A DNA stretch of 64,000 nt from Mariprofundus ferrinatatus (GCF_002795825.1 NZ_CP018800.1:310001-374000); one strand, 5' to 3'. Counted from the first letter of the stretch, positions 1 to 64,000 are shown. A program made the numbers and translations. The notes: a model not told the origin generated them from the letters alone.

Positions 1-1113
1 CTCCCTGATCCCGTAGGCCTTGAGGACCGAGGCGGGAACATCCTCGCGGGCCAGTTCAGCCAGCGCATATACGGCCGCGAGTTTCATCTCCTCATTGAAG
101 GTTGTGGCACGGGCATCGAGTGCGCCGCGGAAGAGGAACGGAAAGCCGAGCACATTGTTTACCTGGTTCGGATGGTCGGAGCGGCCGGTAGCCATGATCA
201 GGTCCTTGCGGGTATGCATGGCCAGTTCATAGTCGATTTCAGGTTCCGGATTGGCCATGGCAAACACGATCGGGTTGTTGGCCATGGATAACAGCATCTC
301 GGGCGACACCATGTTGCCCTGCGAAAGGCCGATAAAGGCATCGGCACCATGCATCGCCTCTTCAAGTGTCCGCTCACTGCGATCAGATGCAAAGTATGCC
401 TTGTGCGGCGGCATATCTTCATCGCGGTCTCTGGTGATCACCCCTTTGCGGTCGAGGAAGAGGATGTTTTCGCGTTTTGCGCCCAGCTGTTCGATCAGTT
501 TCATGCAGGCGAAACCGGCAGCACCAGCACCGAGGCAGACGATCTTCACCTCCTCGATCTTTTTCTTCTGCAGGATCAGGGCGTTGATAAAGGCGGCGGC
601 GGTAATCACAGCTGTACCATGCTGATCGTCATGCAGTACAGGAATGTTCATCCGCTTCTTCAACTCCTCTTCAATAATAAAGCACTCAGGTGCCTTGATA
701 TCCTCGAGGTTGATGCCACCGAAGGTGGGCTCCATGCGTTCTACTGTCTCGACAAATTTCATCGGGTCTGTTTCTGCCAGTTCAATGTCGAAGACATCGA
801 TGTCTGCGAAGCGTTTGAAGAGGACGCCCTTGCCCTCCATCACAGGTTTTCCGGCCAGTGCGCCGATATTGCCCAGACCAAGCACGGCGGTACCGTTGCT
901 GATTACGGCGACAAGGTTGGCACGGGAGGTGTATTCGTCGGCCAGCTCAGGGTTGTCGGCAATTGCTAGGCAGGGTTCGGCCACGCCCGGGCTGTAGGCG
1001 AGAGCCAGATCACGCTGGGTCAGGCACGGTTTGGTCGGCCTGATGCTGATCTTTCCAGGGGTCGGCGAGCGATGATACTCCAGCGCTTCTCTTTTCATCG
1101 CTTCTTTTGGCAT
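1..1113 (-). CDS. maeB: malic enzyme, N-terminal part (runs off left edge)
   Basis: This is the first 371 residues of a malic enzyme, which oxidatively decarboxylates malate to pyruvate with NAD(P)+ in the cytoplasm. The reverse strand starts [16 protein letters not shown] and reaches SPGVAEPC near residue 40, a typical malic-enzyme motif. A dinucleotide-binding segment, [17 protein letters not shown], lies at about residues 72-88. The ATG at 1113 follows AGGAG with six bases between. Many proteobacterial homologues carry a C-terminal phosphotransacetylase-like domain (about 750 residues in total); whether this one does cannot be seen because the 3' end is outside the window. It is divergent from panE. 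The family is sure; NADP versus NAD preference is not. Confidence 0.93.
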
Positions 1114-1188
1114 GGTGGGCTCCTGTGGTGTAATCTCATCGCGGAGCGCAATCATAGCGCCGGAAGAGGCCGTGGTCATGGAGGGAGT

Positions 1189-2115
1189 TTGAGAGTTGTC
1201 TTTGCCGGATCGGGTGCGGTGGGGAGCCACTATGGCAGCCGCATGCAACAGGCCGGAAACGAAATTATCTACCTGGCTCGCGGAGCGCACCTGGAGGCGC
1301 TTCAGAAGTACGGGCTGCTGCATGAGTCGGAGGGGAGGAGGCTGAGCCTGAAGGTGCATGCGGGCTGCGCTCCTGATCTGGCTGCAGGGGCGGATGTGGT
1401 TGTTTTCAGCAGCAAGATGACCGGGCTTGAGGATCTGATTGAAACCGTCAAAGGGTCAATCACTCCGGACAGCCTGCTGGTGACGCTGCAGAACGGTATT
1501 GAGGCGCCTGATTGGGTTGCGAAAGCATTTCCCGATAATGCTGTCGCTGCCGGCAGCGCATTTATCGGGGCGCGCCTTGAGGCTCCGGGCCATGTGATCC
1601 ATTCGGCTGCAGGTGGTATCAGGCTTGGTTTGTGGCAATGCGGGGCGGGGGAGCATCAGCTCTGCGGACTTGTCGAACAATTGCAGGCTGGCCATGTACC
1701 GGCCCGAATCGATGACGATCCTGCCGCCATGCTGTGGCGGAAACTGCTCTGGAATACCGGTTTTAACGCGATAACAGCCATTTCCCGGCGATTCGCCAGA
1801 GAGATGTGTGAGTCTGAAGAGTTGCTGGCAATCGTGCAGGCTGCAATGCGGGAAACCGTTGCCGTAGCGCTGGCCGAAGGGATTGATATAGGCGAGCAGG
1901 ATATCCTAAGGCATATCGATGCGACGCTCATGATGGGGCCGGTAAAAACAAGCATGTGGCAGGATATTGAGGCAGGGCATCTGACTGAGGTCGACTATCT
2001 CAACGGCGTCGTGGTGCGTCGGGGTGCTGGCCATGATATTGCCACGCCTGTAAACCGGATGCTGACCGCGCTTGTTCATGCCGTTGAGGGTTCAGGCAGG
2101 AAGCCGGGAGTATAG
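1189..2115 (+). CDS. panE: 2-dehydropantoate 2-reductase
   Basis: Ketopantoate reductase reduces 2-dehydropantoate to pantoate with NADPH, on the pathway to pantothenate and CoA. The N-terminus gives RVVFAGSGAVGSHYG, the Rossmann GxGxxG loop expected in the first residues of this family. The conserved MLWRKLLWNTGFNAI stretch lies mid-protein and the C-terminal helical domain is complete. The reading frame is open well upstream, but TTG at 1189 is the best start: GGAGGG sits just before it and the Rossmann strand follows directly, giving 308 residues, normal for PanE. ApbA-family paralogues of unknown substrate exist, so the exact substrate is inferred. Confidence 0.88.
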   Translation: MRVVFAGSGAVGSHYGSRMQQAGNEIIYLARGAHLEALQKYGLLHESEGRRLSLKVHAGCAPDLAAGADVVVFSSKMTGLEDLIETVKGSITPDSLLVTLQNGIEAPDWVAKAFPDNAVAAGSAFIGARLEAPGHVIHSAAGGIRLGLWQCGAGEHQLCGLVEQLQAGHVPARIDDDPAAMLWRKLLWNTGFNAITAISRRFAREMCESEELLAIVQAAMRETVAVALAEGIDIGEQDILRHIDATLMMGPVKTSMWQDIEAGHLTEVDYLNGVVVRRGAGHDIATPVNRMLTALVHAVEGSGRKPGV

Positions 2116-2132
2116 CGCCCGGGGCTGCTCTG

Positions 2133-3368
2133 CTATCGCTTCAGTGCGACTGAAATTCTGTTGCGGCCGTTCTTTTTGGAGCGGTATAGCGCTTCATCAG
2201 AAGCCTTGAATGTGGCCGAGTGTTCTGTGCCCGGAATGTGTTCTGCAAGGCCGATACTGGCCGTAATATCAATCATGCCGGCAGATGTTCCGAAAGACTT
2301 CTTCTCGATAGACTGGCGAAGTATTTCAGCCATTCTGGTGCTGTTCTCCGTGCCTGTGCCGGGAAAGATGATGCAGAACTCTTCGCCGCCGACCCGTGCG
2401 GCAATGTCGGTGCTGCGGGTACATTTATCAAGCATGCGGGCGATCTGCTCAAGAATCTCGTCTCCCACATCGTGGCCATAGGTATCGTTGATTCTCTTGA
2501 AGTGGTCTATGTCGATGAGCAGGCAGCTGTAAACCGTCTGGCCAAGCTCCTTCAGGTACTCATCAAGGAGTCTGCGGTTGGCCAGGCCTGTGAGCGGGTC
2601 ATTACGTGCAGCAGACTCAGCCTCCTCGAGCTTTTTCGAAAGCGTGGAGAGGCTTTCAATATGGGACTGAATCGTTTCATTCAGCTTCTCACTTGCGCTG
2701 CTCAGTTTGTTTCCGGCTGTAAGTATCCCCGCCCTTGCCTGTTGCAGTATCACCAATGCCTGATCGGGATCCTTGGGGAGCTCTCTCTCCAGCAGTTCTG
2801 TGGCCTGTTTCAGCTCAGGAGACTCTTCTCCGGCCTGCTTCAGGATACCTGAGATGGCATTCAGGGACGGGCCGAAGGCTTCAGCCAGTTGCTGCAGTTC
2901 GACGCGCAGATCTGCGTCATGCTGCAGGTGCCTCTGAAGCAGCAGATGGAGATGTTGAGCCCGTTTCTGCAGGGATTCATTTTTCCCGGCTTTTTCACCT
3001 ATCATTTCGCTTGAGGTATCCAGAAGGTCATGGGTTGCGGGAATATCCTTCAGCGCCTGCATGGTCAGCATCTGGCGCTGCTGCACATGTGCAGCAAGAC
3101 TCTCCTTGGAGTCGTTGGTGATAGTGCCGTCGAATGCAGGGCGGAGCAGGGGGGCATGGTGAACATCCAGCAGCTTGGCGAATTGCTGGCTCACCCATAA
3201 ATGGGTGGCATGGGGTATGCCCGGCTGTTCTCTGAGCTGTTCCAGGGCGGCAATCATACGTCGGGTTGTTGCCCGGAGTTCACTGTTATCAGGCAGGGCG
3301 GAGAGGAGAAGAGGACGAACTGTGTCCATGTCATCGAGGAGCTGGTTTATAAGATTAATCTGGTTCAT
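2133..3368 (-). CDS. diguanylate cyclase with helical N-terminal region
   Basis: A 411-residue cytoplasmic protein with a C-terminal GGDEF domain that should make c-di-GMP from two GTP. The active-site loop GGEEF is at residues 327-331 and is preceded by RSTD at the spacing of the allosteric product-inhibition (I) site. NDPLTGLANRR marks the domain start. The first 250 residues are predicted mostly helical and rich in Gln, Leu and Glu, with no membrane segment or recognisable sensor domain, so the input is unknown. The region just before the GGDEF domain looks like coiled coil, common in dimerising cyclases. ATG 3368 follows GGAGG. It is convergent with panE, with 17 bases between the two stop codons. 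Confidence 0.9.
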   Translation of the reverse strand: MNQINLINQLLDDMDTVRPLLLSALPDNSELRATTRRMIAALEQLREQPGIPHATHLWVSQQFAKLLDVHHAPLLRPAFDGTITNDSKESLAAHVQQRQMLTMQALKDIPATHDLLDTSSEMIGEKAGKNESLQKRAQHLHLLLQRHLQHDADLRVELQQLAEAFGPSLNAISGILKQAGEESPELKQATELLERELPKDPDQALVILQQARAGILTAGNKLSSASEKLNETIQSHIESLSTLSKKLEEAESAARNDPLTGLANRRLLDEYLKELGQTVYSCLLIDIDHFKRINDTYGHDVGDEILEQIARMLDKCTRSTDIAARVGGEEFCIIFPGTGTENSTRMAEILRQSIEKKSFGTSAGMIDITASIGLAEHIPGTEHSATFKASDEALYRSKKNGRNRISVALKR

Positions 3369-3450
3369 CGCTGCCTCCGCTCCGGGATTTGAAGGTTTTC
3401 ATCCTGAATAACAACGATCAAATGGTGCTTGTAATAGAAACTGGTTGCAA

Positions 3451-3476
3451 GAAAAAGGCCGGGGTATTTGCCGGCG
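3451..3476 (-). terminator. rho-independent terminator after the bolA-like gene
   Basis: Read on the minus strand, GCCGG and CCGGC form a short stem around an eight-base loop and are followed by CTTTTTC. It lies immediately downstream of the bolA-like stop codon. The stem is only five pairs, so efficiency is uncertain. Confidence 0.55.
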
Positions 3477-3479
3477 TGA

Positions 3480-3752
3480 TCACCCGGGCTCCGTCCCTTC
3501 GGCTTTGATGCTGGCGGCATGAATGGTGTCGGGAAAGAGAGGCTTCAGTGCATCCATTACCATTCTGTGGCGCTGCATGCGCGACAATCCATTGAATACA
3601 GAAGCCCTGATCTCGACCAGGAAGTGGCCGCCGCCGTGCTCTCTGGCACCGGCATGAGTGGCATGTTTCCAGGACTCATCAACGATATGAAGTGTTACGG
3701 GTGCGAAGCGCTGCTCGAGAGTGGTGCGAATGATTTCGACAGCCGGGTTCAA
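3480..3752 (-). CDS. BolA-family protein
   Basis: A 90-residue BolA-like protein. BolA proteins bind monothiol glutaredoxins through a shared iron-sulphur cluster and some act as DNA-binding regulators. The central LHIVDESWKHATHAGARE and the later HFLVEIRASVFNGLSRMQRHR match the class II KH-like BolA fold, including conserved His and Arg residues. The start is TTG at 3752, overlapping the yhbY stop as TTGA, so the two genes are translationally coupled. No monothiol glutaredoxin gene is visible in the window. The family is secure, but which paralogue (BolA or IbaG type) is not. Confidence 0.88.
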   Translation of the reverse strand: MNPAVEIIRTTLEQRFAPVTLHIVDESWKHATHAGAREHGGGHFLVEIRASVFNGLSRMQRHRMVMDALKPLFPDTIHAASIKAEGTEPG

Positions 3753-4027
3753 GAATCCGATTTCCGCTTGCGATAGAGGATGCAGGTTTTGCCGATGGTG
3801 TTGACCAGTTCCGCCCCCGTTTTCTGGGCCAGCATGGCGATTGCGGCCTTGCGGATTTCGCGGTCATCGCCTGCAACATGAACCTTGATCAGTTCATGAA
3901 TCTCAAGTGCTGATTCAGTCTCCAGGACCAGGCTTTCGGTGATGCCTTTCTGCCCGACCATAATAACGGGCTTCAGGTGATGGGCCGCGCCCTTCAGTGC
4001 TTTTATCTCTTTGTTGTTCAGTGTCAT
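3749..4027 (-). CDS. yhbY: YhbY ribosome-assembly RNA-binding protein
   Basis: A 92-residue protein of the CRS1-YhbY (CRM) domain family, which binds pre-50S ribosomal particles. MTLNNKEIKALKGAAHHLKP at the N-terminus and VMVGQKGITESLVLETESAL next are the family hallmarks; GQKG corresponds to the conserved GxxG RNA-binding loop. It is the first gene of a two-gene unit with the bolA-like gene, overlapping it by four bases. A sigma70-like promoter lies just upstream on the same strand. Confidence 0.93.
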   Translation of the reverse strand: MTLNNKEIKALKGAAHHLKPVIMVGQKGITESLVLETESALEIHELIKVHVAGDDREIRKAAIAMLAQKTGAELVNTIGKTCILYRKRKSDS

Positions 4028-4045
4028 GTGATATCTCCGGCGCGC

Positions 4046-4073
4046 ATACTATGGCCTGTTTGCAGATATGAAA
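4046..4073 (-). promoter_or_regulatory. candidate sigma70 promoter for yhbY
   Basis: On the minus strand TTTCAT and TAGTAT are separated by 16 bases, about 20 bases upstream of the yhbY ATG. Three or four matches per box; inferred only from sequence. Confidence 0.4.
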
Positions 4074-4081
4074 GTTAATCC

Positions 4082-4147
4082 GTCGCAGGGGTGCTGAGAA
4101 GTCCCGGCGGGGTGTCCTGTAGATGAAGCCGGGATCTCCCCTGCGAC
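4082..4147. other. nested inverted repeat (possible structured RNA or operator)
   Basis: GTCGCAGGGG (4082-4091) pairs perfectly with CCCCTGCGAC (4138-4147). Inside it, TCCCGGC (4102-4108) pairs perfectly with GCCGGGA (4128-4134) around a 19-base loop. It lies between the divergent yhbY and Rossmann-GGDEF genes and upstream of the candidate yhbY promoter. There is no T-tract on either side, so it is not a simple terminator. I do not recognise it as a known riboswitch. Confidence 0.6.
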
Positions 4148-4215
4148 AGGCTTCATTTTCTCCGCTTTCAGGTTAGTGTCGCCATCCGGAATATAGTGAA
4201 TCCAGGAGGGCGGGA

Positions 4216-5124
4216 ATGAGCGACAGCGGAGAAGCACGGCACAGTGTTGTGATTCTTGGCGGGGGATCCGGCGGCATGGCTATACTCGAAATGCTGCTGG
4301 AGGAGGAGCTTGTCACGGTGGCTGGCATGGTCGATTCCGACAGCGAGGCGCCGGGCATGGTTTTGGCCGAAGAGCACGGCATCCCTATGTTTTCCAGTAT
4401 CGAGCTGGCTCTTGAGATCACTCAGCCCTATCTGGCGTTTAATGTTACCGGCAGTGATGAGGTCCAGGCTCTGGCCTCTGATGTTCTCGGCGATGGCGCG
4501 GTCATCGGGGGCATGGAGGCGAAACTTATCCTTCGAATCATCAACAATATGAAAGAGGCCAGGGAGGCTCTCCGCCTTCAGGCAATCCATGACCCGCTGA
4601 CAGGTCTTTATAACCGGCGTCACATGATGGATGCGATGCTTCAGGGCGTATCCGAGGCGGTTCGATATCAGCACGACTACGCCATGGTGATGATTGACCT
4701 TGACCACTTCAAACAGGTTAATGACCTGCATGGGCATGCTGCCGGCGATCTTGTGCTGGTGCATATGGCGAATGTTCTCAGGGATTACACACGCGGGGCC
4801 GATATTCCTGGCCGCTGGGGTGGAGAGGAGTTTCTTGTTCTGCTTCCGCATACGGATCGTGCAGGGGCCGAGGAGGCTGCAAAACTGTGGCTGAAACAGT
4901 TGAACGCTTCGCCCGTTCATCTCGACGGCGGCAATGAGATTACGGCTGGCTTTTCTGCAGGTGTCGGGGCGCTTGATGGCGATCTTGCAGCTGCGCCATC
5001 TACTCTGGTCGAACGGCTTCTTCATGAGGCGGACAGTCGCATGTACATGGCCAAGAAGCAGGGGAGAAACAGGGTCGCTTCCACGGGCGATCTTCCCGAT
5101 TCCCCTCAGAACGGGGCGGATTGA
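4216..5124 (+). CDS. Rossmann-fold/GGDEF fusion, putative diguanylate cyclase
   Basis: A 302-residue soluble protein. Residues 10-25 read SVVILGGGSGGMAILE, a glycine-rich Rossmann loop after a first beta strand, and the next 90 residues look like a small nucleotide-binding domain (VDSD, then TQPYLAFNVTG). A full GGDEF domain follows from DPLTGLYNRR, with GGEEF at residues 202-206 and RGAD at the I-site spacing, so c-di-GMP synthesis and product inhibition are both expected. The N-terminal part most resembles NAD(P)- or CoA-binding domains, which suggests a metabolite-sensing cyclase; the ligand is unknown. The start follows AGGAGGG. A TATAGT box lies at 4192-4197. Confidence 0.85.
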   Translation: MSDSGEARHSVVILGGGSGGMAILEMLLEEELVTVAGMVDSDSEAPGMVLAEEHGIPMFSSIELALEITQPYLAFNVTGSDEVQALASDVLGDGAVIGGMEAKLILRIINNMKEAREALRLQAIHDPLTGLYNRRHMMDAMLQGVSEAVRYQHDYAMVMIDLDHFKQVNDLHGHAAGDLVLVHMANVLRDYTRGADIPGRWGGEEFLVLLPHTDRAGAEEAAKLWLKQLNASPVHLDGGNEITAGFSAGVGALDGDLAAAPSTLVERLLHEADSRMYMAKKQGRNRVASTGDLPDSPQNGAD

Positions 5125-5185
5125 AGCCCCCGGCGAGCCTGTTTTCCGGCGTTGCCCCGAAAAGCACTTTCGATAGAGTGGAGCT

Positions 5186-6685
5186 GTGAGCGAGCAAGAG
5201 TTGAATCCGCCGAAAACCCAACAGGAGAGTGCTGAACCTCAGGCCAGAGCGGAGGCGAAATTTGCGCCGCGCATTCCAATTCGTCTGCGCTGGACGATGC
5301 TTGTGGGGTTCACGGTTGCCCTGTCTGTCGTTGTACTCTTCTTTGTCATTCTGGATATCGAACGCGATGCATGGCTGGAAAGCCAGGCCGCCCAGGCCGA
5401 GTTGCAGGTCGACAGGCTCACCGATGAGTTGAAGTTGCCGATGCTCTCCGGCAGCAGTGCCGAGACGGACCTTGTGGTGCAGGGCTTCCTTGAGAAGGTG
5501 CCGACGGTGCTCGGCGTGTTGCTGAAAAAGGTGGATGGCGGCGTCCGGCGCTACGGTGAGGTCGGTGACGGCAAGGCGCTTTCATCGGCACAAATCAACG
5601 GCACCAAGGTGCAGCAACTGTCAATCGGAGCGCTCTGGTATGCCAAGAGTGTCCGTTATGCCAAGACCGATCTCGGCGAGGTGGCTGTTCACTTTTCCGA
5701 ACAGGCATGGGAGGAGATCGCCAGTCAGCTGGTGAAAGAGATTCTGCTTGGCGCCCTGATCGTCGTTCTGATCTCGGCACTCTGGGTCTACTGGCTGGCT
5801 GGAAAGATGAGTCAGCGCCTCGAGATGCTGGCCAATGCTGCGGGTAAAGTGGCCGGCGGCGACTACCACGTGAAGATGCCTGTGCGCGGAAACGATGAGA
5901 TCTCCGATGCAATCTCCCAGTTCAATATGATGGCGAAAGAGCTTCTGCATAAGGAGGCGCTGCGCAATGTGTTCGAGCGTTACCTCAATCCGAAGCTGGT
6001 GACGGATGTGTTCGAGGGGGGGCAGATGAAACTCGAGAACCACCGTCAGGAGGTTTCAGTTCTGTTTGCCGACATGGTCCACTTCACCTCGTTTTCCGAG
6101 ATCACCGATACTGAAGAGGTGGTTAATGTCCTCAATACGCACTTCGAGGTATTCAATAGAATTATTGCCTACTACGGCGGCCACGTGGACAAGTATATCG
6201 GCGATGCCGTGATGGCTGTGTTTAACCATCCTTTTGCCGACAAGGATCATGCCAGACATGCCGCCAAGGCCGGCCTTGCCATTGCGGTGGCCTGCAGGGA
6301 GCTGGGCGTTGTTCGTTTCGATGGCGAGCCGATTTCATTCAGAATAGGCCTGAACTGCGGTCAGGCCATTGCCGGCAATATCGGGGCTGCCAAACGGCTG
6401 GAGTACACGATTATCGGTGATGCGGTAAATGTCGCTTCACGCATGAGTAGTGTCGGAGAGGGGGGAGAACTGGTAATGTCGCGCGCCACCTTTGAGCAGC
6501 TTGGCCCCGGTTTTGGTTTCAGAAGTATTGGCGAACAGGATATCAAGGGTGTAAGCCATGATCTCGAGCTTGGCGTGGTGGAAGTAAAGAGCGAACAGGT
6601 GAAGCGAAATATCGAACATGTCGTCGATCTGGCCTTCAACCTTCAGCTTCCCGAGGATGTACAGAAGATGGAAGGAGATGTCTGA
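5186..6685 (+). CDS. membrane-bound class III adenylate cyclase
   Basis: A 499-residue cyclase expected to make cAMP from ATP. Order: cytoplasmic tail; membrane helix at about residues 36-58; a small periplasmic domain of about 120 residues; a second membrane helix near 183-205; HAMP; then the catalytic domain. The two metal-binding aspartates are D296 (FADMVHF) and D340 (KYIGD); K336 is the lysine typical of adenylate rather than guanylate specificity. The transition-state Asn and Arg are in DAVNVASRM. The start is GTG at 5186. The following lipoprotein gene overlaps its end. No cAMP-receptor (Crp) gene is in the window. Confidence 0.93.
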   Translation: MSEQELNPPKTQQESAEPQARAEAKFAPRIPIRLRWTMLVGFTVALSVVVLFFVILDIERDAWLESQAAQAELQVDRLTDELKLPMLSGSSAETDLVVQGFLEKVPTVLGVLLKKVDGGVRRYGEVGDGKALSSAQINGTKVQQLSIGALWYAKSVRYAKTDLGEVAVHFSEQAWEEIASQLVKEILLGALIVVLISALWVYWLAGKMSQRLEMLANAAGKVAGGDYHVKMPVRGNDEISDAISQFNMMAKELLHKEALRNVFERYLNPKLVTDVFEGGQMKLENHRQEVSVLFADMVHFTSFSEITDTEEVVNVLNTHFEVFNRIIAYYGGHVDKYIGDAVMAVFNHPFADKDHARHAAKAGLAIAVACRELGVVRFDGEPISFRIGLNCGQAIAGNIGAAKRLEYTIIGDAVNVASRMSSVGEGGELVMSRATFEQLGPGFGFRSIGEQDIKGVSHDLELGVVEVKSEQVKRNIEHVVDLAFNLQLPEDVQKMEGDV

Positions 6686-7811
6686 ATTGTTGAAACGGAT
6701 TCTGATCACTGCTCTGCTGACGCTGTTTGTCACCGCCTGTGTCAAAAACGGCCCCGGCATCGACACAGGTGTCAGCTTCCCGCTGCTGAACTCCTATGCG
6801 TCGATCAAGCGCGATTTTGAACGCGGCCTGATTATGCAGGCGCGTGAGCGTGTGCTCGAACTGGACAAAGAGCATCGCGATTATGCAGCCGCACACAAAC
6901 TTCTCGATCAGAAAATTGAGCCTGCCCGCCGCCGCATTTTTGTGCACTACCTGAGGTCTGCCAGGCAGTTTGAAAAGGAGCAGAAATGGCATGCAGCCAT
7001 GGATGCCTATGGCAAGGCTAAAGATGTGACGATCAAGCCTGAACAGATGGAGCAGAAGCGGGTTGAGATGGAGACCCGTATGCGTCAGCTGCGTCTGGAC
7101 CGGCTGTTGCGCCAGCGTCGCGAAGAGGATGCTACATGGATGCAGAACCTGGCCGCTTACGATCCGCCCAAAGGGCTGGACAGTGAGGATGAGGTATTCC
7201 TTCGCCAACGAAAAATCTTCAATCAGCTTCTCGATGAACGTGCCGATGATGCCTATGACGAAGCCAGGCGATATCTGCGCGAAGACAGGCCTGAGATCGC
7301 CTATGTGGAAATCGAGTCGCATCTGCGCCTGCAGCCCAATTCAGATAGCGGTAAAAGCCTTATGGCCGAGATCCGACAGAAGCTGCCTGCAGAGTTGAAG
7401 CTGGAGCCGGAGGCGACTGCCAAGAAGAGCATGGTGGTGGTGAAGCGGGTGTCGGCCTACAAGACAGTCACTGCCAGCCAGATCAGTGATGCGATACAGG
7501 AAGGGAGATTGATGGAGGCGAGGCAGCTGCTGCAGCGCTACCGCAGAAGTGGCGGTCAGGGCGCTGCAAAGCTCGCCAGCCAGCTCGATCGCAGGATTGC
7601 TGCCCGGGCCCAGCAGTTGTTTGAGCAGGGAAGTGAGGCATTTCAGAAAGAGGAGCTCGATAAAGCGATTGCTTTCTGGCGCGATGCCGTGACTCTGATG
7701 CCGGGCCAGTCGGAGTATGCTGAAGCGCTGCACCGTGCTAGGCAGCTGAAAGAGCGACTGAATCTGCTGCGCTCTCAGAAGGATAACGACCCCATCCCGG
7801 ACGTGGAGTAA
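6678..7811 (+). CDS. lipoprotein with TPR-like helical repeats
   Basis: The N-terminus is a lipoprotein signal ending in LFVTAC, so the mature protein would be anchored through the Cys. The rest is a strongly charged helical protein; [20 protein letters not shown] and [18 protein letters not shown] look like TPR-type helix pairs, and another pair lies near the C-terminus ([20 protein letters not shown]). Function unknown. The start is ambiguous: ATG at 6678 overlaps the cyclase stop and abuts AAGGAG, while TTG at 6687 has better spacing. Overlap with the cyclase suggests co-translation, and ispG follows within two bases, so it may be part of the same transcript. Confidence 0.8.
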
Positions 7812-7812
7812 T

Positions 7813-8910
7813 ATGCAGGATAAGATCGTACAACCAAGAAGAAAATGCAGGCAGGTCGATGTCGGCGGTGTAAAGGTGGGCGGCGATGCACCAATTGCGG
7901 TGCAGTCGATGACCAATACGCTGACCACCGATATCGATGCCACAGTGGCGCAGATTCAGCGGCTGGAGAGTGCCGGTGCCGATATTGTACGTGTTTCCGT
8001 GCCTGATCCGGAATCTGCAGCGGCGATGCCGGAGATTATCAACCAGACCAGCGTTCCGATCATCGCCGACATCCATTTCAGCTATAAGATGGCCCTTGCC
8101 TCCCTTGATGCGGGCGTGCACGGCCTGCGCCTTAATCCCGGCAACATCGGTTCGCGCGACCGCGTCGAGCGGGTTGTGAAGGCTGCAGCCGAGCGCGGCA
8201 TCTCGATTCGTATCGGAGTTAATGCCGGATCGCTTGAAAAGGATCTGGACGAGAAGTATGGCGAACCGTGTGCCGATGCGATGGTGGAGTCGGCACTGCG
8301 CCATATCCATATTCTCGAGGATATGAATTTCAATGATATCAAGATCTCACTGAAGGCGAGTAACATCCCGATGACGGTGGCTGCCTATCGCAAGCTGGCT
8401 GAACAGGTTGATTATCCGCTGCACCTCGGCATCACCGAATCAGGCAGCCTGTTCGGCGGTACGGTGAAATCATCTATTGGCCTGGGTCTGCTTCTGGCCG
8501 ACGGTATCGGCGATACGATCCGCGTTTCACTGGCAGCGGCACCCGAAGAGGAGATACGCGTCGGCTTCGAGATCCTTAAATCGCTCGGTCTGCGTCATCG
8601 CGGCGTGAACCTGATCGCCTGCCCGAGCTGTGCGCGCCAGAAGTTCAATGTGATTGAGACCGTGCAGGAGCTCGAGAAGCGCGTGGCGCATATCCACGAG
8701 AATATCGATGTCGCTGTGATCGGCTGTGTGGTCAACGGGCCGGGTGAGGCAAAGGAGGCCGAGGTGGGCGTTACCGGTGGCTATCCGGTGCATATGCTCT
8801 ACCGTGACGGCGAGAAGTCGGAGAAGATCAGGCAGGATGCGATCCTCGACCAGCTGGTGGCTGAGATCGAGCAGCGTGCGGCTGCCAAGCGACAGGAAAA
8901 GGAATCATAA
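7813..8910 (+). CDS. ispG: 4-hydroxy-3-methylbut-2-en-1-yl diphosphate synthase
   Basis: IspG (GcpE) converts ME-cPP to HMBPP in the non-mevalonate isoprenoid pathway, using a [4Fe-4S] cluster. The 365-residue length is that of the single-domain bacterial form. Cluster ligands are visible: C270 and C273 in CPSCARQKF and C305 in [10 protein letters not shown]. The N-terminal TIM-barrel start, [17 protein letters not shown], is typical. ATG 7813 lies two bases after the preceding stop, and hisS starts immediately after its own stop, so ispG sits inside an operon. The ispG-hisS order is common in proteobacteria. Confidence 0.98.
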
Positions 8911-10152
8911 ATGGCTGGAAAAAGTTTGCAGAGTATTCGAGGTATCCATGACGGCTTGCCCGATGAGGTGCGTAAGTGGCGCAGGGTGGAGTCTGCTGCG
9001 CGCAGGATATTTGGCACCTTCGCCTGTTCCGAGGTGCGTTTGCCGGTGCTTGAGCCGACCGAGCTTTTTGTGCGCTCGATCGGTGAAGAGACCGATATCG
9101 TTTCCAAGGAGATGTACTGCTTTGTCGACCAGGGCGAGGATCACATCTGCCTGCGCCCGGAAGGTACGGCCGGGGCCGTGCGCGCCTACCTGCAGGCGGG
9201 GCTGACCCGCTCCGGCGCCCAGCGCTGGTTCTATATCGGCCCGATGTTCCGCCGCGAGCGACCGCAGAAGGGGCGGCTCCGGCAGTTCCAGCAGATCGGG
9301 ATGGAGCTGTTCGGCGCCTCCGGCCCGATCGAGGATGCGGAAGTGTTGGCGATGGCGCAGGCGTTCCTGACTGAGCTTGGCATTGCCGGATTAAGACTGG
9401 AGATCAATTCGCTCGGTTGCCCTGAGTGCCGTCCCGGTTATCGCGACCGACTGGTTGAATATCTCAACGCCCGTGCCGACAGGTTGTGTGAAACCTGCAA
9501 CGACCGTATCACCAAGAACCCGATGCGCGTGCTCGATTGCAAGGTGGCCTCCTGCCAGGCGGCATTGACCGATGCGCCTGAGATGGTCGGCCACCTCTGC
9601 GATGCCTGCGATGTTCACTTCACCGGCCTGAAAGCGGGGTTGGATGCACTCGCCGTTCCCTATCAACTCAATGCCCGCATCGTGCGCGGTCTTGATTACT
9701 ACAACCGGACCGCTTTTGAGTTTGTCACCGACCAGCTTGGAGCTCAGGGCACCGTACTGGCTGGCGGTCGATACGACGGCCTGGTCGAGAGCCTTGGCGG
9801 GCCTGCAACACCCGCCATCGGCTTCGCGGCAGGTCTTGAGCGCCTTGCCATGCTGCTCGAAGATGATGAAGCTGCAGGCATCGATGTGGCCGTGGTGGCT
9901 CTGGGTGCTGAGTCCATCAACTACTCGCTCACACAGGCTTCCGGTCTTCGTGCTGCCGGACTGTCGGTTGTTCATTGCGGTGGCGGAGCAGCCAAGAGGC
10001 AGTTCAAGATGGCCGATCGCGAGGCGGCCCGATTTGTTGCTGTCATCGGTGGCGATGAGATGGCTGCCGGCAAGGTGGCGCTGAAGAATATGGCAAGCGG
10101 CGAGCAGCAAACGCTTACACTGGCTGAGGTTATTCGGGCCGTTTCGGCCTGA
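8911..10152 (+). CDS. hisS: histidyl-tRNA synthetase
   Basis: Class II synthetase that charges tRNA-His. Motif 2 is seen as GRLRQFQQIGMELFG and the histidine-binding signature as RGLDYYNRTAFEF; a zinc-like Cys-rich stretch (CPEC, then CETC) is inserted as in many bacterial HisRS. The C-terminal anticodon-binding domain is present, which distinguishes it from the regulatory paralogue HisZ. It has 413 residues and starts at ATG 8911 directly after the ispG stop. The unit is closed by a strong terminator. Confidence 0.97.
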   Translation: MAGKSLQSIRGIHDGLPDEVRKWRRVESAARRIFGTFACSEVRLPVLEPTELFVRSIGEETDIVSKEMYCFVDQGEDHICLRPEGTAGAVRAYLQAGLTRSGAQRWFYIGPMFRRERPQKGRLRQFQQIGMELFGASGPIEDAEVLAMAQAFLTELGIAGLRLEINSLGCPECRPGYRDRLVEYLNARADRLCETCNDRITKNPMRVLDCKVASCQAALTDAPEMVGHLCDACDVHFTGLKAGLDALAVPYQLNARIVRGLDYYNRTAFEFVTDQLGAQGTVLAGGRYDGLVESLGGPATPAIGFAAGLERLAMLLEDDEAAGIDVAVVALGAESINYSLTQASGLRAAGLSVVHCGGGAAKRQFKMADREAARFVAVIGGDEMAAGKVALKNMASGEQQTLTLAEVIRAVSA

Positions 10153-10173
10153 CAAGTTTCCCGGGAAGGGGAA

Positions 10174-10205
10174 AAATAGCGGGCCGCATTTGCGGCCCGC
10201 TATTT
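10174..10205. terminator. strong terminator after hisS
   Basis: AAATAGCGGGCCGC and GCGGCCCGCTATTT form a perfect 14-pair stem around the loop ATTT. The flanking A and T runs let it work in either direction. It lies 21 bases after the hisS stop. Confidence 0.85.
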
Positions 10206-10247
10206 ATTTGGGTTTCATCTCTCCGCTGAATCGGAAGCTCTTCCTCG

Positions 10248-10283
10248 TTCGAGTCCTGTACGGCTCCCCGAACAGGATTCGAA
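10248..10283. repeat. hairpin downstream of the 36-codon gene
   Basis: TTCGAGTCCTGT and ACAGGATTCGAA form a 12-pair stem with one G-T pair around a 12-base loop. It lies between the hisS terminator and the end of the small membrane-protein gene on the minus strand. It could be a processing or stabilising hairpin; there is no T-tract. Confidence 0.55.
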
Positions 10284-10324
10284 GCTGAGAGAAAACAAGA
10301 CTGCAGATGCAACCGGCAGTGCGT

Positions 10325-10435
10325 TTAGCCGAGGGCGAAGGTGATCAGAATGCTAACGGCCAGAAGCGCAACGAGTACTGCGAAAGCGATATTCTGATAT
10401 CTGGTGATTTTGTCCTTGTCCTGCTGCTGTTCCAT
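10325..10435 (-). CDS. small single-pass membrane protein (36 aa)
   Basis: Read on the minus strand this short frame gives a polar head, MEQQQDKDKITRYQ, then one continuous hydrophobic helix (NIAFAVLVALLAVSILITFALG) that runs to the stop. GGAG lies seven bases before the ATG. It is downstream of cysM on the same strand, so it may be co-transcribed. The charge pattern predicts the N-terminus in the cytoplasm. Function unknown; small bitopic proteins often bind larger membrane complexes. The ribosome-binding site and helix make it likely to be real despite its size. Confidence 0.68.
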   Translation of the reverse strand: MEQQQDKDKITRYQNIAFAVLVALLAVSILITFALG

Positions 10436-10490
10436 GATCGCTCCTCTCTGATTCTGTTCGTGTCACGGAAACAGCTTTCAGTATCAATAT

Positions 10491-11432
10491 TTAAATACCT
10501 TCCGCATAAGAGACGCGGTCACTGCCGGCAAAGACCGGTGTGGTGAGATACTTTTCACCGCCGTCGGGGAAGATGGCGACAATCTCTCCTGCTTTGCCCT
10601 CCGCCGCCAGCTTTTCCGCAACCTTAAGGGCTGCTGCCAGTGCGCAACCACAGGACTGGCCGCAGAGGATACCCTCTTCAGCGGCAAGGCGCTGGGTGAA
10701 GCGGTAGGCTTCGTCGGTGTCGATGCCGATCTTCTCATCATGTACGGCAGCATCGTAAACACCCGGCACGATGCTCGATTCGATATGCTTCAGCCCCTCG
10801 ATGCCGTGGAAAGGGGAGTCGGGCTCCGCTGCAATTACTCGGATATCACGATTCATCCGTTTCAGGTAGCGGCCGGTACCAACCATGGTTCCGGATGTGC
10901 CCATGGAGGCTACGAAGTGGGTAACTTTGCCTTCGGAATCGCGCCAGATCTCAGGGCCTGTCGACTCCTCATGGGCGCGCGGATTAGAGGGGTTGTTATA
11001 CTGATCCGGCTTGAAGTAGTGATCGGGATCCTCTTCATAGATCTTGCGCGCATCAACGATGGCGCCATCGGACCCTTCCAGCGGGTCTGAGAAGATCAGT
11101 TCGGCACCGAAGGCGCGGCAGATGCGCTTGCGTTCATCCGAAACATTGCCCGGCATCACCAGCCGCACGCGAAAACCCATGGCTGCTCCGATCATCGCCA
11201 GCGCGATACCGGTATTGCCGGATGTGGAGTCGAGAATGATTTTACTTTTGTCCAGCTTGCCGGTTTTCAGGCCTTCGCGGATCATCCATAGGGCAGGGCG
11301 ATCCTTTACCGAACCACCCGGATTGAAGCGCTCAAGCTTGGCGTGAATGCGAATGTTGTCTGGCAGGTGGCTGGTCATATGCTGTATCTGCACCATCGGC
11401 GTATTGCCGATCAGGTCGAGTACTGTCTTCAA
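10491..11432 (-). CDS. cysM: cysteine synthase B
   Basis: PLP-dependent O-acetylserine sulfhydrylase that makes cysteine from O-acetylserine and sulfide (or thiosulfate for CysM). The PLP lysine is in GGSVKDRP, the substrate loop is STSGNTG, and the phosphate-binding loop is GTSGTMVGTG. The 313-residue length and the sequence MVQIQHMTSHLPDNIRIHAK favour the CysM over the CysK subgroup. It is followed on the same strand by a small membrane-protein gene and preceded by gluQ. CysK-like activity cannot be excluded from sequence alone. Confidence 0.9.
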   Translation of the reverse strand: MKTVLDLIGNTPMVQIQHMTSHLPDNIRIHAKLERFNPGGSVKDRPALWMIREGLKTGKLDKSKIILDSTSGNTGIALAMIGAAMGFRVRLVMPGNVSDERKRICRAFGAELIFSDPLEGSDGAIVDARKIYEEDPDHYFKPDQYNNPSNPRAHEESTGPEIWRDSEGKVTHFVASMGTSGTMVGTGRYLKRMNRDIRVIAAEPDSPFHGIEGLKHIESSIVPGVYDAAVHDEKIGIDTDEAYRFTQRLAAEEGILCGQSCGCALAAALKVAEKLAAEGKAGEIVAIFPDGGEKYLTTPVFAGSDRVSYAEGI

Positions 11433-11481
11433 AATGTATTCCCGCTCTTTCTCTTAATTTGCGCGCAATGATGGCACACAA

Positions 11482-12396
11482 TCAGCTGTTGCCAAGTAAA
11501 CGCACGATCTTTTCACGATTATTGTTATTATCCTGCTCTGCAAACGGCCAGACAGGCTGTTGCTGATTGAGCAGAAAGCCACGCAGCTGTTCGGGCGCGA
11601 TACCCATCCCGCGCAGGCTGGCAAGTGTGGTTGCGCTATTGCGTTTGGCCAACCGTTCGCCTGATGTGGTCTTCAGCAGGCGGTGGTGATGGTAGGTCGG
11701 CTCGGGCAGCTCCAGTAGCCTCTGCAACAGGCGATGAATGCCGGTAGCCGCTTTGAGATCCTCTCCGCGGATGATGTCGGTGATTCCCTGTATGGCGTCG
11801 TCGACCACGACGGAGAGGTGATAGCTGAAGGAGATATCCTTGCGCCCAATCACCTCGTCATGATCGATCAATGCAGCCTGGGCAGTACCATCCGCTTCAC
11901 GCCAGATAAGCGGTAATTCTACCTTTGCCAGCGCCTTGCCGATATCGAGGCGCCATGCAAAGGGATATTTCTCCATGCGTTTTGCCCGCTCGCCCTCGGA
12001 GAGATCACGGCAGATACCGGGATAGAGGCCTGCGACATCTCCCGCGTGCGGAGCAAGAGCCATACGCTCCATCTCCTGGCGGATGCTTTTGCGGGTGCAG
12101 AAGCAGGGGTAGATGACACCGAGCTCGCGAAGACGATGGATGGCGGAGCGGTAATCCTCAAGGTGCCTGCTCTGAATGCGTACAGGTTGCGGCCATTCAA
12201 TTCCCAGCCAGGCCAGATCCTCCAGGATGGATTCGATAAATTGCGGCCGGCAGCGGGTATGATCGATATCTTCAATGCGCAGCAGCAGCTCGGCACCGTT
12301 CTCTTGAGCCCACTGCCGGCAGAGCAGGGCTGAATAGGCGTTGCCGACATGCAGCAGCCCGGTGGGGCTGGGGGCAAACCTTGTACGCAGCTGCAT
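11482..12396 (-). CDS. gluQ: glutamyl-Q tRNA(Asp) synthetase
   Basis: A truncated paralogue of glutamyl-tRNA synthetase that attaches glutamate to queuosine in tRNA-Asp. The class I HIGH-type signature is FAPSPTGLLHVGNA, and a KMSKS-like loop is seen as GERLAKRN. The zinc-binding cysteines include CFC in the middle. The protein has 304 residues and lacks the anticodon-binding domain, as expected for GluQ-RS (YadB). It starts six bases after the stop codon of the antiporter gene, so the two are probably co-transcribed. Confidence 0.93.
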   Translation of the reverse strand: MQLRTRFAPSPTGLLHVGNAYSALLCRQWAQENGAELLLRIEDIDHTRCRPQFIESILEDLAWLGIEWPQPVRIQSRHLEDYRSAIHRLRELGVIYPCFCTRKSIRQEMERMALAPHAGDVAGLYPGICRDLSEGERAKRMEKYPFAWRLDIGKALAKVELPLIWREADGTAQAALIDHDEVIGRKDISFSYHLSVVVDDAIQGITDIIRGEDLKAATGIHRLLQRLLELPEPTYHHHRLLKTTSGERLAKRNSATTLASLRGMGIAPEQLRGFLLNQQQPVWPFAEQDNNNNREKIVRLLGNS

Positions 12397-12402
12397 GGTG
12401 GA

Positions 12403-14352
12403 TCAGGCGTCTTTAGGTTCTTCTTGCAGCTTGCTGGCCGGAGGCAGGATCAGCGGCTGCCCCTCCTGCATGCGATCGGGGCGCATCAGTACCTTGATCT
12501 CGTCGCCAGCGGCGAATTTAAGGTTGTCATGCGGGATCAGGGTTTTGCCTTCACGCACAATGGCAATAGGTTGTACGCCGTGCGGAATGCGAACGTCGCA
12601 CATCTTCTCTCCGATCAGTCGTGAATCCTCTTCAATGAATCGGGACTCAAACAGCAGACGTTTGCGGTAAGCCTGATCGTTCCAGTAGGTGAAGTTGTAC
12701 GGTTTGGCGAAGAGCCTGCGCGCCTGCAGCTGGTGGATCAGGTTGCTGTGCTTCTCGGCACCATCCTCCTGCAGGGCGACATAGATTTCAGGGGTGTGGA
12801 AGTTTTCGCTGGCAAGCCTTGCTATCAGCAGGTTGTGGTCGGAGGAGCCGGTCATGACAATCACTGCACCGATCTCTTCGGCATGGATGATCTCCCAGAA
12901 CAGCGGATCAAGCGCATTGCCGCAGATCGCGTTGTAACCGGAACGCTGCAGGCTGGTGACCACTTCACTATTGAGATCGAGGAATCGAACCTCCCGATCC
13001 TCACCCAGGGCTCGGCCAAGTTCTGCGCCAATCTGGCCGCCGCCGACGATCAGTACCGAACGCTCATCGCCACCATCGATGGAGAGCAGTTTTTTCAAAG
13101 GCCTGGCGAAGAGGCTGTAACCGAGTACGGAGGAGATGATGATGATATAGACCAGAGCGACCAGCATATCGCTCTGGGGGTTGCCATTCTCTTTCAGGAT
13201 CAGGGCAAACAGCGACGTGATACCTGCAGCGACCACACCTCGTGGCGCCATGCCGGCAAGATACAGGCTCTCGTTAAAGGAGAGGTGGCTGCCGAAGGTG
13301 GAGAGCAGTATGGCCAGTGGGCGGGCGTAAAAGACGAGGATCGCGAAGATCAGAAGGCCCGGATAGAGGTAGTCGACCATGACGCCCAGATCCATATGTG
13401 CGGCCAGCAGCACGAACAGTACCGAGATCAGCAGCATTGAGAGGCTGCCCTTGAAGTGTTTCAGGCGCTGGATGTCGTGAACCTCCATGCGCTGCAGGGT
13501 TGCGCCCATCATCAGCACAGCCAGCAGGCCTGCCTGCGAACTGATGCTGTCGGAGAGCAGGAAAACGCCCCATACCGAGGAGAGGGTAAGAATGGTGCGG
13601 ATTTCGACATCCCGGCTCCATTCGCTGGAGAGCAGCATGGCCAGCAGGCGGCCGCCTGCCAGGCCGATAAAGAAACCGACAACAATTTTCAGCAGGATCT
13701 CCTGCGCAACGATCAGGTTGGGAATGTCGGGAGTGAGTGCCAGCTGCAGGAATACAATGGCCAGGATGGCGCCGACCACATCGATCAGCATCGCCTCGGC
13801 AGTTAGGACATGGCTGATTTTACGCCCCAGACGCATCTGGCGAATGATCGGCAGGATCACGGTGGGTCCACCCACCGAGACCAGCGCGCCGAACAGAAGC
13901 GCCAGCGGCCAGTCGATACCGGTCATCATGTTGGCGACCGTGGCGCCAATCAGGATCGTCAATAACGGTCCGAAGATGACCATACGGCCAACCACCCAGC
14001 CGTTGGCCCTTAACTCCTTCAGGTTAAGGCTTAACCCCCCCTCGAAGAGGATAATGGCAAGGCCAAGTTCTATCAGCGTGTGCAACGCCGCCTCGATCGT
14101 CTCCACATGCATGGCATGCAGGCCGAACGGGCCCAGCGCCATGCCGGCAAGCAGCCAGAGCAGGATCGGCGGAAAGCGGAAGCGGCTGGCCAGCATCTGT
14201 GCTGCCGTGGCAATCAGTACGGCAATGACAAAGGTGGTGGTGGGAGAGGCGGTTTCAGGAAACATTGCAGAAAATGCTGCCGCCCTCTGCAGGCACGGGC
14301 AAGCGATGTTTTTAGCCACATGACAATTAAGGGATAAAATCCGTTCTGCCAC
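12403..14352 (-). CDS. CPA-type cation:proton antiporter with TrkA-N domain
   Basis: A membrane antiporter (Na+ or K+ against H+). About a dozen hydrophobic segments run to near residue 420, with the core GGLSLNLKEL and DVVGAILAIVFLQ regions typical of CPA1/CPA2 exchangers. A cytoplasmic RCK/TrkA-N domain follows (SVLIVGGGQIGAELGRALGE, then FLDLNSEVV), and the end resembles a TrkA-C domain, so NAD(H) or another nucleotide may gate transport. The start is uncertain: the frame opens at 14352, but ATG at 14265 (MFPETASPTTTF) places the first membrane helix normally; neither has a strong Shine-Dalgarno. Divergent from yajR. The transported ion is not deducible. Confidence 0.88.
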   Translation of the reverse strand: MAERILSLNCHVAKNIACPCLQRAAAFSAMFPETASPTTTFVIAVLIATAAQMLASRFRFPPILLWLLAGMALGPFGLHAMHVETIEAALHTLIELGLAIILFEGGLSLNLKELRANGWVVGRMVIFGPLLTILIGATVANMMTGIDWPLALLFGALVSVGGPTVILPIIRQMRLGRKISHVLTAEAMLIDVVGAILAIVFLQLALTPDIPNLIVAQEILLKIVVGFFIGLAGGRLLAMLLSSEWSRDVEIRTILTLSSVWGVFLLSDSISSQAGLLAVLMMGATLQRMEVHDIQRLKHFKGSLSMLLISVLFVLLAAHMDLGVMVDYLYPGLLIFAILVFYARPLAILLSTFGSHLSFNESLYLAGMAPRGVVAAGITSLFALILKENGNPQSDMLVALVYIIIISSVLGYSLFARPLKKLLSIDGGDERSVLIVGGGQIGAELGRALGEDREVRFLDLNSEVVTSLQRSGYNAICGNALDPLFWEIIHAEEIGAVIVMTGSSDHNLLIARLASENFHTPEIYVALQEDGAEKHSNLIHQLQARRLFAKPYNFTYWNDQAYRKRLLFESRFIEEDSRLIGEKMCDVRIPHGVQPIAIVREGKTLIPHDNLKFAAGDEIKVLMRPDRMQEGQPLILPPASKLQEEPKDA

Positions 14353-14420
14353 ATGCTTCCGGACGGCTCTGGTGCTATCATGCCGCGCGGCTTAAGCAGC
14401 AGTTGCAGAGATGAGGTGTC

Positions 14421-15788
14421 GTGTTAATGAATTCAGCTGAAAAAAGCAGTGTATTTTCCATTGCGGGCATCTATGGCCTGCGCATGCTCGGGCTGTTCCT
14501 TATTCTGCCGGTATTTGCGCTCTATGCCGAAGGGCTTGAAGGGGTAACACCTACCACCATCGGCCTGGCGCTCGGTATCTACGGTTTTACCATGGCGATG
14601 CTGCAGATTCCGTTTGGCTGGCTCTCCGATCGTATCGGCAGGAAACCGGTCATTGCAGGTGGCCTGCTGATCTTCGCGGTCGGCAGTGTGGTGGCTGCGA
14701 TGGCCGACTCGATCTGGATGGTCATTGTCGGGCGCGCCCTGCAGGGCTCCGGTGCGATTGCTGCGGCGATGATGGCACTGCTGGCCGACCTGACGCGTGA
14801 AGAGGTGCGCACCAAGGCGATGGCCGTAGTAGGCATGACGATCGGTTTCTCCTTTACCGTGGCGCTGATTGCCGGTCCTATGCTTAACAATTGGGTGGGT
14901 GTGGACGGCATTTTCTGGCTTACAGCCCTGTTTGCGCTGCTGGGCATTGCTGTGCTCTTCCTGCTGGTTCCCAATCCCGATCACCTCTCCATGCACTGTG
15001 ATGTCGAGGCGGTACCCGGTGAATTCGGTCGTATTCTGAAGGATGGGCAGCTGCTCAGGCTCGATTTCGGCATTATGATTCTGCACAGTATCATGATGGC
15101 GCTGTTTATCGCGCTTCCCTTTGTGTTGCGCGATCACCTGAGTATTGATGCTGTTGATCACCCGTGGGTTTATCTGCCGGTACTGCTGGTGGCGATCGTA
15201 TTTATGGTGCCGTTGATAATCATTGCCGAGAAGAAGGAGAAGATGAAGCAGGTATTCCTTCTCTGTATCAGCCTGATTACGGTTTCCTGCATCCTGCTCG
15301 GGCTCTGGCACGATTCGATGTTCTCTGTCATTGCAGCACTGCTGCTCTTCTTTATCGCTTACAATGTGCTGGAAGCTACACTGCCGTCCCTGATCTCGCG
15401 CATGGCACCGATCGATGCCAAGGGCACGGCCATGGGGGTCTACTCCACATCGCAGTTTTTCGGCGCTTTTATCGGCGGTGCGGTCGGTGGCTGGTTTTAT
15501 GGCCATTTTGATGTGCAGGGCGTTTTTTACGGCGCAGCCATGTTGGGATTGATCTGGCTGGTTGTTGCTGCCGGCATGAAGATGCCGGTGATGCGCTCGA
15601 CTGTCATGGCACATGTGGAATCTGATGTTGATGCTGAGCTGCTTGAGGCGGAAATCCTGAAACTTGCGGGTATTTTCGAGGCGAAGGTGGTGCCGGAAGA
15701 GAATGCGGTATTTCTGAGAGTGGATAAAAAACTTTTTGACCCGCATGCTTTGGATGTGCTGCTGAAGCCTGAAATGGCTGAATGTTGA
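14421..15788 (+). CDS. yajR: YajR-like MFS transporter with C-terminal YAM domain
   Basis: A twelve-helix major facilitator protein. Motif A is clear as GWLSDRIGRKPVI. The last 80 residues (ESDVDAELLEAEILKLAG onward) form a soluble ferredoxin-like domain matching the YAM domain of E. coli YajR, and the length of 455 is almost the same as YajR (454). The substrate is not established for this family. Starts at GTG 14421, or ATG 14427 with better spacing from GAGG. gpmI follows 12 bases later and is probably co-transcribed. Confidence 0.9.
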   Translation: MLMNSAEKSSVFSIAGIYGLRMLGLFLILPVFALYAEGLEGVTPTTIGLALGIYGFTMAMLQIPFGWLSDRIGRKPVIAGGLLIFAVGSVVAAMADSIWMVIVGRALQGSGAIAAAMMALLADLTREEVRTKAMAVVGMTIGFSFTVALIAGPMLNNWVGVDGIFWLTALFALLGIAVLFLLVPNPDHLSMHCDVEAVPGEFGRILKDGQLLRLDFGIMILHSIMMALFIALPFVLRDHLSIDAVDHPWVYLPVLLVAIVFMVPLIIIAEKKEKMKQVFLLCISLITVSCILLGLWHDSMFSVIAALLLFFIAYNVLEATLPSLISRMAPIDAKGTAMGVYSTSQFFGAFIGGAVGGWFYGHFDVQGVFYGAAMLGLIWLVVAAGMKMPVMRSTVMAHVESDVDAELLEAEILKLAGIFEAKVVPEENAVFLRVDKKLFDPHALDVLLKPEMAEC

Positions 15789-15800
15789 AGAGAGGTTGGT

Positions 15801-17429
15801 TTGAATAGTAACAGCGCAAAACCGGTACTGCTGATCGTTATGGACGGCTGGGGCATGGGCTCCGGCGGCCCCGAGGATGCAATTGCCCAATCCAGTACAC
15901 CTGTCTTCGACCGCCTCTGGTCCAGCTGTGCACATACCACGCTGATGACGCACGGACCATTTGTCGGTCTGCCTGCCAAGAAGGATATGGGCGGCTCCGA
16001 GGTGGGACACCTGACCATGGGCGCCGGAGAGATACTCGATCAGGGCCCCACCCGTATCAATAAAGCCATTGCCGACGGCTCCTTTTTCGACTCCGAGGCT
16101 TTGAAGCAGGTGATGGCAACGGGCGATGAAGGGGGCACGATCCACTTGATCGGGCTGCTTTCCGACGGCAATATCCACTCTCATCTCGACCACTTCCAGT
16201 CACTGATCAACCACGCCTTCGAGCGCGGCATCAAGTCACTGCGTGTACATGCGCTGTTTGACGGGCGCGATGTCGGTATCCAGACCGCCCAGAAATTTGT
16301 CTGCGAACTGGAAGAGGATTTCACCTTTATCAACAGCCATGAGGGCTTCAACTACCACTTCGCCAGCGGCGGCGGCAGGGAGCGGATTGTCATGGACCGC
16401 GACCGCGACTGGGCCAAGGTTGAGGAGGGGTGGAACCTGATGGTACACGGCAAGGGTCGTCACCACTTCCCTTCCATGATGGCAGCCATCAACCATTTCC
16501 GAAGCGAAAAGCCCGACCTGATCGATCAGGACATGGAGGGGTTTGTCGTCGTCGACGAAGCAGATCACCCGGTTGGCGCCATGCAGGACGGCGATGCTGT
16601 GGTGATGGTTAATTTCCGCGGCGACCGCGCCATCGAGATCACTGAAGCGTTCGAGCTTGTCGACTTTGACGGTTTTGACCGCGGCAACCGCCCTGATGTT
16701 CTCTATGCCGGCATGATGGTTTACGACGAGGATCGCAACCTGCCAAAGTTGCAGCTGATGGGGCCGACCAAGGTCGATAACCCGTTCGGGCGGCGTATCC
16801 TCAACCTCGGCATCAAGCAGTTCCGCCTGACCGAAACGCAGAAATATCCGCACGTTACCTTCTTTTTCAATGGCGGTTACCGCCAGCCGCTCGATCCTGC
16901 AATGGAGGATTACATCCTGATCCCCTCGGACAAGAAGGTCTCCTTTGCCGATGCGCCTGCCATGAAGGCGAACGAGATTGCAGACAAGGCTGTTGAACTG
17001 ATTGAGTCGGATCAGTACGGATTCGGGCTGATCAACTTTGCCAACGCCGACATGGTCGGACACTGCGGCATGATGGCGCCTGCCATCAAAGCGATTGAGA
17101 CCGTCGATGCTGCGGTAGGGCGTATCGTCGATGCCCTTGAAAAAGCGGGTGGAAAAGCCCTGATCACGGCCGATCACGGCAATGCCGAGGAGATGCTGGT
17201 GTTTGCCAAGGACGGGGCGCAAGAGGCCTCTACCAAGCACTCGATCAATCCGGTGCCATGCATCCTGTTCGATCCGACTTATGACGGTTCCTACAATCTG
17301 CGCCAGCCGGATGATGAGCAGACCATCGAGACAAAGCCCGGGCTTGCGCATCTGGCTGCAACCCTGTTCGAGATGATGGGTCAGCAGGTTCCGGATGATA
17401 TCTACCCCTCGCTAATTGTACGAAACTGA
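15801..17429 (+). CDS. gpmI: 2,3-bisphosphoglycerate-independent phosphoglycerate mutase
   Basis: Manganese enzyme interconverting 3- and 2-phosphoglycerate in glycolysis and gluconeogenesis. The alkaline-phosphatase-like metal site begins LLIVMDGWG, the phosphoserine loop is GGSEVGHLTMG (the usual text is GNSEVGH), and the C-terminal metal ligands are in ADHGNAEEM. It has 542 residues, slightly longer than the common 510-515. The start is TTG at 15801 with AGAGG five bases before. A hairpin after the stop probably terminates yajR-gpmI. Confidence 0.95.
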   Translation: MNSNSAKPVLLIVMDGWGMGSGGPEDAIAQSSTPVFDRLWSSCAHTTLMTHGPFVGLPAKKDMGGSEVGHLTMGAGEILDQGPTRINKAIADGSFFDSEALKQVMATGDEGGTIHLIGLLSDGNIHSHLDHFQSLINHAFERGIKSLRVHALFDGRDVGIQTAQKFVCELEEDFTFINSHEGFNYHFASGGGRERIVMDRDRDWAKVEEGWNLMVHGKGRHHFPSMMAAINHFRSEKPDLIDQDMEGFVVVDEADHPVGAMQDGDAVVMVNFRGDRAIEITEAFELVDFDGFDRGNRPDVLYAGMMVYDEDRNLPKLQLMGPTKVDNPFGRRILNLGIKQFRLTETQKYPHVTFFFNGGYRQPLDPAMEDYILIPSDKKVSFADAPAMKANEIADKAVELIESDQYGFGLINFANADMVGHCGMMAPAIKAIETVDAAVGRIVDALEKAGGKALITADHGNAEEMLVFAKDGAQEASTKHSINPVPCILFDPTYDGSYNLRQPDDEQTIETKPGLAHLAATLFEMMGQQVPDDIYPSLIVRN

Positions 17430-17435
17430 GAAGAT

Positions 17436-17464
17436 GCCGGGGTAGAGATTCCCCCGGCTGTTTC
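17436..17464 (+). terminator. probable terminator after gpmI
   Basis: GCCGGGG and CCCCGGC form a seven-pair stem around a nine-base loop, followed by TGTTTC. The T-run is short, so termination may be partial. Confidence 0.5.
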
Positions 17465-17475
17465 AAATTAAACCG

Positions 17476-17503
17476 TTGCAGCAACTGCCGTTAACGATAA
17501 TCA
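17476..17503 (+). promoter_or_regulatory. candidate promoter and leader hairpin of the DUF4126 gene
   Basis: TTGCAG and TAATCA are separated by 16 bases. Downstream of the -10 box, CCGGAA TTTG TTCCGG (17515-17530) forms a six-pair hairpin ending just before the GAGGAG ribosome-binding site. The promoter assignment is tentative. Confidence 0.4.
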
Positions 17504-17544
17504 TGGCTCTGTAACCGGAATTTGTTCCGGGCGAGGAGCGTGTT

Positions 17545-18240
17545 ATGGAACAGCTTGATCAGATCGCTGCGGTTCTTGCACTGACCATGGGTGCTGCATG
17601 GGCCAGCGGCATCAATCTCTATGCAGCTATTCTGGTTCTGGGGCTGATGGGCTCAACCGGCAGTATCGATCTGCCGCCCGGACTGGAGATTCTCTCCGAT
17701 CCGCTGGTGCTTTTTGCTGCCGGTGCGATGTATTTCGTTGAATTTTTCGCCGATAAGATACCGGGTGTCGATACGGGATGGGATCTCATGCACACCTTTG
17801 TACGCATTCCTGCCGGAGCCATGATGGCCGCCGGCGCGGTCGGTGAGGTTGATCCGGTTGTGGGCCTGGCGGCTGCCATTCTCGGTGGCGGGTTGGCGGC
17901 CACAACACACGCGGCCAAGGCGGGATCGCGCGCGCTGATCAACACCTCCCCCGAACCTTTTTCCAACTGGACCGCCTCGATCCTTGAGGATGTGGCGGTG
18001 GTGGCAGGGTTGTGGACGGCACTGAACCATCCGACCCTTTTCCTGGCCCTGATGCTGGCGTTTATCGTACTGATGATCTGGCTGCTGCCGAAGCTCTGGC
18101 GCGGTATCAAGCTGGTGTTCAGAAAGCTGCGTACCTTCTTCGGCGGCAAAGAGCCGGAACCGAAACCAGAGGCGATTGGGCCGATTCAACAGGCCGAATC
18201 AAACAGGGAAAGCGACACCCCTCAAGTCAGGGAGCCCTGA
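17545..18240 (+). CDS. DUF4126 membrane protein
   Basis: A 231-residue membrane protein of the DUF4126 family, function unknown. It opens AVLALTMGAAWASGINLYAA, the family signature, and contains further hydrophobic, glycine/alanine-rich segments (GLAAAILGGGLAATTHAAKAG). A helix near residues 165-190 (LFLALMLAFIVLMIWLLP) leads into a positively charged cytoplasmic tail with EPEPKPE. GGAG lies before the ATG. It appears to be a single-gene unit between two hairpins. Confidence 0.85.
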   Translation: MEQLDQIAAVLALTMGAAWASGINLYAAILVLGLMGSTGSIDLPPGLEILSDPLVLFAAGAMYFVEFFADKIPGVDTGWDLMHTFVRIPAGAMMAAGAVGEVDPVVGLAAAILGGGLAATTHAAKAGSRALINTSPEPFSNWTASILEDVAVVAGLWTALNHPTLFLALMLAFIVLMIWLLPKLWRGIKLVFRKLRTFFGGKEPEPKPEAIGPIQQAESNRESDTPQVREP

Positions 18241-18305
18241 CACCATCTTTTGAACTATTTGGTGAGTGCCCATTTCCGGCCTTCGGTTCAAGCGGTCGTT
18301 GAGGT

Positions 18306-18404
18306 TCATGAAGTAAGCCACTGGAACAGAAACACGGCGCCGGTGATCAGGCTAAGGCAGAGGATGCAGGCCAGCAGCAGCTTTAATGCCATGGTCTTAT
18401 CCAT
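18306..18404 (-). CDS. small single-pass membrane protein (32 aa)
   Basis: On the minus strand, directly after the phosphatase stop, a short frame starts MDKTMALKLLLACILCLSLI and continues through a hydrophobic stretch to FQWLTS. It has a basic head and one membrane helix with two cysteines. Only six bases separate it from the stop of the preceding gene, which argues for co-translation, but the ribosome-binding site is weak (GAG). No family recognised. It may instead act like an uncleaved signal anchor. Confidence 0.5.
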   Translation of the reverse strand: MDKTMALKLLLACILCLSLITGAVFLFQWLTS

Positions 18405-18410
18405 GGCCGC

Positions 18411-19109
18411 TCAGTAGTTGCTGGCGATCAGGCTGAAACTACCATCTTCTTGTTCCTGCAGCTGGGTGATTCGCGCATTCCACAGCTGGTAGTTCCCTTC
18501 CGGATAGTAGCCCTGCAACATCTCGATCAGGCGGCCTCCGGAGTGGTAGTGGCCAACAACCAGAATGGTTTTGCCGCTGCCGCTGTAGTTTTTGAGCAGC
18601 CGCTCATAAGCCAGGGAGACCATCAGCAAGCCATCGCCATAGTTGCGCGCCTTGAATTCGCGGGAGTCTGTTTTTTCGGCAAAGGTGAAATAGGGCTGCA
18701 TCCCAGGCTCCACTTCGATGTGGTCGTCCCTGCCGATACGCGTCGCCTTGTCTCCCCGCTCCTTTTGCCAGCAGCATTCGGCCAGTTCCGGCCAGATATC
18801 AGCCTTCAGGTTGTGCTTTTTCAGATAAGGAAAAATCGTGTTCATGGCCCTGTATTTGGGGCTGGTAACAATATGATCGAACTCGATCTCATCAAGTTTG
18901 GCTGTCAGTTCTGCAACCTGTCGTGCCCCCTCTTCGGAGAAGGTTCGATCATAGTAGTCGCCATGCTTGTGGGTGACGTTGCCAAGCGTTTCTCCGTGGC
19001 GGACGTAATAGATGTTCAGCGGCTTGAACTCTTCGGAACTGGCCGGCGTGACAAAGAAAGCACTCAGGGCAGTGGCAGTTGCTATCAGGATGCTTGCTAT
19101 GCGTAACAT
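18411..19109 (-). CDS. secreted histidine-phosphatase-family protein
   Basis: A 232-residue protein with an N-terminal signal peptide ending near TPASSEE, so probably periplasmic. The phosphohistidine signature is YYVRHGETLGN, with the second catalytic His in VVGHYHSGG, matching the histidine phosphatase (phosphoglycerate mutase-like) superfamily. The substrate is unknown; periplasmic members include phytases and sugar phosphatases. GGAG precedes the ATG and a good sigma70-type promoter lies 38 bases upstream. Confidence 0.85.
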   Translation of the reverse strand: MLRIASILIATATALSAFFVTPASSEEFKPLNIYYVRHGETLGNVTHKHGDYYDRTFSEEGARQVAELTAKLDEIEFDHIVTSPKYRAMNTIFPYLKKHNLKADIWPELAECCWQKERGDKATRIGRDDHIEVEPGMQPYFTFAEKTDSREFKARNYGDGLLMVSLAYERLLKNYSGSGKTILVVGHYHSGGRLIEMLQGYYPEGNYQLWNARITQLQEQEDGSFSLIASNY

Positions 19110-19146
19110 CGCTTCTCCTCCATGTGTCGCAGATTTCAGTTATAAG

Positions 19147-19175
19147 ATCATAGCCTGATTTGACGGCGGCTGCAA
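19147..19175 (-). promoter_or_regulatory. sigma70-type promoter of the periplasmic phosphatase gene
   Basis: Read on the minus strand, TTGCAG and TATGAT are separated by 17 bases, near-consensus spacing, about 38 bases upstream of the phosphatase ATG. Confidence 0.6.
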
Positions 19176-19196
19176 AAGGCGGCGTTTATTTTCCTC

Positions 19197-19526
19197 TCAG
19201 CGGAGGGGCTCTTTGGAGAAGATGGCGAGCCAGATGCTCTCGACATCGGGATCGGTCCAGCAGACACGGTGCCTGGTATGCGCAGGTATTAAGATGTGAT
19301 CCCCCGCAGAGATGGTCAGCACCTTGTCCTCAAACTGCAGGCGGGCGGAGCCGTGAAGCAACAGTACCCACTCATCCTCATCCTGATCGTACCAGAATCC
19401 TTCATCCGACCGGTGCCCTCTCGATACGATACGCTCGATGCGGAGGTTGCTGTTGTGAACAAGCAGCTCACTCAACTCTTCCGGAAGATCGGCCGGGATG
19501 GTTGAGAGTATATTGCCCTGTTTCAT
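19197..19526 (-). CDS. cupin-domain protein
   Basis: A 109-residue single-domain cupin. The two cupin motifs are recognisable around DEDEWVLLLHGSARLQFED and AGDHILIPAHTRHRVCW; the second keeps the P-x-x-x-x-H pattern of a metal-binding barrel. Small cupins of this size include metal-dependent isomerases, dioxygenases and sugar-binding proteins, so the substrate cannot be named. It starts three bases after the stop of the DUF2726 gene and the two are likely co-transcribed. Confidence 0.85.
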   Translation of the reverse strand: MKQGNILSTIPADLPEELSELLVHNSNLRIERIVSRGHRSDEGFWYDQDEDEWVLLLHGSARLQFEDKVLTISAGDHILIPAHTRHRVCWTDPDVESIWLAIFSKEPLR

Positions 19527-19529
19527 CGG

Positions 19530-20174
19530 TTATTCGTTGTAGAGTTCTACGCCGGAGCAGTTGCCGGGATAACCCGGGCATACCCAGAACAGGACCCCTT
19601 TATGAGGGCCGCTGCTGGCGCGTTTAAGGCTCATTGGCGACTGGCATTTGCTGCAAACGTGGAAAGCCTGCATCGATATCGTGGCCAGCATCTCATCCGG
19701 TGACGGGGACGGCGTTTCAAGGTGTGGCGCCAGAAGTTCGCTGATCTCCAGGAAGGAATAGCTGCTTTTTCGCGGTAGCCGGTAGAGCGGAAGTTCTGCA
19801 TCGGCAAGCGCCTTGTCGAGCACAGTTTCATCATGGTTTGTTGCAGATTTCAGCTGCACTACACAGGCAGGTTTACCGCTTTTTTTGCCGAACAGGACAA
19901 AATCCAGCCGCTGCCGGATATGTTCAGCGCCATCGAGAGCGAGTGCTGTCGGACTGACCTTGTTGCGGATATTGTACTCTCTGCCTGCTACCTGCTGCAG
20001 CGTCTGCAGGCAGCACTGCTCGACTATGCTCAGTTGAACCGGTGGTGGAGGCAGGGGTTGATCGCCGCGCGTTTTTTTTGTTTTGCCTCTGTTTATCACA
20101 ACAAGCGTCAGCACCAGCGCAACAGCCAACGTTAGCAGCATGACGGTCCAGGTTTGTGCATTCATTGTATTCAA
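19530..20174 (-). CDS. membrane-anchored DUF2726 protein with C4 zinc finger
   Basis: A 214-residue protein: a single N-terminal membrane helix (VMLLTLAVALVLTLVVI), a linker, a DUF2726 nuclease-like domain (residues about 45-150; note RLDFVLFGKKSGKPACVVQL), and a C-terminal zinc ribbon with CSKC and later CPGYPGNC, like the topoisomerase I C4 finger. DUF2726 is distantly related to restriction-endonuclease folds, so a nucleic-acid role is plausible but not shown. It lies just after polA on the same strand, eight bases from its stop, which supports a DNA-related job. Confidence 0.8.
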   Translation of the reverse strand: MNTMNAQTWTVMLLTLAVALVLTLVVINRGKTKKTRGDQPLPPPPVQLSIVEQCCLQTLQQVAGREYNIRNKVSPTALALDGAEHIRQRLDFVLFGKKSGKPACVVQLKSATNHDETVLDKALADAELPLYRLPRKSSYSFLEISELLAPHLETPSPSPDEMLATISMQAFHVCSKCQSPMSLKRASSGPHKGVLFWVCPGYPGNCSGVELYNE

Positions 20175-20181
20175 TTATCTC

Positions 20182-22962
20182 CTAAAGCCTGTGCGCCTCA
20201 AACCAGCTGCTGCCGATACCAATATCGACAGTCAGTGGCACATGCAGTTTTACTGCCGACTCCATGGTTTCCCTGACGATGGCAGATACCGATTCAACCT
20301 GTTGATGCGGTGCTTCGACGACCAGTTCATCATGCACCTGCAGGGTGATGGCAGACTCGGGTGATTCGCTCTTGAGTCTGTGATGCAGGTCAATCATGGC
20401 CACCTTAATGATATCGGCTGCAGAGCCTTGCAGCGGTGCATTGATGGCGGTGCGCTCCGCATATGCCCTGCGCATGCCGTTCTTGCTGCTGATCTCAGGG
20501 AGCATGACGCGGTGTCCGAGTAGTGTTTCAATAAAGCCCTGCTGCCGCGCTTTCTCAAGGGTCTCATCCATAAAGCCGCGTACAGCTGGATAGCGATCGA
20601 AATAGGCGTTGATGAATTCAGCCGCCTCGCCGCGACCAACGCCCAGCTGTTTGGCCAGCCCGAAAGCACTCATGCCGTATAGAATGCCGAAGTTGATGAT
20701 CTTGGCGCGCCTGCGCATCTCGCCGGTAACATCGGCCAGATCAATATCGTTGACCGCTGCTGCAGTGGCGGCATGGATATCTGCATTATGGGCAAAGGCA
20801 CTGCAGAGTGCGGTGTCGCCTGAGAAGTGTGCCATCAACCGCAGCTCGATCTGAGAGTAGTCGGCAGCGATCAGGGTATTGCCGGGCTCAGCGACAAACG
20901 CCTTGCGAATCTCCCGTCCCTCGGCGCTTCGGATCGGGATATTCTGCAGGTTCGGATCGGTGGAGGAGAGGCGGCCGGTTGTGGTAATCGCCTGATTGAA
21001 AGAGGTGTGTACGCGACCGCTTGCGGGGTGGATCAGTTTCGGCAGTGCATCGGTATAGGTGGATTTGAGCTTGGAGAGCTGGCGCACCTCGAGAATAAGG
21101 CGTGGTACCTCATGCTCCTCTGCCAATCCCTCCAGCACCTCCTGACCTGTAGCCCACTGCCCCGACTTGGTCTTTTTTCCGCCGGGAATAGCCAGCTGCT
21201 CAAACAGTAGTGTGCCAAGCTGTTTCGGCGACTGGATATTGAACTCCTCGCCGGCTGCGGCATGGATGGCTGACTCAAGTTCACGGATGCGATCGCCAAA
21301 GCGGCTGGAGAGCTCAGCAAGTTTTTCCGCATCGATTCGGGTCCCTTTCCACTCCATGTCAGCCAGCACACGGGAGAGGGGAAGTTCGATCCCATCGTGC
21401 CGGCTCAAACGGTTTTCGGCCTCAAGTCTGTCGCGCAGCAGCCCCGTGAGCCTGAATGCAATCTCGGCATCTTCACAGGCGTAGGGCAGGGCCTGCTCAA
21501 TAGAGACCTGGTCGAAGCAGATCTGTTTGGCTCCCTTGCCGGCCACCTCTTCATAGCTGATGCAGTTGTGCCCGAGATAATCCTCGGCTACGGCATCAAG
21601 CCTGGGCGGATATTTGGCGGGGTAGAGGCAGTAGGCGAGCAGCATCGAGTCGGCAGTGATGCCGGCCAGTTCAATGCCCGCACGGCGCAGTACCTGCGCA
21701 TCGTATTTGAGGTTATGGCCGCATTTCGCCTTGCTCTTATCCTCGAGAATCGGTTTAAGCGCTGCCAGCACTTCGGGCAGCGGCAGCTGTTTCGGAGTGC
21801 TGGCCAGAAGATCAGCAGCGCGGTGGCCGACCGGAACATACCACGCCTCGGCTGCCCTGACGGCGAAAGAGAGACCGACCAGTTCGGCACTGTGGGTGGC
21901 GAGCGAGGTGGTTTCGGTATCCATGGCGATCAGTTCAGCCCCGTTCAGCGCGTTCAGCAGGTCGGAAAGTTTCGCACTGTCATCTACCAGGATATCCCGG
22001 CGCGGTGCGACAGGGGCGGTATTTTTTACATCTGCAGCTGCTGGCGATGGTTCTGCCGCATGTTTTTGGGTCATGGCAGCGCTTGTTGTTTGCGTAAGTT
22101 CAGCAGCCCCGTCCAGATCGGCCAGAAAGCGGCGGAACTCAAGGCGGGTGAAAAGCGCCTTGAGGTGCTCGCGGTCCATGCCGTCAACCGCAAGCTCTTC
22201 AAGTTTAAGGCCGACAGGTGCCTGCTCTTCGAGCGCAACCAGCCGGTAGGAGAGGCGGGCATCATCTGCGAACTCGATCAGGTTCTCACGTCGCTTGTTC
22301 TGCTTGATCTCCGGCGCACTTGACAGCACGCCTTCGAGATCGCCGTACGCTTCAAGCAGCTGCACAGCCGTTTTCGGGCCAATGCCGGGCACTCCCGGGA
22401 TGTTATCTGCGGAGTCACCGGCCAGCGCCAGAAGATCCTGGATACGATCCGGGCCGACACCCCACTTCTCCTTCACTTCATCGATGCCGTAATCGATTCC
22501 CTTCATCGTATCGCGCATCCAGACATGATCACTGACGAGCTGCATCAGATCCTTGTCGGTGGAGACGATGGTGACATCCCACCCTTTCGCTTCCGCCTGT
22601 TTCGCGAGCGTGGCGATCACGTCATCGGCCTCATAGTTGTCGATGCAGATACGGTTGAGCCTGAAGGCGTCGGTGATATCGAGAATCCAGGGCCACTGAG
22701 CGGCCAGATCCTCAGGCATCGGTGGCCGGTGTGCCTTGTACTCCTTGTACATCTCGTTGCGGAAGGTGCCGCCCTTGGGATCGAAAGCGACTGCTACATG
22801 CGTCGGATTAAGATCCTTAAGCACGCTTTTCAGCATCTGCACGTAACCGAATACGGCGTTGGTCGGTTCACCCTTCGAGTTGGTGAGGTTATGGCGCACA
22901 GCATGAAAGGCGCGGAATACGTAGTTGGGACCGTCGATAAGTACTAAATGGGGCATAGCCAT
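20182..22962 (-). CDS. polA: DNA polymerase I
   Basis: A full-length three-domain Pol I. The 5'-3' exonuclease domain is first (VLIDGPNYVFRAFHA, later DKDLMQLV and GIGPKTA). The 3'-5' proofreading domain keeps its acids (IAMDTETTS, GHNLKYDAQVL, YACEDAEIAF), so proofreading should be active. The polymerase domain shows DYSQIELRLMAHFSGD (motif A), the O-helix region RRRAKIINFGILYGMSAFGL, and QVHDELVVEA (motif C). Length 926. The start is ATG 22962 or the second ATG at 22956, which is better spaced from AGG. Confidence 0.98.
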   Translation of the reverse strand: MAMPHLVLIDGPNYVFRAFHAVRHNLTNSKGEPTNAVFGYVQMLKSVLKDLNPTHVAVAFDPKGGTFRNEMYKEYKAHRPPMPEDLAAQWPWILDITDAFRLNRICIDNYEADDVIATLAKQAEAKGWDVTIVSTDKDLMQLVSDHVWMRDTMKGIDYGIDEVKEKWGVGPDRIQDLLALAGDSADNIPGVPGIGPKTAVQLLEAYGDLEGVLSSAPEIKQNKRRENLIEFADDARLSYRLVALEEQAPVGLKLEELAVDGMDREHLKALFTRLEFRRFLADLDGAAELTQTTSAAMTQKHAAEPSPAAADVKNTAPVAPRRDILVDDSAKLSDLLNALNGAELIAMDTETTSLATHSAELVGLSFAVRAAEAWYVPVGHRAADLLASTPKQLPLPEVLAALKPILEDKSKAKCGHNLKYDAQVLRRAGIELAGITADSMLLAYCLYPAKYPPRLDAVAEDYLGHNCISYEEVAGKGAKQICFDQVSIEQALPYACEDAEIAFRLTGLLRDRLEAENRLSRHDGIELPLSRVLADMEWKGTRIDAEKLAELSSRFGDRIRELESAIHAAAGEEFNIQSPKQLGTLLFEQLAIPGGKKTKSGQWATGQEVLEGLAEEHEVPRLILEVRQLSKLKSTYTDALPKLIHPASGRVHTSFNQAITTTGRLSSTDPNLQNIPIRSAEGREIRKAFVAEPGNTLIAADYSQIELRLMAHFSGDTALCSAFAHNADIHAATAAAVNDIDLADVTGEMRRRAKIINFGILYGMSAFGLAKQLGVGRGEAAEFINAYFDRYPAVRGFMDETLEKARQQGFIETLLGHRVMLPEISSKNGMRRAYAERTAINAPLQGSAADIIKVAMIDLHHRLKSESPESAITLQVHDELVVEAPHQQVESVSAIVRETMESAVKLHVPLTVDIGIGSSWFEAHRL

Positions 22963-23062
22963 AGCCTGCCGATCAATCAGCTGCGGTCAATTTGTGTTTT
23001 CTACGCAGCAGCCATATCTGCCCGCTTTGCATTAACTGCGGAAATATCTATCCTCTCAGGTC

Positions 23063-23086
23063 GCTTTCGACTTTGGGTACGAAAGC
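23063..23086 (+). promoter_or_regulatory. leader hairpin before metA
   Basis: GCTTTCG and CGAAAGC form a seven-pair stem immediately upstream of the GGAGGGG ribosome-binding site. It does not match SAM-II or SAH riboswitch consensus sequences that I know, so only a simple hairpin is claimed. Confidence 0.4.
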
Positions 23087-23106
23087 AGGGGGAGGGGTTC
23101 GGATAC

Positions 23107-24147
23107 ATGCCTCTGGTTGAGCATACATCACTGCCTGCATTCGAAAAGCTGCGGCAGCGCGGCGAGAAAGTGCTGACGCTGAAACAGGCACTGCACCAGG
23201 ATATTCGTGAACTGCACGTGGGGCTTTTGAACATGATGCCCGATGCGGCTCTGATTGCCACCGAGATCCAGTTTATGCGGTTGGTCGGCAGCTGTAACCA
23301 GATTGCCCAGTTTTTTGTTCACCCGTTTACGGTGGATGGCCTGGAACGCAGCAGTGAAACCCGGGAATATATCGACAATTACTACCAGAGTTTTGAAGAG
23401 ATTAAGGCGATGGGGCTGGATGCACTGATTATTACCGGTGCCAATGTCACCAACCCGTCTCTGGATCAGGAGCCGTTCTGGGAGCCGCTCAGGGAGGTGA
23501 TCAACTGGGCAGAAGAGAGTGTTACCTCCGTCCTCTGTTCGTGCCTTGCCACGCATGCGCTGGTCAAACTGCTCTACCATATCGATCGCAAGCCGATGGG
23601 GGGAAAGCTTTGGGGGGTCTATCCCCATCGTATCGTGCACGAGGAGCATCCGCTGCTGCGCGATATCAATACCCGTTTCGATGTGCCGCATTCGCGATTT
23701 AATGCCATCCATCGCGAGCCGATGGAGCGGGCAGGTCTCACCATTCTGATCGAGAGCGAGGTGGCCGGTGTGCATATGGCGGTAAGCCCCGACCAGTACA
23801 GTATCGTCTATTTTCAGGGGCACCCCGAATACGATACCAATAGCCTTCTTAAAGAGTACAAACGTGAGGTGCGCCGGTTTGTCGCGGGTGAGCGCAGCGA
23901 TTATCCGCCGCTTCCTGAGCACTATTTCAACAGTGATGCGGCAGCGATCGCCGAGCGCCACCATCATGCTGTACTGAAGGCGCTGGCTAAAGATAAAGAG
24001 GTGCCAGCTTTTCCGGAGGCGCATCTTGAGCCGCTGCTGGATAACACCTGGCGAGATACGGCCAAGTCCATCGTCAATAACTGGCTGGGGCTGGTCTATG
24101 AACAAACCGATTTCGAGCGGCCGCGGCCGCAAAACCAATCCGCCTGA
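23107..24147 (+). CDS. metA: homoserine O-acyltransferase (MetA/HTS family)
   Basis: Acylates homoserine for methionine synthesis. It matches the MetA glutamine-amidotransferase-like fold: the catalytic Cys is most likely C146 in SVLCSCLATHAL, and the other residues of the triad are in YFQGHPEYD. The sequence around the Cys differs from the CWGAQA text of enterobacterial MetA and resembles the divergent proteobacterial group. Whether succinyl- or acetyl-CoA is used cannot be read here. The frame is open further upstream, but ATG 23107 follows GGAGGGG and begins MPLVEHT, giving 346 residues. metY is 26 bases downstream. Confidence 0.9.
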   Translation: MPLVEHTSLPAFEKLRQRGEKVLTLKQALHQDIRELHVGLLNMMPDAALIATEIQFMRLVGSCNQIAQFFVHPFTVDGLERSSETREYIDNYYQSFEEIKAMGLDALIITGANVTNPSLDQEPFWEPLREVINWAEESVTSVLCSCLATHALVKLLYHIDRKPMGGKLWGVYPHRIVHEEHPLLRDINTRFDVPHSRFNAIHREPMERAGLTILIESEVAGVHMAVSPDQYSIVYFQGHPEYDTNSLLKEYKREVRRFVAGERSDYPPLPEHYFNSDAAAIAERHHHAVLKALAKDKEVPAFPEAHLEPLLDNTWRDTAKSIVNNWLGLVYEQTDFERPRPQNQSA

Positions 24148-24173
24148 TTCAGGCACATTGCAAGGAGATATTG

Positions 24174-25448
24174 ATGAAAACAGAAACCATTGCCATTCAC
24201 GAAGGATATGAGACCGATCCGACCACCAAATCGGTCGCCGTGCCGATCTACCAGACCGTGGCCTACGAGTTTGATAATGCCCAGCACGGTGCCGACCTCT
24301 TTAACCTTGCGGTGCCGGGCAATATCTATACCCGTATTATGAACCCTACCTCCGATGTGCTGGAGAAGCGTGTTGCCGCACTTGAAGGCGGCATTGCCGG
24401 TCTTGCGGTCAGCTCCGGCAGTGCTGCGATCACCTATGCGATTCAGACCATCGCACGGCAGGGCAATAATATTGTCACCGTGCCGATGCTCTACGGCGGC
24501 ACCTACACCCTGTTTGCGCATATGCTGCCAAGTCAGGGCATCGATGTTCGATTCGCCGAGGATGATCGTCCCGAGAGTCTCGAAAAACTGATCGATGAAA
24601 ACACCTCTGCGGTCTATTGCGAATCGATCGGCAATCCGGCCGGCAACATTGTTGATCTTGAAGGGATCTGCGCCATGGCCGATCGCCACGGCGTGCCGGT
24701 GATTGTGGACAATACCGTGGCACCGACACTGATCCGTCCGATCGATTATGGCGCATCGATCGTGGTCTATTCGCTGACCAAGTATATGGGTGGACACGGC
24801 AACTCGCTCGGCGGTCTGATTGTCGACTCCGGTAAATTCCCGTGGGCAGAACATGCTGATCGCTTCCCGATGCTGAATCAGCCCGAGCCTGCCTACCACG
24901 GCGTGGTCTATACCGAGGCGCTGGGCCCGGCAGCATTTATCGGTCGTGCCCGTACGGTGCCACTGCGCAATACCGGTTCAGCACTCAGCCCGTTTAACGC
25001 CTTTCTGATTCTGCAGGGGATCGAGACGATATCACTGCGCATGGAGCGCCACTGCGACAATGCCATGGCCGTGGCCAGGCATCTGCAGAAGCACCCTGCC
25101 GTGGAGTGGGTGCAGTATGCAGGGCTGGAAGACTCTCCCTATTATGCGTTGTCTCAGAAATATACCAATGGACGCCCCTCGGGCTTGCTCACCTTCGGCG
25201 TGAAAGGCGGCTTTGAAGCGGCGGAGAAGTTCTACGACGCACTCGCCATGTTCAAGCGGCTGGTGAATATCGGTGATGCCAAATCGCTGGCGGCACATCC
25301 GGCTTCAACCACGCATCGTCAGCTGACCGATGCGGAGCTGGCTTCTGCCGGCGTGACACCGGATATGATCCGCCTCTGTATCGGTATCGAGCATATCGAC
25401 GACATCATCGCCGATATCGATCAGGCGCTGGAGGTGGCTTCAGCCTAA
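24174..25448 (+). CDS. metY: O-acetylhomoserine aminocarboxypropyltransferase
   Basis: PLP enzyme of the Cys/Met metabolism family that makes homocysteine directly from acylated homoserine and sulfide. The N-terminal TETIAIHEGYETDPTTKSVA is characteristic, and the PLP lysine is in SLTKYMGGHGNSLGG. Length 424 matches MetY rather than the shorter MetB or MetC. Together with metA it forms a direct sulfhydrylation route, which supports (without proving) O-acetylhomoserine as intermediate. ATG 24174 is preferred over TTG 24171 because AAGGAG is better spaced. A terminator follows. Confidence 0.93.
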   Translation: MKTETIAIHEGYETDPTTKSVAVPIYQTVAYEFDNAQHGADLFNLAVPGNIYTRIMNPTSDVLEKRVAALEGGIAGLAVSSGSAAITYAIQTIARQGNNIVTVPMLYGGTYTLFAHMLPSQGIDVRFAEDDRPESLEKLIDENTSAVYCESIGNPAGNIVDLEGICAMADRHGVPVIVDNTVAPTLIRPIDYGASIVVYSLTKYMGGHGNSLGGLIVDSGKFPWAEHADRFPMLNQPEPAYHGVVYTEALGPAAFIGRARTVPLRNTGSALSPFNAFLILQGIETISLRMERHCDNAMAVARHLQKHPAVEWVQYAGLEDSPYYALSQKYTNGRPSGLLTFGVKGGFEAAEKFYDALAMFKRLVNIGDAKSLAAHPASTTHRQLTDAELASAGVTPDMIRLCIGIEHIDDIIADIDQALEVASA

Positions 25449-25474
25449 AGGCTTATGCCCTGATCGTTGCAACT

Positions 25475-25501
25475 GAGGCGCGGCATTTGCCGCGCCTCTT
25501 T
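25475..25501 (+). terminator. terminator after metY
   Basis: GAGGCGCGGC and GCCGCGCCTC form a ten-pair stem around ATTT, followed by TTTC. It also faces the end of the convergent yaaA gene. Confidence 0.75.
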
Positions 25502-25503
25502 CG

Positions 25504-26268
25504 TTAGCGGGTGAAGGTAAACTCGTCGGATGATGAGAGATCCGGATTGTATGTGTAACCAGCCAGGTCGAATGCCTTCATCTGCTCGGGATCATCCAGC
25601 CTGTTTTCAATGATAAATCGGCTCATATAGCCACGCGCCTTTTTGGCGTTAAAGCTGATGACGCGGTATGACCCCTTGCGCAGCTCCTTGAATACAGGGG
25701 TAATGATGCGCCCTTTGACTCTGGCCGTGTTGATCGAAGAGAAATATTCATTCGAGGCCAGGTTGATCAGGATGTCATCACCCTGATCTGCAAGTGACGC
25801 ATTGATCGCATCGGTGATGATGTCGCCCCAGAACTGGTAGAGGTTGCGGCCGCGATCGGTGACAAGTCTGGTGCCCATCTCCAGGCGGTAGGGTTGCATC
25901 AGGTCAAGCGGGCGTAAGCTTCCATACAGCCCGGAGAGGATACGCAGGTGCTTCTGCATGAATGTAATCGCATCTCCATCCAGCGAAGGTGCATTGAGCC
26001 CCTGATAGACATCACCACTGAACGCAAATATCGCTTGCCTGGCGTTTTCAGGCGTGAACGGGGTGTGCCACTGCTGGAAACGCTGCATATTCAGGTCGGC
26101 GAGGTTCATCGAGAGCTTCATCAGATCGGCAATCTCGAAGCTGTCCTTCCAGCGCATCAGCTCGACCAGCTCGGCGGCATGCTCCAGATGCTCAGGCCGG
26201 GTGAAACCGGTAACGGGAACCGGGGAGTTAAAGTCGAGTTTTTTGGCGGGTGAGATGACGATCAGCAT
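25504..26268 (-). CDS. yaaA: YaaA peroxide-stress protein (DUF328)
   Basis: A 254-residue cytoplasmic protein of the YaaA/DUF328 family, which in E. coli limits damage from hydrogen peroxide by lowering free iron and binds DNA. The start MLIVISPAKKLDFNSP and the internal LYGSLRPLDLMQPYRLEM and INLASNEYFSSI are family signatures. It is convergent with metY and divergent from ribD. No oxidative-stress regulator is next to it. Family identity is secure; function here is by homology. Confidence 0.93.
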   Translation of the reverse strand: MLIVISPAKKLDFNSPVPVTGFTRPEHLEHAAELVELMRWKDSFEIADLMKLSMNLADLNMQRFQQWHTPFTPENARQAIFAFSGDVYQGLNAPSLDGDAITFMQKHLRILSGLYGSLRPLDLMQPYRLEMGTRLVTDRGRNLYQFWGDIITDAINASLADQGDDILINLASNEYFSSINTARVKGRIITPVFKELRKGSYRVISFNAKKARGYMSRFIIENRLDDPEQMKAFDLAGYTYNPDLSSSDEFTFTR

Positions 26269-26364
26269 CGGGTAAGCCTAAGCGGCATGGTGAAATGTTG
26301 CACCCCCTCACAGATCGAGGCTTTTCGGCTTGATTTGGAAAATGGAAACGGCCATGCTCAACAT

Positions 26365-27459
26365 ATGTCACCGGACTCCTCACTGAATATTCACGACTCA
26401 TTTATGCGCAGGGCCATCGAGCTTGCGCGGCGCGGTATCGGATCAACGCACCCCAATCCACGTGTCGGTGCGGTGGTCGTCAACAACGGCAAGGTTGTAG
26501 GGGAGGGGTGGCACGAGTATCCGGGTGGCCCGCACGGCGAGGCGGCGGCGATCAGCAGTGCAGGTGTCAGGGCAAAAGGGGCAACACTCTATGTGACCCT
26601 CGAGCCGTGCTCGGCTCACGGCAGGACACCACCCTGCACCGATGCCATTCGAGCTGCCGGTATTGCACGTGTGGTATACGCCTCATCCGACCCCAACCCT
26701 AAAATGGCCGGCGGTGGCAGGGTGTTGGCGGCGTCCCATATCGATGTGATCGGCGGTGTTATGAAGGAGGAGGCCGACCTTCTCAATCGCCCCTTCTTTC
26801 ACTTTATTGAAACCGGGCGTCCCTATGTCACAGCCAAGGCGGCAATCTCGCTCGACGGCAAGCTTGCCACACACCGTCAGCATTCGCAGTGGATCAGCGG
26901 GCCGGAGTCTCGCCTGCATGCACACGGAGTGCGTGCGGAGGTGGATGCCATTGTGATCGGTGCAGGTACCCTCCATTACGACAACCCATCACTCACCGTG
27001 CGAGATGTTGAAGTGAGGGGGAGTGTGCCGATCCGGGTTGTACTCTGTTTCGAGACGCCGCCCTTTGCTGCAAACTGTAAGCTGCTCAGCTCCGATGCGC
27101 CGGTTCGCTTCTATGTGCGCAGCAGCAATGAGCACACGGAGAAGTGGCGCGCTGCAGGCGTGCAGATCGAGCAGCTCAATTCGCTTGATGCGATTCTCAG
27201 GCACCTTGCCGGTGACGGATACCTCCACCTTCTGCTTGAGGGGGGCGGCACACTGCTCGCCTCTTTCTTTGATGGGCGTTTTGCCGATGAGGTTTTACTC
27301 TATCAGGCGCCGATCCTGATCGGCGGACATGATGCGGTATCGTTATGGGGCGGCACCGGTGTCGAGAGCGTGGATCATGCCCTCCGGTTAAGCGATATCG
27401 AGCGCAGACAGCTGGGCAACGATCAGATGATTCGCGGTCAGGTTGTTTATCCCGTTTAA
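26365..27459 (+). CDS. ribD: bifunctional riboflavin deaminase/reductase
   Basis: RibD carries out the second and third steps of riboflavin synthesis: deamination of the pyrimidine, then side-chain reduction with NADPH. The deaminase zinc site is HGEAAAI followed by EPCSAHGRTPPC; the reductase domain begins about residue 150 with RPYVTAKAAISLDGK and includes LLEGGGTLLASF. The frame is open from 26287, but the ATG at 26365 (MSPDSSLNIHDSFMRRA) gives 364 residues, close to E. coli RibD; the ribosome-binding site is unclear. No other rib gene is adjacent in the window. Confidence 0.92.
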   Translation: MSPDSSLNIHDSFMRRAIELARRGIGSTHPNPRVGAVVVNNGKVVGEGWHEYPGGPHGEAAAISSAGVRAKGATLYVTLEPCSAHGRTPPCTDAIRAAGIARVVYASSDPNPKMAGGGRVLAASHIDVIGGVMKEEADLLNRPFFHFIETGRPYVTAKAAISLDGKLATHRQHSQWISGPESRLHAHGVRAEVDAIVIGAGTLHYDNPSLTVRDVEVRGSVPIRVVLCFETPPFAANCKLLSSDAPVRFYVRSSNEHTEKWRAAGVQIEQLNSLDAILRHLAGDGYLHLLLEGGGTLLASFFDGRFADEVLLYQAPILIGGHDAVSLWGGTGVESVDHALRLSDIERRQLGNDQMIRGQVVYPV

Positions 27460-27522
27460 GCCCGGTTCCTTTTCATAACTGATTAGGCAGAGAAGAGTAA
27501 AACCGTCTATCCTCAAAACAGG

Positions 27523-29913
27523 ATGGAGATAAGTACCTTTGATATTCGCAGAGTGCCGCTGCTGTGGCCGGTGCTGCTCTGGACGGTCGGCCTTCTGCTG
27601 GTGCGCAGCGATGCGGTTTCAATCTCAGTTGCAGCCACCCTCTTTCTTCTGATTGTTAGCGCACTGCTCTATCTCAGAAAATTTCAATTGGCAGTTGTTC
27701 TGCTGCTGGGGGTGGCCTGGGGCACGATCGATCTGCTGCAGGATGCATCTGATATGGCGGTGGATCAGACGTGGCTGAACAGTGATCTGCAGGTGACGGC
27801 CACGGTCGTCAAGGTGGAGCAGGGCGGTTCATCACTGCGCCTGCTGCTCTCTGATATTGAGCGAAGCGACGGAGAGTCCGTTGGCGGAAAGGCGCTTCTC
27901 TACCTCTACGGCAAAAGAGATCTGCTGCCCGATGCCGGGCAGCAGATTGCGGCGCTAGTCCGTTGGCGACAACCGCAGAACTACCGCAATCCCGGTGCTT
28001 TTGATTACAGATCCTGGTGTTTTGATCGCGCCATTGCTTTGATCGGCAGTGCAAAGGGCGATATCAGGGTGATCGATGATAGGGTCTCGCTGCTGGAGGT
28101 TGCCCGGGCGCGTATCCGTAGTGCGATTGCATTTGCCGGTGAGCGGGAGCAGGGGGTTCTGCATGCGCTGCTGTTGGGTGAGCGGAGCCGTGTTCAGGAG
28201 CCGGTAAGCCGGGTGTTTTCAGCAACGGGGACCGCCCACCTGCTGGCCATATCGGGCATGCATGTCGGTATGGCGGCAGCCTGGCTTTTCGCACTTTTGT
28301 GGTGGCTCTTAACCCGGCGCGAGGCCTGGATCGTGAAGCTGCCGGTACGCAACGTTGCCATGACCGGCGGCATGATCGGGGCGGTTGTCTACGCTGCGCT
28401 GGCCGGCTGGCCGCTGCCTGCGATCAGGGCAACACTGATGCTGGCGGCTGCAGTGGTGGCATGGCAGCTGACCTCAAAGCATGAGTCGTTCAATATCCTG
28501 CTTGCAGCCCTTGGGCTGATTCTTCTGTTCGACGCTTCGGCGATCACATCCATTTCGCTCTGGCTCTCCTTTGTGGCGACGGCAGCACTATTGTTATGGG
28601 GGAAACAGCCTGAGCGGAAGCAGTCACTCTCCTGGTCACAACGAATCGTGACTGGCTTGCGCATGCTGTTCTGGAGTTCGCTGCTGGCCATGCTGGCAAC
28701 GCTGCCGATTGTCGTGACCACATTCGGGACACTTCCGCTCTACGGGCTGCCAGCCAACCTGTTGCTGGTTCCGCTCTACGGATTGATCGTACTGCCCTCT
28801 GCACTGCTGGGGGAGGTGGCGGCAGTAGCCGGAGCAGGCGTGGTAGCAGGAGCATTGATGCAGTTCAGTGGCACAATGGCGGGAGCGGGTATTGATCTGA
28901 TCGAGGCGATTTCAATGCTTCCGGCAGGAACCATGTATGCCGTTCTGCCACCACTCTGGCTCTCCCTTCTTTATGTCGCAGGCATGGTTGCGGCTGGGGT
29001 TATCTGGTGGAAACAGAAAAAACGAGCTGCTTTACTGATGTTACTGCTGACCTTGGGCGGATATCTCGGCTTTATCCTGCAAGAGTCGGATGTGGATAGA
29101 CCGATGTGGCTGGTCTGGGATGTCGGGCAGGGAGCCGCCTCCACCCTGCTTTTGCCCGGAGGAGAGGTTTTGAACATTGATGCGCCGGGATATGAAGGGA
29201 GTCGTTTCAATGGCGGTACGACTGTCGCCACCGGCCTGCGTGCAGTGGGTCAGTTGCATGCCGATGTGCTGATATTTACCCATGCACAGTCCGACCATCT
29301 TGGTGGCGCACTTTCACTTGCTGAAGGTCTTAATTGGATAGGGGAGATATGGTTGCCGGATGTACCTTCGGCACACGGGCACAGGAGTGTTCAGAGGCTT
29401 ATTACAGCAGGATCGGCAGTAAGGTGGCTCTCTCGGGGCGATCGGGTTGCGGGCAGAGGCTACGTGGCTGAGGTGCTATGGCCTCCGAAAGATTATGCGC
29501 CGGCCAATCGCAACAACAGCTCGCTTGTTGTATTGATCAGGCTGAGCAACGGAATCAGAGCCCTGTTTCCAGGTGATATTGAGGCAGAAGTGGAGAGGCA
29601 GCTGCTGACCGGTGGCCTTGGCCCGGTTGATGTGATGCTCATGCCGCACCATGGCAGTCGCAGCTCCAGTACGACTGGGTTTGTGAAGCAGGTGCAGCCG
29701 GGCTTCGTTGTGGCACAGGCCGGCAGGAACAACCGTTACGGCTTTCCAGATTCCCGGGTGGTGGCGCGCTACCGGGAGAGTGGGGCCGTGTTCGTTAATA
29801 CGGCGGACGGGGCCGTGCTGATGGAGCTTTCCGCATTACCAGCGCTGCAGCAGCGGGAACCCGGCATCTCAAGTCGTCGCGATATGGCACTGAAGTGGTG
29901 GCAGCCGTGGTGA
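27523..29913 (+). CDS. comEC: ComEC/Rec2 DNA-uptake channel protein
   Basis: A 796-residue polytopic membrane protein that carries transforming single-stranded DNA across the inner membrane. It has the DUF4131-type N-terminal part, the competence core with AISGMHVGMAAAWLF and many membrane helices, and a C-terminal metallo-beta-lactamase-like domain from about residue 525 (WDVGQGAASTLL). In that domain the HxHxDH-type motif reads HAQSDH at 587-592, with Gln where His or Asp is usual, while PHHGSRSS downstream is kept. No ComEA or pilus gene is in the window. ATG 27523 has only a weak ribosome-binding site. Confidence 0.92.
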   Translation: MEISTFDIRRVPLLWPVLLWTVGLLLVRSDAVSISVAATLFLLIVSALLYLRKFQLAVVLLLGVAWGTIDLLQDASDMAVDQTWLNSDLQVTATVVKVEQGGSSLRLLLSDIERSDGESVGGKALLYLYGKRDLLPDAGQQIAALVRWRQPQNYRNPGAFDYRSWCFDRAIALIGSAKGDIRVIDDRVSLLEVARARIRSAIAFAGEREQGVLHALLLGERSRVQEPVSRVFSATGTAHLLAISGMHVGMAAAWLFALLWWLLTRREAWIVKLPVRNVAMTGGMIGAVVYAALAGWPLPAIRATLMLAAAVVAWQLTSKHESFNILLAALGLILLFDASAITSISLWLSFVATAALLLWGKQPERKQSLSWSQRIVTGLRMLFWSSLLAMLATLPIVVTTFGTLPLYGLPANLLLVPLYGLIVLPSALLGEVAAVAGAGVVAGALMQFSGTMAGAGIDLIEAISMLPAGTMYAVLPPLWLSLLYVAGMVAAGVIWWKQKKRAALLMLLLTLGGYLGFILQESDVDRPMWLVWDVGQGAASTLLLPGGEVLNIDAPGYEGSRFNGGTTVATGLRAVGQLHADVLIFTHAQSDHLGGALSLAEGLNWIGEIWLPDVPSAHGHRSVQRLITAGSAVRWLSRGDRVAGRGYVAEVLWPPKDYAPANRNNSSLVVLIRLSNGIRALFPGDIEAEVERQLLTGGLGPVDVMLMPHHGSRSSSTTGFVKQVQPGFVVAQAGRNNRYGFPDSRVVARYRESGAVFVNTADGAVLMELSALPALQQREPGISSRRDMALKWWQPW

Positions 29914-30020
29914 TTTGACGCCTCAATTGTCCTGATTCGAGAACTTTCAGCGGGGTGGGTGACTTCTGACCCTCCCGTCACCATAATTGCGCCCACTCTG
30001 TAATCTTCCCGGCCGTTAGA

Positions 30021-30048
30021 TTTACAATTGCCAGCCTGGATTTATACA
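30021..30048 (+). promoter_or_regulatory. candidate promoter for exbB-exbD-lysC
   Basis: TTTACA and TATACA are separated by 16 bases, about 65 bases before the exbB GTG. Both boxes match the sigma70 consensus at four or five positions. Confidence 0.5.
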
Positions 30049-30119
30049 TCGTGCATGCATTTGATGGACAGAAGAGAGTGTTGTTTTGCAGCTGATCTGG
30101 GCTGCGCATGGAGGCTTGA

Positions 30120-30728
30120 GTGATTGAATTTATCCAGCAGGGCGGCATGGTCATGTACATCCTGCTTGCGGCATCGATACTGTCGCTGACGATTATTTTT
30201 GAGCGTGGCTGGAGCCTGCGTCGTTCCGTCGTTATTCCACTGCAGGAGGTGAACCGGATTGAATCCGCTGTTCGTTCCGGTGATGTGAACTCTGCCATGC
30301 AGGTCTGCCAGGACCACAATACCGCCATGAGCCGTATTCTCTGGGTTGCACTTGCCAATCGCGGCGTAAGTCGCTCGGTAATGAAGGAGATTCTCGAGGA
30401 GTCCGGGCGCCAGGAGGTGGCGCATATGGACCGTTTCATCGGCGTGCTTGGTGTAATTGCCGCCATCGCACCGCTGCTCGGACTGCTCGGTACTGTGATC
30501 GGTATGATCGAGGTGTTCCAGCAGATTTCACTTGTGGGCGTAGGTAAGGCCGATGTGCTGGCCGGAGGTATCTCCAAGGCGCTGAACACTACTGCATTCG
30601 GCCTCTCCGTGGCGATTCCATCGCTGGTGGCTTACCGTTATTATGAATCCCGCGTGGACCGTTTTGTGCTTGAGATCGAGCAGCATGCGCTGCGCTTTGT
30701 TGAACTGCTGAAAGGTGAGCGCACGTGA
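30120..30728 (+). CDS. exbB: MotA/TolQ/ExbB proton-channel protein
   Basis: A 202-residue inner-membrane protein of the TolQ/ExbB family. With ExbD or TolR it forms a proton-driven motor that energises TonB or Tol systems. One helix near the N-terminus (MVMYILLAASILSLTIIF) is followed by a large cytoplasmic loop, then APLLGLLGTVIGMIEVF and a third helix, the classic pattern. Start is GTG 30120 after GGAGG. Its stop overlaps the exbD start by four bases. No tonB, tolA or tolB is in the window, so the ExbB versus TolQ choice rests on sequence flavour only. Confidence 0.85.
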   Translation: MIEFIQQGGMVMYILLAASILSLTIIFERGWSLRRSVVIPLQEVNRIESAVRSGDVNSAMQVCQDHNTAMSRILWVALANRGVSRSVMKEILEESGRQEVAHMDRFIGVLGVIAAIAPLLGLLGTVIGMIEVFQQISLVGVGKADVLAGGISKALNTTAFGLSVAIPSLVAYRYYESRVDRFVLEIEQHALRFVELLKGERT

Positions 30729-31144
30729 AATTAAGGCAGAAAAAACGCGCCGACTACCTGGTGGATATTACGCCACTGGTGGATGTCGTGTTTCTGATGC
30801 TGATCTTTTTCATGGTGTCGACGAGTTTTAATCTCTCTTCAAGTCTCAAGCTGGATCTGCCAACCAGCAGGGCGACGGCCGCAGATCAGGAGTCCAAGCA
30901 GGTGACGATTGCGATCAACGCCAAAGGGAAGCTCTATGTTCAGGATGAGGAGGTTGAGGATGCGGATCTGCGCAAACGCATTCTTAACGTATCCAAGGGT
31001 GACCCGAGCTTCCGTGTGGTTCTCAGGGCTGATGCGGATGCGCGACATAAACGGGTCGTTTATGTGCTCGATACGCTGCGGGAGCTGGAAATGACTAAGA
31101 TCGGTATTGCAACTGTTGCAGCCGATGATGTGGAGACACGCTGA
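30725..31144 (+). CDS. exbD: ExbD/TolR biopolymer transport protein
   Basis: A 139-residue protein with one N-terminal membrane helix (TPLVDVVFLMLIFFMVST) and a periplasmic ExbD/TolR domain. The aspartate in PLVDVVFLML is the conserved proton-carrying residue. It starts at GTG 30725 within the exbB stop and its own stop overlaps the lysC ATG as TGATG, so the three genes are translationally linked. Confidence 0.9.
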   Translation: MKLRQKKRADYLVDITPLVDVVFLMLIFFMVSTSFNLSSSLKLDLPTSRATAADQESKQVTIAINAKGKLYVQDEEVEDADLRKRILNVSKGDPSFRVVLRADADARHKRVVYVLDTLRELEMTKIGIATVAADDVETR

Positions 31145-32370
31145 TGCGTATTGTACAGAAATATGGCGGTACCTCTGTAGGGACGCTTGAGCGGATCCGC
31201 AAGACCGCTGATATCGTTCAGGGTGAATTGGAACGGGGCAATCAGGTTGCTGTTGTTGTCTCAGCCATGAGCGGCGAGACCAACCGTCTGCTGGCTCTGG
31301 CCTTTGAAGTCAGTGATGCGCCAGCAACGCGAGAACTCGATGCCATGGTTGCAACCGGTGAACAGGTGAGCGCGGCACTGCTGGCTATGGAGTTGCAGAC
31401 ACGCGGCATCAAGGCCTACTCTTTTAACGGGGCACAGGCCGGTTTCAAAACTGATAGCAGCTTCGTGCGCGCCCGTATCACTGATGTGCAGAGCGATCAT
31501 CTGATTGAACGCATGGAGCGCTTCGAGGTACCGGTGGTGACCGGTTTTCAGGGTATTGATGCATCGGGCAATATCACCACGCTTGGTCGTGGCGGTTCGG
31601 ATACATCTGCCGTGGCGCTGGCGATTGCCGTGAAAGCGGATGTTTGCGATATCTATACAGACGTCGACGGTATCTATACCACCGACCCGCGTATTGTTTC
31701 CAGGGCGCAAAAGATGGATCAGATCTCCTTTGAGGAGATGCTCGAGTTCGCCTCCCTTGGTGCCAAGGTGCTTCAGACCCGTTCGGTCGAGCTGGCGATG
31801 CGTTACAATATGCCGATTCATCTGCGCTCCAGTTTTGATCTGGTGCCGGGAACAATGGTAACAACAGAGGATGAGAAGATGGAAAGAGCAGCAATTTCAG
31901 GCGTCGCCTACAATCGTGACGAGGCGAAGATCACCCTTAAGGAGATTCCCGATCATCCGGGTATTGCCAGTAGTGTATTCGGCCCGGTGGCTGAAGCCGG
32001 AATCAATGTCGATGTGATTGTCCAGAATGTCAGTGAAAAGGGGCACACCGATATTACCTTTACCGTTCCCAGAAGTGACTATGCCCAGACCATGAAGATC
32101 ATGGCCGGGATCAGCAAAGACATCGGAGCCAGTGATCTCAAGGGCGATAATACGGTCGCCAAGGTGTCGGTCATTGGTGTTGGAATGCGCTCGCATGCCG
32201 GCGTTGCGCAGAAGATGTTCCAGGTTCTGGCCGCTGAAGGTGTGAATATTCAGATGATCACTACCAGTGAAATCAAGATCACCGTTGTGATTGACGAGAA
32301 ATATGTCGAGCTGGCAGTGCGTGCGCTGCACGGTGCCTTCGGTCTGGACAGGGAACAGGCTGCAACCTGA
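31144..32370 (+). CDS. lysC: aspartate kinase
   Basis: Phosphorylates aspartate, the first step to lysine, threonine and methionine. The N-terminal QKYGGTSVGTLERIR is the kinase signature; GRGGSDTSAVALA follows. Two ACT domains at the C-terminus (about residues 265-408; note DHPGIASSVFG and GVGMRSHAGVAQKMF) imply feedback control by lysine and/or threonine. The monofunctional 408-residue form is typical of non-enteric bacteria. It is coupled to exbB-exbD, an unusual partnership for an amino-acid enzyme. Confidence 0.95.
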   Translation: MRIVQKYGGTSVGTLERIRKTADIVQGELERGNQVAVVVSAMSGETNRLLALAFEVSDAPATRELDAMVATGEQVSAALLAMELQTRGIKAYSFNGAQAGFKTDSSFVRARITDVQSDHLIERMERFEVPVVTGFQGIDASGNITTLGRGGSDTSAVALAIAVKADVCDIYTDVDGIYTTDPRIVSRAQKMDQISFEEMLEFASLGAKVLQTRSVELAMRYNMPIHLRSSFDLVPGTMVTTEDEKMERAAISGVAYNRDEAKITLKEIPDHPGIASSVFGPVAEAGINVDVIVQNVSEKGHTDITFTVPRSDYAQTMKIMAGISKDIGASDLKGDNTVAKVSVIGVGMRSHAGVAQKMFQVLAAEGVNIQMITTSEIKITVVIDEKYVELAVRALHGAFGLDREQAAT

Positions 32371-32383
32371 CCACTCTTCTACC

Positions 32384-32412
32384 TTGCGCTTTCACAGATT
32401 GTAGTCTATTAA
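32384..32412 (+). promoter_or_regulatory. candidate promoter for csrA
   Basis: TTGCGC and TATTAA are separated by 17 bases in the gap between lysC and csrA, 19 bases before the csrA ATG, so csrA may be expressed apart from lysC. Confidence 0.4.
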
Positions 32413-32431
32413 GGTAAGCAGAGGAGAATCC

Positions 32432-32614
32432 ATGCTTATTTTGACACGAAAAAAAGGCGAAGCTATTTCGATCGGGGACAACATTCAGATTCAGGTTTTG
32501 AACGTAAAGGGGGGTCAGGTGCGTATCGGCATCGAAGCACCCCGTGAAGTGAGGGTCAATCGCGAGGAACGGGTTGAAGGTTCTGCATCCCCGAATCTGG
32601 CGGCTTCTGTATAA
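32432..32614 (+). CDS. csrA: CsrA/RsmA post-transcriptional regulator
   Basis: A 60-residue RNA-binding dimer that binds GGA-containing mRNA leaders and controls carbon use, motility and biofilm. The sequence [20 protein letters not shown] and the RNA-contact stretch [17 protein letters not shown] are nearly textbook CsrA. AGGAG lies before the ATG. It has its own candidate promoter after lysC. CsrA often controls GGDEF genes, of which three lie in this window; no direct link can be seen in the sequence. Confidence 0.97.
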
Positions 32615-32878
32615 CATCATCACAACTTCAAGAGACATTTCTTGATGTGTTCGTTCGTATTCCGCAGTTCCGGACTCATGCCGTGGCGAATTTGCGGCCG
32701 CTAACGCGCTTGCATCGTTGCGTTCAAAGGAGGGGGGGGGCTGCAACCATTGCTTTGCTGAACCCTGCCTTTGGCGGATGGCAAATTATTTTAAGCCTCT
32801 GTTGCGCGTATAACCCCTCGCAATAAAATAGTTTAAAGGACTACCTGAACAGAGGATGCGCCGCTATCCTTACCGCCT
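32615..32878. other. 264-base gap between csrA and proS
   Basis: The gap has no convincing gene. TCAAGA and TCTTGA (32628-32645) form a small hairpin after csrA without a T-tract. A run of eight G lies near 32732-32739. A candidate proS promoter has TTGCGC (32802-32807), a 16-base spacer and TAAAAT (32824-32829). Confidence 0.5.
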
Positions 32879-34588
32879 ATGCGCTATTCCAAATTTTTCG
32901 TACCCACTCTTAGAGATGATCCTGCTGATGCTGAGGTGATTTCACACAAGCTGCTGCTGCGAGCCGGCTTTATCCGCCGGGTTACATCGGGCGTCTATGA
33001 TTACCTGCCGATCGGCCTGCGCGTGTTGCGCAAAATTGAAGCAGTTGTGCGTGATGAAATGGATCGTGCCGGAGCGCAGGAGCTGCTCATGCCAATGGTG
33101 CAGCCGGGAGAGTTGTGGGAAAAATCAGGGCGAATGGAGAAGTATGGTCCGGAACTTCTGAAGTTTCAGGATCGCCATGATCACCAGTCCTGTCTTGGTC
33201 CAACTCACGAAGAGGTGATTTGCGATCTGGTCAGCCGGGAGCTGCGATCCTATAAGCAGCTGCCAATGAATCTCTATCAGATTCAGGCCAAGTTCCGTGA
33301 TGAGATAAGGCCACGCTTCGGCCTGATGCGGGGCCGGGAATTTATCATGAAGGATGCCTATTCATTCCACGCCGATGAAGCGTGTCTGGCAGCCGAATAC
33401 CGCAATATGTTCAATGCCTACTGCAGCATTTTTTCCCGTCTGGGGCTGAAATTCAGGCCGGTTGAGGCTGATACCGGTTCGATTGGCGGCAATAATTCGC
33501 ATGAATTCCATGTGCTGGCTGAATCTGGCGAAGACCTGATTGCGCATTGCGATGCCTGCGACTATGCGGCCAATGTCGAGAAAGCTGTATCCGGCCGAAA
33601 CCTGCCGCAGGGTATTGTTGCGGACCTTGCCGAGGTACAAACGCCGGATGTCACATCGGCAGAAGATGTGGCGGCATTCCTCTCCATTGATGTGGGGCTG
33701 CTGGTGAAAACGCTTGTTTACCGGGCTGTAGGTGGGGAGGTCGACGGCGAGATCATTGCAGCGTGCGTACGCGGTGATGATCAACTGCAGGAGATTAAGC
33801 TGGCCCATGCCATCGGAGCCGATGGTGTGGAGATGGCAACCGATGCGGAAATTTCATCCATTGGTGGCGTTACCGGTTTTGTCGGCCCGAAAGGCTTGAA
33901 ATGCAGATTGTTGCTGGATCGTACACTTGCAGGTGCAGTTGGCCTGGTTGCCGGTGCCAACCGCAAGGATCTCCATCTGACATGTCTTGATGTTGAACGC
34001 GATCTTGATTCTGTTGTGTTCGCTGATCTGCGCGAAACACGTGCCGGAGACCGTTGCGGCAGGTGCAGTGGCTCCATGCAGCTATCTCGCGGTATCGAAG
34101 TGGGCCATGTCTTTGAGCTGGGGACGCGATACTCCGAACCTATGGAGGTGCTTTTCCAGGACCAGGGTGGAAAACGCGCGACAGCTACAATGGGCTGTTA
34201 CGGCATTGGTGTTTCGAGGCTGCTTGCGGCCATTGTTGAGCAGTGCTACGACGAATCGGGCATTGCATGGCCTGCCAATCTGGCACCCTTCAAGGTAGGC
34301 CTGATCACTATGGGCAAGTCGGAAGCGGTAAACGAGGCTTCCGAGGCGATCTATCGACAGCTTCTCGATGCGGGCGTTGAGGTGTTGTGGGATGAGCGCA
34401 ATGAACGGCCGGGTGTGAAATTTAAGGATGCGGAGCTGATCGGGCTGCCGATACAGGTTGTGATTGGAGATCGTGGCCTTGCCGATGGCAATGCTGAAAT
34501 CGGACTGCGTGGCGGCGACCGAAAATCGGTGCCGATTGCCGATGCGGTGGCCGAAACTCTGGATATGTTGCAGGGAGCAACTGGCTGA
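32879..34588 (+). CDS. proS: prolyl-tRNA synthetase
   Basis: Class II synthetase of the long bacterial type (569 residues) with an inserted YbaK-like editing domain at about residues 225-385 that hydrolyses Ala-tRNA-Pro. Motif 1 and 2 regions are evident (LGPTHEEVICDLV, then KFRDEIRPRFGLMRGREF), and the C-terminal anticodon domain is present (APFKVGLITMG). No clear Shine-Dalgarno precedes ATG 32879, but a candidate promoter lies about 50 bases upstream. A transglycosylase gene starts 20 bases after its stop. Confidence 0.97.
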   Translation: MRYSKFFVPTLRDDPADAEVISHKLLLRAGFIRRVTSGVYDYLPIGLRVLRKIEAVVRDEMDRAGAQELLMPMVQPGELWEKSGRMEKYGPELLKFQDRHDHQSCLGPTHEEVICDLVSRELRSYKQLPMNLYQIQAKFRDEIRPRFGLMRGREFIMKDAYSFHADEACLAAEYRNMFNAYCSIFSRLGLKFRPVEADTGSIGGNNSHEFHVLAESGEDLIAHCDACDYAANVEKAVSGRNLPQGIVADLAEVQTPDVTSAEDVAAFLSIDVGLLVKTLVYRAVGGEVDGEIIAACVRGDDQLQEIKLAHAIGADGVEMATDAEISSIGGVTGFVGPKGLKCRLLLDRTLAGAVGLVAGANRKDLHLTCLDVERDLDSVVFADLRETRAGDRCGRCSGSMQLSRGIEVGHVFELGTRYSEPMEVLFQDQGGKRATATMGCYGIGVSRLLAAIVEQCYDESGIAWPANLAPFKVGLITMGKSEAVNEASEAIYRQLLDAGVEVLWDERNERPGVKFKDAELIGLPIQVVIGDRGLADGNAEIGLRGGDRKSVPIADAVAETLDMLQGATG

Positions 34589-34608
34589 ACGCCACTGAGC
34601 TGAGGCGC

Positions 34609-35274
34609 TTGCTGGGCGGGGTGTCTCCCAAGGCCCTGCTTGCCGGTGTGATGGTAGCAGGCTTCCTTGTCTCGCTGCCTATATGGATGGCTAGTACCCC
34701 TGAGGATAAACAGCACCTGTCTCAGAGTGCGGTGAAGAAGATGGTGGAGCAGAATGTTGATCTCCTTGATTTTGAGCCGGAAGAGAAAGAGGAGCTGCGC
34801 AGGATGTTACAGCCTGGGCCTGTTGATGATGTTCCCGATTTCGAACGCGATGTATGGGTAAAGGATATTGTGCAGACCATTTCACCGTGGGTCCCTGACG
34901 AGAAAGAGGCGGAAACCATTGCCCGCTGGGTTTATGTCTACAGCAAGCATTTCGACCTTTCACCGGAGCTGGTTCTGGGGGTCATTGCCGTGGAGTCTCG
35001 CTTCGACCATTTTGCAGTCAGTAACGTTGGTGCCATTGGCCTGATGCAGGTGATGCCGTTCTGGAAAAATGAGCTGGGAAGCCCCTCTGATAACCTGCTG
35101 GAGATCGAAACCAACCTGCGCTACGGCTGCGCAATCCTTCGCCACTATATCGATCGCTATAACCATCTCGATCGAGCACTGGCGGCCTATAACGGGTCAC
35201 TTGGCAAGCAGAAGTATCCGAACAAAATCTATAAAAGCATGAAGAAGTTCAAAGCCACCGACTTCGGAATTTAA
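34609..35274 (+). CDS. membrane-anchored lytic transglycosylase (SLT domain)
   Basis: Cleaves peptidoglycan strands. One N-terminal membrane helix (ALLAGVMVAGFLVSLPIWM) anchors it, and an SLT/goose-lysozyme-like domain occupies the last 110 residues. The catalytic Glu is in VIAVESRFDH; NVGAIGLMQVMP and RALAAYNGSLG are the other family blocks. Length 221, start TTG 34609 after GAGG. Its stop overlaps the convergent UDG stop in the palindrome TTTAAA. Confidence 0.88.
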   Translation: MLGGVSPKALLAGVMVAGFLVSLPIWMASTPEDKQHLSQSAVKKMVEQNVDLLDFEPEEKEELRRMLQPGPVDDVPDFERDVWVKDIVQTISPWVPDEKEAETIARWVYVYSKHFDLSPELVLGVIAVESRFDHFAVSNVGAIGLMQVMPFWKNELGSPSDNLLEIETNLRYGCAILRHYIDRYNHLDRALAAYNGSLGKQKYPNKIYKSMKKFKATDFGI

Positions 35275-35888
35275 ACGGCTTCCAGAACTACTTTTCTGAA
35301 CATCTCCGCAGTCAGACGGCCGGTCTGAGTGTTGTATCTTGAGCAGTGGTAGGAATCAATAAGTGTCCGCCCATCGGGAAGGACGTGGCGGGCGCCGTGG
35401 GCGAAGTTGTGGCTGTTTAACTTCAGGCTGTATGCGCGCTGCACGGCATCATGCGCAACCCTGCCGAGGGCCAGCAGGTTGCACTCCCCCGGCAAGCTGG
35501 CGATTTCGCTTTGCAGGTAAGGAAGGCAGTTGCTTATCTCAGAGGATTTCGGCTTGTTCTGAGGCGGTAGGCATTTGACAGCATTGGTGATGCGAACGCC
35601 ATGTAGCTGTAATTCATCATCCGCGTATTTTGATGCCGGAGCCGATGCAAGCCCGAGCTCGAACAGGGTCCGATAGAGCAGTTCACCGGATGTGTCGCCG
35701 GTGAAAGGGCGACCGGTTCGATTGGCGCCGTGCATGCCCGGTGCCAGCCCCACGATAAGCAGCCTGGGTTCTGCATCCCCAAAGGCCGGAACCGGCGCTG
35801 CATAATAGTCCGGATGTTCCTTTCTGATCTGTTTGAGGTGAGAGGCAAGTCGGGGACATGATCTGCACCCAGCATGAAATTCAGTCAC
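35271..35888 (-). CDS. family 4/5 uracil-DNA glycosylase
   Basis: Removes uracil and other deaminated bases from DNA. GLAPGMHGANRTGRPFTGD is the motif of family 5 (UdgB-type) enzymes, and the C-terminal motif is YHCSRYNTQTGRL. The N-terminal CRSC pair and later cysteines match the [4Fe-4S] site of family 4/5 UDGs. The frame is open to 36056, but the GTG at 35888 gives 205 residues beginning MTEFHAGCRSCP and overlaps rdgB by eight bases, a sensible coupled start. Confidence 0.88.
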   Translation of the reverse strand: MTEFHAGCRSCPRLASHLKQIRKEHPDYYAAPVPAFGDAEPRLLIVGLAPGMHGANRTGRPFTGDTSGELLYRTLFELGLASAPASKYADDELQLHGVRITNAVKCLPPQNKPKSSEISNCLPYLQSEIASLPGECNLLALGRVAHDAVQRAYSLKLNSHNFAHGARHVLPDGRTLIDSYHCSRYNTQTGRLTAEMFRKVVLEAV

Positions 35889-36465
35889 GATGCCCCAATT
35901 GTTCGGCCAGAGCGCGAAGGGCCAGGCCGCGATGAGAAACCGAGGCCTTCTCCTCGGGCGTCGCTTCGGCAAAAGCCTTGCCGAGTGCCGGGCAGTAGAA
36001 GAGAGGGTCGTAGCCGAAACCACTACAGCCGCTGGCTTCCGAAAGGATATAGCCATCCACTTTCCCTTCGGCCGTTAAGGGCGTCCTGCCATCGGGAAAG
36101 GCAAGATGAAGGGCGCAGATGAACTGGGCAGCGCGATCGGAAACCCCTTCAAGATCATGCAGCAGTTTACTGTTGTTGTCGGCATCCGTTGCATCAGCCC
36201 CTGCAAAGCGGGCTGAATAGACACCGGGAGCGCCGTTCAGTGCATTGACACTGAGCCCTGAATCATCCGCCAGTGCAGGTCTGTTGTTGGCTTTGGCAAA
36301 GGCATCGGCCTTCTTTTTGGCATTACCGGAAAAGCTGCCTGCATCTTCAACCACATCGACAAACAACGTATCTTCAGCCGGAGTCAGACAGATGCCCAGC
36401 TTGCCGAGAATGGCTTCGATCTCATGCCGTTTCTTGCGGTTGTTGCTGGCAACGACAATTTCCAT
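35881..36465 (-). CDS. rdgB: XTP/dITP diphosphatase
   Basis: Hydrolyses non-canonical purine nucleoside triphosphates (XTP, ITP, dITP) to keep them out of nucleic acids. The N-terminal EIVVASNNRKKRHEIEAIL and the PALADDSGLSVNALNGAPGV block are family signatures; 194 residues is normal. It starts two bases after the rph stop and overlaps the UDG start, so the order rph-rdgB-UDG forms a coupled unit with a shared theme of nucleotide and DNA hygiene. Confidence 0.95.
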   Translation of the reverse strand: MEIVVASNNRKKRHEIEAILGKLGICLTPAEDTLFVDVVEDAGSFSGNAKKKADAFAKANNRPALADDSGLSVNALNGAPGVYSARFAGADATDADNNSKLLHDLEGVSDRAAQFICALHLAFPDGRTPLTAEGKVDGYILSEASGCSGFGYDPLFYCPALGKAFAEATPEEKASVSHRGLALRALAEQLGHRD

Positions 36466-36467
36466 AT

Positions 36468-37184
36468 TCAGGCGGCAGCTACAGCGCTTCTCTGATATTC
36501 AGCAAGATCGTGAATACCTTTATCTGCGAGCTTTTTCAGTGCCATGAACTGATCCCAGTGCAGGGGCCTGTCTTCTGCCGTGGCCTGAACCTCGATGACA
36601 CCGCCATCTTCGGTCATGATGAAGTTGGCATCCATTTCAGCCTGAGAATCTTCAGAGTACTGGAGATCAAGCAGGGGTGCGCCATCCACAAATCCACAGC
36701 TGACAGCGGCAACCTGACCGATGATCGGATCCGACTTGAGAACGCCCTCTGCAAGCAGCCTGTTGATTGCAATGCGCAGTGCCACCCATGAGCCGGTAAT
36801 GGCTGCAGTGCGCGTACCGCCATCCGCCTGCAGCACGTCGCAATCGATGCTGATAGAGCGGGGGCCGAGTGCTTCAAGGTCCACAACTGCCCTGAGTGAG
36901 CGACCAATAAGTCGCTGAATCTCCACGGTTCTTCCCCCCTGCTTGCCTCGAGCTGCCTCGCGGCCGCCGCGAGTATGGGTGGCCCGTGGCAGCATGCCGT
37001 ATTCAGCAGTCACCCACCCTTTTTCGGTATTCCTCAGGAATGGGGGCTGTTTCTCTTCGACGCTTGCCGTGCAGAGCACGCGGGTATGGCCGAAGGAGAT
37101 CAGGGCACACCCCTCCGCATAGCGATTGAACGATGTGTCGATGGAGATCGGGCGGAGTTCATCCGCCTGGCGGATTTCGCGCAT
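36468..37184 (-). CDS. rph: ribonuclease PH
   Basis: Phosphorolytic 3' exoribonuclease that trims tRNA precursors. It has the RNase PH core: [20 protein letters not shown], then [20 protein letters not shown] (phosphate and RNA contacts) and [20 protein letters not shown]. The frame opens at 37217, but ATG 37184 follows AAAAGGA at good spacing and begins [12 protein letters not shown], as in other RNase PH proteins, giving 238 residues. It starts four bases beyond the dsbC-like stop. Confidence 0.95.
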
Positions 37185-37186
37185 AA

Positions 37187-37912
37187 TTAATCCTTTTGCA
37201 TTCCGTTTTCGAGCCATGTTTTCATATCAGCTGCCGATTTGACACCCGATGCCATGCGCCCGTCACCGGCAATGAATGTCGGAGTGCCATTGATGTTCAG
37301 TCTTTGGGCAAGGGTCTGGATATCATCAATAGGGGTTTTGCATCTGGCAGCTTCTGGCACAAACCTCTCCAGCATCACCTTCTGCAGCATGCTGTGCTGC
37401 TCCTTGCTGCACCAGATCGCTTCTGATTTGGCTCGGGCATTCGGGTGAAGCTTCTCCAGCGGATAGAGGAAGGTATAGACGGCCACACCTTTCAGGTCGA
37501 CCAGCTCTTTCTCCAGTTTGCGGCAGTAGGGACAGTCAGGGTCGGTGAAAATGGCCAGTTTCAGCTTCGCACCCCTGTCGCCGGAGAGAATGGCCTTGTC
37601 CAGTGGCAGTTCACTCCAGTCGATGCGGTTGATCTGCTCCTTGCGCTCGCTGGTCAGGTTTTTTCCCGCCGCGGTATCGATAAGGCTTCCACCCAGTACA
37701 AAGTATTTTCCCTGGGCATCGGAGTAGAAGATGTTTCTGCCGCTGCGCACCTCGAACAGCCCCTCTATCTGGGTTTTGCGCACTTCATCCACACGCTCGA
37801 CATGCAGCAGTTCTGCTGATTTTTGAGCGATCGCGTGAATATCAGCATTGCCAGCGGCAGCCGAAGCGGCCGCAGGAACCAGAAAAGATATGAGTAAGAG
37901 AAACAGGCGCAT
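37187..37912 (-). CDS. dsbC: DsbC-like periplasmic disulfide isomerase
   Basis: A secreted thiol-disulfide protein. Signal peptide [20 protein letters not shown], then a small dimerisation domain, then a thioredoxin fold with the active site [11 protein letters not shown] (CPYC instead of the CGYC of E. coli DsbC) and a cis-Pro loop [10 protein letters not shown] second cysteine pair is present (WCSKEQ and RCK), as in DsbC. ATG 37912 follows GGAGG, giving 241 residues. It lies between the tlpA-like gene and rph on the same strand. Confidence 0.88.
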
Positions 37913-37951
37913 AAAACCTCCGCGGATTGAATGATATAGCATCATGATGGA

Positions 37952-38443
37952 TCAGTGGCCGCTGTGAAGGGGGGCGCTCTGCACCTCCGGGAGTAGAACT
38001 TCAAGCAGTTGATCGGAAAATTCACTGTTTTTCCAATCCCTGGGGCCACGGTGTATCTGGCTGATATCCCCATCGGCATTGATAACGATGGTGGTTGGGA
38101 GGGCCTGAGCCCCCAGCTTGCGTGCCTGAATCTCATCGCTGAGCAGGAGGGCTGTTTCAATGCCGGTCTCGTTGAGGAACTTTTCCGCATTCTCCGTTTT
38201 CTGATCAAGTGAGACAGAGAGGACCTTTATATCGGGGTGGTTGCTGACCCACTCGCTGTAAGCAGGCATTTCGGCGCGGCACGATGGACACCATGAGGCC
38301 CAGAAATGAACCAGAACAGGTTCACCCTTTAGCTCATCAAGCGAATAGGTGGTGCCACTTTCATCCATCCATTTGAAATCGGCAGCATGGGCTGGCACCC
38401 ATGAGAACAGCACCAGCATCAGTGCCGCAAACCAGCGAATCAT
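37952..38443 (-). CDS. TlpA/ResA-like periplasmic thioredoxin
   Basis: A membrane-anchored or secreted thioredoxin of the TlpA/ResA group. The hydrophobic N-terminus (ALMLVLFSWVPAHA) leads into a redoxin domain with WASWCPSCRAEMP (active site WCPSC) and ALPTTIVINADG as cis-Pro loop. Such proteins keep haem- or copper-site cysteines reduced. ATG 38443 is chosen because AGGAG has correct spacing there, whereas ATG 38449 abuts it. It is divergent from the copper-type cluster that begins at 38524; TlpA proteins are known partners of PCu(A)C chaperones in CuA-site assembly. Confidence 0.87.
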   Translation of the reverse strand: MIRWFAALMLVLFSWVPAHAADFKWMDESGTTYSLDELKGEPVLVHFWASWCPSCRAEMPAYSEWVSNHPDIKVLSVSLDQKTENAEKFLNETGIETALLLSDEIQARKLGAQALPTTIVINADGDISQIHRGPRDWKNSEFSDQLLEVLLPEVQSAPLHSGH

Positions 38444-38523
38444 ACTCATCTCCTACCCGGCACCTTCAGCCGGAAGAACCGGAATCTTGCAGATAATGGC
38501 ATGGCACGCCATCATTCCGCGCC

Positions 38524-38922
38524 ATGCGAAAAGTACTTGCTATATTCCTTGCTGCAACATTGCTGTGCGTAAGCTCTGTTCCGGCATTTGCGGAAGCGGC
38601 AAGTTGTGCCGGCCCGGAGGTCGCTGCCATAACTGCGGGCGGTGAACATGCCATGCATCACGATGACGGGCTTGATGAGGCCCATCTTGGGCATGATCAC
38701 TCTGCAGGACTCTCGGCAGACTGGCAGAAGGACCGTATCGAGTGCGGCTGCGGATGTCATCGTAGTGTCGATGCTTTGCCCCATTTGCTGGCGCCACATA
38801 CCTTTACTTCAATAAACCTTGAAACCGGGGTCGAGTCCCGTGAGGCTCCATTCAGGCTTGAAGTTGCACTTGTCTGCAGTACTCCGCGTATTCCCATTCC
38901 GCCTCCACAATCTATTTCCTGA
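38524..38922 (+). CDS. secreted His/Cys-rich protein of unknown function
   Basis: A 132-residue exported protein: signal peptide MRKVLAIFLAATLLCVSSVP ending near AFAEA, then a stretch dense in possible metal ligands (GGEHAMHHDD, HLGHDHSAG, ECGCGCHRSVDALPHLLAPH). The tail is RIPIPPPQ; such Arg/Pro endings recall small exported proteins found beside heavy-metal efflux genes, but I cannot assign a family. It begins a plus-strand run with a Met-rich outer-membrane protein, a PCu(A)C chaperone and a lipoprotein, so a metal (copper) role is inferred from context and composition only. Confidence 0.75.
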   Translation: MRKVLAIFLAATLLCVSSVPAFAEAASCAGPEVAAITAGGEHAMHHDDGLDEAHLGHDHSAGLSADWQKDRIECGCGCHRSVDALPHLLAPHTFTSINLETGVESREAPFRLEVALVCSTPRIPIPPPQSIS

Positions 38923-39032
38923 TTTTCTAAAACCCGGATGCCGTCCTCAGGATGGCCCGTTTGCGCGTGCTGTCGGGCAGTTATGCCTGTTCGCCTGCGC
39001 TGTTAATCATTAAATATATTCTGGAGAAGAAC

Positions 39033-40130
39033 ATGAAATTCGTAAAATCTCTGGCCATCGCGAGTGCGCTGGCTCTATCAACTATTTCTGCCGGACAGCA
39101 GGCTTATGCCAGCGAGTGCGGCCTCTCATGCTGTATCGCCGCAGGCGTTGACGGTATCGGTTCGGCAACCGGCCTGACTGTATCCCTGCAGTACGACACC
39201 ATGCTGATGAAAACCAACAAGCGGGGCACCAACGAAATCACCCCTCAGCAGATTATCAGTAATCAATTGGCTGGCACTGCAGGCATGTATGCGGTATCGA
39301 ACAGCATGACCATGCAGAAGATTGCTGCCAACTTCGCCTACCGCATGGATGAGGACAACGCCTTCGTGCTGACCGTTCCCTATATCATCAACGATATGGA
39401 GATGATGATGGGCATGAAGATGATGCCGATGTCTCCCATCGTATATTCCCTCAACAACATGGATACGATCGAGGGTCTTGGCGATATCTCGCTGCTCTAT
39501 CTGCGCGATGTCTACAAGGATGCCGATATCCGTACACGTCAGCGCTTCTCGGTCGGTGTAGGCATTAAAGCACCAACAGGCGCCTCCAAAGCGCGTACTC
39601 GAAGCGGCCACCTGGTTCATATGATGATGCAGGCGGGTACCGGTTCCTGGGACGGGCTCTTGATCGCAAATGGCACCATGGCTTTCGGCGAACATGAGGA
39701 TGGTGGTGCCCAGTGGCTTGTTTCCCCATCTGCAACCTATCACATGACCACCCGTAACTCGCTCGGCTATAAGGTTGGCGACCGTCTTAATGTCGACCTC
39801 TCTACCCGCTACCGTGTTACCTCCAAGTTCAATGTGAAGCTTGACCTGAATGGCGTCTACTCTCAGAAGGATAGTACCGATGGCACCAAAGATCCGAACT
39901 TTCTCAATAATATGATGGTACCTGCAGCCTATCAGCGGACCGTCAATGTGCTTGATAATGTGAATAATACCGGTCTGGCTTCTCTCTTTGTTTCACCGGG
40001 ATTCCAGTGGATTGTTGCTGATGGCGTAACCCTGAGTGGTGAATACCGTATTCCGGTTTATCAGGACGTAAGGGGTATTCAGCAGGTGACCGATAACTGG
40101 TTCTTCCTGCGTGCGACTGCAGCATTCTGA
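39033..40130 (+). CDS. outer-membrane beta-barrel-like protein, Met-rich
   Basis: A 365-residue exported protein. Signal peptide MKFVKSLAIASALALSTISA ends near QAYA. The mature start is Cys-rich (ECGLSCCIAAGVDG). Alternating hydrophobic strands (FSVGVGIKAPTG, VTLSGEYRIPVY) and the terminal aromatic FLRATAAF match a beta barrel. A loop MEMMMGMKMMPMSP at about residues 130-143 offers seven Met in fourteen residues, typical of copper(I)-binding sites. The frame is open upstream, but ATG 39033 follows GGAGAA. No named family recognised. Confidence 0.8.
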   Translation: MKFVKSLAIASALALSTISAGQQAYASECGLSCCIAAGVDGIGSATGLTVSLQYDTMLMKTNKRGTNEITPQQIISNQLAGTAGMYAVSNSMTMQKIAANFAYRMDEDNAFVLTVPYIINDMEMMMGMKMMPMSPIVYSLNNMDTIEGLGDISLLYLRDVYKDADIRTRQRFSVGVGIKAPTGASKARTRSGHLVHMMMQAGTGSWDGLLIANGTMAFGEHEDGGAQWLVSPSATYHMTTRNSLGYKVGDRLNVDLSTRYRVTSKFNVKLDLNGVYSQKDSTDGTKDPNFLNNMMVPAAYQRTVNVLDNVNNTGLASLFVSPGFQWIVADGVTLSGEYRIPVYQDVRGIQQVTDNWFFLRATAAF

Positions 40131-40184
40131 TTGGGAGGGCAGGCCGGAGTGAGGCTGTGTATCAGTCCGTGCGCTGCCTGCATC

Positions 40185-40207
40185 ATGGCGCGTAAAGTGC
40201 GCGCCAT
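40185..40207. terminator. hairpin after the outer-membrane gene
   Basis: ATGGCGCG and CGCGCCAT form a perfect eight-pair stem around a seven-base loop, followed by ATAAAA. It could terminate or protect the upstream mRNA; the lack of a T-run makes the first role uncertain. Confidence 0.45.
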
Positions 40208-40221
40208 ATAAAAGTTGAGAA

Positions 40222-40248
40222 AGTGGGGTAGTGTTTCACTGCCCCACT
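40222..40248 (+). promoter_or_regulatory. leader hairpin of the PCu(A)C gene
   Basis: AGTGGGGTAGTG and CACTGCCCCACT form a 12-pair stem with one G-T pair around TTT, 23 bases before the chaperone ATG. With no T-tract after it, it is a leader hairpin rather than a clear terminator. Confidence 0.5.
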
Positions 40249-40271
40249 ATTCCAGAGAAATGAGGATGACT

Positions 40272-40745
40272 ATGAAAGTTAAAGTTTTACTGCTTGCAGC
40301 ACTGATGTTGCTGATGCCATCGCTGGCCGCAGCTGAGATAACTGTTGAAGATGCCTGGGTTCGCATGCCGCCACCTGTTGCTGATACGGCTGCTGGCTAT
40401 CTCACCCTGAAAAACAGTGGTGACCACGATGTCGAGGTTGTCTCCGTGGAGAGCGATGCCGCGACCAAGCCCGAGTTTCACAGCATGTCGATGCATGACG
40501 GCATGATGCATATGATGAAAATGGACAAGGTGATCATCCCTGCCCATGGCGAACTGAAATTCGAGTCGGGAGGCAATCACCTGATGTTAACAGGCCTGGC
40601 TCGCCCCCTGAATGCCGGTGATCATGTGATGCTGACTATCAAAACCGCAGATGGCGGCTCGGTGATGGTTCATGCAGAGGTTCGTGATGTACGCATGAAG
40701 GATTCGAATGATAGCGATCACGGAGGCCACCATCACGGCCACTGA
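40272..40745 (+). CDS. PCu(A)C-type copper chaperone
   Basis: A 157-residue periplasmic copper(I) chaperone, a family that delivers copper to the CuA site of cytochrome oxidase or buffers copper. After a signal peptide (MKVKVLLLAALMLLMPSLAA) the family motif HX10MX21HXM is exact: H70, M81, H103, M105. Many further Met and His lie at 72-84 (MSMHDGMMHMMKM), and the C-terminus is a His tail (DHGGHHHGH). The frame opens at 40215, but the third of three nearby ATGs, at 40272, has GAGG at the best spacing. It is enclosed by hairpins, so it is probably transcribed alone or controlled separately. Confidence 0.93.
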   Translation: MKVKVLLLAALMLLMPSLAAAEITVEDAWVRMPPPVADTAAGYLTLKNSGDHDVEVVSVESDAATKPEFHSMSMHDGMMHMMKMDKVIIPAHGELKFESGGNHLMLTGLARPLNAGDHVMLTIKTADGGSVMVHAEVRDVRMKDSNDSDHGGHHHGH

Positions 40746-40753
40746 TTGATTTT

Positions 40754-40771
40754 ATCCGCCTGAAGGCGGAT
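40754..40771. repeat. small hairpin after the PCu(A)C gene
   Basis: ATCCGCC TGAA GGCGGAT, a perfect seven-pair stem with a tetraloop, ten bases after the stop codon. It is followed by a larger terminator. Confidence 0.5.
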
Positions 40772-40784
40772 GCGTATTGAGTGG

Positions 40785-40829
40785 ATGGCGGAGATTACGA
40801 TTTGATGTAATCTCCGCCATATCTTTTTT
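40785..40829 (+). terminator. strong rho-independent terminator
   Basis: ATGGCGGAGATTAC and GTAATCTCCGCCAT form a perfect 14-pair stem around an eight-base loop, followed by ATCTTTTTTC. It separates the chaperone gene from the lipoprotein gene. Confidence 0.88.
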
Positions 40830-40858
40830 CAGGTCATGATAAGTATATGGAGGGCAAA

Positions 40859-41509
40859 ATGAGACTGCTTTATTCGCTTATGATCGCCCTTTGCCTGTCC
40901 GCCCTGAGCGCCTGCGATATTGATCGCCATGAAATGCATGACGCGCGCCAGAACCTCTCCCAGACCATTAAGCTGCATCACCTGCATATGCTGATTAACC
41001 ACTCCCTGCAGATGGCAACACAGGGGGCGGATATGAACCTGCAGGGGATAGAACATGGTCCCGCCATGCTGGTGAAAGCATCCGGGCTGCTAGAGCGTGC
41101 CATGACAGGCCCTGAAATGGCGAGTATGCATAAATTTGGCGGCGCTACGGCGCCGCTAATGAAAATGACCCATGAGCTTGCAGCCAGAGCAACTACGCTG
41201 ATTGAAGCCATGAAGAAGCTCTCTACCCTGAGCGGGGATAAGGGGGCGATCCGGATGCTCAACCATGCCGTCGAGGTGGCGGCAACCGGCAGCAGCCTGA
41301 TTATGCTGGGTCAGCAGGGAATGGCTGGCGATATTGATGCTGTAATGGTCAACCACGGGCAGATGATGCTGGGGGAAGCATCAGGTCTGCTGCGCGATAT
41401 TTCAGGCGCTGATGAATATCGGAGTCTTGTTGCTGATGTGGTGAATATGCTGATCGGTATACCGGACATGCCTGTCGACCAGGGTGAAAGTCAGCCCCAA
41501 GGCGGCTGA
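40859..41509 (+). CDS. Met/His-rich lipoprotein of unknown function
   Basis: A 216-residue protein with a lipoprotein signal (MRLLYSLMIALCLSALSAC); the Cys after LSA would be lipidated. The mature protein is all-helical in character and rich in Met and His (HEMHDARQ, IKLHHLHMLINHSLQMATQG, GPEMASMHKFGG), with two partly similar helical halves, each carrying HG or NHG followed by a Met and a SGLL motif (HGPAMLVKASGLLE and NHGQMMLGEASGLLR). No family recognised. A metal-binding envelope role is suggested by composition and by the PCu(A)C gene upstream. GGAGGG precedes ATG 40859. Confidence 0.75.
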   Translation: MRLLYSLMIALCLSALSACDIDRHEMHDARQNLSQTIKLHHLHMLINHSLQMATQGADMNLQGIEHGPAMLVKASGLLERAMTGPEMASMHKFGGATAPLMKMTHELAARATTLIEAMKKLSTLSGDKGAIRMLNHAVEVAATGSSLIMLGQQGMAGDIDAVMVNHGQMMLGEASGLLRDISGADEYRSLVADVVNMLIGIPDMPVDQGESQPQGG

Positions 41510-41536
41510 CCTGCAACATATTTTAGGGGGAAATTT

Positions 41537-42430
41537 ATGTCTTCGTTCTTTTCCAGGCTGAAAACAGGGCTTTCGCGCAGCCGAGATGCACTCTCACAGA
41601 TGGTGCCGGGCGGCTCCGTCGATGCCCTCTCCGAGGAGGAGTGGATCGATATCGAGGATGGGCTGATTATGGCCGATTGCGGCGGCGAACTTTCGGGTGA
41701 ACTGGTGGCCAAGGCACGAAAGCGTCGTGGTGGCTCGGTGCGGGCATTGAAGGAGTCGATGCTCTTGATGCTGCCTGAGTTGAAACCCGTAAATGAACCT
41801 TCCAGCGGTCCGTTTGTGCTGCTTGTGGTCGGCGTGAATGGAACCGGCAAAACCACGACGATTGGCAAGATTGCTACGATGTTCCGTAAGCAGGGGAAAT
41901 CGGTGCTGATCGGAGCAGCTGATACCTTCCGCGCTGCAGCTGTCGAGCAACTGGCCGTCTGGGTGGATCGGGCCGGCGCAGATATGGTGCGCCAGCATGA
42001 AGGTGCGGATCCGGCAGCGGTAGCCTTTGATACGATTCAGCGTGGAGTGGCGCGAAATTACGATGTGGTGATCGTGGATACGGCAGGGCGTGTGCAGACC
42101 GATCGTGGTCTGATGGATGAGCTGGCCAAGGTTCGTCGTGTGATTACCAAAGCATACCCGGAAGCGCCGCACGAGGTGTGGCAGGTGGTCGACGGCGGCA
42201 CAGGCCAGAATGCCGTGGCTCAGGTTGAAAAGTTCCGCGAGGTGGCGGGAACATCAGGACTCATCGTCACCAAGCTCGATGGCTCCGGTAAGGGAGGCAT
42301 CGTTCTGCAGCTTTCCCATAAGTTCGGCTTGCCTGTCCGTTATGTTGGTGTAGGGGAAGCACTTGAGGATCTCATGCAGTTTAATGCGGAGGAGTTCATC
42401 AGCAGCCTGCTGCCCGATCAGCCAGAATAG
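41537..42430 (+). CDS. ftsY: signal recognition particle receptor FtsY
   Basis: GTPase that docks SRP-ribosome complexes at the inner membrane. It has the NG domain only (297 residues; the long acidic A domain of E. coli is absent). G1 is GVNGTGKTTTIGK, then ADTFRAAAVEQL, DTAGR (G3), and TKLDGSGKGG (G4), all intact. AGGGGGA precedes the ATG. ftsE and ftsX are not next to it here. A bidirectional terminator separates it from acnA. Confidence 0.96.
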   Translation: MSSFFSRLKTGLSRSRDALSQMVPGGSVDALSEEEWIDIEDGLIMADCGGELSGELVAKARKRRGGSVRALKESMLLMLPELKPVNEPSSGPFVLLVVGVNGTGKTTTIGKIATMFRKQGKSVLIGAADTFRAAAVEQLAVWVDRAGADMVRQHEGADPAAVAFDTIQRGVARNYDVVIVDTAGRVQTDRGLMDELAKVRRVITKAYPEAPHEVWQVVDGGTGQNAVAQVEKFREVAGTSGLIVTKLDGSGKGGIVLQLSHKFGLPVRYVGVGEALEDLMQFNAEEFISSLLPDQPE

Positions 42431-42461
42431 GGATCATTGGCTGTTCCATTGCCCGTAAAAT

Positions 42462-42491
42462 AAAGAACCCCGCTTTTCAGCGGGGTTCTTT
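42462..42491. terminator. bidirectional terminator between ftsY and acnA
   Basis: AAAGAACCCCGCT and AGCGGGGTTCTTT form a perfect 13-pair stem around TTTC, with A and T runs on the arms. It serves the two convergent genes. Confidence 0.88.
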
Positions 42492-42508
42492 ATGATGAAA
42501 AAATGTTA

Positions 42509-45163
42509 TCAGTTTGAGGCGAGCTGACGCAGCACGTACTGCAGGATGCCGCCGTGCTGATAGTACTCGACTTCCTTCGGCGTATCGATGCGTACATCGA
42601 CGATGAAGGATTTGATTGAACCATCCGGAGCGGTAGCGGTGACATTCAGCTCCTTTGCCGATCCATCTCCAATTCCAGTGAAGTCGTAAGACTCCTGGCC
42701 GGTCAGGCCGAGTGATTCAGCAGATTCGCCCGCTTTAAACTGCAACGGAAGAATGCCCATGCCGACCAGATTGGAGCGGTGGATGCGCTCATAGGTTTCG
42801 GCAATCACAGCCTGTACACCCTGAAGGCGCGGGCCTTTGGCTGCCCAGTCGCGCGATGAGCCGGAGCCATACTCCTTGCCTGCAATGACAATCGAGGCCA
42901 CGCCTTCATCTTTATACATCATGGCAGCGTCATAAATGCTCATCTGCAATCCAGATGGCTGGTGCAGCGTTACACCACCCTCGGTTCCCGGTGCCAGTTT
43001 GTTGCGCAGGCGGATATTGGCGAAGGTGCCCCGCATCATAATCTCGTGATTGCCGCGACGGGAGCCGTAGGAGTTGAAATCCTTGGCATCAACGCCACGC
43101 TCCTGCAGGAATCGACCGGCAGGGGAGTCGGCTTTGATCGCGCCGGCTGGCGAGATGTGGTCGGTGGTGACCGAGTCGCCCAGCAGTGCCAGTACGCGTG
43201 CTCCCTTGATGTCACTGATCGGGTCAAGGTCGAAACTCATGCCCTCGAAGTAGGGCGGGTGCTGGATGTAGGTGGAGTCTGCATCCCATGCAAAGCGGTC
43301 GCCGCTTGGCGCTTGCAGATTCTGCCAGTTGGCATCGCCTGCATAGACGTTGCCGTAAGAGGCTTCGAACTGCTCGGCGGTGACACATGAGGCGACCACA
43401 TCGGCCACCTCTTTCTGGGTTGGCCAGATATCCTTGAGGAAGAGATCTTCACCATCGCGGCCTTTACCGATCGGGTCGTTGTAGAGATCGATGTTCATCG
43501 TACCGGCAATGGCGTAAGCGACCACCAGTGGCGGGGAGGCAAGGTAGTTCATGCGTACTTCGGCATGTACGCGCCCTTCAAAGTTGCGGTTGCCGGAGAG
43601 TACAGAGGTGACTGCCAGATTGCCCTCTGCGATGGCGGCGGAGACCTCGGCAGGCAGCGGGCCTGAGTTGCCGATACAGGTGGTGCAGCCGTAACCGACG
43701 GTGTTAAAACCGAGCGCATCCAGATCCTGGGAGAGGCCTGCTCTGTCTAGATACTCGGTAACCACCTTTGAGCCGGGGCCCAGTGATGTTTTTACCCAGG
43801 GTGCCGCAGTCAGGCCGAGGGCAGCCGCTTTTTTGGCCACCAGACCGGCACCGAGCATCACCGATGGGTTGGAGGTGTTGGTGCAGGAGGTGATGGCGGC
43901 AATCACCACTGCACCATCATCAATGGTCACCTCTTCGCCGTTGATGGTCGTGGTGACAGCTTTGGTGGTGATGCCCGCTTCAGCTTTCACAGCCTCTACC
44001 GTCTTCTGGTAGACCGCTTTGGACTCGGTCAGTGCGATACGATCCTGCGGGCGTTTATGGCCTGCCAGTGATGGCACCACGGTGGACATATCAAGGGACA
44101 GATTTTCACTATAGATTGCATCAGGCGTATCTGCATCGCGGAACATGCCCTGCGCTTTGGCGTAGGCTTCGACCAGTGCAATATTCTCTTCGGAACGATT
44201 GGAGAGGCGCAGGTAGTTCAGGGTCTCCTCGTCGATCGGGAATATGCCGCAGGTTGCGCCATATTCAGGCGCCATGTTGGCGATGGTGGCCCGGTCAGCC
44301 AGCGGCAGTGAATCAAGCCCTTCACCATGGAACTCAACGAATTTGCCGACCACGCCGTGCTTGCGCAGCATCTCAACGATGGTGAGGACGAGGTCGGTCG
44401 CAGTTGCACCTTCCGGAAGCTCGCCTGTCAGTTTAAAGCCGACCACTTTGGGAACCAGCATGGAGACCGGCTGTCCGAGCATCGCAGCTTCTGCTTCAAT
44501 GCCGCCTACGCCCCAGCCGAGTACGCCAAGGCCGTTGATCATGGTGGTGTGGGAGTCGGTACCGACCAGTGTGTCCGGGTATGCAACCCCCTCGTCATTA
44601 ACGAATACGGTGCGAGCCAGAAATTCGAGGTTCACCTGATGTACGATGCCGCAACCTGGTGGTACAGCCTTGAAGGTTTCGAAAGCGTTCTGTCCCCATT
44701 TGAGGAAATTGTAACGCTCGCGGTTACGCTGGAATTCAATCTCTGTGTTTTTGGCTGCGGAATCAGCATGACCGAAGTTGTCTACCTGTACTGAGTGGTC
44801 GATAACCAGTTCAGCCGGGGCGAGGGGTTCGATCTTTCTGGTGTCGCCACCAAGGGCAGCCATCGCATCACGCATCGCGGCAAGGTCCACTACGGCAGGC
44901 ACACCGGTAAAGTCCTGCATCAGAACGCGTGCTGGCATATAGGCGATCTCGTGGCTTGGCTCGGCCTTCTCATCCCAGTTGGCCAGAAAATTGATGTCAT
45001 CGGCGGTCACGTTGATGCCATCTTCGCGGCGCAACAGGTTTTCCAGCAGCACCTTCATGGAGTAGGGCAGGCGACTTACATCCCCTGCGGTATCCAGCCG
45101 GTAGTAGGTGTAAGACTTATCGCCAACCTGTAATGAACTCTTTGCATCAAAACTGTTGCTCAC
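42509..45163 (-). CDS. acnA: aconitate hydratase A
   Basis: TCA-cycle enzyme interconverting citrate and isocitrate with a [4Fe-4S] cluster. It has 884 residues and the AcnA/IRP1-type order of domains. Cluster ligands are in [10 protein letters not shown] and [14 protein letters not shown]; the C-terminal swivel domain includes [15 protein letters not shown]. The start is GTG 45163 after CAGGAG. It is convergent with ftsY and divergent from the flavodoxin gene. Confidence 0.97.
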
Positions 45164-45299
45164 TGGGCACTCCTGAAAATAGACATGTCACTAGAAAAAG
45201 AGGCTGCAATCTAGCGGCAGTTGAGCAAATTCTAAAGTGGATTGGTTTTTTCGCTGCAATCGGTGACAATGGCCGCATCGTGAGTTGCTGGAGGGGCGC

Positions 45300-45842
45300 G
45301 TGGACGTACTGATTGCTTATCATTCCGATTACGGGAATACCAAGAAGATGGCCGATGCCATAGCTGCAGGGATGAAGGTTGCCTCTCCACAGGTGTCGGT
45401 GAAGCTGCAAACGGCTGAAAATACTTCGCTGGACGATCTTGTTGCCGCCGATGTGGTGGTATTCGGCACTCCCGTGCATATGGGTTCCATGGCCTGGCAG
45501 CTCAAGCATTTGATTGATCGGGCCGGCAAGCTCTGGATGGAGGGTCTGCTGGAAGGAAAGGTGGGCGGCGTATTTGCTACGGGTGGCGGTTTTGGCGGAG
45601 CCGGTGGCGGCGTGGAAGCCACAATGATTTCACTGCATTCACATTTTCTCGAGCAGGGGCTTGTGACGGTCGGGTTTCCCAAATCACTTCCCGGTTATGC
45701 CGATGGTGGCCTGCAGTGGGGGCCGTATGGTCGTAGCGGTCACCATGACGGTATGCCGGGCTCGGTTTCCGAGGGTGCGCTTGCAGCAGCGCGCAGTTAC
45801 GGGGCACACCTGGCCGAAGTGGCGGAAAAGCTGCTTAAGTAA
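45300..45842 (+). CDS. flavodoxin-like NAD(P)H:quinone oxidoreductase (WrbA/NQO family)
   Basis: A 180-residue FMN-binding flavodoxin-fold protein. The phosphate loop is AYHSDYGNTKKMADAI, and GTPVHMGSMAWQLKHLIDR and ATGGGFGGAGGG match WrbA-type quinone reductases that carry out two-electron reduction of quinones. The frame opens at TTG 45285, but GTG 45300 is preferred because GGAGGGG is well spaced from it and the first beta strand (MDVLIAYHS) follows directly. It lacks some WrbA-specific text, so the gene symbol is left open. Confidence 0.85.
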   Translation: MDVLIAYHSDYGNTKKMADAIAAGMKVASPQVSVKLQTAENTSLDDLVAADVVVFGTPVHMGSMAWQLKHLIDRAGKLWMEGLLEGKVGGVFATGGGFGGAGGGVEATMISLHSHFLEQGLVTVGFPKSLPGYADGGLQWGPYGRSGHHDGMPGSVSEGALAAARSYGAHLAEVAEKLLK

Positions 45843-45866
45843 GTATTAACCCTTGCAAACGCCTGG

Positions 45867-47204
45867 TTAGCGGTTTCGGCCCGCCTCATAAATGCGGATC
45901 GGAATGGCCTCGCCAAAGATTCGTGAAGGCAGGCCAACGGCAACCATTTTATAACCCTTGGCGCGGTAGAGCTTGCTGATCTCTGTTTTTGCCTCAACCA
46001 GATCGGCATACGATTTGCCAGTTCCGATATGCGCTTCGAGAAGTTTGTCGATGGCCGCTGTTTTAACTACTGAGTTACCGTAGACCTCAAAGCTGGCAAT
46101 ATTAAAGTTGCCGCTCCTCGCATCCCTTGCCGGAGCAGAAATATCTGAAGCCATCTCATTATCTGCCTGCTCCGCTTTAACAGGTTCAGCATGACTCACC
46201 GGTTTCTTTTTGGCGACGACAGATGTTTTCTCCTCAGTTATTTTCGCAATGCTTTTTTCGGACGGTCTTTTCTCAGATGGTTTTGCCGCCTCTGCGACGA
46301 CCTGAACAGCTTCGGTCGCGGCTGGCTTTTGCAGGGCCGGCTTCTCTACCTCATTCGATACGACGGTTGGCATTTCAACAGCCGGTTCCGGACTCTTACT
46401 GACTGCCAGTTCAGGGACCGGTTTTTCGCCAGCTTCATTCGACTGTTCTACCGGCTGGAATGAATTATCAGCCTCTGTCCTTGCAGCCATGGATGCTGCA
46501 ATCTGCTGTTGAACTTCCAGCTGTCTGGAAGGGTTCTCCTGTGTGGTCGGGGTGTTGTCATCCGGCAGGGAGGCAACAGCAAAGGTTTGCGGTTTAGTCT
46601 TTGCCGGGCGGGATATGACGGCTGCTGCAGGAGCACGCATTTTAGACTGGTCCGGGTAGGCGTTGATATCATCCTCATAGATCCTGATCATGACCATGTT
46701 ATTGGCGGCTGGGGACGGCACTGCAACCGCGACACCCTTCAGTTCTGCCTTGCGGTAAGTGTTGATCACTGCGCTCCTGATGCTGAACAGGTCTTTCCTG
46801 TCTCTGCCTTCTCCCAGGAATCGTTGCAGTGCTTTTTCAATGGTTGTGGTATCAAGCAGGTTGTTGCCTTCAATCTCGAATGCGGCGATGTTGAAGGTTC
46901 CATCATTCGCTTTTTCAGCGGCAGGTTCAACAACTGTGCTGGCTGCCTCACCGGCTGCTTCGACCTTTGGTTCGGTGGTTTCAGGGTTCGCATTGTCAGC
47001 AGCAGTAGTCTCTTGTACGACAGTTTCGGCTGCCGGCGTGGCCGTGTCTTCAATGGCGGCGGATGTTTCGCTGTTCTCCGGTGAGGTCTGTGTGCCGCTT
47101 TCGGTTGCGGGTATGGCAGGCTCGCCGGTCTCGGCAGCCTGCAGATTAAAAGGCAGGGCAAGGGTAAGCAGGGCTGGAATTAAGCGATACAGCAAACGGT
47201 TCAT
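45867..47204 (-). CDS. secreted protein with two POTRA-like repeats and no barrel
   Basis: A 445-residue exported protein. After a signal peptide (IPALLTLALPFNLQA) comes a Glu/Ala/Thr-rich linker, then a repeat of about 75 residues starting FNIAAFEIEGNNLLDTTTIE and ending in IRIYED; a 170-residue low-complexity stretch rich in Ala, Pro, Glu and Lys; and a second copy starting FNIASFEVYGNSVVKTAAID and ending in IRIYEA. Each copy looks like a ShlB/TpsB-type POTRA domain (GNxxxxxxxI, then KGY). No beta barrel follows. ATG 47204 follows GGAGAG. Role unknown; a periplasmic scaffold or partner of a two-partner secretion system is possible. Confidence 0.75.
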   Translation of the reverse strand: MNRLLYRLIPALLTLALPFNLQAAETGEPAIPATESGTQTSPENSETSAAIEDTATPAAETVVQETTAADNANPETTEPKVEAAGEAASTVVEPAAEKANDGTFNIAAFEIEGNNLLDTTTIEKALQRFLGEGRDRKDLFSIRSAVINTYRKAELKGVAVAVPSPAANNMVMIRIYEDDINAYPDQSKMRAPAAAVISRPAKTKPQTFAVASLPDDNTPTTQENPSRQLEVQQQIAASMAARTEADNSFQPVEQSNEAGEKPVPELAVSKSPEPAVEMPTVVSNEVEKPALQKPAATEAVQVVAEAAKPSEKRPSEKSIAKITEEKTSVVAKKKPVSHAEPVKAEQADNEMASDISAPARDARSGNFNIASFEVYGNSVVKTAAIDKLLEAHIGTGKSYADLVEAKTEISKLYRAKGYKMVAVGLPSRIFGEAIPIRIYEAGRNR

Positions 47205-47303
47205 ATAACTCTCCGGCCGGGACTCGTTGCAGAGCACCGGAAACTCATTGTGGACGAAATTGTGGTGAATAACAGAGCGGCTTCCGTGTTTCGGGTCACG
47301 TTC

Positions 47304-47894
47304 TCAGGTGACTTGCCTGTTATGGAAAAGCAGTTCTGTTCTGCCCGACTCATGTGAAATGCGGCTCCAGCATGTATAGGGCATCGAAATCTGGCGTGAG
47401 GTTGCGATCGGGCCTCCAAGAGTGCGGGCGATGAGCAGGCGCATGAAGCCGGAGTGGGTAACGAGAAGCAGATGGCGCCCTTCATGGCTTTCACGGATTT
47501 CATGCCACCATTGATCGAGACGAACCAGCATCTCTTCGATGGATTCGCCACCAGGAGGTCTCATCCCCTCCGGATTTTCACGCCACTTTTCCAGAATGCC
47601 GGGATATCGCCGCTGAATCTCAGGGATGGTTTTCCCCTCCCATTCACCATAATGGATTTCAGCCACGCGCGGTTCGATAATGCAATCAATGCCGGCTTCA
47701 CCGGCCCATGCGGTTGCAGGACCTGCACAGCGCGCAAGTGGCGAGGTGACAACGACATCGATCTTATCCCTGAGCTGCAGCCAGACGCGATTCATGCTTG
47801 TGCGGCCATCGGCGGTAAGCGGATCATCAATTTGCCCTCTGTATTTGATGCCGCCTTCAAGGGCACCGTGACGCAATATATCCATGGTCAGCAT
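47304..47894 (-). CDS. histidine phosphatase family protein (cytoplasmic)
   Basis: A 196-residue phosphoglycerate-mutase-like phosphatase. The phosphohistidine motif is [12 protein letters not shown], the second His is in [10 protein letters not shown], and the middle contains [10 protein letters not shown] and [15 protein letters not shown], like alpha-ribazole phosphatase (CobC) and broad-specificity phosphatases. No cobalamin genes are adjacent, so the substrate is not named. Same strand as, and 100 bases upstream of, the two-POTRA gene; divergent from folE. Confidence 0.85.
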
Positions 47895-47988
47895 GGGGGC
47901 TCCTTATGCTTCTGCAGTTCAATTGGGTGTTGCAATTGCCCATAATGCGCTATGGTGCCCCGCAGAAAGAGAAAAGGAAGTGTATGCC

Positions 47989-48591
47989 GTGAGTGAAGAC
48001 TTTGACCTGAACGATCCAATCAATATTGAAGGCATGAAGCATGTGCGCGGCTTGCTCGAATATATTGGCGAAGATGTCGGTCGTGAGGGGCTCAAGGAGA
48101 CACCTGCACGTGTTCTGGCGGCCATGCACGAGCACTTCTCCGGTTATAAAGAGGATCCCCGTGATCACCTTGAAAAGACCTTTGAAGAGGTTGAAGGGTA
48201 TGACGAGGTGGTGCTGGTCTCCGACATCGATGTTCACAGCCACTGCGAGCATCACATGGTTCCGTTTGTCGGCAAGGCGCATGTTGCATACATCCCGCGC
48301 GGCCGTGTAGTTGGTTTATCAAAGCTGGCGCGCGTCGTCGAAGGTTACGCCAAGCGCCTGCAGGTGCAGGAGAAGCTCACCATGCAGATCGCCAACGCCA
48401 TTGAAGAGGTGCTTGACCCGAAAGGCGTAGCCGTAATTATCCAGTGCCAGCACTTCTGCATGTGCCACCGCGGTGTCCATAAGCCGAACTCCTGGACCAC
48501 CACTTCAAAGCTGACCGGTGCCTTTATGAATAACCCCTCTTCACGTCTTGAGCTGTTTCAACTTATTGGTATGAATAAATCGTCAGACTGA
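47989..48591 (+). CDS. folE: GTP cyclohydrolase I
   Basis: Makes 7,8-dihydroneopterin triphosphate from GTP for folate (and queuosine-type) synthesis. Zinc ligands are in [11 protein letters not shown] and [30 protein letters not shown] is the core motif. It keeps the zinc-type (FolE1A) pattern. The frame is open upstream, but the GTG at 47989 (MSEDFDLND) follows AAGGAA with good spacing and gives 200 residues. A weak hairpin follows its stop. Confidence 0.95.
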
Positions 48592-48594
48592 TTC

Positions 48595-48612
48595 TCCGCT
48601 ATTTTCAGCGGA
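48595..48612. terminator. short hairpin between folE and the DUF2235 gene
   Basis: TCCGCT ATTTTC AGCGGA forms a six-pair stem in the gap of about 25 bases between two convergent stop codons. Weak, with no long T-run. Confidence 0.4.
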
Positions 48613-48615
48613 AGC

Positions 48616-50253
48616 CTAGCCGGTTTTCTCGTGTGCTTTGATTGCATCAATAAGCCAGTGCCGGAGATCTTCGCAGGCATTCACCGTTTGCTTACTGAGG
48701 TGTAATTTCAATCCGAGAAGTGAAGCGAACACAAGGACTCCGCCTAACAGGTAATACTGTTGATCTATTAAGGCCATCTGGATCAGTCCACCAAAGAAAT
48801 CAGGCAATACATAGTTCAGGACATCACCAATATGGCCTGGAATGCCATCTCCTCCAAGGTATGTTTTGCCAGCCAACCATAATTTCCCTGCAGACCCAAT
48901 GATCACTGCCGTGAAAGCAAACATTGCAGCGTAAAGCCATTTGCGAAGGAGGACATATGTGTTGATCGTTTTTCGCGTTTCTCCCCACTTGTCGTGATTG
49001 CCTGGGTTCAGGAAGTATGAAGCAGAAGAGCTGCTGTCTACGACCCTGAATTTACCGGGTAGATGGCCAGGAGCATAGTGTCCGGTTCTGTGTCGGATGC
49101 GTTCAATAACACTGCTATGAATTTTGATGTCACCAGTAATCGCAGGTATGGAGTTATCATACCTCTCGCCCTTGCACAGCTTCTCGATTTCACGCGGATG
49201 ATAGCGGTAGTAGATGGCGAGCCCTTCACGCGAGTCGTAGATGCGGCCAAGGGCATGGCTTTCATCGAAGACCTTATCAATAGCATGATTGTGAGAATCA
49301 CTTTCCACGGATGTTGCTGCCAGCTCTTTTTCCGGTGCGATATCGGGACTGCCTGCCAGGTCATTGAAATGGAGCTCTTCAAGGCCTGGTCTTTTCATCA
49401 TCCAGTACAGGGCAACGTTGGCAATGCCGGCCCGACCGTAACCGCCGCCTACATTGGAGTGCATGCCGGAAAACCAGACCTGTTCAACCGTGGTCTTGGC
49501 ATCCTTTTTCCCGGAGACCTTATGGATGCGCTCTTCAATCCAAAGTTCTGGCCAGAATGCAGCCCGCTCGTCATCAATCGCCATGGCATGGTAAGCGTAG
49601 CGGAGGTTGTCAGTAAGGTCGTAGTTATAGAAGCTGTGCGGAGCAATAACATTGGTGATGGACTCGACAACTGGGGAGATTGTTTTAATGAGCAGGGACA
49701 GAGGGTCTGGTGCATCTTTCTGTCTCGGGAAGCCAAGGGCGGAAACGGTATCCCAGACGCCCACGAACTGGATATCGATGGTTCCATGGGTCACGCCTTT
49801 GATTTCATCGATGTGCCGTAGCTCGCCCTTTTTGCTCTTCCTGTACTCTTTGAATTTTTCTTCAACGAGATTCTTTAAATCCCGGCGTTTTAAATCTTTA
49901 CCATCGATCAATCCGCAGGCTGCGATAAAACCCGTAAAGGCCCGGATCGTGGCGGCGCCGCGACTGAAGCCAAAAAGGTATACCCGGTCTCCAGGAGCGT
50001 AATTTCTGGCAAGATACTCGTAGAGATCTCTTACATTTCTACTGAAGCCCCAGCCAAATGCGCCACAAAATGCCCGAAACACCCTGTTCTTCTGTGTGCC
50101 GACACCGTTGTCGTAAAATGCGATCTGCTCACTGGTATTATCATCCGAGTAGTGTTTATCCACTGCCTTGTAAATTTTGTAGACATTGGTGTCCGGCGTG
50201 GAGCCACCCAGGTTACCTGTTCCGTCGGCACAGAGAATGATGTTTTTTGACAT
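48616..50253 (-). CDS. DUF2235 alpha/beta-hydrolase-like membrane protein
   Basis: A 545-residue protein of the DUF2235 family, which includes type VI secretion phospholipase effectors (Tle1-like) and many uncharacterised proteins. The N-terminus MSKNIILCADGTGNLGGS and the nucleophile elbow LFGFSRGAATIRAF (GFSRG, Ser nucleophile) are diagnostic; GVWDTVSALG gives the acidic residue, and a candidate His is in FSGMHSNVGGGYG. The C-terminus has at least two membrane segments (near KWLYAAMFAFTAVIIG and LLGGVLVFASLLGL). No T6SS structural, vgrG or immunity gene is in the window. Base composition is lower in G+C than neighbouring genes, which hints at transfer. Confidence 0.85.
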   Translation of the reverse strand: MSKNIILCADGTGNLGGSTPDTNVYKIYKAVDKHYSDDNTSEQIAFYDNGVGTQKNRVFRAFCGAFGWGFSRNVRDLYEYLARNYAPGDRVYLFGFSRGAATIRAFTGFIAACGLIDGKDLKRRDLKNLVEEKFKEYRKSKKGELRHIDEIKGVTHGTIDIQFVGVWDTVSALGFPRQKDAPDPLSLLIKTISPVVESITNVIAPHSFYNYDLTDNLRYAYHAMAIDDERAAFWPELWIEERIHKVSGKKDAKTTVEQVWFSGMHSNVGGGYGRAGIANVALYWMMKRPGLEELHFNDLAGSPDIAPEKELAATSVESDSHNHAIDKVFDESHALGRIYDSREGLAIYYRYHPREIEKLCKGERYDNSIPAITGDIKIHSSVIERIRHRTGHYAPGHLPGKFRVVDSSSSASYFLNPGNHDKWGETRKTINTYVLLRKWLYAAMFAFTAVIIGSAGKLWLAGKTYLGGDGIPGHIGDVLNYVLPDFFGGLIQMALIDQQYYLLGGVLVFASLLGLKLHLSKQTVNACEDLRHWLIDAIKAHEKTG

Positions 50254-50342
50254 AATCCCGCCCCCTACTTCCCTTTGTTACTGCTGTTTTTATATAGCAG
50301 AGAAGGCGAGAAATGCAATGATGGGGTGTTGGTTACAGCGCT

Positions 50343-51287
50343 CTAAATATGGCGGTGGTAGAGAAGCTTGTGGCGATACTCCTCCGGATCCTTGGTCTGG
50401 GTCATGGCTCCTCCGCGAGGGAACAGGGCATCGTAGAGGCGGGATACCCAGAAACGCAATGCGCCAAGCCTGAGCAGCAGTGGAAGCGCCAGCTTCTCCT
50501 CCTCATCCAGCGGCCGCAGTGAAGTATAGCCATCAAGAAAGGCTTCGATGCGCGCATTGTCATCTTCACAGAGCAGCACAGCCTGTGCATTAAGCGAGAT
50601 GGCAATATCCATCGCATAGGGAGCATCATGGGAATAGTAGAAATCGATCACCCCCGAAGCGTTGTTGCCTTCAAAAAGAATATTGTCGACAAAGAGGTCG
50701 CCGTGAATCACCCCTTTTGGCAGTGAATCCCAGCAGCAGGATTGCTGAAAGGCCAGCTCGTTCGTTAGAAGTCGGGCTGCTTCTTCACCATAGGTGCTTC
50801 GAGTACCGTCGAGCACCTCTGCAATCTTCTCCTCAAGCCATGGCATGCCGGTCGGATTGCCGCGCCGCTCCTCAAATTCAGCGCCGGCCAGATGGAGTTG
50901 TGCCAGTACACGTCCCGAAGAGAAGAGCTGCTCTTTGTTCAGTTCGTCAAGCGTCCGGCCGCTCAGGCATGAAACAATGCACCCCTGCTTGCCATGAATT
51001 TCGAAGAGCGATGATCCATCTTTGCGCTGCATGACATCAGGACATGCCAGGCCATGGTGGGCGAGGTGATGCATCAGGCGCATGAAATAGGGGAGCTCTT
51101 CTGCATTCATGCGTTCGAAAATGGTCAGGACAAAGCGGGCGCTGTTTTCACTCCCCTCGGTTTCGACAAAGAAATTACTGTTCTCTATGCCTGCAGCAAT
51201 GCCTTCAAATGAGGTCAGTGTGCCGAGATTGTAATCAGCGAGAATATCAGAAACATCGGATCTGGTGAGTTCGGTATAGACGGACAT
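50343..51287 (-). CDS. thrB: homoserine kinase (APH-fold type)
   Basis: Phosphorylates homoserine on the way to threonine. This is the aminoglycoside-phosphotransferase-like ThrB found in many non-enteric proteobacteria, about 314 residues. FEGIAAGIENSNFFV is the N-lobe start; the catalytic loop is VIHGDLFVDNILF and the metal Asp is in SGVIDFYYS. ATG 51287 (MSVYTELT) is preferred over 51296 by family convention; neither has a clear Shine-Dalgarno. No threonine synthase gene is next to it. Divergent from the haem-GGDEF gene. Confidence 0.92.
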   Translation of the reverse strand: MSVYTELTRSDVSDILADYNLGTLTSFEGIAAGIENSNFFVETEGSENSARFVLTIFERMNAEELPYFMRLMHHLAHHGLACPDVMQRKDGSSLFEIHGKQGCIVSCLSGRTLDELNKEQLFSSGRVLAQLHLAGAEFEERRGNPTGMPWLEEKIAEVLDGTRSTYGEEAARLLTNELAFQQSCCWDSLPKGVIHGDLFVDNILFEGNNASGVIDFYYSHDAPYAMDIAISLNAQAVLLCEDDNARIEAFLDGYTSLRPLDEEEKLALPLLLRLGALRFWVSRLYDALFPRGGAMTQTKDPEEYRHKLLYHRHI

Positions 51288-51492
51288 GGCGGGCAAGGCT
51301 AGCGGATAGTTCGGACAAAAGTCATCCGAATCTCATGCGGATTTGGGGTGATTTTATTGTGAATGGGTGATCATGGCTCATTTTTTTCTCCTCTGGCTTA
51401 AGTCTTTTGCCATCCATCCGATGGAGTTTCAGATCTCTTTGTTGTAGCAATTGCTGGCCAGGGAGATATCTGCTGCTGGAGAAGGGGGGTGT

Positions 51493-53352
51493 ATGACGCT
51501 GCGAAAGAAGAGTTTCTGGTTTACTGCGGTTGTCTCCTTTGTGTTGATCGTTATTTTTTCGGTGCTGACGATCCAGTCTTTCAACTATTTCAGCATGGGA
51601 ACCATTCGTGAGCAGGGTCGCATGGCTGCTGAGATGCTGCGAATCACGCTGACCGAGCAGATGCGTACGGGGGTGATAGAAGAGCGCGAGATGCTACTCA
51701 AGCGGATGCGTACAATTCCGGGGTTGGTGGATGTTCGTGTGATGCGAGGGGAGCCTGTCATTCATCAGTTCGGGCCCGGGAAAAATGGTGAACAGGCCAG
51801 GCTCGATATGGAGAAGCGGGTGCTTGCTACTGGCAAGTGGGAGGAGTCTCTGATTGCTGTGGATGACGCTCCGGTCTACCGAATTACAATCCCCTATATA
51901 GCCAGCAGTACAGGGACGCTAAACTGCATGCAGTGCCATGATGTTCCCGAGGGAGCGGTTAACGGCGCGGTTACGCTTGGCTTTTCGCTTGAAGAGATGG
52001 AGAAATCTGAGGCCCTTGCGATTGTGCCAATTGTACTTCTTCTGATTGTGTTTGGCTTAGCGCTTGGCTATTTCCTCAAGCGCCTGCTCAAGCCTGTGGT
52101 CGCCACTGCTGAGAGCTTGCGAGGTGTAGTGGTTCAGGCTGAGAAGGGTGACTTCTCGGGGCGTATTACGGCAGCCAGTAGCGATGAGATCGGAGAGATC
52201 GCGACGCAGACCAACAATTTGATGGATACGCTGGAGCAGAGCATGGGCAAGATTTCTGCGTCAATCAGTTCCCTTGGCGATCGCACAAGCACCAGTAATA
52301 ATGGACAGAACCTGTTGACCCACACCGTGCATGTTGTTGACGAGATGGTTGGGGCTGCACGTTTCAAGCAGGCGGTTGAGGATGATCTCGACCTGGATGA
52401 GATATATGCACGAATCCGCCGCGTGATGGGGGAGCATTTCGAGCTCACTAGCTTTTCCTTTTACAGCATTGATGGTGAGACGGAGGGGTTGAAGCCTCAG
52501 TTCGTTGAAGGGGTGGAAGGAGAGGCTGGGCTCTGGTGTGACCCGGAGATACTTGTCTCTCCCCAGGCGTGTAGGGCAAAACGGACGGCTGGCTGCGTGT
52601 CCAGTATTAATAATCCGCAGATATGTAGTCGCTTCTGCGGAGGTGAACAGAAGCATGTCTGTATCCCGATGATGCTCTCCGGGCGCGTAGGGGGAATTTT
52701 GCAGGTTGTCATGTCCGAGGATGATGTTCAGCGTCTTCCCGACATTGAGCAGACAGCTAGCATCTATCTTAACGAAGCGGCACCTGTAATTGAGGCGCGC
52801 CAGCTGATGCAATCTCTGAAAGATACCGCCATGAGGGATCCGATGACGGGCCTCTACAATCGACGCTTCCTAGAGGATTACATTGAGGTGCTGGCTGCCA
52901 ATACGATTCGCCAGAAGTCGACACTCGGCGTACTTATGGTTGATGTCGATTTCTTCAAACAGGTGAACGACAACTATGGCCATGATGTTGGTGACCAGGT
53001 AATCAAGGGTCTTGCCGAACTGCTTAAGAACACAATTCGCACCTCTGATCTGGCTATTCGTTTCGGTGGCGAGGAGTTTATGGTGTTGCTGCCTGATACG
53101 GATGCCGATGGCTGCATGCTGCTTGCTGAGAGGATTCGTAAGGAGATGGAGGGCACGCAGTTTGCAACGCCTCAGGGGTCGCTGAAGAAGACGCTCTCTG
53201 TTGGTATTGCACTCTTCCCCGGCGAGAAAAGCGAGGGGTTCTGGGCCACAGTGAAGTTCGCCGACATTGCACTCTATCAAGCCAAGGAGCAGGGCAGAAA
53301 TCGAACATTGATGTTTGAGAGTTCAATGTGGGACGAAGGCGGGGAGTACTGA
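51493..53352 (+). CDS. diguanylate cyclase with periplasmic c-type haem site
   Basis: A 619-residue membrane protein. Order: membrane helix at about residues 10-30; a periplasmic sensor of about 145 residues with the c-haem motif CMQCH (C145-H149); a second helix near 175-195; HAMP; a GAF-like region with several cysteines (WCDPEILVSPQAC, CSRFCGG, HVC); and a GGDEF domain with GGEEF at 525-529 and RTSD at the I-site. c-di-GMP output controlled by redox or a gas ligand at the haem is the likely design. The periplasmic part resembles the Tll0287-like/DUF3365 haem sensor type. ATG 51493 follows a G-rich ribosome-binding site. Confidence 0.9.
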   Translation: MTLRKKSFWFTAVVSFVLIVIFSVLTIQSFNYFSMGTIREQGRMAAEMLRITLTEQMRTGVIEEREMLLKRMRTIPGLVDVRVMRGEPVIHQFGPGKNGEQARLDMEKRVLATGKWEESLIAVDDAPVYRITIPYIASSTGTLNCMQCHDVPEGAVNGAVTLGFSLEEMEKSEALAIVPIVLLLIVFGLALGYFLKRLLKPVVATAESLRGVVVQAEKGDFSGRITAASSDEIGEIATQTNNLMDTLEQSMGKISASISSLGDRTSTSNNGQNLLTHTVHVVDEMVGAARFKQAVEDDLDLDEIYARIRRVMGEHFELTSFSFYSIDGETEGLKPQFVEGVEGEAGLWCDPEILVSPQACRAKRTAGCVSSINNPQICSRFCGGEQKHVCIPMMLSGRVGGILQVVMSEDDVQRLPDIEQTASIYLNEAAPVIEARQLMQSLKDTAMRDPMTGLYNRRFLEDYIEVLAANTIRQKSTLGVLMVDVDFFKQVNDNYGHDVGDQVIKGLAELLKNTIRTSDLAIRFGGEEFMVLLPDTDADGCMLLAERIRKEMEGTQFATPQGSLKKTLSVGIALFPGEKSEGFWATVKFADIALYQAKEQGRNRTLMFESSMWDEGGEY

Positions 53353-53466
53353 CCGAAGCGCAGACTCCACTCCCTGCGCCTGCTGTTTGAGGGCCAAGGG
53401 CTTCAAAACATTGTTCAGATGCGACTGAACGGCTAGCGTTCGGCTCCTTTATGTTGCGAGAATTTA

Positions 53467-54753
53467 ATGGATAAAATCATCATTCAGGGTGGCAATGTGC
53501 TGTCCGGAACAATCGAAGCCAGTGGCGCAAAAAATGCGGCGCTGCCGCTGCTTGCCGCATCGATCCTTGTCGATGGCCCCGTCACCTATCACCGCATCCC
53601 GCACCTGAAAGATATATCTACGATGATGACACTGCTGGCATGGCAGGGTGCAGATGTTGCTTATGATGACCAGTACTGCCTGCATGTAGACACGCGACCC
53701 GCCTCCAAGTCCGAGGCGCCTTACGAACTGGTGAAGACCATGCGCGCCTCCTCACTCGTGCTCGGCCCGCTGCTGGCCCGCTTCGGCGAGGCGAAGGTGA
53801 GTCTGCCGGGTGGCTGTGCCATCGGCGCACGTCCTATCGACATGCATCTGAAAGGCCTTGAGGCGATGGGGGCCGAGATCGAGGTTGAGCAGGGCGATAT
53901 TATCGCCCGTGCCCCGAACGGCCTCTCTGGCGCACATATCGTATTCGATCAGGTGACAGTGACTGGTACTGAGAACCTGATGATGGCTGCCGTGTTGGCG
54001 AAGGGTGTCACGGTTCTCGATAACGCAGCGCGTGAGCCTGAGATCGTCAATCTGGCTGAGTCACTGCGCGGTCTCGGGGCGAAAATCGAGGGCGATGGAT
54101 CGAACAGCATCAGGATCGAGGGTGTCGACCGTCTTGAAAGTGGTGAGATGACCACGATCGGCGACCGAATTGAAGCGGCTACCTATCTGGCTGCCGGGCT
54201 GATTACCGGCGGGGATGTGACCGTAACCCAGATTGACCCTTCCATGCTTGAGGCATTTCTGGCTCGGGTGCGCGACACCGGTGCGCTTGTTGAAACCGGC
54301 GAGGATTATATCCGCTGCAAGGCGCAGGGGCGGCTGAAGGCAGTGGATATCCACACGCTTCCGCATCCCGGCTTCCCTACCGACCTGCAGGCTCAGTTTC
54401 TGGCGCTGATGACGTTGGCCGATGGAACCAGTGTGATCCGTGAGACGATCTTTGAGAACCGCTTCATGCATGTGCAGGAGCTGGCCCGCATGGGTGCCAG
54501 GATAAGGCTTGACGGTAATACCGCTGTGGTGACCGGTCAGGAAAAGATATCCGGCGCTCCGGTGATGGCAACCGATCTGCGCGCGTCCGCATCACTGGTG
54601 CTGGCAGGGTTGGCAGCAACAGGTGAGACCACCATTTCCCGCGTTTACCATATTGACCGCGGTTATGAACGAATTGAAGAGAAGTTGAGCCGGCTCGGAG
54701 CGAGAATCGAGCGGCACAGTGCCAGTGAGAACTGGGTGCAGGGAGCACGCTGA
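53467..54753 (+). CDS. murA: UDP-N-acetylglucosamine 1-carboxyvinyltransferase
   Basis: First committed enzyme of peptidoglycan synthesis: transfers enolpyruvate from PEP to UDP-GlcNAc. [15 protein letters not shown] contains the active-site Lys-Asn pair. The catalytic loop is [15 protein letters not shown] with the Cys attacked by fosfomycin, so it should be fosfomycin sensitive. 428 residues. hisG starts on the base after its stop. The murA-hisG-hisD-hisC order is common in proteobacteria. Confidence 0.97.
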
Positions 54754-55422
54754 ATGTCTGATACCCGACCGTTAACGATTGCCCTCTCAAAAGGGCGCAT
54801 TCTTGAGCAGACACTACCGCTGCTCGAGGCAGCAGGTGTAACGCTGTATGAGGATGTGCAGAAGACGCGCAAGCTGATGGTGGATGGCGATATCGACGGC
54901 AAGCCGGTCCGCTTCCTGATTATTCGTGCCGCGGATGTCTGCACCTATGTTGAGCAGGGCGCTGCAGATATCGGTGTGGCCGGGCGCGATTCTCTTCTCG
55001 AATATCACCCGCATGTGTTTGAGCCGCTCGATCTTGGTATCGGACGCTGCAGGCTCTGTGTCTGCGGTCCGAAAGCCCTGGTTGAGGCTGGTCCTCCTGA
55101 ACGCGGCAGCCGCATCCGGGTAGCAACCAAGTATGATCAGCTGGCAAGTGACTATTACATGTCGCAGGGAGTGCAGGCGGAGATCATACACCTTTACGGC
55201 TCAATGGAGCTGGCACCACTGGTGGGCATGGCTGAGCGCATTGTTGATCTGGTTGAAACCGGCAGCACACTCAAGGCTAACGGGCTGATTGAGGAGATTA
55301 CATTGTGCGACATCTCCAGCCGCCTGATCGTCAATCCGGCCAGCTTCGCCACGCGTAAGGTGCAGATTCAGCCGATCATTGAGAAGCTTAGGCAAGCAGT
55401 AAACGATAGAGATAAGGGATAA
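54754..55422 (+). CDS. hisG: ATP phosphoribosyltransferase, short form
   Basis: Catalyses the first step of histidine synthesis, from ATP and PRPP. The sequence TIALSKGRILEQTLPLLE and the PRPP-binding ELAPLVGMAERIVDLVETGST are family signatures. At 222 residues it is the short HisG form, which lacks the C-terminal regulatory domain and normally needs the HisRS-like subunit HisZ; no hisZ is visible in the window. It is contiguous with murA and 11 bases before hisD. Confidence 0.95.
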   Translation: MSDTRPLTIALSKGRILEQTLPLLEAAGVTLYEDVQKTRKLMVDGDIDGKPVRFLIIRAADVCTYVEQGAADIGVAGRDSLLEYHPHVFEPLDLGIGRCRLCVCGPKALVEAGPPERGSRIRVATKYDQLASDYYMSQGVQAEIIHLYGSMELAPLVGMAERIVDLVETGSTLKANGLIEEITLCDISSRLIVNPASFATRKVQIQPIIEKLRQAVNDRDKG

Positions 55423-55432
55423 GGAAAGGATT

Positions 55433-56734
55433 ATGAGCAACATTCTTCGACTGGATTCGCAGCAGGAGGGCTTTGCAGAAAAGCTGGATGCACTGCTATC
55501 ACGCGAGGCCGATACAGGTGCCGATGTACAGGATCTGGTAGCGGGCATTCTTGCCGACGTCAAAAAGCGCGGTAATGCGGCTCTTTGTGAATATACCGAA
55601 CGTTTTGATGGCTGGGCCTGTACGGGTGAAACCATTGAGATCAGCCGCGAACGTATGGAAAAGGCGTGGAATGCCGTATCCGATATGGATCGCGAAGCCC
55701 TACAGCTCTCCGTTGATCGCATCCGCGCCTATCACGAGCATCAGCAGCAGGATGACTGGGAGTATACCGACAGCGTCGGCATGACACTCGGACAGCGTAT
55801 CACCCCGCTGGACCGCGTCGGTCTCTATGTGCCGGGAGGCAAGGCCGCTTATCCATCTTCGGTGCTGATGAATGCCGTGCCTGCCGTGGTGGCCGGCGTT
55901 GAAGAGATCGTCATGGTGGTTCCGACGCCGGGTGGTGAGATCAACGAACTGGTGCTGGCCGCGGCATTCGTCTCCGGCGTGCAGCGCGGTTTCGCGGTAG
56001 GCGGTGCGCAGGCGGTTGCAGCCCTTGCTTATGGTACTGAAACCATTCCTGCCGTTGATAAGATCGTTGGTCCCGGCAACAAGTTCGTAGCAGCGGCCAA
56101 GCGACAGGTGTTCGGCACCTGTGGTATCGACATGATTGCAGGCCCTTCCGAGATTGTGGTTGTGGCCGATGGCGGTGATCCGGCATGGATTGCTGCCGAT
56201 TTCCTCTCGCAGGCCGAGCATGATGAAGCGGCGCAGAGCATCCTGGTTTCCACAGACGCCCATCTTCTCGTTGAAGTGGCCCGCTCGATCGAGGCGCACC
56301 TGCAGGTGTTGCCGCGCAGCAAGATTGCGCGAGCCTCTGTCGAGTCGCACGGCGCGCTGATTCATGTGCAGAACTGGGAAGAGGCGGCAGATGTCGTTAA
56401 TGTGATTGCTCCCGAGCATCTGGAGCTGGCACTTGAGAATCCGGACGAAATCCTGCCGATGATCAAACATGCCGGAGCGATCTTTATCGGCCATTTCGTG
56501 CCGGAGGCGCTCGGCGATTATATTGCAGGCCCGAACCATGTTCTTCCGACCAACCGCACGGCCCGTTTCTCCAGTCCGCTGGGTGTGTATGACTTCCAGA
56601 AGCGCAGTAGCGTGATTCGCGCCACGCGCGCGGCCGTAGAGGCAATCGGTCCGGCTGCAGCACACCTGGCGCACCGAGAGGGACTGCAGGCGCATGCGCT
56701 GACCCTTGAGCTACGCCTGAAAGAGAAAGCATGA
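55433..56734 (+). CDS. hisD: histidinol dehydrogenase
   Basis: Zinc enzyme that oxidises histidinol to histidine in the last two steps. Motifs: RVGLYVPGGKAAYPSSVLMN, GPGNKFVAAAKRQVFG, DFLSQAEHDEAAQ (zinc and substrate ligands) and VIAPEHLELA (catalytic Glu-His). 433 residues, a normal length. AAGGAAAGG lies before the ATG. Its stop overlaps the hisC start by four bases. Confidence 0.98.
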   Translation: MSNILRLDSQQEGFAEKLDALLSREADTGADVQDLVAGILADVKKRGNAALCEYTERFDGWACTGETIEISRERMEKAWNAVSDMDREALQLSVDRIRAYHEHQQQDDWEYTDSVGMTLGQRITPLDRVGLYVPGGKAAYPSSVLMNAVPAVVAGVEEIVMVVPTPGGEINELVLAAAFVSGVQRGFAVGGAQAVAALAYGTETIPAVDKIVGPGNKFVAAAKRQVFGTCGIDMIAGPSEIVVVADGGDPAWIAADFLSQAEHDEAAQSILVSTDAHLLVEVARSIEAHLQVLPRSKIARASVESHGALIHVQNWEEAADVVNVIAPEHLELALENPDEILPMIKHAGAIFIGHFVPEALGDYIAGPNHVLPTNRTARFSSPLGVYDFQKRSSVIRATRAAVEAIGPAAAHLAHREGLQAHALTLELRLKEKA

Positions 56735-57765
56735 TAAGAAACGATATCAAAGCGCTATCGGCATATCACGTGCCGGACAGCAGCGGCATGATTAAGCTCG
56801 ATGCGATGGAGAATCCTTTCTCCATGCCGGATGATTTGCGTAAACAGTGGGCAGAGAAACTGGCAGGCGTGGATATCAACCGTTATCCGGATGCCGATAT
56901 GTATAAGCTGAGGGCCAAGATTGCCAGCCATGAAGGCGTGGAGCCTGAGCAGGTGCTGCTGGGCAACGGTTCGGATGAAATCATTCAGATGATCCTGATT
57001 GCCACTGTTCCGGGAACATGTGTGATACCGAGCCCGACATTCGTCATGTATAATCTGGTTTCACAGTGGCTGAAGCGCCCTGTGGCGACAGTACCTCTGG
57101 CTGAAGATTTCACCATGAAAGAGGAACACTTTTTGCAGGTGTGTGCACGCGAGAAGGCTGTGGTTGCTTTCCTTGCCTGCCCGAACAATCCGACAGGCAA
57201 TCTTTGGCGTCAGGATAAGGTCGAAATGATTGCCCGGGGAATGAGCGGCATGCTGGTCATTGACGAGGCTTATGGCCCGTTTTCTGAGCGCACCCACAAC
57301 CATCTTATCGGCCCCAATGTGATGGTGTTGAAGACCTTTTCAAAGGTGGGCTGGGCAGGCTTGCGAATGGGTTACCTGCTAGGTGATGCAGAGGTGATTG
57401 CACAGCTGAACAAGGTGCGTATGCCATACAATATCAATGCCCTGACTCAGGCTTCGGCAACCTTCCTGCTGGACCATTTCGATGTGTTTGAGAAGCAGGT
57501 GGCTGAGCTCCGCGATGAGCGTGAACGCATGGCGGCAGCACTGGCTGATATGAAGGGCATTGAAATATTCCCTTCCCAGGCCAATTTCCTGCTGGTCAGG
57601 GTGGAGAATTCGAATGCTGTGTTCGAGTCGCTAAGGCAGGCCGGTATCCTGATTAAGAACATGCATGGTTCAGACAGGCTGCTGGATAACTGTCTGCGCA
57701 TCACGGTCGGCAGTCATGAAGAGAATGATGCGGTACTGGCCGCAATGAGGGGGATAGTGGCATGA
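56731..57765 (+). CDS. hisC: histidinol-phosphate aminotransferase
   Basis: PLP transaminase producing histidinol phosphate. The PLP lysine is in [34 protein letters not shown] is the N-terminal substrate part, and [10 protein letters not shown] and ACPNNPTG follow. 344 residues. Starts as ATGA overlapping the hisD stop and ends overlapping hisB, so it is translationally coupled on both sides. Confidence 0.96.
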
Positions 57766-58349
57766 GTCGAGAGGCAGCAATTGAACGCACCACCAAAGAG
57801 ACTTCGATCAAACTGAGCCTGAATCTGGATGGATCGGGCAGTGCCGATCTTAACTCCTCGATTCCGTTTCTGGATCACATGCTTGAGCAGATTGCGCGCC
57901 ATGGCTTGATTGATCTGAATGTCGATGCCAAGGGAGATCTTGAGATTGATGCGCATCATACGGTCGAGGATATCGGCATCTGTCTCGGTGAGGCACTCAG
58001 GGAAGCGGTTGGCAACAAGGCCGGCATCGTGCGCTATGGACATGCATATGTGCCGCTTGATGAGGCGTTGTCGCGTGTCGTACTCGATTTTTCAGGACGT
58101 CCGGGCCTTGAGTACAATATTCAATTCCCGAAAGAGACAGTCGGTGGTTTTGATGTGGAGCTGTTCAAGGAGTTTTTTCAGGCGGTTGCCAACCATGGAC
58201 GCATCACGCTGCATATCGATGCGATTCGTGGCGATAACAACCACCACATCATCGAGACCGTATTCAAGGCATTCGGCCGTGCACTGCGCATGGCGCTTGA
58301 GTCCGATCCGCGCCAGTCAGGCATTCCGAGCACCAAAGGCGCCCTCTGA
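57762..58349 (+). CDS. hisB: imidazoleglycerol-phosphate dehydratase
   Basis: Manganese enzyme for step six of histidine synthesis. It is the short monofunctional IGPD (195 residues), without the histidinol-phosphatase half fused in enterobacteria. Metal sites: [31 protein letters not shown] and [20 protein letters not shown]. It overlaps the hisC stop by four bases. A separate histidinol phosphatase gene must lie elsewhere. Confidence 0.97.
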
Positions 58350-58401
58350 TTTGTTGCTCCGCCCTTTGCCATCCATGGCTCCGGTCTCGGTACGTTCACA
58401 T

Positions 58402-58443
58402 ACGGGCTCGTGTGAATCGCCCGCCCCCGCATCGTGCGGGGAG
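58402..58443 (+). repeat. REP-like palindromic element, copy 1 (hisB-hisH gap)
   Basis: It ends in a perfect hairpin, CCCCGCA TCG TGCGGGG (58425-58441). The core GCATCGTGC, together with GCTC, TCGC and GCCC at matched distances, recurs in opposite orientation in the hisA-hisF gap. TTCACA and TGTGAA (58395-58416) form a second small inverted repeat overlapping its left end. Confidence 0.55.
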
Positions 58444-58470
58444 TATGCAAGAGTTTCTTAAGAAGGACTT

Positions 58471-59103
58471 ATGAAAGTAGGACTTATTAATTACGGCATG
58501 GGCAACCTGCACTCGGTGGCCAAGGCACTGGAAAAGGCCGGCGGCGAGGTTGAACTGGTTGCCGATGCCGAAGCACTGAAACAGTGCGACCGTATCGTTT
58601 TGCCGGGGGTGGGTGCATTCCGCGACTGTATCGGAGCGCTGAAAGCCAGCGGCATGGAGACGGCAATCAGAAGTGAAGTTAATGCAGGCAAGCCGTTTCT
58701 CGGTATCTGCCTCGGCATGCAGGTGCTGATGGACCTCTCTTATGAATTTGGCAGGTATTCCGGCATGGGCCTTATTCCCGGTGTGGTCAGGGGATTTCCT
58801 GAGGATCACGCGGCACGCGGCTTCAAGATTCCGCACATGGGCTGGAATGATGTGATCTTCTCATCTGAAAAAGAGAAGCATCCGGTGCTGCAGCCTCTGG
58901 AGGGTAAGCAGGTGTATTATGTGCACTCTTACTGCTGCATGCCCGAGAATCCGGATCACCTGCTTGCGGCCTGCTCCTACGGCGACTACCCGTTCGCAGC
59001 CGCGATCGGTCGTGACAACATTGTGGGTGTGCAGTTCCACCCGGAAAAAAGTCAGGGCGCTGGCCTGGCACTACTGGAGGCATTCCTGCAATGGAATCCA
59101 TAA
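58471..59103 (+). CDS. hisH: imidazole glycerol phosphate synthase, glutaminase subunit
   Basis: Class I glutamine amidotransferase giving ammonia to HisF. The nucleophile is in [12 protein letters not shown]; His and Glu of the triad are in [25 protein letters not shown] opens the protein. 210 residues. ATG 58471 follows AAGGA. It comes after a 121-base gap that holds a REP-like element, and overlaps hisA by 13 bases. Confidence 0.97.
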
Positions 59104-59834
59104 AGACGTTCGAACTTATTCCCGCCATCGACCTGAAAGGGGGGCACTGCGTGCGACTGAAGCAGGGGCGCATGGATGATGCCACCGACTACGGCGATGA
59201 TCCGGCCGCCATGGCTGCCCACTGGCAGTCGCTGGGAGCCACGCGCCTGCATGTGGTGGACCTTGATGGCGCTTTTGCCGGCAAGCCGGCCAACCGGGCG
59301 GCCATTCGCGGCATCTGCGACGCCCTCGATATCCCGGTTCAGCTTGGTGGTGGACTGCGTGACCTTGCGATGATTGAAGGTACGCTGAACCTTGGCATCA
59401 ATCGTGTAATTCTCGGTTCGATTGCAGTCTCCAATCCATCGCTGGTGGAAGAGGCGTGCAAGGCATTCCCAGGGCAGATATGTGTCGGCATCGATGCCAA
59501 AGGCGGCATGGTTGCCGTACATGGATGGGATGATGTCACCGATGTGAAGGCGGTTGATCTGGCGCGCAAGTTCGAAGATGCAGGCGTATCGGCGATCATC
59601 TACACCGACATTGCCCGTGACGGCATGCTGACCGGCCCGAACATCGAGGAGACGGTGAATCTGGCCAAGGCGATCTCCATTCCGGTGATTGTCTCCGGCG
59701 GCGTGGCAAGGATGGACGATGTGGCCGCCTGCGCAGCGCACGTTAATGACGGCATCTGCGGTGCCATTACCGGTCGAGCGATTTATGAGGGAACTATCGA
59801 CTTTGCAGAGGCCATGAAGGTTCTTGGCGCATGA
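59091..59834 (+). CDS. hisA: ProFAR isomerase
   Basis: TIM-barrel sugar isomerase of step four in histidine synthesis. [20 protein letters not shown] contains the first catalytic Asp; [13 protein letters not shown] and [14 protein letters not shown] contain the phosphate-binding and second catalytic residues. 247 residues. Its start lies 13 bases inside hisH. Confidence 0.96.
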
Positions 59835-59847
59835 AACGGAACTCTTT

Positions 59848-59889
59848 CTTTCCTGCACGATGCAGGGCAAGCGAATGTGGTGAGCTCGT
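59848..59889 (-). repeat. REP-like palindromic element, copy 2 (hisA-hisF gap)
   Basis: It contains the hairpin CCTGCA CGA TGCAGG (59852-59866). On the minus strand its core reads GCATCGTGC, identical over nine bases to copy 1, with GAGCTC-type and TCGC-type flanks at matching distances. The copy therefore has the opposite orientation to the one before hisH. Confidence 0.5.
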
Positions 59890-59937
59890 AAGCGAAGCGA
59901 TTGGGTTCAGAGGGAAGCGTGTCCTGAGGCGTATCAA

Positions 59938-60693
59938 ATGCTGAGCAAACGCATCATTCCCTGCCTTGATGTGGCACACGGCCGTGTTGTAAAAGGTGTT
60001 CAGTTTGTCGATATCATCGATGCGGGCGATCCGGTTGAAGCTGCGGTCAAGTATGATCAGCAGGGGGCGGATGAGCTCTGTTTTCTCGACATTCGCGCCA
60101 GCCACGAGAGCCGCGACACCCTCTATCACATGGTGACCGAGGTGGCGGAACACGTATTCATGCCGCTTACCGTTGGCGGAGGTGTGAAGGCGCTCTCCGA
60201 CATCGAGAACCTGCTGCATGCCGGAGCCGACAAGGTCTCTATCAATACCGCTGCGATCTTTACACCAGAACTGGTCAAAGAGGCGGCTGAGCGTTTCGGC
60301 TCTTCCACGATTGTCGTGGCGGTTGATGCCAAGCGCGTCGAGGATCATTGGGAGTGTTTCACCCATGGCGGCCGCAAGCCGACCGGCATCAATGCAGTGG
60401 AGTGGGCCAAGCGCATGTCCGATTATGGTGCAGGAGAGATACTGCTCACCAGCATGGATGCCGACGGCACCAAGAACGGCTACGACATTCCGCTTACGCG
60501 TGCCGTATCCGATGCCATTACCGCCAATGTAGTGGCCTCAGGCGGTGTCGGAACACTCGAGCATATGGCTGAAGGGCTGAAGGCGGGCGGAGCCGACGCG
60601 GTACTGGCTGCCTCTATCTTCCATTTTGGTACCTACACCATCGCCGAGGCCAAGGCCTTTCTTGCTGCGCAGGGGATTCCCGTCCGTATTTGA
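59938..60693 (+). CDS. hisF: imidazole glycerol phosphate synthase, cyclase subunit
   Basis: TIM-barrel partner of HisH that makes imidazole glycerol phosphate and AICAR. The catalytic acids are in [15 protein letters not shown] and [28 protein letters not shown] and [14 protein letters not shown] bind phosphate. 251 residues. TGAGG precedes the ATG. No hisI or hisE follows in the window; the next gene is a different unit. Confidence 0.97.
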
Positions 60694-60795
60694 TTACTTG
60701 AAAAAAAATGCCATGCTTTATGATTAAAGCAACAGAAGGGGCTGGTATCGGTTAGGTGTGGCGTATTATTCGGGGTTGTTCTAAACCTCTGAAGT

Positions 60796-60815
60796 TGAAG
60801 GGCGGAGCCCCTCAA
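60796..60815 (+). repeat. hairpin upstream of the YfiR gene
   Basis: TTGAAGGGC GGA GCCCCTCAA pairs along eight of nine positions. It lies 15 bases before the YfiR start and could terminate hisF transcripts or affect translation. Confidence 0.4.
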
Positions 60816-60830
60816 AAGCGTGCAGGAAGC

Positions 60831-61397
60831 ATGTGGAGAACAGCAGGTCGCCAAAGTCTGGTTGCGATCTGCCTCCTGCTATGCATGGCATTGCCTGCCA
60901 CCTCCTTTGCGACCGATCAGATTAAGGCCAGAGCGGACGATTTGAAGTCCGTCTATATCTTTAACTTTATACGTTTTACGGAGTGGCCCGAGAATGACTC
61001 CGGGCAGGGCGACTCAGCTACAACACTTAATATTCTCAACAACGACAGAATCCTGGAAATACTCGAAGCGATTGCAGCCAAGCCAGCAGGACGCCAGGTC
61101 GGCCTGAAGCTGCAGTCATGTAAAGATGAGGCCTGTATTCAGGGTAGCTCAGTGCTCTATATTGGAGAGTCAGAGTGGAGCGGGCTAGATCCCCTTCTCA
61201 AGCTTGTTGATGGACGCCCCATATTAACTATTTCCGATATCCCTGGCTTTGCCGAACGGGGCGGGATGATCGAAATCAAATATCACAACGAAAAACTCAC
61301 CTTTGCGGTCAATTTGCAGGCTGTGGAACGCGCTGGCCTCTACATCAGCGCACAGCTGTTGCAGTTGGGTGATGTGGTTGGGAGGAAGAATGAATAG
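60831..61397 (+). CDS. YfiR-family periplasmic regulator (DUF4154)
   Basis: A 188-residue secreted protein with a signal peptide (VAICLLLCMALPATSFA) followed by the DUF4154/YfiR domain: VYIFNFIRFTEWPEN at the start and GFAERGGMIEIKYHNEKLTF near the end. In Pseudomonas, YfiR restrains the periplasmic face of the diguanylate cyclase YfiN. Two cysteines in SCKDEACIQG could form a disulfide, as seen in YfiR. The frame is open from 60756, but ATG 60831 (MWRTAGRQ) follows AGGA. The next gene overlaps its stop by eight bases, so the pair is coupled. Confidence 0.88.
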   Translation: MWRTAGRQSLVAICLLLCMALPATSFATDQIKARADDLKSVYIFNFIRFTEWPENDSGQGDSATTLNILNNDRILEILEAIAAKPAGRQVGLKLQSCKDEACIQGSSVLYIGESEWSGLDPLLKLVDGRPILTISDIPGFAERGGMIEIKYHNEKLTFAVNLQAVERAGLYISAQLLQLGDVVGRKNE

Positions 61398-64000
61398 GAC
61401 CTCTTCTACTTCTATTCAGCGACAGCTCCAGCGGTTTTTTATACTCACGCTGGTGATAACTGTGCTGATCATGGGGGCTGTATGGAGCATTTATAACCGG
61501 ACCCTGCTTGAGCAAGAGGCTGAACGTGTACTGATTGTTGAGAGTGACATCATCGGCTCGGCTGCCAGGCCTGCATTGATGTTTAATGACCAGCGTATGG
61601 CTAGTGAGCTACTGCGGGCGATGAAGTTCGATCCGGATATTTCCGTTGTAAAGCTTTTCACAAGCGATGGTGATGTTCTGTACACATATACGGCTGATGA
61701 TGTATCTCCGGAACTGGGCAAGGCGATCGACTTCCGGAGTAATCCCGGCAGCGCCTTCAATGATGGTAGCTTGCATCTCTACCGGACGGTTACTCACAAG
61801 GAGGATACTGTGGGGATGATCTATCTTGAGTCACGCCTCAACTACCTTCAAGAGAGCCAGAATGCCAGCGCGCTAACGGTGATCATGGTGATGGCCGGCT
61901 CCCTCCTGTTGGGCGTACTGCTGGCCAGTACTCTACAGCGGAGGATCGCTAAGCCCATCAGCTCACTGGCCAGTGTCATGCACAAAATGGCCTCCAAGAG
62001 CGACTACTCATTGAGGGCAGAGGAGTATGCATATAACAGGGAAACCAGTGATCTTCTAAGCGGCTTCAACAGGATGGCCGATGAAATTCAGAACAGTTTT
62101 GCGAAGATCGAAGAGAAGAACCTGCAGCTGCAGGAGAGCGAGAGGCGCTTCAGGAGTATTATCGAACAGGTACCCATGCCTGTGCTGATCAGCCGAAAAA
62201 GTGACGGTAAGATGCTGTTTTATAATCAGGCTGTTGCCCAACTGCTTGCTATCGACCCCTCGGCATCAAAAGTGTTCCACACGTTGAACTATTATCGCCA
62301 CCCGGAAGACAGATCAAAGGTTATCGGGAAATTGAGAGATGAGGGGACACTCGTCGGGTATGAAATGGAGGCTGTTAAGAGTGACGGTACACCTTTCTGG
62401 ATTTCACTCTCAGTTAGCCAGATTGGCTTTGAAGGAGAGGAGGTGCTCTGCAGTACCTTCATGGATATCACCGATCAGAAAGAGATCGAGAAGAGGCTGG
62501 AAGTGGAGGTGTCTGAGCGAACGCAGGAGCTTAAGAGTGCGCGTGATGAACTGCAGTCGACTCTCGATAATATGATGGATGTCTATTATCGCATCGCAAC
62601 CGATGGCTCTGTTGAGTGGGTATCCAGTGCGATCACGCCTCTACTTGGGTACAGCGTTGATGAATCCATCGGCAAGCCCATGCAGTTGTTCTGGCCTGAC
62701 AGTCCGCCCTTTTCAGAGGCGGTGGCGGCCCTGTCCGCAAACGATGGTGTGATGATGAACCATGAAATCCAGTTGCAGCACAGGCAGGGCAAAACAGTCT
62801 GGAGCTCCATATCCGCCCATCTGGTTCTCGATGGCAATATGGAGGCCAAAGCCATTGAGGGAGTGGTAAGGGATATCTCCCTGCTTGTTGAGGCAGAGGA
62901 GCGGAAGCAGGAGATGGAGAAGAAAATGGCTCACGTTCAGCGCCTTGAGTCATTGGGGGTTCTGGCCGGCGGCATAGCCCATGACTTTAACAATATCCTC
63001 GCCGGGATCATGGGCAATGCGGAGCTGGCAGAGCTGAACCAGCACTCCAACCTTCCGGTCGACAGGGAGCTGAAAAGTATTATCAACGGCAGTGTCCGTG
63101 CGGCAGACCTTTGCCGCCAGATGCTTGCCTATTCCGGTCAGGGCGCGCTCATCCGGGAGTCTGTTAATCTCTCTTCCCTGGTTAAGGAAACGGTTCACCT
63201 GATAGACGTTTCAGTCTCCAAGAAGGTCGCTATTACGTTTGACCTGCAGGCAGATATACCACCGATTTTTGCCGATAAAACCCAGATGCAGCAGATCATC
63301 ATGAATCTGATTACCAATGCATCAGAGTCAATGGATGAGAAGAGCAGTGGAGAGATTCGTGTCTCAACCGGTTCAGTTCACGCCGGCAGAAGGGAGCTGG
63401 ACTCACCCTTCATGGAGGAGAAACGGCCTGAAGGGGAGTATGTCTTCCTTGAGGTGATTGATAACGGCTGCGGCATGGATGAACAGGTCTTGGGCAGAAT
63501 GTTTGACCCGTTCTTTTCCACCAAATTCACCGGGCGGGGCCTGGGCATGAGTGCTGTTCTCGGTATCGTGCGCTCCCATGGCGGAACCATTCATGTTGAG
63601 AGTAGTCCCGGCTCCGGGACAAGGTTCAGGGCCCTGTTGCCGGTCTATCTGGAAGCACCAGCCGTCGAGGTCGTGGATGGCGATACTGACCACGAGGAGC
63701 TGGCTGATAATAATCTGACCATCTTGGTGGTTGATGATGAGGCGATGGTACGATCCATCTTTGAAAGGATGTTTAATAAGCTCGGCTTTAAGGTGCTGCT
63801 TGCCGCTGACGGGGAAGAGGGGTTGAGGTGTTATCGGGAACATAAACATCAGATTGATGCCGTATTTCTTGATATGACAATGCCTAAAATGGATGGCAGG
63901 GAGACGTTGTCGAAGATGAGGGAGATGGGAATCAAGGTGCCCGTGGTGGTCTGTAGCGGCTACAGGGGGGAATCAGTCAGCAGCCAGTTTGACGATGCGC
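61390..64000 (+). CDS. hybrid histidine kinase with CHASE8-like sensor (runs off right edge)
   Basis: At least 870 residues. Order: membrane helix (about 15-37); a periplasmic CHASE8-like domain (SAARPALMFNDQRMASELLR); a second helix near 160-180; HAMP; two PAS domains separated by a helical segment; HisKA with the phospho-acceptor H531 (AGGIAHDFNNILAGI); an HATPase domain (NLITNASESM, EVIDNGCGMDEQ, GRGLGMSAVLGIV); and a receiver domain with the phospho-acceptor D828 (VFLDMTMPKMDG), cut off by the window end. ATG 61390 lies inside the YfiR gene. CHASE8 is the domain found in YfiN, but here a kinase replaces the GGDEF output. The target of the phosphorelay is unknown. Confidence 0.92.
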   Translation, partial: MNRTSSTSIQRQLQRFFILTLVITVLIMGAVWSIYNRTLLEQEAERVLIVESDIIGSAARPALMFNDQRMASELLRAMKFDPDISVVKLFTSDGDVLYTYTADDVSPELGKAIDFRSNPGSAFNDGSLHLYRTVTHKEDTVGMIYLESRLNYLQESQNASALTVIMVMAGSLLLGVLLASTLQRRIAKPISSLASVMHKMASKSDYSLRAEEYAYNRETSDLLSGFNRMADEIQNSFAKIEEKNLQLQESERRFRSIIEQVPMPVLISRKSDGKMLFYNQAVAQLLAIDPSASKVFHTLNYYRHPEDRSKVIGKLRDEGTLVGYEMEAVKSDGTPFWISLSVSQIGFEGEEVLCSTFMDITDQKEIEKRLEVEVSERTQELKSARDELQSTLDNMMDVYYRIATDGSVEWVSSAITPLLGYSVDESIGKPMQLFWPDSPPFSEAVAALSANDGVMMNHEIQLQHRQGKTVWSSISAHLVLDGNMEAKAIEGVVRDISLLVEAEERKQEMEKKMAHVQRLESLGVLAGGIAHDFNNILAGIMGNAELAELNQHSNLPVDRELKSIINGSVRAADLCRQMLAYSGQGALIRESVNLSSLVKETVHLIDVSVSKKVAITFDLQADIPPIFADKTQMQQIIMNLITNASESMDEKSSGEIRVSTGSVHAGRRELDSPFMEEKRPEGEYVFLEVIDNGCGMDEQVLGRMFDPFFSTKFTGRGLGMSAVLGIVRSHGGTIHVESSPGSGTRFRALLPVYLEAPAVEVVDGDTDHEELADNNLTILVVDDEAMVRSIFERMFNKLGFKVLLAADGEEGLRCYREHKHQIDAVFLDMTMPKMDGRETLSKMREMGIKVPVVVCSGYRGESVSSQFDDA

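What the first reader, a model, noticed from the sequence alone, without database searches (positions are those of the whole stretch)
38524..41509. Envelope cluster around a PCu(A)C copper chaperone with three unknown metal-ligand-rich proteins
Four consecutive plus-strand genes encode a His/Cys-rich secreted protein, a Met-rich outer-membrane-like protein, a PCu(A)C chaperone with the exact HX10MX21HXM motif, and a Met/His-rich lipoprotein. Three of the four have no family I recognise. A TlpA-like thioredoxin, a known functional partner of PCu(A)C proteins, starts 80 bases away on the other strand, with a DsbC homologue after it. Seen: composition, signals, gene order. Known: PCu(A)C and TlpA roles in copper-site assembly. 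Inferred: a copper-handling envelope system spanning periplasm, inner or outer leaflet, and outer membrane.
Basis: partly seen in the sequence, partly recalled or inferred. Interest (0 to 1): 0.62.

Follow-up and report, generated by a model that had tools for sequence, protein, structure and literature searches.

The report
Copper-sensing leader heading outer-membrane copper cassette
In iron-oxidising marine bacteria, the first gene of this copper cluster is probably not a metal-carrying protein but a short leader that feels copper while it is being made and thereby switches on or off the outer-membrane gene behind it, part of a copper supply line for the respiratory oxidase.

Summary
The four genes are real, at the stated coordinates, and conserved: TlpA/DsbC <- -> P1-P2-(Csp1)-PCuAC-P4-ftsY recurs in six relatives (Mariprofundus). 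Copper is supported by neighbours in other Zetaproteobacteria: Csp1 copper store, SCO1, TonB copper receptor, CopA, RegB/RegA. The reading of the first gene changes. P1 belongs to a class-wide family (42 of 78 genomes) and was directly followed by an outer-membrane or outer-envelope gene of one of four kinds in 38 of 38 loci checked. Its only strict features are an ECGC metal motif and a C-terminal PPP, exactly 55 residues apart in 36 of 38 proteins whatever their length: the design of the copper-sensing leaders CruR and CutF, although Pfam DUF2946 does not recognise P1. The PPP codons are anti-Shine-Dalgarno-like (CCU CCA/U) and covary with the next gene's Shine-Dalgarno, so a ribosome paused on PPP should expose it. 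P2 is a COG4313-type beta-barrel whose invariant methionines face the lumen; P4 is a helical-bundle lipoprotein. Best reading: a copper-regulated outer-membrane copper-acquisition cassette serving haem-copper oxidase assembly; a new variant of a known kind. No experiment was run; the direction of the switch and transport by P2 are inferred.

The parts
38524..38922 (+). P1: 132-aa leader with N-terminal hydrophobic signal, ECGCGC motif (C74, C76, C78) and C-terminal PPP (126-128); proposed nascent-chain copper sensor
38740..38757 (+). codons of ECGCGC, proposed copper-binding motif
   Evidence: sequence; E73, C74, G75, C76 invariant in 15 aligned
38899..38907 (+). PPP codons CCG CCT CCA: proposed pause site and, as RNA CUCCA (38903-38907), anti-Shine-Dalgarno
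38923..39032 (+). P1-P2 intergenic leader RNA, structured (z -3.5), with a hairpin kept by compensatory changes in relatives
39022..39026 (+). Shine-Dalgarno of P2 (UGGAG), predicted to pair with the PPP codons
39033..40130 (+). P2: outer-membrane beta-barrel of COG4313/FapF fold with mature N-terminal CxxxCC and lumen-facing Met cluster; proposed copper channel
40272..40745 (+). PCuAC copper chaperone (PF04314), exact H-x10-M-x21-H-x-M, His-rich tail
40785..40830 (+). intrinsic-terminator-like hairpin with T run between PCuAC and P4
40859..41509 (+). P4: lipoprotein (LSAC), Met/His-rich, predicted helical bundle resembling PhoU
37952..38449 (-). TlpA-like thiol oxidoreductase, divergent from P1
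37187..37945 (-). DsbC-like disulfide isomerase

Best explanation
A copper-acquisition and delivery cassette for haem-copper oxidase biogenesis, with its first gene acting as a built-in copper switch. P1 is translated and exported; copper at its ECGCGC motif, 55 residues before a C-terminal PPP, changes how long the ribosome pauses on PPP. When the ribosome sits there it covers the anti-Shine-Dalgarno formed by the PPP codons and frees the Shine-Dalgarno of P2; when it moves on, the RNA closes and P2 is off (a termination step as in CruR may be added). By analogy with CruR the OM gene should be on when copper is scarce. P2 is an outer-membrane barrel that lets copper in through a methionine-lined lumen; PCuAC, kept functional by TlpA, passes Cu(I) to the oxidase (CuA of the aa3 oxidase in this organism); P4 and, in relatives, Csp1 hold copper in the envelope. 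Shown by computation: gene order, motif spacing, RNA pairing and covariation, lumen-facing Met pattern, copper-linked neighbours. Inferred: copper as the ligand of P1, the pause, the direction of the switch, transport by P2, storage by P4.
For: P1 directly precedes an OM or outer-envelope gene in 38/38 loci: P2 13, distant P2 18, TonB receptor 3, large lipoprotein plus CCGG protein 4. First C of ECxC to last P of PPP is 55 residues in 36 of 38 proteins of 119-215 aa, 53-54 in two ECC variants; independently found DUF2946 leaders give 51-55. Among 340 ORFs of the window and 20 neighbour loci PPP within the last 8 residues occurs only in P1. Middle Pro codon is CCT in 31/37 (background 20%); third-codon wobble covaries with the base before GGAG of the next gene's SD (14 A:U, 11 U:A against 3 A:A or U:U; Fisher 5e-5), while SDs of other genes in the same loci show the opposite trend; both sites changed 10 or more times on the P1 tree. 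Pairing is in the folds of window, L084, L087, L089 and in SD-anchored alifold. Copper links: Csp1 homologue (2e-17), TonB copper receptor above cut-off beside P2 in M. erugo, CopA and DUF411 beside P1-P2 in G012, SCO1-PCuAC in the same slot of G003/G009 and PCuAC at the end of the aa3 operon of G023. Seven Met of P2 are invariant or nearly so in P2 and its distant relatives, six of them facing the lumen. Precedents: PMC9426467, PMC9973294, PMC12914433.
Against: Copper binding, pausing and regulation are untested. P1 is not matched by PF11162 or by profile comparison. Individual folds close the SD in 26 of 35 loci, and in most the excess over shuffles is modest because PPP codons and SD are complementary anyway. 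The alifold was anchored on the SD and leans that way; the unanchored MAFFT alignment does not show the pair. P2 has no solved copper-transporting relative by sequence and its model is only moderate (pLDDT 67). The match between cluster and CuA oxidase lies in one clade, so it is not independent.
Confidence: 0.66

Rival explanations
1. P1 is an ordinary secreted copper-binding protein: a His/Cys-rich carrier in the periplasm that hands copper between the OM protein and PCuAC.
For: N-terminal signal, His/Cys-rich middle in Mariprofundus P1.
Against: The His-rich part is variable or absent in other members (for example L097, L094) while ECGC, PPP and the spacing are kept; codon-level selection and covariation with the next gene's SD act on RNA, not protein.
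Confidence: 0.12
2. The cassette is for copper resistance: copper turns it on (as in CutF-CutO) and P2 is an efflux or sequestration barrel like PcoB.
For: CutF with its PPPRL tail activates on copper (PMC9973294, PMC8456105); P1 tails such as PPPRV resemble it; PcoB is among barrel matches; CopA nearby in one genome.
Against: PcoB match is far below COG4313 (Z 14.6 against 21.6); recurrent partners are acquisition and assembly genes (TonB copper receptor, PCuAC, SCO1, TlpA, short cytochrome c), while no multicopper oxidase or RND efflux gene was recognised in the flanks read, which were not all annotated.
Confidence: 0.2
3. Another metal (iron, manganese or zinc) is the cargo, since the hosts are iron oxidisers.
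For: Distant P2 homologues occur on plasmids of Candidatus Manganitrophus, annotated only as 'transporter'; the TonB receptors beside P1 in G046/G049 are below the copper cut-off.
Against: Met-rich lumen, PCuAC, Csp1 and SCO1 are copper-type.
Confidence: 0.08

Closest known systems
CruR leader and cruR-crtA(bfrG)-bp2921 operon, Bordetella pertussis (PMC9426467, PMC12914433)
   Same: Short exported ORF at the head of a copper operon; Cys motif at a fixed distance from a C-terminal Pro motif; next gene is an OM copper importer serving haem-copper oxidases; PCuAC/ScoI in some operons.
   Different: CruR is DUF2946 with CXXC and RAPP; P1 has ECGC(GC) and PPP, no PF11162 match. CruR works by Rho termination; in P1 the PPP codons themselves look like the anti-SD. 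OM partner here is usually a non-TonB barrel.
CutF leader of cutFOG, Rhodobacter capsulatus (PMC9973294, PMC8456105)
   Same: Exported leader with Cu motif and C-terminal PPPRL; RNA structure shielding the SD of the next gene.
   Different: CutF turns on a multicopper oxidase with copper; Cu motif CxxxC; 40-nt intergenic stem-loop. P1 intergenic gaps are mostly 78-143 nt and lead to OM genes.
COG4313 outer-membrane channel (4rl8) and FapF
   Same: P2 model matches the whole barrel (Z 21.6, rmsd 3.0, 250 residues).
   Different: 12% identity, no Pfam match; invariant lumen Met and CxxxCC in P2.
PCuAC-TlpA-SCO copper-site assembly of cytochrome oxidases (review PMC6696091)
   Same: PCuAC with exact motif, TlpA adjacent, SCO1 in the aa3 operon.
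   Different: Linked here to an OM component and a leader.
Csp1 copper storage protein (5fjd)
   Same: Present inside the cluster in six relatives (phmmer 2e-17 for the L084 copy).
   Different: Absent from the window cluster; a 56% homologue of that copy lies elsewhere in the genome.

Membership tests
PCu(A)C chaperone (PF04314) | family profile and H-x10-M-x21-H-x-M motif | tested here: met
   5.4e-35, above cut-off; exact motif
DUF2946 / CruR (PF11162) | match to family profile | tested here: not met
   profile comparison not significant
DUF2946 / CruR (PF11162) | CXXC and RAPP motifs | tested here: not met
   P1 has ECGC(GC) and PPP instead
DUF2946 / CruR (PF11162) | conserved spacing of Cys motif and C-terminal Pro motif | tested here: met
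   55 residues in 36 of 38 P1 against 51-55 in 12 DUF2946 proteins
DUF2946 / CruR (PF11162) | heads an operon with an OM copper transporter | tested here: inconclusive
   heads OM/envelope genes in 38/38 loci, TonB receptor in 3; transport of copper by P2 not tested
CruR/CutF-type leader (functional class) | translation pause at the Pro motif modulated by copper | not testable with these tools
   needs toeprinting and reporters
CutF-like leader | RNA structure shielding the next gene's SD | tested here: met
   predicted and covarying; not shown experimentally
CutF-like leader | CxxxC copper motif | tested here: not met
   ECGC
COG4313 / FapF barrel fold | fold | tested here: met
   Foldseek 1.7e-12 (FapF), VIA Z 21.6 (4rl8); model pLDDT 67
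COG4313 / FapF barrel fold | sequence family match | tested here: not met
   no Pfam or NCBIfam match over cut-off
PhoU-like bundle (P4) | fold | tested here: inconclusive
   VIA Z 14.5, near the level common for helical bundles; Foldseek best E 0.13
TonB copper receptor TIGR01778 (relatives, not window) | score over cut-off | tested here: met
   L101 protein beside P2: 767 bits, cut-off 472; those directly after P1 in G046/G049 are below it

The most novel reading that the evidence does not exclude
A second sequence family of copper-sensing nascent leaders, spread through the Zetaproteobacteria, in which the codons of the proline pause motif double as the anti-Shine-Dalgarno of the next gene (the same nine nucleotides are pause site and RNA switch), driving exchangeable OM components that include a non-TonB, methionine-lined copper channel.
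Probability: 0.5. Interest if true: 0.82.

Novelty: new variant of a known kind. Interest (0 to 1): 0.7.

Why it matters
Copper-acquisition pathways of bacteria remain poorly characterised (PMC12914433), and translation arrest of CruR and CutF had not been shown directly as of PMC10987492. P1 offers many natural variants with one ruler (55 residues) and a compact RNA switch that separates protein and RNA effects by synonymous codon changes, so the mechanism becomes directly testable. It also gives candidate OM copper importers that are not TonB receptors, and a copper supply line for the oxidases of marine iron oxidisers.

Tried and rejected
Pfam, NCBIfam and PDB sequence searches for P1, P2, P4 gave no family. 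P4 homologues of weak score in G006, G008, G010, G014, G029 were mostly fragments or out of frame and were not used, except one read in G006. PF03860 (DUF326) missed Csp in the own genome; it was found with a protein query. The perfect match of cluster and COX2 in the genus was set aside as independent evidence since the seven genomes form one clade in the P1 tree. Plain MAFFT alignment of the intergenic RNA misaligned the SD and did not show the long-range pair. P2 on plasmids: only weak hits. Canonical DUF2946 genes were checked for the same anti-SD codon design and do not show it clearly (next-gene starts there are rough).

Full report
Observation. The genes, coordinates and motif are right. 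PCuAC is PF04314 with the exact H-x10-M-x21-H-x-M motif. P1, P2 and P4 have no significant Pfam or NCBIfam family. The window is G000:C1:310001-374000 of a 2.30-Mb single-contig genome; its relatives include Mariprofundus sp. KV, M. micogutta and M. erugo, and genome size and single contig suggest M. ferrinatatus (inference).

Conservation. TlpA/DsbC <- -> P1-P2-PCuAC-P4-ftsY recurs in G011, G015, G001, G020, G016 and G019, there with one extra gene between P2 and PCuAC. That gene is a Tat-exported Csp1 copper storage homologue (5fjd, 2e-17). The window organism lacks it in the cluster but has a homologue at G000:C1:1534648-1535121, next to a RegB/RegA-like pair (both below the curated cut-offs).

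The slot. Between TlpA/DsbC and ftsY many Zetaproteobacteria carry a cassette headed by P1. A P1 profile finds it in 42 of 78 genomes and 16 of 18 genera. In 38 of 38 loci read, the next gene is an OM or outer-envelope gene: P2 (13), distant P2 with CCxKCGG (18), a TonB receptor (3) or a large lipoprotein followed by a CCGG protein (4). Within 8 kb PCuAC occurs in 15, Csp in 11, SCO1 in 5, a short cytochrome c in 18 and a second TlpA in 15 (several contigs are cut). M. erugo has P2 beside a TonB-dependent copper receptor well above cut-off, TonB and a RegB-like kinase. G012 has CopA and DUF411 6.7-7.2 kb from P1. In G003 and G009 the slot holds SCO1-PCuAC, and in G023 PCuAC ends the aa3 oxidase operon after SCO1. 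The window organism has an aa3 operon with COX2 and SCO1, in line with aa3 replacing cbb3 in strains CP-5 and CP-8 (PMC5513912). In the genus, COX2 is found in exactly the seven genomes with the full cluster, but these are one clade, so this counts once.

P1 as a leader. The aligned P1 proteins share ECGC and a C-terminal PPP; between them there is a PHLLAPH-like stretch and then little. The distance from the first Cys of ECGC/ECAC to the last Pro is 55 residues in 36 of 38 proteins of very different length; the two others have ECC and 53-54. CruR and DUF2946 have CXXC and RAPP with 45 residues between, conserved to one or two residues, and changing it disturbs regulation (PMC9426467); twelve DUF2946 proteins found here give 51-55 on the same measure. 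CutF has CxxxC and PPPRL (PMC8456105). P1 tails end in PPPQ, PPPR or PPPK in most, with 2-5 residues after PPP. Of 340 ORFs of 100 aa or more in the window and 20 neighbour loci, only P1s have PPP in the last 8 residues.

The RNA. In the window the PPP codons CCG CCU CCA (38899-38907) can pair with the UGGAG Shine-Dalgarno of P2 (39022-39026), and the fold does so. Across 37 loci the middle Pro codon is CCT in 31, against 20% of Pro codons in neighbours. When the third codon is CCA the SD is UGGAG (14 of 16); when it is CCU it is AGGAG (11 of 14). The SDs of other genes in the same loci show the reverse tendency, so genome composition does not explain it. On a P1 tree the two sites need 12 and 10 changes, so the match arose repeatedly; no formal tree-based test was made, and the codon and Fisher p-values ignore relatedness. 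Individually 26 of 35 folds close the SD with PPP codons; shuffling the middle lowers pairing only moderately, as the complement itself carries much of it. An SD-anchored consensus shows the helix in 7 of 7 and in 9 sequences (one with a broken pair), with the caveat of anchoring.

P2. The AlphaFold model (pLDDT 67) is a barrel matching COG4313 channel 4rl8 (Z 21.6) and FapF (Foldseek 1.7e-12). These six and M143 are invariant or nearly so in both P2 and the distant P2 family at about 24% identity. This favours a Met-lined Cu(I) path.

P4. A lipoprotein with a helical-bundle model (pLDDT 80) resembling PhoU (Z 14.5), near the level common for bundles. Its family recurs near ftsY in other genomes. 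Function is inferred: copper holding.

Mechanism and confidence. P1 as a CruR/CutF-like leader: about 0.8. Copper as the metal: about 0.8. OM gene on at low copper: about 0.6, by analogy with CruR and from acquisition-type partners; CutF shows the opposite direction is possible. P2 as copper channel: about 0.55. P1 is not filed as DUF2946 because its profile and motifs were tested and not met; it works like that family. PMC9973294 does not mention Zetaproteobacteria or Mariprofundus in its main text; its supplementary clusters could not be read, so P1-like proteins may be among them.

Noticed in passing
window 40130-40271: Strongly structured RNA (z -6) between P2 and PCuAC, where relatives carry Csp1.
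   Followed up: partly
window 40785-40830: Strong intrinsic-terminator-like hairpin after PCuAC, separating P4.
   Followed up: partly
L118 4303-7239 (G000), L120, L124: A Tat-exported Csp1-like gene sits next to a RegB/RegA-like two-component pair; in L124 also near a TonB receptor.
   Followed up: partly
L135 8057-11350, L136, L137, L142: Alternative cassette after P1: large lipoprotein, CCGG-motif protein without family, redoxin-like lipoprotein, in some a short cytochrome c or Csp.
   Followed up: partly
L097 1712-1981 and similar: Short (about 90 aa) cytochrome c with one CxxCH between distant P2 and a TlpA-like gene in many Zetaproteobacteria; role unknown.
   Followed up: no
L167 (G053): One Zetaproteobacterium has a canonical DUF2946/CruR leader (CNLC, RAPP), so both leader types occur in the class.
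   Followed up: no
L122, L123: In genomes without COX2, SCO1-PCuAC occupy the same chromosomal slot as the window cluster.
   Followed up: yes
window 14433-16193 (-) and 19160-19627 (+): Unusually His-rich (8.7%) and Cys-rich (7.1%) open frames; may be shadow frames rather than genes.
   Followed up: no
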